A stretch of DNA of 24,247 nt from a virus. The stretch spans positions 1-24,247 of IMG/VR virus record IMGVR_UViG_3300025705_000021. One strand, written 5' to 3'. Each line of letters begins with the position of its first letter. The stretch's first letter is position 1. This document shows positions 1-24,247 of the stretch, piece by piece. Made by a program: the position numbers and the translations under genes. A model generated the notes under the pieces. It ran no database searches. It worked only from the letters and a program-made list of their open reading frames with translations, and had not been told where the DNA came from.

Positions 1-5
1 AAACC

Positions 6-248
6 ATGAAAAAGAGAACTAATCAGTTAAAGACCGTAGTCGTTGAATATGACAAGCACATCAAAAACCTCCGCAAGGAAGGCATCATTGATGCCTACCC
101 TCGTATCTGTCAAATCAATGCCCCCACCTCTGGAGGGGATGTTGAGTTTGTCCTCCAGCACGATGACTGGACGAGCAAAAAGGCAATCACCTACCGTGCT
201 GACGGCACATGGTCTCAACCATCCTACTGGGAAGTAGGGCAAATCTAG
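6..248 (+). CDS. Small protein of unknown function (80 aa)
   Basis: The start at 6 is the only one seen, and the window edge hides most of the upstream leader, so the true start could lie earlier. The product is a hydrophilic mixed-charge protein with no membrane span and no motif I recognise. Its C-terminal half is rich in aromatic residues (DDW, ADGTWSQPSYWEVG), which suggests a small beta-rich fold. It is followed by a GC-rich UUCG hairpin at 265-289 and then by the AAA+ ATPase gene on the same strand, so it probably shares that early transcript. Function unknown. Confidence 0.6.
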   Translation: MKKRTNQLKTVVVEYDKHIKNLRKEGIIDAYPRICQINAPTSGGDVEFVLQHDDWTSKKAITYRADGTWSQPSYWEVGQI

Positions 249-264
249 CATCACCCAAGTTGCA

Positions 265-289
265 ACACTCCCCGCTTCGGCGGGGGTGT
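265..289 (+). other. GC-rich UUCG hairpin between genes
   Basis: ACAC-t-CCCCGC, loop TTCG, GCGGGG-GTGT: ten base pairs with one bulged T. No U-run follows, so it is not a standard intrinsic terminator. It may be a 3'-end stabiliser or processing site between the two flanking genes. Similar hairpins follow three other genes nearby (1634-1675, 2566-2596, 3457-3470). Confidence 0.55.
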
Positions 290-366
290 CGGCTTTCCCT
301 CCGATCCATTGCAATGATGCTGTGGGTCGAATGGAGAATCAACAACAACAAAACAAAAACAAAAAC

Positions 367-1623
367 ATGAAAAAATATAATACTATTGAGGCGAGAAAGA
401 TAATCGCCAAGGCAATCAAGGCTGTGAAGCCAAGACTCGATGAGGCACACCCACTTTGCAGTGTAAACCTTTCATCCGTTGCCACTGGCTCAAACGGATG
501 GAACGCAAACCTCACTTACGAGGTGGTCGACGCATTCAACTCAGAATCAACAAGGTATGATATACTCTCGTCGATCGAGGTTAACCTCACACTTAATGAC
601 ATCGAGGATATTGTGTCTGGAGTCTTAAAAACCCACCCCGATAGGTGGCAGGAAATTCTCGACCAACACCCCCCCAAGGTTGCAACTCCAGAGGTTGCAA
701 CTCCAGAGGTTGCAACTCCAGAGGTGGTTACTACGTCGGAGCAGGAGAGTGCTCTCAAGGCACTCCTCCAAACGTTAACACCTGCACCTGCCGCCCCCGC
801 CATCCCTCTTGGGATGGATGAGCTTATCGATAGAGTTGATGAGTTGGAGCGCAACGCCTCACCTCGAGAGATCGAGGTAGTCAAGCCTCAGAAAGCCCCC
901 GTAAAAATGGGCTTGCAACACCGAGAGTTCGAGACCCTTCTCACCGCTGTTACGTGTGGGCTACACGCCTACCTCGTCGGAGCGGCTGGGTCATTTAAGA
1001 CCTCGGCGGCTGGGGCAGTGGCAAAAGCCTTGGATCTGGAGTGTAGCTCCATTTCCGTCTGCCAGCAGACTACTGCTGTAGCACTGCTGGGCTACATGGA
1101 CGCTAGGGGGGCTTACGTCCCCACAGAGTTCCGTAAACGCTACGAGGAGGGCGGCGTATTCATTTTAGACGAGATTGACAATGGCAATGCCAACGTCATC
1201 TCTGTCCTCAACAGTGCTCTCGCTAACGGGAGTTGTGCCTTCGCCGATGGCATGGTGAAGAGGCATGAAGACTTCCGATTGGTGGCAACCGCCAACACCC
1301 ACGGGTTAGGAGCTAACGCTCAGTATGTCGGGCGTTGCCAGCTTGATGCGGCTACTTTGGATAGGTTCGCGTTCATCGCGTGGGATTATGATGAAGCCAT
1401 GGAGAAAGAAATCGCATCCAATGCGGATTGGTGCAAGCGGGTGATCGCACTGCGGCACTCTGCTCAAGCCCTTAAGTCGCGCATCGTAATCAGCCCCCGT
1501 GCTACCTTCAGTGGGGAGAAGCTCCTAGCCGCAGGAATGGCACAGGATAAGGTCGAGGATCTTACGATCTGGGGCGGTTCATCCAGCGAGGAAAAGAAAA
1601 AGATTCTCGCGGGAGTCAAGTAA
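367..1623 (+). CDS. MoxR/CbbQ-type AAA+ ATPase
   Basis: An AAA+ ATPase of 418 residues, expected to remodel a partner protein or complex using ATP. Start 367 is preferred because it directly follows an A/C-rich leader (aacaaaacaaaaacaaaaac); the open frame extends to 286 (GTG) and 331 (ATG), but that part only translates the leader as a Gln/Asn/Lys run. Residues 1-100 are a separate N-terminal region, 104-121 a linker with an EVATP repeat, and about 180-350 the AAA core. Seen there: Walker A region GAAGSFKT (205-212), Walker B VFILDEID (264-271), sensor 1 ATAN (307-310), and LDRF (331-334) with a likely arginine finger. Phe at 210 replaces the usual Gly before the Walker A Lys. Phage MoxR-like ATPases are often linked to a cobaltochelatase-like VWA protein; none is visible here. 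The next gene may be a partner. Confidence 0.85.
   Translation: MKKYNTIEARKIIAKAIKAVKPRLDEAHPLCSVNLSSVATGSNGWNANLTYEVVDAFNSESTRYDILSSIEVNLTLNDIEDIVSGVLKTHPDRWQEILDQHPPKVATPEVATPEVATPEVVTTSEQESALKALLQTLTPAPAAPAIPLGMDELIDRVDELERNASPREIEVVKPQKAPVKMGLQHREFETLLTAVTCGLHAYLVGAAGSFKTSAAGAVAKALDLECSSISVCQQTTAVALLGYMDARGAYVPTEFRKRYEEGGVFILDEIDNGNANVISVLNSALANGSCAFADGMVKRHEDFRLVATANTHGLGANAQYVGRCQLDAATLDRFAFIAWDYDEAMEKEIASNADWCKRVIALRHSAQALKSRIVISPRATFSGEKLLAAGMAQDKVEDLTIWGGSSSEEKKKILAGVK
678..722 (+). repeat. Three exact copies of a 15-nt repeat (EVATP linker)
   Basis: The unit GGTTGCAACTCCAGA occurs three times head to tail (678, 693, 708), followed by a diverged continuation. It lies inside the AAA+ ATPase gene, keeps frame and encodes an EVATP repeat in the linker before the ATPase core. 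Each unit carries one TTGCAA palindrome. Confidence 0.95.
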
Positions 1624-1633
1624 GCCGCAATCC

Positions 1634-1675
1634 CCCCTTGGTGCTGTTGCAATAATTGCAATAAGCACCAAGGGG
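1634..1675 (+). other. 12-bp hairpin with twin TTGCAA in its loop
   Basis: CCCCTTGGTGCT (1634-1645) pairs perfectly with AGCACCAAGGGG (1664-1675). The 18-nt loop contains the inner palindrome TTGCAATAATTGCAA. It starts 10 nt after the ATPase stop codon. No U-run follows (gtaacc), so efficient intrinsic termination is unlikely; RNA processing, stabilisation or protein binding is possible. Confidence 0.6.
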
Positions 1676-1703
1676 TAACCAACTAACAGCAAACAACAAA
1701 ATC

Positions 1704-2558
1704 ATGAAAGAAACAATCCAATCTTCGCCATACGGCGATAAGACGGGCGAGCACATGCTCACTGAGTTTGAGGGGGCAGGGGAACTTACCCACTACATTG
1801 CAACAACAACACCTAATAAGCATGCAGAACAAGACTCCCGACGCAAAGATGACTCTTGGCATGGCGGTGTCACATACGAGCAAGCTTCCGATCTTGCTGA
1901 GACGGGGTGGAGTGATGCCCCGAGGCTCACAGGCTCGGACATAGCGAACAACCTGCGCGACTATGCGGAGGGACAGAGGGAGGGAACAATTGCCTCAGTC
2001 TCTGGGGCATTCCTCGATATGGGAGCATATTGCTCGGGACAGCCCGAGTGCTTCCAAGAGTTCGCCGAGGTCGAGACACCGCGAGGTGTGGTGCTTGGGG
2101 TTAACATCGGGGCTTTAAGTGACATCAGCCCCTCGGAGATGACCAACCGAGGTGTAGTCCTCATGGCTATCGTCGACGAACTGGAACGCAATGGCTTCTC
2201 TGTAAGCCTCGAGGCTTTCTGGCACTCTCGCCTGCACAAGGGCGATAATGAGAATTGGTCTACTCTTCGATTCCCCCTCAAGCGCATGGGCGAGCGGGTG
2301 GATGAAAACCTGTTAGCTTTCTGGGCATGTCACCCTGCCGCATTGCGGCAGATGGGATTTGCATGGCAGGAGTGCCATGATGATGTCTGGGTGAAACGGA
2401 TGGATGTGAACGGTGGGCGCGGTCAGTCACGTGACCCCGAGAATCTGGAGGGTATTGACTACCTCTTCGGATCGACCCGCCTGCCCCGCACCGAGGAGCA
2501 GACCCTTGTGTATTACAAGAGTGCAATGGCGGGGATCGAGAAGGTCTTAGCCTCATAG
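1704..2558 (+). CDS. Unknown phage protein next to the AAA+ ATPase (284 aa)
   Basis: Starts after the A/C leader aacagcaaacaacaaaatc. Residues about 50-75 (DDSWHGGVTYEQASDLAETGW) resemble the opening of a phage protein family that I recall, without certainty, as DUF7192, which is found beside MoxR-like ATPases. The rest looks alpha/beta and globular (VVLGVNIGALSDI, VLMAIVDELERNGFSVSLEAFW), with no signal peptide or membrane span. The side-by-side placement suggests that it works with the upstream ATPase, perhaps as a substrate adaptor; this is inference. No catalytic motif is recognised. Confidence 0.75.
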   Translation: MKETIQSSPYGDKTGEHMLTEFEGAGELTHYIATTTPNKHAEQDSRRKDDSWHGGVTYEQASDLAETGWSDAPRLTGSDIANNLRDYAEGQREGTIASVSGAFLDMGAYCSGQPECFQEFAEVETPRGVVLGVNIGALSDISPSEMTNRGVVLMAIVDELERNGFSVSLEAFWHSRLHKGDNENWSTLRFPLKRMGERVDENLLAFWACHPAALRQMGFAWQECHDDVWVKRMDVNGGRGQSRDPENLEGIDYLFGSTRLPRTEEQTLVYYKSAMAGIEKVLAS

Positions 2559-2565
2559 TCAATCA

Positions 2566-2596
2566 TGCCGCTCCCTCCCTCTGGGGGGGGGTGGCA
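2566..2596 (+). other. Intergenic hairpin with G9 run
   Basis: TGCC (2566-2569) pairs with GGCA (2593-2596), enclosing CTCCCTCCC opposite a run of nine G residues. It starts 8 nt after the preceding stop codon. No U-run follows. It has the same placement as the hairpins at 265, 1634 and 3457. Confidence 0.45.
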
Positions 2597-2672
2597 CACA
2601 TTAATAGATGCCTCACCTACGTCATGCGGGTGATGCACGAAACATGATAGCATGACGCCAAAAAAAACAATT

Positions 2673-2960
2673 ATGAGTAAACAAAAAATGAAAGACCCAG
2701 TATTGCAACTGGGCAAGCTAGTAGCAACACCCACCGTGATGGAGAGTGTTGGAATGGACGAGGTTTTTGCCGCGATCGACCGACACATCGTCGGGGACTG
2801 GGGTGATCTTGAACCGTCAGACCACACTGCCAATGACGAGGCTGTCCTCGCGGGGGACAGAGTCTTGTCGGCATACAAGTCGGCAACGGGGGTAAAGTTT
2901 TGGATCATCACGGAAAGTGATCGGTCGGTAACCACGGCACTGCTGCCTTCAGACTACTAG
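2673..2960 (+). CDS. Small acidic protein of unknown function
   Basis: In-frame starts exist at 2652, 2673 and 2688. I choose 2673 because it follows the A-rich leader ccaaaaaaaacaatt, giving about 95 residues. The protein is acidic in its middle (DEVFAAIDRHIVGDWGDLEP) with a hydrophobic C-terminal part (KFWIITESDRSVTTALL). No recognisable domain. The 110 nt between the upstream stop and this start hold the hairpin at 2566 and a weaker CACC/GGTG stem near 2618-2634. Confidence 0.6.
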   Translation: MSKQKMKDPVLQLGKLVATPTVMESVGMDEVFAAIDRHIVGDWGDLEPSDHTANDEAVLAGDRVLSAYKSATGVKFWIITESDRSVTTALLPSDY

Positions 2961-2965
2961 CCGCC

Positions 2966-3130
2966 GTGATTGCAATAGAAATTGACACCCAGTCTAATCC
3001 AGAAGTGGCACACCTGCTGGAGGAGATAGCACGTGCTATTCGCACCAACACCATGCATAGGCATGAGCTGATGGACGGCAGTTACCAGATAGGATCTGCC
3101 TCAGTTGCAATTGCAATTGAGGAGGAGTAA
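2966..3130 (+). CDS. Candidate small GTG-start gene (54 aa)
   Basis: The frame from GTG 2966 to TAA 3128-3130 is open and gives a plausible acidic alpha/beta peptide (IAIEIDTQSNPEVAHLLEEIARAIRTNT ends a likely helix at about residue 28; the tail is SVAIAIEEE). It begins 5 nt after the previous stop codon, as expected for a packed operon, and fills an otherwise empty 195-nt gap. It lacks an A/C leader and would rely on a GTG start, so translational coupling to the upstream gene is assumed. Function unknown. It contains three TTGCAA palindromes. Confidence 0.45.
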   Translation: MIAIEIDTQSNPEVAHLLEEIARAIRTNTMHRHELMDGSYQIGSASVAIAIEEE

Positions 3131-3155
3131 GTAAACAAACAAACAACACAAAAAA

Positions 3156-3449
3156 ATGAGCAATAAAATTACAAAAGTAGTCAATGAGGATCTGGTAATG
3201 GAAAACTCTTTCGGCATAATTCGCAAAGAGAAAAATATAGAGGTCACCTACAACGTCACATTGCCACGTGACGGATACGGCAGTTTCGAGATCTTTGATA
3301 ATGCCAGCGGTGGAGAAAACTGGTATGCCGAGGGTGGTCTTTGGTTTAAGGACAAGGAGCTGACAGACTATGACGGAGTGTTTGCATTGCTTCCAACAAT
3401 TATAGCGATCCTAGAAGGGAATGGCTACGATTGCGAGTATGCAAAATAA
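3156..3449 (+). CDS. Small protein of unknown function (97 aa)
   Basis: The start is clear: it follows the leader gtaaacaaacaaacaacac plus an A-run. The sequence looks like a small globular beta-rich domain (VTYNVTLPRDGYGSFEIF, ENWYAEGGLWF) followed by a helix (VFALLPTIIAILEGNGYDC). I do not recognise the family. It is followed by a perfect UUCG hairpin at 3457-3470. Confidence 0.7.
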   Translation: MSNKITKVVNEDLVMENSFGIIRKEKNIEVTYNVTLPRDGYGSFEIFDNASGGENWYAEGGLWFKDKELTDYDGVFALLPTIIAILEGNGYDCEYAK

Positions 3450-3456
3450 TTAACCA

Positions 3457-3470
3457 GCCCCTTCGGGGGC
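3457..3470 (+). other. GCCCC-UUCG-GGGGC hairpin
   Basis: A perfect 5-bp GC stem with a UUCG tetraloop, 7 nt after a stop codon and 21 nt before the next start. No U-run follows. Confidence 0.5.
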
Positions 3471-3491
3471 GCAACAAAAAAAAATAAGACA

Positions 3492-3764
3492 ATGAAAACA
3501 ATAAAAACAATCAAAACAATCAATCACCCTTCACTGGGTGAGACAAAAATTAAGCTTTTCGGCGATGACACCGCCGAAATCTTAGGAGACAATGTTCTAA
3601 ACCCCGTGTTAGGGGTTCATCCAACGGAGTTTTACAACCCCGCCGAGAGGATCAAGAAACTCCGCATGAAGTATGCGGGGAAGAGCTGGACTACCTACCG
3701 CAGAGCATCTGCTCCTGCTCGGAGGAAGCTGGGGCTAGTGCGGAAATACCGCAAGCTCCCATAA
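3492..3764 (+). CDS. Small basic protein of unknown function (90 aa)
   Basis: Start after an A-rich leader (acaaaaaaaaataagaca). The first codons themselves look like leader sequence: three near-identical 9-nt blocks (aaaacaata type) encode an N-terminal KTI repeat. A start further in is possible, but no other ATG precedes residue 59. The C-terminal third is strongly basic (RIKKLRMKYAGK, ARRKLGLVRKYRK), suggesting nucleic-acid binding. No known domain recognised. Confidence 0.6.
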   Translation: MKTIKTIKTINHPSLGETKIKLFGDDTAEILGDNVLNPVLGVHPTEFYNPAERIKKLRMKYAGKSWTTYRRASAPARRKLGLVRKYRKLP

Positions 3765-3798
3765 CACGTAAACAAAAACCAAAAACAAAAACAAAATA

Positions 3799-5958
3799 AT
3801 GAATCCACCACCACAACTAAAACCCAGCCAATTACCACAATCTAACCTGCCTTCCCTTGCGTGGCGGGATGTAGGCATTGTATCCACCAGAGCAGGCGAT
3901 AGACACCTATTTACTGCCGCGATCCCAGATGGCTGGTGGGATTACTGGCGCGAAAACAAGGACGCGCTCAAGCAAGTGGGTGTCTCCTGCGGCAAAGATA
4001 GATCTGGGTTATGGCTCGTAACTCACTGGGGTAAAGTAAAAGATGATAGCAAAACCCCTGAGGTAGAGTTTAGCAACGACCGTGCAATTGCAAGCAAGGC
4101 TGATAAGCCTGTTGATGGCTACTCTCCCAGAGTCCCAGACGGGGTAATCCCGTTTCCTTATCAATCGGCAGGGGTGCAATACTGCCTCCCTCTAGAGCGA
4201 GCTATAATTGGTGACGACATGGGGCTGGGCAAGACATTGCAAGCGATCATGATTTGCAACGAGACCGAAGCCAAAAACGTCCTTGTCGTATGCCCTGCCT
4301 CACTCCGACTCAACTGGAAAAAGGAGTGGGAGAAGTTTGCAACATCATCACCAAGGTTTGCAGTGGTTCTGTCTGGTAAGGATGCCGCCGCCGCCGCTGA
4401 CGCAGACGTGGTTTTCGTGTCCTACGATCTACTGATTAAGCCCCCGATGCAAAAAATTGCAAGGTCGCGGGAGTGGGATGTAGTTATCGCGGATGAGGCT
4501 CATTACCTTAAAAGCCCAAAGATCAAGCGATCAACGCACCTGCTGGGTCTACCACCCAGATCGAGGATGCCTAAAGATTCCAATGGCAACGAGATCTCCC
4601 ACCCCCGCGAACCAATCCCTGCTAAACGCTGGGTCTTTCTAACAGGAACCCCGATCACGAACAAGCCTGTGGATTTTTGGAACCTTTTAAGGTTCGTTGA
4701 TGCTACGCACTTTGGGGACTACTATGCCTATTGCCAAAAGTTCTGCGATGCCCAAAAAGGGTTTGGCGGTTCGTTCGACGTTAGCGGATCATCCAATCTT
4801 TCCGAGTTGCAACAGATTATACGGGGGTCATGCATGGTTCGGCGGCTGAAGACCGATGTCCTTAAACAGCTACCCGCCAAGGTTAGGCAAATTATTGCAC
4901 TGCCTACACCCGCGAACGTGAAGCGTCAACTCGATGCTTTGACCATGGAGTCTAGCTTATCCGATGAAACAATCGACGAGATTGCTGAGGCGGCAGTTAA
5001 CGCTAAATCTGCCAACTCAACGGATGAATGGGATCAGTCGACTAGGCATTTGAGTCGGCAACAGATACATTTTGAGCAGATTGCTAAGGCGCGTGTGATA
5101 CTGGGTCTTGCCAAGGTCGATCTTGCCGTGGAGCACATCAAGTCTATCCTTGATGGGGACACGGAAAAAAAGATCTTGATCGGGGCGCATCACTCGGAGG
5201 TGATAGAACACCTTGTGGATGAATTGCAAAGCTACGGTGTCGCTTGCATCACGGGATCAACCTCTGCTATTAACCGACAGGACGCCGTAGAGCAGTTCCA
5301 GCACAACAAATCTTGTCGTGTGTTCGTTGGGAATATATTAGCGGCTGGGACGGGCATCACTTTGACTGCATCGGCACACGTTGTGTTCGTGGAGACCGAC
5401 TGGGTTCCTGCTAACAATCGGCAGTTTGAGGATCGGGTGCACCGAATCGGACAAACTGAGTCTGTGCTGATCCAGTATCTTGCAATGGACGGAACGATCG
5501 ATGCCAACATCATACAATCCAACGCCAAGAAGATCAGAGTGATCGAGTCTGCTTTGGACAAAGATCACTTTGGAGACCAGTCCCTAACCGAGGAGCAGGT
5601 TGCAACTGCAACTTCACCCCTCCAGAGGGAGCAACGATCTCCTGATCAGGAAGCGAAAGATGATAGCGAACGTCGAGCTAAGAGGCTCGCTGTTGCCGCA
5701 ATCGGTCAAGCCGCGTCCATACGCGATGTCAAGACCTCCCTGTATTGCCTTAAGCATGTCTCAGCGAAAGATGATGACGGTGCGAGGATAGTCAACGGGG
5801 TGGGCTTCAGTGGAACCGACACAGAATACGGGAGAAGGTTGGCAGATAAAAGCCAATCGGATCTCACCAACTTTGAGAAGGGCAGGGTCTTGCAACTAGC
5901 CTACAAATACAGGCGGCAAGCACCATCCCATCTTAAGGATCAATTAACGAAACCATGA
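3799..5958 (+). CDS. SNF2-family (SMARCAL1/HARP-like) DNA helicase
   Basis: A superfamily 2 ATP-dependent DNA translocase of 719 residues. Seen in order: Q-motif-like YQSAGVQY (121-128); motif I GDDMGLGKT (138-146); motif Ia VLVVCPASLRLNW (161-173); DEAH box (232-235); LTGTP (281-285); the C-terminal helicase lobe with ILIGAHHSEV and AAGTGITL; and the SNF2 hallmark DRVHRIGQTE near residue 550. SMARCAL1-like enzymes reanneal or remodel DNA forks, so a role in phage replication or recombination is likely. The last ~80 residues (NGVGFSGTDTEYGRRLA ... QLAYKYRRQ) match a small tail domain that I associate with phage and plasmid helicases. The leader before the start is gtaaacaaaaaccaaaaac and onward. 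It overlaps the next gene by ATGA. Confidence 0.92.
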   Translation: MNPPPQLKPSQLPQSNLPSLAWRDVGIVSTRAGDRHLFTAAIPDGWWDYWRENKDALKQVGVSCGKDRSGLWLVTHWGKVKDDSKTPEVEFSNDRAIASKADKPVDGYSPRVPDGVIPFPYQSAGVQYCLPLERAIIGDDMGLGKTLQAIMICNETEAKNVLVVCPASLRLNWKKEWEKFATSSPRFAVVLSGKDAAAAADADVVFVSYDLLIKPPMQKIARSREWDVVIADEAHYLKSPKIKRSTHLLGLPPRSRMPKDSNGNEISHPREPIPAKRWVFLTGTPITNKPVDFWNLLRFVDATHFGDYYAYCQKFCDAQKGFGGSFDVSGSSNLSELQQIIRGSCMVRRLKTDVLKQLPAKVRQIIALPTPANVKRQLDALTMESSLSDETIDEIAEAAVNAKSANSTDEWDQSTRHLSRQQIHFEQIAKARVILGLAKVDLAVEHIKSILDGDTEKKILIGAHHSEVIEHLVDELQSYGVACITGSTSAINRQDAVEQFQHNKSCRVFVGNILAAGTGITLTASAHVVFVETDWVPANNRQFEDRVHRIGQTESVLIQYLAMDGTIDANIIQSNAKKIRVIESALDKDHFGDQSLTEEQVATATSPLQREQRSPDQEAKDDSERRAKRLAVAAIGQAASIRDVKTSLYCLKHVSAKDDDGARIVNGVGFSGTDTEYGRRLADKSQSDLTNFEKGRVLQLAYKYRRQAPSHLKDQLTKP

Positions 5959-6146
5959 AACCAAAATACTACACGTTGCAACAAAAAAGCACAATTGAAC
6001 CGAGGTGGACGGACTGGATTGTATTCGCCATCAAGGAGGATGCAATCCATGAACTCACATCACGTCAGACCTATTATCCCCACCTCATGTGGAGAATCAA
6101 ACCAACTCAAACCCAAACACCACCACAAAAAAATGAACCTAAGTAA
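5955..6146 (+). CDS. Small protein coupled to the SNF2 helicase (63 aa)
   Basis: The start overlaps the helicase stop codon (ATGA), the classical layout for translational coupling. The sequence is rich in aromatic and charged residues (WTDWIVFAIKEDAIHEL) and ends in a Pro/Gln/Thr tail. That tail overlaps the next gene and is read from that gene's A/C-rich leader (cccaaacaccaccac), so the C-terminus may be shaped by the leader rather than by protein function. No domain recognised. Confidence 0.5.
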   Translation: MKPKYYTLQQKSTIEPRWTDWIVFAIKEDAIHELTSRQTYYPHLMWRIKPTQTQTPPQKNEPK

Positions 6147-6573
6147 ACTAAGCCGAAAGGTTACCGCCCAAATTGGGGAGACACAAGGCAATATGTTTTT
6201 CATGCGGCTCTCTCCCTTGCAAATCATGACCTTGAGTGTCACTCGAGAGATGGAGTGGCAAATCAGTAAGCAAGCCCGAGGCAAAAAAAGAAAAGGGAAA
6301 ACAGGGTTGCTGTTCGCGTCCGATGTTAGAAAGACGATTGAGTCTCTCTACGTAAAAAGTTGCAACAGCCCCTACACTTCTGCTGGATTTTGGGTTTCAA
6401 CCAACCAGTTAAAAAAAGATGGACTACTTTACGTATCCCCACATAAAAAAGGGACATCAAAACGTATGATATGTCTAACAGCCTTGGGTGAGGCTTTGTT
6501 TAAATATCCCCCATCAACTAAACTGTTTCTAACCAATGAAAAACAAACCACAACTAACAATGAAGAAAAATAA
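6133..6573 (+). CDS. Putative winged-helix DNA-binding protein (146 aa)
   Basis: The frame is open from 5995, but 6133 is the likely start because it is directly preceded by a long A/C leader (accaactcaaacccaaac ...). The C-terminal half carries a winged-helix-like signature: helix plus VSTNQLKKDGLLYVSP, a basic wing KKGTSKRM and the LTALGEALF terminal helix, as in MarR/ArsR-like folds. The N-terminal half is basic (KQARGKKRKGKTG). A role as a transcription regulator of this early region is plausible but not shown. Confidence 0.65.
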   Translation: MNLSKLSRKVTAQIGETQGNMFFMRLSPLQIMTLSVTREMEWQISKQARGKKRKGKTGLLFASDVRKTIESLYVKSCNSPYTSAGFWVSTNQLKKDGLLYVSPHKKGTSKRMICLTALGEALFKYPPSTKLFLTNEKQTTTNNEEK

Positions 6574-7048
6574 TAAAATTGAAGGATATGCATTAAGCAT
6601 TGCAAGCATAGTAAAAGCCATAACGAACCGCTCTTCGGCGATGTCTCTTTTAATACAAGCACCCATTTGGGTATTAGTCGCGCTATACTCCTACGAGCTA
6701 AAGTTGCCCGTCGTCCTGTATGTAGCCTCTTTGGCGTCATGCTACACGTTTGCATTTGCCGTCTTTTCGTTTATCGATTCGCGCAAGCACTACAAGACCG
6801 CCAGTACCGCCATAATTGAGATTGATTTGCCACACAAACGCACTGATGATAGTCAGTCACAAGTAGTTGAGCAATCTGCATCTAAAAAGACACCTAATGA
6901 ATTAATCAAAGAGATTGAGGAGATTGAGAGTAACATCGAAAAAATAACCAAGGACATTGATGAGGCTGAAAGAATCCTCGGGATCAATGAGGGTGATGGT
7001 AAAAAAGAAGATGCTTTGGACAGTTTCTTAAATAAATATAAGAATTAA
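6560..7048 (+). CDS. Small two-span membrane protein with coiled coil
   Basis: Starts exist at 6536 and 6560; 6560 follows the leader aacaaaccacaactaaca and overlaps the upstream gene by 14 nt, as the preceding pair also does. The 162-residue product has two adjacent hydrophobic segments (about residues 29-44 and 49-70: LLIQAPIWVLVALYSY, LPVVLYVASLASCYTF), then a long charged coiled coil (LIKEIEEIESNIEKITKDIDEAERIL). It is likely an inner-membrane protein with a cytoplasmic coil; superinfection exclusion or host-membrane interference is possible but unproven. It is the last gene before the terminator at 7138-7190. Confidence 0.65.
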   Translation: MKKNNKIEGYALSIASIVKAITNRSSAMSLLIQAPIWVLVALYSYELKLPVVLYVASLASCYTFAFAVFSFIDSRKHYKTASTAIIEIDLPHKRTDDSQSQVVEQSASKKTPNELIKEIEEIESNIEKITKDIDEAERILGINEGDGKKEDALDSFLNKYKN

Positions 7049-7049
7049 T

Positions 7050-7078
7050 TTGACTAATGCGGTAAAATAGAGTTTTAT
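7050..7078 (+). promoter_or_regulatory. Possible promoter for the 7085-7190 RNA
   Basis: TTGACT (7050-7055), 17-nt spacer, TTTTAT (7073-7078). The -35 is a good match and the -10 is weak. It sits 1 nt after the last stop codon of the upstream block, and a start near 7085 would give a short RNA ending at the terminator. Tentative. Confidence 0.3.
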
Positions 7079-7084
7079 TTGCCC

Positions 7085-7190
7085 AGAAAGCATTCCTTAG
7101 CGGGAGCCTACTACATATTTTTGAGGGAAACCTCACTAAACCCGACCAGAAAGTCTCCCGCTAATTTCTTTCTACTGGTCGGGTTTTTTA
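7085..7190 (+). ncRNA. Candidate pseudoknotted small RNA or leader
   Basis: TTAGCGGGAG (7097-7106) is a perfect 10-nt complement of CTCCCGCTAA (7155-7164), which lies inside the loop of the terminator hairpin (7138-7149 with 7175-7186). The two stems interleave, giving a classical pseudoknot, or two competing structures. Between them TGAGG-GAAA-CCTCA (7122-7135) forms a GNRA tetraloop hairpin. CCAGAAAG occurs twice (7083-7090 and 7146-7153), so the first copy could also compete for the terminator's 3' arm. This could be a phage small RNA or a terminator switch. No known RNA family is recognised. Confidence 0.5.
7138..7190 (+). terminator. Rho-independent terminator
   Basis: AAACCCGACCAG (7138-7149) pairs perfectly with CTGGTCGGGTTT (7175-7186), extended inside by AAAG/CTTT, and is followed by a T-rich run (gggttttttattttt). 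It ends transcription of the 1-7048 block or of the small RNA at 7085. Confidence 0.85.
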
Positions 7191-7199
7191 TTTTTAAAA

Positions 7200-7610
7200 A
7201 TATGTCTTCAAACCAATACATCAACCAAGCCTCTGACTAAGCACCAGCCATGTCGGGGCTACTCTCCCGTCTGACATATCAGGGTAGACAGTGGGCTTTA
7301 GATTGATGATTCAGATGCACTATCCTCCACTTCCCCTCTTCACGGGTAGAACCGTCGAGAGGGACGAAATTACAACGCTCAGTCAACTGGCTGGGGGGAC
7401 GTTCCAAGGGCGCGGAGTTGATAAAGGTAGCACGAAAGAAGGCTACCATGGCTTATCCGCAATAGACCCACGGAGTGCGAAACGACCGATCGAACGCGAT
7501 CTGACTTCAAAGGTTCCCTTCCTATATTCCTCTACCTTCGGGTGGGGGACTATAGGGGGATCTGCCTTTACTCCCTTCTCTCACACGATCAACCTTCATC
7601 ACAGCGTCTA
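7200..7610 (+). ncRNA. Candidate large structured RNA
   Basis: About 670 nt (7049-7718) lack a convincing gene, and 7231-7560 is packed with compatible stems: CCAGCCA/TGGCTGG (7244-7250 with 7388-7394); ATGTC/GACAT (7250-7254 with 7273-7277); CCCTCT/AGAGGG (7334-7339 with 7358-7363) enclosing ACGG/CCGT; GCGGA/TCCGC (7412-7416 with 7456-7460) enclosing GGTAGC/GCTACC (7426-7431 with 7442-7447); GATCG-AACG-CGATC (7488-7501); and a 17-bp hairpin with a UUCG loop (7518-7559). The last stem uses four G-U pairs that work only in the plus-strand RNA. Ends are not defined. It could be a free RNA or a long 5' leader of the phosphoesterase gene. Size and style recall the large ornate phage RNAs (GOLLD, ROOL), but no shared motif was identified. 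An open frame at 7291-7611 has an unconvincing product. Confidence 0.6.
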
Positions 7611-7703
7611 ACAAACATGATAGAATGGGCGAGATCGGAGATTGAGTCCATTAGGCGACAGCCTTACAGCCCTTTGTATTAGCTTGCAATACTACCTGTT
7701 TTA

Positions 7704-7713
7704 GGGTAAACCC
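7704..7713 (+). promoter_or_regulatory. Palindrome GGGTAAACCC before the start codon
   Basis: A perfect 4-bp dyad with a 2-nt centre, 5 nt upstream of the phosphoesterase start. It is too tight for a stable RNA hairpin but could be a protein-binding site. Weak evidence. Confidence 0.2.
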
Positions 7714-7718
7714 ATGTT

Positions 7719-8849
7719 ATGCTAACAGTTAAACAGAAGCAGACTCTGGATCTTTACCTGAGCAATGACATGAACGCCGCGCAGACAGCAAGGGTTCTAG
7801 GTTGTAACACATCAACCGTTCAGCAGTGTCTAAAAGTGATCGAGAAAAAAGGCGTTGCACCTTGGCTGTCAAGCGCACCAAAACCAGATCATCTCGGCAT
7901 GACGAAAACCACAGTGCAATATGATGCTGACGGTAATGTTATCCAAGAATGGCGCAGGATGTCCCCAATGCTGGACAAGATGCAACATGTGGCTGATGGG
8001 CTATGCGAGCAAGTCAAAGGCAAGGGCAAGGCTAAGTCAAGACGCACACGCAAGACAGATACGGATGAGATACTGTTTGAGATCGACCTATTCGATGCAC
8101 ACGTTGGCATGTATGCGGATGAGCGCGAGACACTAGATGAAGATTATGATTGTGACATTGCATCCCGCAGAATGATTGAGGCGGCTGAGGGGATAGCAAG
8201 CAGATCAAACCGTCCCCACAAGGCGGTTTTAGTTTTTGGGGGCGACATGCTCCATTCAGACAACAGATCCAACAAGACAGAGCTAAGTGGCAACGTGCTT
8301 GACGTTGACACCAGATATCACCGAGTGGTCAACTACATTATCGCAGCTTGCCGTGATGCTGTACAGGTAGCCGCATCAATTGCAACTGAAGTTGAGGTTG
8401 TTGTGCTGGAGGGCAATCATTCGTGGCACTCTGAGGTGTGGCTAGCTCGCGTCCTTGATTCATATTATGCCAACTGCCCAAATGTCACGGTCAAACTAGA
8501 CGCATCACCTCGTAAAAAAATGGTCTTTGGCGACAATCTGCTGGTGTGGGCGCACGGTGACAAAGTAGCCGCAAACAAGTGGGCGCAGATAATCGCGGCA
8601 GAATTTCCAAAAGAATGGGGTTTAACTAAATATCGGCACATGAAGTGTGGACACATTCACCATCAAAAAAGTATAGCCCCTGTAGTAATTGATGAGCAAG
8701 CAGGATTGCTAGTAGAATACCTACCAGCATTGTGTGCCAGTGACGCTTGGCATAGTCATGCGGGATTCATCGGGTCTCAAAAAGGAGCCTGTGGATTTGA
8801 GTATCACAAAACAGCAGGATGCATCACTAGGTTTTTTAACGCTGTGTGA
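7719..8849 (+). CDS. HTH-metallophosphoesterase (SbcD/calcineurin-like)
   Basis: A 376-residue protein with an N-terminal helix-turn-helix (residues 4-40: AAQTARVLGCNTSTVQQCL) and a calcineurin-like phosphoesterase domain. The metal-binding motifs are all present: D126-x-H128 (FDAHVG), GGD (174-176), GNH (232-234), AHGD with H279, and GHIHH (311-315). Enzymes of this fold cleave phosphodiesters with two metal ions; phage members are usually thought to be DNA nucleases or DNA-processing phosphatases. ATG 7719 is used; an ATG at 7714 is out of frame and stops at once. It follows the structured RNA region, and its 3' end is repeated in diverged form at 8882-8911. Confidence 0.88.
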   Translation: MLTVKQKQTLDLYLSNDMNAAQTARVLGCNTSTVQQCLKVIEKKGVAPWLSSAPKPDHLGMTKTTVQYDADGNVIQEWRRMSPMLDKMQHVADGLCEQVKGKGKAKSRRTRKTDTDEILFEIDLFDAHVGMYADERETLDEDYDCDIASRRMIEAAEGIASRSNRPHKAVLVFGGDMLHSDNRSNKTELSGNVLDVDTRYHRVVNYIIAACRDAVQVAASIATEVEVVVLEGNHSWHSEVWLARVLDSYYANCPNVTVKLDASPRKKMVFGDNLLVWAHGDKVAANKWAQIIAAEFPKEWGLTKYRHMKCGHIHHQKSIAPVVIDEQAGLLVEYLPALCASDAWHSHAGFIGSQKGACGFEYHKTAGCITRFFNAV

Positions 8850-8881
8850 TATGCCTGTCGGATATATTTAACAATATACGA

Positions 8882-8911
8882 CGCATTGCTAGATTCTTTA
8901 ATGCTGTGTAG
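8882..8911 (+). pseudogene. Diverged second copy of the phosphoesterase 3' end
   Basis: In another frame, 33 nt after the stop codon of the phosphoesterase gene, these bases encode RIARFFNAV plus stop, against ITRFFNAV plus stop at the real end (8823-8849). Over 27 nt, 20 bases match, and nearly all differences are silent third-position changes or the swapped stop (TGA/TAG). This is what a remnant of a homologous gene looks like, not a fresh duplication. The upstream part of that copy is gone, so the intact gene probably replaced it by recombination. Confidence 0.65.
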
Positions 8912-8914
8912 AAA

Positions 8915-8927
8915 TTGTGTTACACAA
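8915..8927 (+). promoter_or_regulatory. 13-nt dyad, possible operator
   Basis: TTGTGT-T-ACACAA is a perfect dyad with a one-base centre. It lies about 40 bases upstream of the expected start of transcription from the extended -10 at 8948-8955, where an activator or repressor could act. It directly follows the 3'-end remnant. Confidence 0.45.
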
Positions 8928-8947
8928 AAAAACAACAAATAAATCTT

Positions 8948-8955
8948 GCTATAAT
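8948..8955 (+). promoter_or_regulatory. Extended -10 promoter
   Basis: A perfect TATAAT (8950-8955) preceded by TGC, an extended -10. No -35 is visible at the usual distance (the region is an A-run), as expected for extended -10 promoters. Transcription would start near 8962, leaving a 30-nt A/C-rich leader before the 8992 start. Confidence 0.7.
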
Positions 8956-8991
8956 CGTAGCTATAAATAACATCAACAACGTAACAACAAC

Positions 8992-10740
8992 ATGAAAAAC
9001 AACACTGAAATAAACGGCGTAACTCTACCCGCGTCCTCAATAGAGGTGTGTGGTGATAGCTTCACACTTGTCACAACACAAAATAACCCCATAAGCGACC
9101 GCATCGCCAGCCACTTAAAAATGGGAAATGGGATAATCCCTGTTGGAGCGACTGGGGAATGGGATAATGGTTTAAAACACCTCAAGACGGTCTGTTCAGC
9201 GTTACTAGATTGCTGTCTTAAAGACCTCCTCGAGCTTGAAAGCATTAGGGGAGATGAAAAAAACAACCCGCCATACCAAAACCTAGATATCCAATCTTTT
9301 TTTACACAGATGATTGGGTTCACAGAGGCGCAATTGGAAGGTAATCTGGTGTATAATTTGTGCTACACCAGCTTATCCTCCAAGGATAATGCCGAACTGC
9401 ATACGTTCGCCCAACAGTTAGCCAAGGCGTGTAATTATTTCAGATGCATCAAAGAAGTGATGATCGAGAAGCATGGGGATTCTGGTTTTACTTGCGAGGA
9501 TCTTCAATACGCCGTTGATTTTTTCGGCGGCATTGGTTTGCCTGTGTGGGCTGGAGATACGAACTTCTTTGGCTGGAATGGCGATGTGGGAATGCTCGAC
9601 GATGGAGCCTTAAGTGATCTAACCACTAAACAGGGCATGTTGAAAACCCTGCCTTACGGTGTTTTTTATATGGGACACGACAAAATTTCATCGCGCAAGA
9701 GCACGGTCATCACAGGGTTGTATAATTTTAGCGACCCAATGCACGACTCCATCCGCGAGCTACAGTGGCAAAAGCCCCTCGAGGATCTCAAATCCGAACC
9801 AGTGTCTACAAGAAAAGATCTGCGCGACATCATGGCTCAATTAGTCATTGAAAACCCAAAAGGGGATGGTAATCCTGCACACCTTATTAACGAGGGTCTT
9901 AGCCCAAATTTCAGAAGCAATGGTTATATTTCTCTCAACGGAGAGGTTTTCGAGGGATTCGCTGATATGATTAGCAAAAAGACCCAACTCTACCCCAAAG
10001 AAAAGAGCGGCAATATCTCGCATGAAGAGATTTGGACAATTGCAATTTCAGATATGGCGTCTAGACAGATAAGCATTTTCGGCTTAACACACTCCTCTAT
10101 ACTCAACAAGTTTTGTGCCGCTTATAGACTGTCTTCGACTTTAAGCACCTTACAACACAGCGAGCAAGCTTTGAAGAGGCATGGTCTTACACCTGAGTCC
10201 ATAGACGCAAACGACCTTTCCGATGAAAAAGCCACAGCCAAGATATTGGATTTGTGGTCGGATATAATGGATCAAAAGACCCCAGAGGCAATTAAGCAAG
10301 TTGCACTCTTGCGGCGCACCCCTATTACACTCAATCCAGTCTTCTCGTCCGTGGCTATTAGCGAGGTTTCAGAAAAAGGATCATCGCAACGAAGCGACTT
10401 TATTGACTACTTGAAAATAGATCTTTTACCCCACCTATCCATTGAAGAGATAGAAGTTGAGGTAGACGCAGCCCTTTGTAAAATTGCAACCCTTGCAAAC
10501 AAAAGTGTGAGAAGTAAAATCTTTAACAATAAGGATAAGGTCAAAGGTGAGATGGTGTCTCAGACAGGTAGCAAAACGATCGATGTAACGAAAATGCTGG
10601 CAGACGGCGAGGTTTCCTTGCTTGACGGAGCCAATTATAGCCACGACTGGAAGCTCAAGACCGCCTCGCTGAAAAGCAAGTTAGATCAAGCTGACGAGCA
10701 CCTCGATAATTTTATAGGGTCGCGTAAAAAGACCTCCTAA
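8992..10740 (+). CDS. Large protein of unknown function (582 aa)
   Basis: The start follows the leader acatcaacaacgtaacaac. I do not recognise this protein. It has no membrane span, signal peptide or obvious nucleotide-binding motif. Composition is that of a soluble, mostly alpha-helical protein, with cysteines scattered in the first third (CSALLDCCLKDLLEL, FRCIKEVM), an aromatic/Gly region near 180-230 (FFGGIGLPVWAGDTNFFGWNG) and a helical, charged C-terminus. It is the first gene after a dedicated promoter and dyad, and it heads the replication gene block. It may be an early host-takeover or replication protein; that is guesswork from position only. Confidence 0.8.
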   Translation: MKNNTEINGVTLPASSIEVCGDSFTLVTTQNNPISDRIASHLKMGNGIIPVGATGEWDNGLKHLKTVCSALLDCCLKDLLELESIRGDEKNNPPYQNLDIQSFFTQMIGFTEAQLEGNLVYNLCYTSLSSKDNAELHTFAQQLAKACNYFRCIKEVMIEKHGDSGFTCEDLQYAVDFFGGIGLPVWAGDTNFFGWNGDVGMLDDGALSDLTTKQGMLKTLPYGVFYMGHDKISSRKSTVITGLYNFSDPMHDSIRELQWQKPLEDLKSEPVSTRKDLRDIMAQLVIENPKGDGNPAHLINEGLSPNFRSNGYISLNGEVFEGFADMISKKTQLYPKEKSGNISHEEIWTIAISDMASRQISIFGLTHSSILNKFCAAYRLSSTLSTLQHSEQALKRHGLTPESIDANDLSDEKATAKILDLWSDIMDQKTPEAIKQVALLRRTPITLNPVFSSVAISEVSEKGSSQRSDFIDYLKIDLLPHLSIEEIEVEVDAALCKIATLANKSVRSKIFNNKDKVKGEMVSQTGSKTIDVTKMLADGEVSLLDGANYSHDWKLKTASLKSKLDQADEHLDNFIGSRKKTS

Positions 10741-10768
10741 ACGAGCTGTATCACTAACCAAAAAATCT

Positions 10769-11185
10769 ATGGAAGCGAACATAAAAGTAGGTGCGTCATG
10801 CACCATTAAAGTCACTGGAGAATCTCCAGTAGAGTTGATCAAGGGCATATCTCAATTCTCACAACTGCCTACGAGTTGTGGGCAATGTGGAACTGATGAC
10901 CTTGCGTTTCGCCATCGCACGGCGGGACAACAGAACGAGTATGACTATTTGACGTTGCATTGCAACACATGTGGTTCAGCACTCGACATTGGACAGCAGA
11001 AAGTTGGAGGTGGTATATTTCCACGATACAACCCAAAGGATGCCAGTGGTAATGATAAGGTGAATGTTAAAGGAGGATTCTACAAATGGAAGGATCAGCC
11101 GCAAGTTCAGTCACAAGGTGGAGGTCAACAGTCCCACCCCCAGACACCACTGAACGATTCAGCACCCCCTAACATTCCTTTTTAA
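10769..11185 (+). CDS. Zinc-ribbon protein with SSB-like C-terminal tip
   Basis: 138 residues. A zinc ribbon is formed by C37-x2-C40 and C65-x2-C68 (SCGQCG ... CNTCGS). The C-terminal third is a flexible Gln/Gly/Pro-rich tail ending in NDSAPPNIPF, much like the tail of bacterial SSB, where a terminal Ile-Pro-Phe docks on host replication and repair proteins. The N-terminal region resembles a phage family of small single-strand binding or replication accessory proteins. A role in ssDNA handling, or in recruiting host factors through the tip, is likely but inferred. Start 10769 follows ctaaccaaaaaatct. Confidence 0.7.
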   Translation: MEANIKVGASCTIKVTGESPVELIKGISQFSQLPTSCGQCGTDDLAFRHRTAGQQNEYDYLTLHCNTCGSALDIGQQKVGGGIFPRYNPKDASGNDKVNVKGGFYKWKDQPQVQSQGGGQQSHPQTPLNDSAPPNIPF

Positions 11186-11191
11186 CAGCCA

Positions 11192-11446
11192 GTGAACCCC
11201 AAACGTGCCAAGCTGGAGATCGAGTATCAAAAGCAGAAGATTAATGACCCTCAACTGCAAACTTGCAAGGTGTGCGGACAACGTGATGCTAAACGCAACA
11301 TGGAACCCCACCACCCATCAGGTCGAGCAGGAGACCATTTACTCAACTACTTCTGGACTCACTCCGCTTGTCACCGCTGGATACATACGAACCAAAAAGA
11401 AGCCGAAGCACGGGGGCTACTTACCCGACTAAGAAACACTAATTAA
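11192..11446 (+). CDS. Small HNH-like zinc protein
   Basis: A GTG start at 11192, 6 nt after the previous stop codon. The 84-residue product has a zinc-finger-type core: C25-x2-C28, then PHHPSGR with H40/H41, then C60-H61 and IH (H65), as in small phage HNH nucleases (VCG ... HH..GR ... CH.WIH). HNH proteins nick or cut DNA using a beta-beta-alpha metal site. The pattern is compact and the catalytic HNH is plausible but not certain; a purely structural zinc domain is the alternative. It is packed within the replication operon. Confidence 0.65.
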   Translation: MNPKRAKLEIEYQKQKINDPQLQTCKVCGQRDAKRNMEPHHPSGRAGDHLLNYFWTHSACHRWIHTNQKEAEARGLLTRLRNTN

Positions 11447-11453
11447 CAACGAC

Positions 11454-11762
11454 ATGTCATACTACAATACTACCAAAGAAAGCGGAGAAGCCTTGCGAGA
11501 TTGCAAGGGTAAAGCCGAGTCCCAAGATGAAAAGATTTTTAAATTCTTCCAACACAAAGGGCGAGGCTACTCGCCGTCACAGGTGCGATATTTGTGTTTG
11601 CCCCAAGCACCAATCACATCTGTTCGGAGATCGATCACCAATCTAACCAGTCGTGGATTTCTTGCCAAGACCGACAAGAAGGTCAAGGGCGTCTACGGAA
11701 AACCAGAATACGTATGGGTCATTAACCGCGCACAACAACCATCACAAGGAGAGTTATTCTAA
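11454..11762 (+). CDS. Winged-helix protein of the replication block
   Basis: 102 residues. The pattern YYNTTKESGEALRDCKGKAESQDEKIFKFF, SPSQVRYL, PITSVRRSITNLTSRGFL (about residues 40-75) and a wing ending in EYVWVI matches a small phage winged-helix family usually located just before primase or replication genes. It probably binds DNA or regulates the operon. Its stop codon overlaps the primase start (TAATG). A GGAGAG about 13 nt upstream of the primase start lies within its last codons. Confidence 0.7.
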   Translation: MSYYNTTKESGEALRDCKGKAESQDEKIFKFFQHKGRGYSPSQVRYLCLPQAPITSVRRSITNLTSRGFLAKTDKKVKGVYGKPEYVWVINRAQQPSQGELF

Positions 11763-12883
11763 TGAACAAGGATAAACATTACGATATCGCAACGATTAAA
11801 GAAACGCTTAAAATATGGGATGTCCTCAAGTGCTTCGGTTACGAGGTGCAACCTAAGTGCGGTCTGATCAAGTCACCCATTCGCGGCGAAGCCCACCCCT
11901 CCTTCTCTATCTATGACGGGGGCAAGAAAGCCAAGGATCACTCCAGTGGGGATCAATGGAACGTCATTGACCTCTACGCCCACCTCGACCAATGCTCAGT
12001 CCATGAGGCTATCGTTGGTTGTGGTCAGTTGGCAGGGTTGCAAGGTTCAGAGACGCCCAACGGTCTGCATGTCCCACCCCCACCACCTTCATCGCTTCCA
12101 GCGAAGCCCACCCCCCAGAGGGAGAAAAGCTACGTTCAGAAACTGCCGCAATTAACCCGCAAGCTGGTTGCAGAAATGAGCGTAGCGGCTCATGCGTCTA
12201 TAAACAACGACTCAAGCCCCTTGTCTGTGTTTGCGGCAAACAAGGGGTTGACCAAGAAAACAATCATCAAAGCCATCAACAAAGGCATGATCGGCGTCTT
12301 AAACCCTATACCCGACATGGGTATAACACAGCCCGTCATCGTTTGGCTGTTCAAAGATTGGGCAGGAAACCTCGGAGCCAAGATCCGATTCGACCCCCTA
12401 TCCTCCCGCAAGACCATTTGGTGGCAGGGGCAAGCCAAGGAGTTCCTTTTTGGAGATGTTGCAACCTGCAAGTCTGAGCTGGAGGACTTTAGCCGACCCC
12501 CGATATTTGTAACCGAGGGGGAGTCGGATGCCTTGACCGTGTTGCAACTTGGCTGTCCAGTTCTTGGCATAGTGGGCGCAAACACAATCCCCACCACCCC
12601 CAAGCTACACGCTTACTTTTCGCACAGATCTGTAGGTATTATTTATGATAGCGACAAGGCGGGGGTAAAAAGCTCAAGCAAGCTGGCTGACCATATTACG
12701 CAGACTATTACTGGCTCGACCATTTACAACCTTACTAACTCTGGGTTAATGGATATTAGGACTGGCTCGGATATTAACGAGGCGATGCGAGATCATGGAA
12801 TCTCTCTGTATAAACAAAAGATGAAATTAGCCCACGACCTTATATCCCACCAACCAAATGAAAGCAAATTCAGCATGAATTAA
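11762..12883 (+). CDS. Toprim-domain DNA primase
   Basis: 373 residues. The N-terminal part (WDVLKCFGYEV, SPIRGEAHPSFSIYDGG, KAKDHSSGDQWNVIDLY) has the layout of a DnaG/CHC2-type primase zinc-finger domain but lacks the usual cysteine set, as in many phage primases. The Toprim domain carries VTEGESDAL (about 250-258) with the catalytic Glu, and YDSDKAG (about 294-300) with the metal-binding Asp pair. It makes RNA primers, probably with the DnaB-like helicase at 16951; the two are separate proteins here, unlike T7 gp4. The start overlaps the previous stop codon. Confidence 0.85.
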   Translation: MNKDKHYDIATIKETLKIWDVLKCFGYEVQPKCGLIKSPIRGEAHPSFSIYDGGKKAKDHSSGDQWNVIDLYAHLDQCSVHEAIVGCGQLAGLQGSETPNGLHVPPPPPSSLPAKPTPQREKSYVQKLPQLTRKLVAEMSVAAHASINNDSSPLSVFAANKGLTKKTIIKAINKGMIGVLNPIPDMGITQPVIVWLFKDWAGNLGAKIRFDPLSSRKTIWWQGQAKEFLFGDVATCKSELEDFSRPPIFVTEGESDALTVLQLGCPVLGIVGANTIPTTPKLHAYFSHRSVGIIYDSDKAGVKSSSKLADHITQTITGSTIYNLTNSGLMDIRTGSDINEAMRDHGISLYKQKMKLAHDLISHQPNESKFSMN

Positions 12884-12940
12884 AATAAATGAAAATAAAT
12901 TTGACTTCAGCAAAACCAAATGCACAATAAAGTAACAACA

Positions 12941-13135
12941 ATGAACGACAACATGAAAACATACACTAAAGGCACTCCTGTCTTGTATATACCAAACCAC
13001 GCCAAAGGCAACCGCGACCATGTAGATGTTGAGCGCGGATACGTCACATCAACTAACGCAAGCTACATATTCGCTTGTTTCGACTCATCTGGTCGAGGTC
13101 AAGCCTGTAGTCCTCACAACATAAAACCAGTATAA
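12941..13135 (+). CDS. Small conserved phage protein of unknown function
   Basis: In-frame starts at 12920, 12941 and 12953. I prefer 12941, as its leader (agtaacaaca) matches that of the 8992 gene. The core (GTPVLYIPNHAKGNRDHVD, ERGYVTSTNASYIFACF, ACSPHNIKPV) fits a common small phage family with a beta-barrel, KOW-like look. The function is not known. It lies between primase and nuclease genes. TTGACT occurs at 12901, but no good -10 follows. Confidence 0.65.
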   Translation: MNDNMKTYTKGTPVLYIPNHAKGNRDHVDVERGYVTSTNASYIFACFDSSGRGQACSPHNIKPV

Positions 13136-13142
13136 TAAAATA

Positions 13143-14216
13143 ATGAACATAGTAAAACCAGACTCAGCATCACATTGGTATAAAGCCAATGATGAGAAAA
13201 TAACGTCGTTCCATACAGTCCCCTACGCTGGCAAGCGAGGCAAGGCTGGTGAAACAAGATCCACAAGCTTGAGGGACGCACGAAAAGTAGGCGCGTTACC
13301 ATCAGTGACAAATATCCTGCAAATACTACAAAAGGACTTCCTAACCGCATATAAGATAAACCAAGCCATTTTGGCTTGCACAACTCTTCCCAAAATCGAG
13401 GGCGAGTCTGTTGACGACTTTGCAAAAAGGGCATTAGCGGACTCTAAGGAACATGCGGCTTCAGCCGCAAGGCTTGGGTCTAGGTGTCATGAGTTGGGTG
13501 CAGGGATTCTTACCGATCCGCGATATGCAAGATCCACAGTAGATGACCAAAGCGAACCCCCAAATGGCATGTCGTGGGTTGCAACAGCAACAAAAGATAC
13601 CATCGCGGTTCCAGACAAGGTTGTTTCCGAGTTTGTTGGTGAGCTGTCTGAGGGCAGGGACATAATGAAGCTGTCCATGCCTCTTATTGAACTGATCCAA
13701 AAGATCACGCCAGACGATTCTGTCTCTATCGACGAGGAGTTTTCAGAGTTCTATATTGCAAACCGAGAGATAGGTTATGCTGGGTGCTGTGACGGATTAA
13801 TTTACCTAAACACGGGTGATCAAGATGTCAGAGATAAGCTTATTGAGGCTGGATTTAAACATGAGGTAGACGCGAATGAGGGCGGCTCAGTCCTTGCAGT
13901 GTGCGATATCAAGACTCGCGGAGCTGTTGCCAAAAAAGCACCAGTCTATGAGACCGACATCTTGCAACTCGCAGCATACACCGAAGCCCTATCGACCACC
14001 CCCAACATTAATATGGAAGTCAATAGTGGTAATATGCCAGTTTGCAACCTCATGCTTAACACCAACCCTAAAGCAGGGAAGGATGGGGTATGGGAAGCCG
14101 AACTTATTGTCCATAAAAAAGAGGACGTAGAAAAGGCGTGGGAAACATTTAAACATCTACACGCAGTCTGGTGCTGGATGAAGAACTACGATCCAGCAAC
14201 AACACAAAAAAAATAA
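13143..14216 (+). CDS. PD-(D/E)XK nuclease, RecB/Cas4-like
   Basis: 357 residues. The catalytic core is at the C-terminal half: YAGCCDGLI with the first Asp, then AVCDIKTRGA (about 252-260) giving the D-x-K motif, then ETDILQLAAYTEAL (about 270-283), matching the QxxxY-type helix of RecB/Cas4 nucleases. An upstream GSRCHELGAGI may supply the conserved His of this family. It is likely an exonuclease for phage recombination or host DNA degradation. The neighbouring SSB-like and helicase genes support a recombination role. The start follows taataaaata. Confidence 0.82.
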   Translation: MNIVKPDSASHWYKANDEKITSFHTVPYAGKRGKAGETRSTSLRDARKVGALPSVTNILQILQKDFLTAYKINQAILACTTLPKIEGESVDDFAKRALADSKEHAASAARLGSRCHELGAGILTDPRYARSTVDDQSEPPNGMSWVATATKDTIAVPDKVVSEFVGELSEGRDIMKLSMPLIELIQKITPDDSVSIDEEFSEFYIANREIGYAGCCDGLIYLNTGDQDVRDKLIEAGFKHEVDANEGGSVLAVCDIKTRGAVAKKAPVYETDILQLAAYTEALSTTPNINMEVNSGNMPVCNLMLNTNPKAGKDGVWEAELIVHKKEDVEKAWETFKHLHAVWCWMKNYDPATTQKK

Positions 14217-14222
14217 ACAATT

Positions 14223-14558
14223 ATGAACAACATAGATGAAATAGCAGGAGAGCTAAAAATATGCACGGCTACTGACGACCCAGCAGCAGCATGCTTCGAC
14301 CATTTAATATGCACGGCTACTGACGACCCAGTAGCAGCATGCTTCGACCATTTCGCTCAAATGAGCGAGGACATGCGTGTGGTAACCGAACATATTAAAC
14401 AAAAGTGTAGTAGATATACACTCCAAGAAGAACGCCATACAGAAATTTGCGATGACCCGATCGCGGAGACCCCGTTAATAGGGCAGTTGCAAGAGGTAAA
14501 CATCGCCATGGCAGGGCATCTAAGAAGCCTAGAAGATTTACGAAACAGATTAGTATAG
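14223..14558 (+). CDS. Unknown protein with a recent internal duplication
   Basis: 111 residues, acidic, mostly helical. Residues 13-28 and 29-44 are near-identical copies of ICTATDDPAAACFDH, produced by a 48-nt tandem duplication. The C-terminal half looks helical (MAGHLRSLEDLRNRL). No domain recognised. The start follows aaaaaaataaacaatt. Confidence 0.65.
   Translation: MNNIDEIAGELKICTATDDPAAACFDHLICTATDDPVAACFDHFAQMSEDMRVVTEHIKQKCSRYTLQEERHTEICDDPIAETPLIGQLQEVNIAMAGHLRSLEDLRNRLV
14259..14354 (+). repeat. 48-nt tandem duplication
   Basis: 14259-14306 and 14307-14354 match at 46 of 48 positions (gca/gta in the ninth codon, tta/ttc in the last). The frame is kept, so the gene gains 16 residues. 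Such high identity points to a recent event. Confidence 0.95.
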
Positions 14559-14589
14559 TCATGAGAACCCCAATAATTAAACAAACATC

Positions 14590-14844
14590 ATGGAAATAAT
14601 AACTATGGCACTAGCACTAATACTGTCTGTATTAGCCCTCATATACCTCGTAGTAACCTTTCTTCTGCCATTCTACGTCCGCAGGACTATGGTGGTAGCA
14701 GAAAAAATGGATACAAAATCCATGTTGCTCGACTCAAAGATAGCGGCAATTGAACAATTGCAAAAAGCACAGCTTGCCGCATTAAACTCCCTGATTGAAA
14801 TCCAATGGGAGATAAAAAACCAAACACCAAACACCAAACAGTAA
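14590..14844 (+). CDS. Small single-span membrane protein
   Basis: 84 residues: one long hydrophobic segment near the N-terminus (about residues 6-30, LALILSVLALIYLVVTFLL), then a basic YVRR stop-transfer and a helical tail (KIAAIEQLQKAQLAALNSL). A membrane-anchored coil of unknown role. A 12-codon open frame (14561-14599) runs from just after the previous stop codon into this start and could couple the two genes. Confidence 0.65.
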   Translation: MEIITMALALILSVLALIYLVVTFLLPFYVRRTMVVAEKMDTKSMLLDSKIAAIEQLQKAQLAALNSLIEIQWEIKNQTPNTKQ

Positions 14845-14856
14845 ACAATTAAAACT

Positions 14857-15945
14857 ATGAAAATTGCAAACATTAAGCAACTGGCGGACAAATCGCCAGT
14901 AGACGAAATAAGGGGAGTTGTCGAGAAGCAGTATCCTCCCGCCGACCCGACCGATAACGACAAGAGGTTCAGCCAGCACCGCCAATCCATCCTTATCAAC
15001 GATGGGTCTGGGGAAAAGCTGATGATCACCTTGATGAAGGAACAGATTCACATCCTTGACCCGTGCGAAGGTAACGAGATTGTCATCTCTTCAAGCGTTA
15101 ACGAAAAAGGCGACCCCCGAGGTCTGGTCTTCAACACTTGGCAACAGGCAGGGAAGCAATATCCTAACACTGTAGTGAAGGTTTACCCCGAGGCGACGAT
15201 GCGCGTCCTGCCTGCTGGTGGATCTACACAGCAAGCCCCACAACAGCAAGCCCCACAACAGCAAACGCAAGCTCAAGCTCCACAACAGCAAGCGCAAGCT
15301 CAAGCTCCACAACAGCAAGTCCAAGCGAACGGGGTGTCTCAGTTCGATGCCGAATTGTCACTAGCCGCTCGCGGATACACCAAATGCCTAGATGTGGCTG
15401 AAGCAATCATTAACGATCGACCTCTGCTTGCTGATGACGGAGAGTCGCTACGCGCAATTGCAACCAACCTGTGGATGAGTTCCAAACACAAGGTATCGAC
15501 CATTGCTCCAGAGTTGGTTGGATCAGTAGTCCCTTTTCCAGAGAAGGGTTCGGGATCAATTCCAATGGGGGCGACACAGCAACCCCAGCAACCGCAAGAG
15601 GCGAGCAAACCTAATCGAGCAAGCGTCAAGTCGCTAAACGACATGGTCTTAGTGGAGAAGGTTCTCGCGGGACACGCCGCCGACGACGATGGTAAACTGG
15701 ACGATAACGGCAAGGCTTTTCTTGTTTTGGTTGACGAAGAGGTCGAGGATCGTGAACTGTGGGAGGACGCCTACGATGAGCTTTGTTCTAACAACTTCCT
15801 AAACAATAAAAAAGAGGTGGATGTGGTTTTTGATCAAACAGCGAAATCAACTGGACAGAAATCTCCTCAAGTCGAGCGGTTCATTGTGTGCACTCCTTGT
15901 GCATGGCGCGAGGAAGTTATTGAAGAAATCGGTCGCAACCAATAG
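14857..15945 (+). CDS. OB-fold-like protein with Gln-rich linker (SSB-like)
   Basis: 362 residues in three parts. Residues 1-120 look like an OB fold (RQSILINDGSGEKLMITLM, IVISSSVNEKGDPRGLVF), as in single-strand DNA-binding proteins. Residues 123-158 are a Gln/Ala/Pro low-complexity linker built of repeated codons for APQQQ and QAQ. The C-terminal domain (160-362) includes an Asp-rich stretch (AADDDGKLDDNGK) and an alpha/beta end (FIVCTPCAWREEVIEEI). It probably protects or organises ssDNA in replication; the C-terminal function is unknown. The start follows aacaattaaaact. Confidence 0.65.
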   Translation: MKIANIKQLADKSPVDEIRGVVEKQYPPADPTDNDKRFSQHRQSILINDGSGEKLMITLMKEQIHILDPCEGNEIVISSSVNEKGDPRGLVFNTWQQAGKQYPNTVVKVYPEATMRVLPAGGSTQQAPQQQAPQQQTQAQAPQQQAQAQAPQQQVQANGVSQFDAELSLAARGYTKCLDVAEAIINDRPLLADDGESLRAIATNLWMSSKHKVSTIAPELVGSVVPFPEKGSGSIPMGATQQPQQPQEASKPNRASVKSLNDMVLVEKVLAGHAADDDGKLDDNGKAFLVLVDEEVEDRELWEDAYDELCSNNFLNNKKEVDVVFDQTAKSTGQKSPQVERFIVCTPCAWREEVIEEIGRNQ

Positions 15946-15950
15946 TAGTC

Positions 15951-16958
15951 ATGGAGCAAGAAAAAGATACACATTACGAGCTGGCAAACGCGCCAGAAAA
16001 CCTTCCCATCTCCTTCAACGGGGATGGGAAGCTGTTCCTCAGCCGACCCGATTCAGAGGGTGCACACATTGATATGTCCACGCCAAACTCCGTGAGCGGC
16101 ATGGGTGTAGTTTCAGTAATTTCTCGACCTCCGTGGGTGGGGGAGTTTTTCCAACGAATGGACAACTATGTAAAAGCAGCCGCACCATCGGTCTCCATCA
16201 CTGAGGATGGGTTGCTAATATTAGACGAATGCGCGACATCGGGTGACCTTAAAGCCACTTGTAGCCACCTAGCTTGGCTATACGAGTCCTCGATGCGTCA
16301 AAATAAAGAGATCTTAGTTTGGATAGGCGAAATCACTCTTGATTACATGGCTAGATCTGCACACGACCCTACGATCGAGGAGGCTATCGAGGAGTTGGGT
16401 TTTCTTGACCGAGAGAACGGCATGAAATGGAAGTTGAGCACCTTAGCTAAGTGGGTTATTGTAGCCCAGCGAATCCCGTCAGCGATACGCCAGCTACCCC
16501 TGCCCCAAACCTACTTATCCGAGGCGGCGATGTTTGCCCAACCAGAAGATCCCAACAAGAGGATCATGTTTAACAATATTCGTGACGCAATGCTCTTATC
16601 AGCCGCTGAGTCTCCACAGGACTGGAGTCGCAAGTCTTTTTCAGCGTGTATGAAAGAGTTGCAACATGAGTTCGGGGTCGAGTCCCACCGCAATGAGGGG
16701 GTCGCATCTCTACAGTCAAGACTGATTGCCCTGTATCGAGTCCAGCGCGAAGTTAACCTTGAACACACAACCTACGAAAAAATAGGCGTAGGGGAGAAGG
16801 AGGTAGCAGCTTGGATTTACAACATCGAGGCTGAGTTACAATACCGCAAGATAATGAATCCAGATCCAGTAGCTGAGATTCCAGTAGGTGACGGTCTCAC
16901 TTTGGCGGCAAGGGGACGGATTATTAAAAAATCAGAAGCAATAACTACCCATGAGTAA
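15951..16958 (+). CDS. Unknown protein preceding the DnaB helicase
   Basis: 335 residues, soluble, mostly alpha-helical (LDYMARSAHDPTIEEAIEEL, LAKWVIVAQRIPSAIRQL). Residues 70-135 show a helical segment with ECATSGDLKATCSHLAWL. No motif recognised. It starts 5 nt after the previous stop codon and overlaps the helicase start by 8 nt, so the two are probably translated together. A helicase-loader or primosome role is possible from position alone. Confidence 0.75.
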   Translation: MEQEKDTHYELANAPENLPISFNGDGKLFLSRPDSEGAHIDMSTPNSVSGMGVVSVISRPPWVGEFFQRMDNYVKAAAPSVSITEDGLLILDECATSGDLKATCSHLAWLYESSMRQNKEILVWIGEITLDYMARSAHDPTIEEAIEELGFLDRENGMKWKLSTLAKWVIVAQRIPSAIRQLPLPQTYLSEAAMFAQPEDPNKRIMFNNIRDAMLLSAAESPQDWSRKSFSACMKELQHEFGVESHRNEGVASLQSRLIALYRVQREVNLEHTTYEKIGVGEKEVAAWIYNIEAELQYRKIMNPDPVAEIPVGDGLTLAARGRIIKKSEAITTHE

Positions 16959-18270
16959 TACGGTAAATAACCTATACGACGTGCAGGCTGAGGAGTTATT
17001 CCTTCAGCACATGATTGCAAATCCAGCGTCAACCATCGATTTGAGCGATGTGCTTAACGTAACTATGAGTTCTGAAAGGGCAGAGCTTGGTCACGCACTT
17101 ATTATGATAGCAGGAAATCAAGACGCGTTTAGCGAGGAGTCTCTCCGCATACACGGATCGTCCGAAAAAACACAGATGCTATTTCAAAAGCTTAGTTCCC
17201 TTGGTTTACCGACAATTACACTTGCAACTCTTACCAAAAGACTCAGGGATGTGGCTGCACGCAGGGAGATTGCAACCAGATCTAAAGAGCTGTTCGCTAA
17301 GTCTACAGAGGGATCTTGTCCTGCTGAGGACATCATCGAGGTCGCAGAATTAATGTCATCCAAGGCTAGGGATATATCCAACGGTGACTCAACTGGAGGA
17401 GGATACCGATCCATGAGAGATATGGGTGAACTTAGTGACGACCTTTGCTGGCGGTTTGAAAACCCTAATAAAATCAAGGGTTTCTCATTCGGCTTCCCTA
17501 AGCTTGAGCGCATGTTGGACGGTTTGCAACCCTCCAAACTATACCTGCTGGGAGCAAGACCCTCAGCAGGCAAGACAGCGTTGGCAGGAAACATTGTCAC
17601 CAACTTAGCTGAACAAGGAATAGGGTCTGTGTTTTTCTCACTCGAGATGCCAGATGTAGAGCTACGCCAACGGCTTTTGGCGTCGGTCAGCGGAGTCAAC
17701 CCAAAGAAATCGCTGGTCTCGGGCATAACCAAAAACGACCTAATTTCCATGAGGTCTGGTCTTAATAAAATGAAGAACTGGAATGTCTTTATTGATGATA
17801 CTGACAGGATAAACATCGAGCTACTAAGAGCAATAGCTCGCAGGGCGGTTCATCGAGACAAGGTTAAGGTTATCATAGTGGACTATATCCAGCTCCTCAG
17901 AGGTGTTGATCCTAAATCTCGCAACTCCTCGGTAGAGGAAATATCTGAGGTCTCGGGCAAACTCAAAGCCCTAGCCAAGGAGTTAAAGGTGTCCATTATT
18001 GCTTTAGCCCAACTAAAACGGACGGGTAATTCTTTTCAGTCAACCCAGACCGAAATAGCAAGACCAACACTAGAGTCCCTTAAAGGATCTGGGTCACTGG
18101 AACAGGATGCCGATGCAGTTCTTTTACTACATCGAGACCCTGCAATCAACGCTTCTGAGGCTGACGCCTTGCTTGTAAAGAATAGGGCTGGCTCCACTGG
18201 AGAGGTTGGTCTTGATTTTCATGGCGACATCACCACCTTTAGAGAAACATTTAACCCCGCTAATATGTAA
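16951..18270 (+). CDS. dnaB: DnaB-like replicative helicase
   Basis: 439 residues, the normal size for a phage or bacterial DnaB. The N-terminal domain (YDVQAEELFLQHMIANP) is followed by the RecA-like motor: Walker A GARPSAGKT (about 198-206), SLEMP (H1a region), Walker B VIIVDYIQLL (about 307-316), LAQLKR (H3) and LEQDADAVLLLHRD (H4 region). It unwinds DNA at the phage fork with the primase at 11762. The start overlaps the upstream gene and the end overlaps the next gene (TAATG). The usual DnaB C-terminal signature is replaced by VKNRAGSTGEVGLDF, which fits the family. Confidence 0.93.
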   Translation: MSNTVNNLYDVQAEELFLQHMIANPASTIDLSDVLNVTMSSERAELGHALIMIAGNQDAFSEESLRIHGSSEKTQMLFQKLSSLGLPTITLATLTKRLRDVAARREIATRSKELFAKSTEGSCPAEDIIEVAELMSSKARDISNGDSTGGGYRSMRDMGELSDDLCWRFENPNKIKGFSFGFPKLERMLDGLQPSKLYLLGARPSAGKTALAGNIVTNLAEQGIGSVFFSLEMPDVELRQRLLASVSGVNPKKSLVSGITKNDLISMRSGLNKMKNWNVFIDDTDRINIELLRAIARRAVHRDKVKVIIVDYIQLLRGVDPKSRNSSVEEISEVSGKLKALAKELKVSIIALAQLKRTGNSFQSTQTEIARPTLESLKGSGSLEQDADAVLLLHRDPAINASEADALLVKNRAGSTGEVGLDFHGDITTFRETFNPANM

Positions 18271-18704
18271 TGAGCGAAACTGACAAAAAAAACTGGGTAA
18301 ACCCCCCGCGAAAACTGATCGAGACAGACCTTTCCTTGCAATTCTTAGTAGACAAAAGGAACGAGGCGATGAATGTTATACTCGACAGCAGAAAAACTAT
18401 AGAGGAATCAAACGCTGCAATAGCTGAAAGGATGGGGACAATCGACCCCTCATTGATTATCCCCCCGTCGGAAAACCTAACCCCACATCAAGACAAAGCA
18501 TTGCGGTGGATTTGCCGCTATTACGATACATATGGATACGCCCCCTCAAACGCTGAGTTGTGCAATGGAATTGAACTCCCTAGCCAAAACTCAGGTGTTG
18601 TTGTGATAAAAGCACTGGTGGCTAAAGGCTACCTCTCGAAAGAGCCTAACAAATGGCGAGGCATCACTCCAATGTTTGACTCGAAAAAAAACAAAATCCA
18701 ATAA
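18270..18704 (+). CDS. Protein with LexA-type DNA-binding domain
   Basis: 144 residues. The first 65 are a charged helical region of unknown role. Residues 70-134 (LTPHQDKALRWICRYYDTYGYAPSNAEL ... LVAKGYL ... KWRGITP; only part shown) match the winged-helix DNA-binding domain of LexA. There is no LexA peptidase domain, so it cannot be a self-cleaving repressor. It may compete for SOS boxes or regulate phage genes. The start overlaps the helicase stop codon. Confidence 0.75.
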   Translation: MSETDKKNWVNPPRKLIETDLSLQFLVDKRNEAMNVILDSRKTIEESNAAIAERMGTIDPSLIIPPSENLTPHQDKALRWICRYYDTYGYAPSNAELCNGIELPSQNSGVVVIKALVAKGYLSKEPNKWRGITPMFDSKKNKIQ

Positions 18705-18725
18705 TAAAACAAAACAATAAGAACA

Positions 18726-19169
18726 ATGAGTAATGAAACAGCCGTAACAATAGTTGCAGAAGCCCACACCAAACACTTCGATAGAATAGCAACCGCGCTT
18801 GAGTCAATTGCAAAAGCCCTTAATAGCAATAGTCCTCACGCAAGCATTAACGCTATAGAGCAGTTTGTGGAAAAAACCGTCGACCACCCCGAGCCATTAA
18901 CGCAGCAAGAGCAAGAACAGTTCAGCAAAGAGCTTAAGGATTACTCTATGCCTAAAAAAAACCAGCCAAAACTCGCGGTTGGTGACAGGATATACTCTTT
19001 ACACAACTCAAACGCCGATCCCCAATGGAGGGGTCAAAACGGCTACGTTGAGGAGGTTGATGAATCACGGGGGGAAGTGAGGGTAGTCCTAGACAAGGAT
19101 AACATACGAGCGATTTACCGCCTAGAAGACGTTGTTAAATCTGGATCAACCAATGCCAAAAAAACATAA
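18726..19169 (+). CDS. Unknown protein with KOW/SH3-like C-terminal domain
   Basis: 147 residues. The N-terminal ~70 form charged helices (HFDRIATALESIAKALN, EPLTQQEQEQFSKELKDY). The C-terminal part (VGDRIYSLHNS ... WRGQNGYVEEVDESRGEVRVVLD) has the glycine and hydrophobic spacing of a small beta-barrel such as KOW. It is likely an interaction module, function unknown. The start follows a long A/C leader (aaaacaaaacaataagaaca). It overlaps the next gene by 17 nt. Confidence 0.65.
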   Translation: MSNETAVTIVAEAHTKHFDRIATALESIAKALNSNSPHASINAIEQFVEKTVDHPEPLTQQEQEQFSKELKDYSMPKKNQPKLAVGDRIYSLHNSNADPQWRGQNGYVEEVDESRGEVRVVLDKDNIRAIYRLEDVVKSGSTNAKKT

Positions 19170-19563
19170 GTTCAATGAGAAACAGTTACGCGACTGTGGT
19201 TTTGCGGAAGGCTCTGATGGAGTCTGGCGCAAAGAAAGTGGCTCACCTAAAGATCCCCCAAGTGGGGGCGACCCTAAACCAAATAAGAAACGCGCATTAC
19301 AAAAGAATCCACAGGTGGCGCGACCTCCAATACAACGCTTTATTGCTCTCGTTACCATCAGAACAGTCCGACCCAGAGACTATGACGGACTCGGAGCCTC
19401 AGCAAAATACTATTTCGATGGACTGGTGCACCTCGGGATTATTGAAGATGATTCCCCAGAGCATCTTGAAATTGTCTACAATCCAGAGAAGTGTGGCAAG
19501 TATTCGGAGCAAGAAACAATAATTGAACTTTTTGAATGCCCTAGCTTGACAAATCCTCCATAA
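19153..19563 (+). CDS. RusA-like Holliday junction resolvase
   Basis: 136 residues from ATG 19153, chosen over the upstream frame start at 19132 because homologous small phage proteins begin MPxK and the overlap of 17 nt matches neighbouring pairs. The N-terminal KQLRDCGFAEGSDGVWRK is a small domain common in phage. The resolvase signature is RPRDYDGLGASAKYYFDGL (73-91) followed by GIIEDDSPE (95-103): D76/D78, K85, D89 and D99/D100 correspond to the RusA acidic metal-binding set, although the usual Asn of DxDN is Gly. It would resolve replication and recombination intermediates before packaging. It is the last gene of the early block. Confidence 0.75.
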   Translation: MPKKHKFNEKQLRDCGFAEGSDGVWRKESGSPKDPPSGGDPKPNKKRALQKNPQVARPPIQRFIALVTIRTVRPRDYDGLGASAKYYFDGLVHLGIIEDDSPEHLEIVYNPEKCGKYSEQETIIELFECPSLTNPP

Positions 19564-19574
19564 AGCTACAAAAT
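19546..19574 (+). promoter_or_regulatory. Candidate sigma70 promoter at the end of the early block
   Basis: TTGACA (19546-19551), a 17-nt spacer, CAAAAT (19569-19574). It overlaps the last codons of the resolvase gene and would start a transcript near 19581 that ends at the terminator about 80 nt later. Confidence 0.4.
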
Positions 19575-19580
19575 GCTTGC

Positions 19581-19665
19581 GTTGCCCCTTGGTTGGGGGC
19601 GGCTTTGTTTGTTGTTATACATGACGAAAACCCCACCCAGTGTAAAAGCTGAGTGGGGTTTTTTA
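19581..19665 (+). ncRNA. Candidate small RNA between convergent operons
   Basis: If the promoter at 19546 is used, the transcript is about 85 nt, with a GCCCC/GGGGC hairpin (near 19585-19601), a U-rich linker (tttgtttgttgttat), and the terminator hairpin. This is the layout of an intrinsic-terminator sRNA. No homology is recognised; it could also be just the tail of the early mRNA. Confidence 0.35.
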
Positions 19666-19666
19666 C
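19627..19666. terminator. Bidirectional terminator at the convergent junction
   Basis: AAAACCCCAC (19627-19636) pairs with GTGGGGTTTT (19653-19662), plus CAG/CTG inside after one mismatch. The T-run follows on the plus strand and the A-run gives a U-run on the minus strand, so the element can stop both the early and the late transcripts. Confidence 0.88.
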
Positions 19667-19675
19667 GCCTTGGTG

Positions 19676-19882
19676 TTACGATCTCTTCATGCTTGCCGAC
19701 TCCTTAACATGAATCTTAGCCAAAGTGGCTTCGTTGTATCCTAGCGCGGATAGCGATGGTAGCAGGAGTTCGTTTAGTATCGTAGAAGGGGATATCTCAT
19801 CTCCCGATATCTCAATTGTAACCTTTTTGGCTCGCCTTGTTTTAAGCTTTTTTAAATCTGTCTGTTGCAGGGTTATTTTCAT
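19676..19882 (-). CDS. Small protein of unknown function, end of late block
   Basis: 68 residues from the ATG at 19882 (leader AAATACACAAATT). The frame stays open to 19945, but that stretch would translate the tRNA-like sequence. The start is basic (KKLKTRRAKKVTIEI), followed by an alpha/beta stretch (GDEISPSTILNELLLPSLSALGY). No domain recognised. It is the last gene of the leftward operon, just before the two-way terminator. Confidence 0.6.
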   Translation of the reverse strand: MKITLQQTDLKKLKTRRAKKVTIEISGDEISPSTILNELLLPSLSALGYNEATLAKIHVKESASMKRS

Positions 19883-19894
19883 AATTTGTGTATT

Positions 19895-19970
19895 TGGTGG
19901 GTAACTGGGGCTTGAACCCAGACTAATACGCCTTGCTTTCAACAAAGGTTGGACATGAAAAAACCCACCC
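19895..19970 (-). tRNA. tRNA-like element, GAA (Phe) anticodon loop, degenerate
   Basis: Read on the minus strand, exactly 76 nt: GGGTGG could pair with TTACCC (two G-U pairs), a 17-nt stretch lacks a proper D arm (only GTT/AAC could pair), then anticodon arm CTTTG-TTGAAAG-CAAGG (19947-19931), a 9-nt variable region, T arm CTGGG-TTCAAGC-CCCAG (19921-19905), then ACCA. The T and anticodon arms are convincing; the missing D arm, short acceptor and long variable region argue against a working tRNA. It may be a tRNA remnant, an attachment site derived from a tRNA 3' half, or a tRNA-like RNA structure in the leader of the 19882 gene. Confidence 0.4.
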
Positions 19971-20038
19971 TGCTTGGCGTTTTACTTAGCGGCTCTTCGC
20001 CTTACCCTTTTGTTTTTATTACAGAAAGTTTCATGTGG

Positions 20039-20323
20039 TTAATAAATAGATCGGTTTCGATGAGAGGCTTTAGCTCCTGCCGATCTGTTTGTCGAGGAGG
20101 ATATAATGCGGGTTTTTTTGTTATCCAGATCCCCTTTAGTGTTACCAACGGTGTGATCAACGTCTTTACCGACTAACGCTGACTTGCCGTGAATTTTCTC
20201 AGCCTCTCGACGCGCACCGTTACGCGAAGCCCTGCGTTTTTTCTGCTCTGGCTTGCTATTATATTTGCGCTGATAAACGGATCTTTCTGATGCGTTCGGG
20301 TCTAGGTTTCCTTTCTTGGGCAT
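20039..20323 (-). CDS. Small basic HNH-like phage protein
   Basis: 94 residues from the ATG at 20323 (leader AATAAATAACAAGACC plus an A-run); a longer frame to 20353 is less likely. It is highly basic at the N-terminus (SKPEQKKRRASRNGARRE). Residues 54-80 (DVDHTVGNTKGDLDNKKTRIISSSTNR) follow the DVDH ... N ... STNR pattern of small phage HNH-like proteins. It is next to the terminase gene; HNH nucleases beside terminases assist packaging in some HK97-type phages, but this copy looks short and its activity is uncertain. Confidence 0.65.
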   Translation of the reverse strand: MPKKGNLDPNASERSVYQRKYNSKPEQKKRRASRNGARREAEKIHGKSALVGKDVDHTVGNTKGDLDNKKTRIISSSTNRSAGAKASHRNRSIY

Positions 20324-20345
20324 TTTTTTGGTCTTGTTATTTATT

Positions 20346-20389
20346 GATTGCAACTAGGATTGCAACTAGGATTGCAACTAGGATTGCAA
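20346..20389. repeat. 12-nt iterons, each carrying TTGCAA
   Basis: GATTGCAACTAG three times without a mismatch (20346-20381), then a partial fourth copy GATTGCAA (20382-20389). The array lies between the HNH-like gene start and a 23-bp AT-rich inverted repeat. Tandem sites spaced 12 nt suit cooperative protein binding, as at origins or operators. Confidence 0.9.
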
Positions 20390-20393
20390 TTTT

Positions 20394-20467
20394 TTAATTA
20401 TAATTCTCATTATTATTTGCTTTTAAGAAAAGCTCATAATAATGAGAATTATAATTAACTTTTTTTT
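20394..20467. repeat. Perfect 23-bp AT-rich inverted repeat with inner stem
   Basis: Arms 20394-20416 and 20436-20458 are exact reverse complements; between them GCTTTT-AAG-AAAAGC adds six more pairs. On the plus strand eight T residues follow (20460-20467), so it could act as a terminator for plus-strand transcripts. On the minus strand A-runs follow, so it is not a standard terminator for the terminase operon. It may be a cruciform, duplex-unwinding element or transcript stabiliser. Confidence 0.85.
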
Positions 20468-20491
20468 GAGTTCAAGAAAAAAATCAACCAT

Positions 20492-22369
20492 TTAGTAGAA
20501 TCCCCTTCTTCCCATCACCCCCCCTCGCTTCATTCCTTTAGACTCCTTGCTGTAACTATCCTCAAGCTTCCTGAGATCCCTTGGGAGCCGAACCTTCTCG
20601 TAACGGTTAATGTATTTCTTGCCTCTTTCAATGAGGCACATACCGATACCAGCACTAATGACATCGTCATCGTGAGCACCAGAAATAGCCTCCGCTCTGC
20701 CGTTTTTAGGGTTAACACAAAAGGTTTCACACTCACGGATTAACGAAAGGCAATTAAGCTCAACACCACCCCCTTCTTCATTGTAGGTTCTAATGGCGGT
20801 CGCTAACGTCTCCTCGATCTGTAGCCGTGTAGCCGAGTTGGTTTGCCAACCTAAAGCCTTAGTTGTCTTTTGATTCACTTGATTACGAACCTCTCTTTGG
20901 TATATAGGAACATTCCCCTTCGCTCGCAGGAGTTCCACAAAGCCTCGATCTTGGTTTATTTCTGGTGCAACCAAGCAACACCCATAATAAACCGCCAACC
21001 TCCATGCGTGCTCAACAAGTATGTCTACATCCCATCGACAGTCTGGCATTATCCTAGCCGCTAGGGCTGGTGGTCGCCAGCCTCTCTGTGGATCAAAGTA
21101 TCCCTTTCTCCATACTAGGACGGAGTGGCAATCAGGGTCTTTCCCTCCAGTTTGTGAAGCTCCAGTCATTAAGTCAACAGACATGATGTAGTTGTGACCT
21201 ATGGTGGGGGGTTCCCATTGATGTATAATTGCCTCGTCTGTCGGGGCTGCGATCCAGCTTGCAATGTTTCCATTACCGCCACTCTCAAGCGTCCCCAACT
21301 TCGGGGTCTTAGCTGAAGCCTTTTCCCTCTGCCACGCGAGACCAGCCTTGTTGAATCTTGTAGAGGATGACGCTCTAAATGCGTGTTGTGGAGTGGTGGG
21401 AAACTCTCGGTCAAACTTCACATCATCCCCTTCACACTCACCTTGTAGTATTTTGCGCCTCCATGAAATATGCTTAATGGTTATCTTATAAACTCTTCCG
21501 TGTGCGTCAGTAGTGGAATAGTTCTGCATCAGCTCCTTCTCGTCGGCTGTGAGGCTCTTGCGAACCGATTCGACTTCGTGAGCCGTCAGGTCGTCTTTAG
21601 CATCGTCAAACGCATACCACGGGGCAAATACGCGAATCCAGCGACCTTTCCACTCTTTCCCTTGAGCCTTTACTGCCTCCCAGTCATCAGCATCATTCCA
21701 GTAGTTGTAAAACACACCAGCCGCACCTTGGGCGGTTGATTCTAAGACAACGGTTGTATCTGGCAAGTCGGGGACACAAGCCATTACACCAGTAAGTATT
21801 TCGCCAGCGTTGCGAGCAGGAGTATCTTTCCATCGTCCAGCCTCAGTGCAGAGCACAAAGTGATAAGTTCCCGACCGCCCAGCCTCAGAGTCTTGCGCCG
21901 TTTCTTTCTCCAAAGATGACCCGTTTGCAAAGTGACCCCGATCATTGGTTATCCTAGACTGACCGTGCACCCATGGCATTTTATCCAACTCGGCATAACG
22001 GCGAGTAATTTTCCACAAGTTATCCGTTTGAGAGAACTCTCCCCCAATAATCAATCCGTTGCCCTGTTTGCGTTGCAATCTATGATATAAACACGCTGTC
22101 GTAATTGTAGATGATCCGCGCTGGCGAGGTTTCAGAATAATCATGCGGCAAGGGAATCCATTCTCGCGGCAGAACCTAATTGTATCACATACTTTTTCTT
22201 GCAAGTAGTTCAACTCGAGTAGCCGAACATCACCCTCTTTAGTAAGTATTTTTGCAAACGATTCAATCCAGCAATCTTCACTGTCTTCACAAGCTGCCCG
22301 CAAAAGCTGATCCGCCTCTTCGTCCGAAAGGGTCATTGCAATCTCGTTGCCCATGTCTTGGCTATGCAT
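20492..22369 (-). CDS. terL: Terminase large subunit
   Basis: 625 residues, transcribed leftward. The packaging ATPase and nuclease act at the portal. Seen: Walker A KPRQRGSST (80-88), Walker B HFVLCTEAG with Glu 176, motif III VLESTAQG (208-215), nuclease motifs MSVDLMTGA with D399, APEIN with E470, and GAHDDDVISAG with D567-D569. These give the usual RNase-H-like three-acid site. The C-terminus is basic (SKGMKRGGVMGRRGFY). The start at 22369 follows the holin-like gene by 14 nt; Met 6 is an alternative. No small terminase subunit is visible beside it. It lies downstream of the lysis genes, which is not the usual order. Confidence 0.93.
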   Translation of the reverse strand: MHSQDMGNEIAMTLSDEEADQLLRAACEDSEDCWIESFAKILTKEGDVRLLELNYLQEKVCDTIRFCRENGFPCRMIILKPRQRGSSTITTACLYHRLQRKQGNGLIIGGEFSQTDNLWKITRRYAELDKMPWVHGQSRITNDRGHFANGSSLEKETAQDSEAGRSGTYHFVLCTEAGRWKDTPARNAGEILTGVMACVPDLPDTTVVLESTAQGAAGVFYNYWNDADDWEAVKAQGKEWKGRWIRVFAPWYAFDDAKDDLTAHEVESVRKSLTADEKELMQNYSTTDAHGRVYKITIKHISWRRKILQGECEGDDVKFDREFPTTPQHAFRASSSTRFNKAGLAWQREKASAKTPKLGTLESGGNGNIASWIAAPTDEAIIHQWEPPTIGHNYIMSVDLMTGASQTGGKDPDCHSVLVWRKGYFDPQRGWRPPALAARIMPDCRWDVDILVEHAWRLAVYYGCCLVAPEINQDRGFVELLRAKGNVPIYQREVRNQVNQKTTKALGWQTNSATRLQIEETLATAIRTYNEEGGGVELNCLSLIRECETFCVNPKNGRAEAISGAHDDDVISAGIGMCLIERGKKYINRYEKVRLPRDLRKLEDSYSKESKGMKRGGVMGRRGFY

Positions 22370-22383
22370 TACTTGGTCGGCTC

Positions 22384-22695
22384 TTAGTTTTTCCTTAAAG
22401 TATCTTCAATAACGGCATCCTTTTTATGTATAACCGCATCTTTCTGTTCAATGATCTTAATAAGAGCATCGTGGTGTAGCTTACGTTCTTCGCGGTCTTC
22501 CTTCTCCCCCTTGCGGCGGTTCTTCTCCATCCAGACGGAGAATGCTCCCAGTGCTACCGTCATCATCCCCAACGCTCCGTATTGCCCTGCTATGTGTGTA
22601 AAATCTGTAGTGCCTACTAGCTCTACGTTAGTGGCTATACTGGCAATCATTAAGGAGGTTAGAGGAAATAAAGGTATGTTCATGGAAGCGGTCAT
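22384..22695 (-). CDS. Holin-like small membrane protein
   Basis: 103 residues with two possible membrane segments (IPLFPLTSLMIASIATNV, about 7-24; YGALGMMTVALGAFSVWM, about 39-56), then a strongly charged coiled-coil tail (RRKGEKEDREERKL ... KDAVIHKKDAVIEDTL). The position 11 nt after the amidase and its small size support a holin or holin accessory role; sequence alone does not prove it. The KDAVI segment is repeated. Confidence 0.6.
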   Translation of the reverse strand: MTASMNIPLFPLTSLMIASIATNVELVGTTDFTHIAGQYGALGMMTVALGAFSVWMEKNRRKGEKEDREERKLHHDALIKIIEQKDAVIHKKDAVIEDTLRKN

Positions 22696-22706
22696 TGTGT
22701 TAAAGG

Positions 22707-23399
22707 TTAAGGTGTTGTGCGATGCTTGATGGTATTGATGTATGTTTCAGCAAAAGCTTTTATTCCAAGTTCATCGACGCGCATAAGATGGCTCATGTTG
22801 GAGCAATCAAAAGGCTCAGTCAATACAATAGGACACTTGCAAGCCCACAGGCTTCTGCCACCGCGATCATTCTTACCCCTTGGCAAGAGTTTGGATTTCC
22901 TAGTGGTGGTCTTCATGAGACGAGTAAATGCTTTCAAAAGGTTCCTCGCTATACTAGCCCCCTTCTTGGAGCTAACGTAATGTGCCATCTCAACACGACC
23001 TGCCTGTGCCAACCAATTAAAGTGTAGCTCCAAAGCCCGATCTGGATCCCATCGGTTCACTCGGCTATAAACCTCGTCGATCTGAAGGGAATAGCTACTT
23101 ATGGGTTTGCGATAGAATACCTTCACCTGTATCTCATCATCGTAAGAGGCAAGAGCAACCATCTCTTTAGCAACTAAGGAGTTGAACTCAAACTCACTCT
23201 TGTTCACTGGGTGGGGCGCGTATGCTCCTGTAGCCTTGCTGTTATGCCCCACAACCACGGCGACCTTAATCCGACCCTTAGAAGATGCTGGGCTGTATTG
23301 CGGGAGTAGACTACGCAAAAAATCCACAACCTTATCCATCGGCTTATTCTCAGCCAACCAAATTGCTTTCCATACGTCAGATTTAGATATTGGTTTCAT
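22707..23399 (-). CDS. N-acetylmuramoyl-L-alanine amidase (endolysin)
   Basis: 230 residues from the ATG at 23399; the frame to 23450 is less likely because 23399 gives the 17-nt overlap with the upstream gene that other pairs show. The Amidase_3 fold is visible: VVVGHN (H52), SEFEFN (E69/E71), LELHFNW (H126) and VLTEPFDCSN (E195), giving the zinc ligands and catalytic Glu, plus ISARNL-type SSKKGASIARNLL. It cuts the amide bond between peptide and sugar in peptidoglycan at lysis. No signal peptide, so it needs a holin. Confidence 0.85.
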   Translation of the reverse strand: MKPISKSDVWKAIWLAENKPMDKVVDFLRSLLPQYSPASSKGRIKVAVVVGHNSKATGAYAPHPVNKSEFEFNSLVAKEMVALASYDDEIQVKVFYRKPISSYSLQIDEVYSRVNRWDPDRALELHFNWLAQAGRVEMAHYVSSKKGASIARNLLKAFTRLMKTTTRKSKLLPRGKNDRGGRSLWACKCPIVLTEPFDCSNMSHLMRVDELGIKAFAETYINTIKHRTTP

Positions 23400-23805
23400 T
23401 GCTGTAGAATTTAGCTTTGCACTTCCTCCAACTCGCCCAGCCCCCAACACGGACAGAACTAAAAATCATCTGCCTCGTAAAGAAGCCAACACCATACTTC
23501 TTCATGTATAGAAGGAAGAGGCTGTCGGCGTGACCCCGCTTTAATTGAAACGGGCAGTTTGACCTGTAAAGATAATCATGCAGAATACCTGCATAGATAT
23601 AGTAAGGGCTTTTACTAAAGATGCTCTGAAACATCTTAGGAATACTCAACCCGTCACTCAGGAAACCCTTCGGGATGTTTATCTCTGCACCGTTGTGGAG
23701 CTTGAACCTCAGCACACCACTAGACCAAAACACGCGCTCCTTGCCGATAAAGGCGGTGGAAAGCACGTTTCTTGGTAGGCATGGGTCTGGAGTTACTTTG
23801 GGCAT
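23383..23805 (-). CDS. DUF1353 family phage protein
   Basis: 140 residues. The family pattern is clear: INIPKGFLSDGLSIPKMFQSIF (positions about 41-62), YYIYAGILHDYLYRSN, RGHADSLFLLYMKKYGVG and VRVGGWASW. DUF1353 proteins are common in phage lysis and tail regions; their role is not settled. The gene follows the lipoprotein by 2 nt (TAGTCATG) and overlaps the amidase. Confidence 0.85.
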   Translation of the reverse strand: MPKVTPDPCLPRNVLSTAFIGKERVFWSSGVLRFKLHNGAEINIPKGFLSDGLSIPKMFQSIFSKSPYYIYAGILHDYLYRSNCPFQLKRGHADSLFLLYMKKYGVGFFTRQMIFSSVRVGGWASWRKCKAKFYSNETNI

Positions 23806-23807
23806 GA

Positions 23808-24080
23808 CTACTTGGAGTCAGATACTTTTTCGGGTGCGCGTAGTTTAAAGAACAGGCTAGGCTTTGACCAAGGCTGAAACCTTAGCCCAGCCTTAGAGCC
23901 TGACTGAGTTCTGTATGTAACAGAGCCGCTGATCGGCATAGAGCAAGACGCGAAGCATAAAAGGAAAAGAACACCGACCGTTGCTAGGAGTAGCATCTGG
24001 ATGATCTTCCCGACAAGACGTTGCTTGTGAGTAGGTCGCCCACTAAACTCTAGGATCTCGTCTGGTATTCTTTCCCTCAT
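23808..24080 (-). CDS. Small membrane or lipoprotein (spanin-like?)
   Basis: 90 residues. A charged N-terminus (MRERIPDEILEFSGRP) precedes a hydrophobic segment (about residues 24-44: VGKIIQMLLLATVGVLFLLC), then FASCS, which resembles a lipobox Cys, and a polar C-terminus. It may be a lipoprotein or a membrane-anchored lysis factor such as a spanin component; its place beside the amidase fits. The long N-terminus before the hydrophobic part is not typical of a lipoprotein signal. Confidence 0.6.
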   Translation of the reverse strand: MRERIPDEILEFSGRPTHKQRLVGKIIQMLLLATVGVLFLLCFASCSMPISGSVTYRTQSGSKAGLRFQPWSKPSLFFKLRAPEKVSDSK

Positions 24081-24082
24081 GA

Positions 24083-24247
24083 TTACTTATCGTATTGTTT
24101 AGTTGCCAAAAAGTATTCGTCCATGTCCTCTTCGTCAATATCAAGAGAGGGGATTGCAATCATCGCCTGAACTAATGAATGCCCACGCTCAATAGTAGAA
24201 GCATGTTTCCAGCCAGCCTGTGTTGCAACTCGCGTATCTTCGTCGGG
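24083..24247 (-). CDS. C-terminal part of an unknown gene, cut by the window edge
   Basis: The last 54 residues of a leftward gene, open to the window end (PDEDTRVATQAGWKHAST ... EEDMDEYFLATKQYDK; stop at 24083). It is acidic at the C-terminus. It ends 2 nt before the 24080 start, so it belongs to the same operon. Not enough sequence to name it. Confidence 0.6.
   Translation of the reverse strand, partial: PDEDTRVATQAGWKHASTIERGHSLVQAMIAIPSLDIDEEDMDEYFLATKQYDK

Follow-up and report, generated by a model that had tools for sequence, protein, structure and literature searches.

GOLLD, ROOL and OLE are large, elaborately folded non-coding RNAs, of which GOLLD and ROOL are encoded by phages or prophages and are of unknown function; the expression of GOLLD rises during phage lysis (PMC12286853). 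We analyzed a 520-base gene-free stretch of a bacterial virus, the predicted site of a large folded RNA that is likewise phage-encoded and non-coding. GOLLD is often over 800 nt long, whereas the RNA described here has about 400 nt. GOLLD and ROOL are frequently, but not universally, found near tRNA islands, whereas a tRNA search gave none in the window (the whole 24,247-base virus record analyzed), in the contig of the related phage L065 or in the relatives L073-L077. Assembly into RNA-only multimers is a further characteristic of GOLLD and ROOL. The RNA also differs from GOLLD, ROOL and OLE in being preceded by a pseudoknotted terminator and in lacking a match in Rfam.

Lambdoid put and EAR are structured phage and bacterial leader RNAs that govern the read-through of terminators, and these processive antitermination RNAs sit upstream of the terminators that they overcome. 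Here, in contrast, the large RNA sits after the terminator, again with no Rfam match. In the ZTP riboswitch the pseudoknot strand lies in the terminator stem, whereas at this locus it lies in the terminator loop. What the locus has in common with the ZTP riboswitch is a leader that combines a pseudoknot with an intrinsic terminator, the two probably competing during transcription (PMC10085676). Unlike in attenuators and riboswitches, a non-coding RNA rather than a gene comes next, and no Rfam riboswitch was matched.

Coding potential and known RNA families

The window carries plus-strand genes of replication type. No convincing coding frame was found between the end of a small gene at 7048 and the gene start at 7719, which bears out an earlier description made from the letters of the DNA only (the sequence-only reading), where an orphan large functional RNA had been proposed in a region free of any convincing protein gene. 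A protein-coding role would have to fall to the open frame of 106 codons at 7291-7611 or to a minus-strand frame, of which L074 has one with 196 codons. However, the codon score of the 7291-7611 frame is -0.004, whereas the 21 genes of the window that were scored range from 0.029 to 0.146, and the minus-strand frame of L074 is broken by a frameshift in L077. The conserved protein in the 7291-7611 frame that had been named as the counter-evidence to look for did not appear, as no protein relative of this frame was found. Judged by codon statistics and by the relatives, the frame is excluded as a gene, and coding of any kind in this region is extremely improbable.

When the window and three relatives were searched with Rfam release 15, nothing passed the gathering thresholds, and even at E up to 5 no RNA family matched in a noteworthy way. 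Weak matches of the relatives to miRNA, PyrG_leader and Xoo5 were below gathering, coincided with the terminator or with a hairpin situated downstream of the RNA, and were discarded. ARAGORN and Rfam detected no tmRNA, and Rfam no RNase P and no group I/II intron, in agreement with the earlier remark that the landmarks of these RNAs are missing. Since Rfam gave no match, the RNA does not correspond to RNase P, tmRNA, group I/II introns, GOLLD, ROOL, OLE or HEARO as modelled there; the last four had been singled out for this check.

Related phages and gene order

Using the SNF2 helicase (3799-5958) as a query, we retrieved one near relative, L065 (72%), and a two-sequence helicase profile retrieved five more at 48-51%. 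L065 is thus the closest phage, its helicase standing at 72% vs about 49% for L074 and L077. A DNA pattern derived from the long hairpin hpF (Table 1) led to L081, a true match that is nearly identical to L077; the other matches to this pattern, L078, L080 and L083, were due to chance. Together, five independent lineages have a gene-free stretch at the equivalent place: the window, L065, L073, L074 and the group L075/76/77/81. The order of helicase, a gene of the 6133-6573 type, usually one variable gene and the gene-free stretch is kept in all relatives, and in L074, L075 and L077, where the contigs continue, a gene of the 8992-10740 type (8992-type) comes next. No close relative was found among cultured phages or in the cellular genomes searched, whether bacterial or archaeal. 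The gene at 7719-8849 was also tried as a route to homologs and abandoned, as none of its 63 loci shared the neighborhood or the RNA.

Folding of the RNA

The features of the locus are collected in Table 1.

Table 1. Features of the RNA locus and its downstream genes in the window
Feature	Position	Strand	Basis or remark
Promoter-like TTGACT-N17-TTTTAT, immediately 3' of the preceding gene's stop codon	7050-7078	+	read from sequence; weak
Pseudoknot strand S1, UUAGCGGGAG	7097-7106	+	pairs with 7155-7164 (10 bp)
Small hairpin UGAGG-GAAA-CCUCA, between S1 and terminator	7122-7135	+	fold
Intrinsic terminator	7138-7186	+	stem 7138-7149/7175-7186, T run to 7195
S1' in terminator loop	7155-7164	+	partner of S1
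Whole structured RNA	7196-7625	+	limits approximate
5' domain hairpin, AGCCUCUGAC/GUCGGGGCU	7228-7260	+	fold
hpA, CCCUCUU.ACGG...CCGU.GAGAGGG, with C-C mismatch	7334-7363	+	fold and relatives
hpB, CUCAGUC-AACU-GGCUGGG	7378-7395	+	four double-sided changes vs L074/L077
Invariant GGGACG, directly 3' of hpB	7396-7401	+	relatives
Helix P3, GCGGA/UCCGC	7412-7416/7456-7460	+	fold and relatives; encloses hpC and AUGGCU
hpC, GGUAGC/GCUACC, inside P3	7426-7431/7442-7447	+	fold and relatives
Invariant AUGGCU, inside P3	7448-7453	+	relatives
Conserved CGACCGA, then hairpin hpE, GAUCG-AACG-CGAUC	7483-7501	+	relatives
hpF, UUCG loop	7509-7569	+	fold and relatives
Metallophosphatase/exonuclease-like gene (phrog_704)	7719-8849	+	separates the RNA from the gene that usually follows it
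Orphan gene	8992-10740	+	directly follows the RNA in L074, L075 and L077

The core at 7333-7570 folded beyond chance on the plus strand (z = -3.74; 0 of 100 shuffles), compared to z = -1.89 on the minus strand and values from -1.83 to +1.02 for four equal-length stretches of plus-strand genes. For the full 7200-7620, z was only -2.17. The gene-free stretch of L065 gave -2.86 on the plus strand vs -0.23 on the minus strand, and the z-score of L077 was weak. The view of 7200-7620 as a plus-strand structured RNA and not a gene holds up; to this extent the proposal of an orphan large RNA is supported, and that it is functional we infer. The 3' limit at about 7625 was set where L075 and L077 stop being near-identical, and no terminator was identified at this end. 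Its similar position and UGAYURA motif liken the 5' domain hairpin to P1 of L073, L074 and L077, of which it is presumably the homolog.

Most of the stems named in the sequence-only reading were recovered, among them the nested arm formed by P3 and hpC and the UUCG-capped hairpin (7515-7560), several G-U pairs of which become A-C on the minus strand. The arms of this hairpin, hpF, comprise 16 bases and 15 pairs (7521-7536/7541-7556), with four further basal pairs. A 7-bp long-range pairing over 144 nt, CCAGCCA at 7244 with TGGCTGG at 7388, was rejected because it shares its 3' arm with hpB, and hpB is preferred because four compensatory changes in the relatives back it. The description of the stems as mutually compatible therefore fails for these two, which exclude each other.

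Conservation of the RNA core

The blocks GGGGGACTATAGGGGG, GGGACG, ATGGCT and CGACCGA are common to the window, L074 and L075/L077, in the same order. The helices around them differ in sequence. In hpB, CUCAGUC/GGCUGGG of the window is CUUGCGC/GCGCAGG in L074 and L077, with four pairs changed on both sides and pair 2 a U-G in all three lineages. P3 occurs as GCGGA/UCCGC in the window and otherwise as UCGGG/CCCGA and CCGGG/CCCGG, and its pairing was lost in slid controls; hpC occurs as GGUA/UACC in the window and as GCGA/UCGC and ACGC/GCGU. Inner hpA changes from ACGG/CCGU in the window to CGGG/CCCG in L074 (A-U/C-G to C-G/G-C), with the C-C mismatch below the inner pairs kept in L074, and hpE shows UCG/CGA vs GCC/GGC. 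Between the window and L074, 12 double-sided changes and no broken pair were counted in these helices. A further helix reads GGGAC/GUCCC in L074, GGGGC/GUCCC in L075 and GGGGC/GCCCC in L077, and L073 has GGCGG/CCGCC in place of GGCGA/UCGCC in L074.

To assess the pairing, the anchor blocks were held fixed and the remainder was shuffled 5000 times. The pairing was reached by 79 shuffles for hpB, 73 for hpC, 173 for hpE and 661 for P3, and by none for hpB, hpC and P3 jointly. A covariance model built from L074, L075 and L077 alone, with the window left out, located the window at the start of hpB (7378) and scored 10.8 bits; once the base pairs were removed from this model, the score on the window was 4.0 bits, at a one-base match. 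Structure-aware alignment with a purpose-written sparse Sankoff-type aligner gave z = 2.9 for the window with L074, 3.9 for L074 with L077 and a weak 1.65 for the window with L077. The best model match of L065 was 6.8 bits, and its structure-aware alignments to the other lineages scored no better than shuffles, so that its RNA is not alignable; L065 may have undergone a replacement or a fast divergence of the core. The alignable core thus comes from three distinct lineages, too few for R-scape-type covariation statistics. Within these lineages the comparison shows core helices maintained by compensatory changes, the outcome on which the sequence-only reading had made its stems depend.

The 3' strand of hpF, GGGGGACUAUAGGGGG (7545-7560), is invariant in the window, L074, L075, L077 and L081, and the strand opposite varies, mostly by C/U changes. 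Because one strand is invariant while the other takes mostly C/U changes, an extra constraint appears to act on the 3' strand, which is probably recognized by a further factor in addition to pairing with the opposite strand. Invariance beyond the needs of pairing, together with a position among replication genes, would also suit a DNA element of inverted repeats, such as a replication origin or another protein-binding site. Such an element would not account for the plus-strand bias in folding, for the conserved U-G pairs (hpB pair 2 among them) or for loops and an asymmetric internal loop conserved on one strand, and no turn of the GC skew occurs at 7.2 kb; we regard this explanation as very unlikely.

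A pseudoknotted terminator precedes the RNA

The best conserved part of the locus is 7097-7186, upstream of the 7200-7610 assigned to the RNA in the sequence-only reading; that extent starts too late, as the conserved unit also takes in this leader and terminator pseudoknot. At 7138-7186 a G+C-rich stem is directly followed by a T run, as in an intrinsic terminator. In all five lineages a terminator lies just before the RNA, and its loop is complementary to a segment (S1) about 30-50 nt upstream. The S1/S1' pairs are UUAGCGGGAG/CUCCCGCUAA in the window (10 bp), GGUUAGAC/GUCUAACC in L065 (8 bp), AGCAUGA/UCAUGCU in L074 (7 bp), AAGCAUGAUU/AAUCAUGCUU in L075 and L077 (10 bp) and CAAUGAAG/CUUCAUUG in L073 (8 bp). 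When the upstream stretch was shuffled 2000 times, the pairing was reached 6, 6, 174, 0 and 38 times, respectively. Among the five lineages this element has four different stem sequences. Because only L074 and L075/L077 share sequence and the other three lineages differ, it is the pairing that is kept and not the sequence; base complementarity shows a loop-to-upstream pairing conserved in five lineages.

Among 106 control terminators in unrelated loci, one had a loop pairing of at least 8 bp; this terminator, at 8559-8622 of L083, has a loop complementary over 13 nt to upstream sequence. The phages of the five lineages contain only one other loop-pairing terminator, which lies inside a gene. 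The paired part of the loop reaches to the 3' arm of the terminator, or to within one base of it, in four of the five lineages, as in loop-loop interactions. Open frames with 39-42 codons start near S1 and cross the terminator in the window (7121-7240), L074 (8722-8844), L075 (4816-4938) and L073 (4549-4677), and stop at the UGAYURA motif at the start of the RNA; such a frame is also present in L077 and not in L065. A leader peptide was rejected, as the amino acids are not conserved and the differences between L074 and L075 are mostly non-synonymous.

Putative promoter and proposed transcription unit

The promoter-like site of the window matches the -10 consensus at only 4/6 positions and has no entry in the promoter scan. 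At the equivalent place L065 has TTGACT-N16-TATATT (10/12), ending 12 nt before S1, and no promoter-like site was listed there in L077. A T7-like promoter reading of ACTATAGGG was set aside: the window has a single exact copy of this motif, and these records gave no match to a phage RNA polymerase, a result that is not exclusive because the control genomes gave none either.

The best explanation, to which we assign a probability of roughly 0.5, is that 7050-7625 constitutes one non-coding RNA unit, with its own promoter, a pseudoknotted attenuator and then the RNA. Two unrelated elements could lie side by side instead, namely a knotted terminator that serves only to end and protect the upstream operon's transcript, and an RNA transcribed from a separate promoter beyond 7190. 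The terminator is indeed strong and intrinsic and sits right behind genes, and loop pairing could protect a 3' end. However, in L073 a separate plain terminator (4468-4496) lies between the upstream gene and S1, and because that gene already has its own terminator we argue that the knotted one belongs to the RNA. In addition, the pseudoknot is kept unchanged while the preceding gene changes completely (67, 170, 183, 211 or 295 aa), and the scan listed no promoter-like site between 7190 and 7330. We consider two separate elements an unlikely account.

For the single RNA unit we propose the following course. Transcription would start at the promoter just before S1. In the nascent leader S1 would pair first with S1', since the polymerase has already released the two segments when it reaches the 3' arm of the terminator, and this pairing would close a loop around the 5' arm. 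With its 3' end held by the polymerase, the terminator stem of 11-24 bp would be topologically hindered, leading to read-through into the RNA. If S1 were occupied by something else, the terminator would form and the RNA would not be made. The sign may also be the opposite, with the pseudoknot strengthening termination. The full-length RNA of about 400 nt would then act as a compact structured RNA and would most probably bind a protein of the phage, for which the product of the following gene at 8992-10740 is the leading candidate. A terminator whose loop pairs with its leader in five lineages, in largely unrelated sequences, makes it possible to test whether RNA topology can control transcription, and would represent a conserved regulatory device tied to a structured-RNA family.

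Downstream genes

The gene at 7719-8849 is 94% identical in L002/L003, whose surroundings are unrelated, and is absent at the equivalent place in L074, L075 and L077, so that it separates the RNA and the 8992-type gene only in the window. It was probably inserted and probably does not belong to the RNA unit, and it looks like a recently moved cargo gene. The product of the orphan gene has 582 aa and homologs only in these phages (25-27% identity), no relative in Pfam, PHROG or PDB, and an AlphaFold model that is not usable (pLDDT 34). Its gene was not found in the L065 contig. The RNA core and this gene are thus both present in the window, L074 and L075/L077 and both missing in L065 (four lineages judgeable), and because they are present or missing together, the protein is the first candidate partner of the RNA.

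The same co-occurrence, with the RNA always preceding the 8992 homolog, is what a long cis-acting leader would show, in which the RNA would be a 5' untranslated leader controlling the downstream replication genes in a riboswitch-like manner or by antitermination, and the pseudoknotted terminator does resemble an attenuator. Yet in the window a 1.1-kb gene has entered between the RNA and the 8992 gene. A promoter-like sequence (8868-8895) also lies in this interval, and in L074 TTGATA-N17-TATACG was noted by eye in the corresponding interval. An attenuator would need far less structure than the roughly 400 nt that follow the terminator, and L065 keeps a structured RNA without an 8992-type gene. 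We consider a cis-acting leader rather unlikely, and favor the separate non-coding RNA unit.

In its widest form, our proposal is that phages have a new class of non-coding RNA gene, in which pairing of the terminator loop with the leader topologically blocks the gene's own terminator and so gates synthesis of the RNA, and that this RNA works with the orphan protein of the next gene; we put this forward tentatively, since we would sooner doubt than affirm the whole of it. The few large RNAs listed for phages would gain an undescribed structured-RNA family, and the next gene would supply a candidate for the partner protein. Immediate use is limited, as these phages are rare and uncultured. As a separate observation, L071 (contig 3300031607_000005, 17501-35000) contains a 22-nt tandem repeat (15371-15448) and long gene-poor stretches, each of 700-1300 nt, and shows more and longer frames if TGA is read as W.
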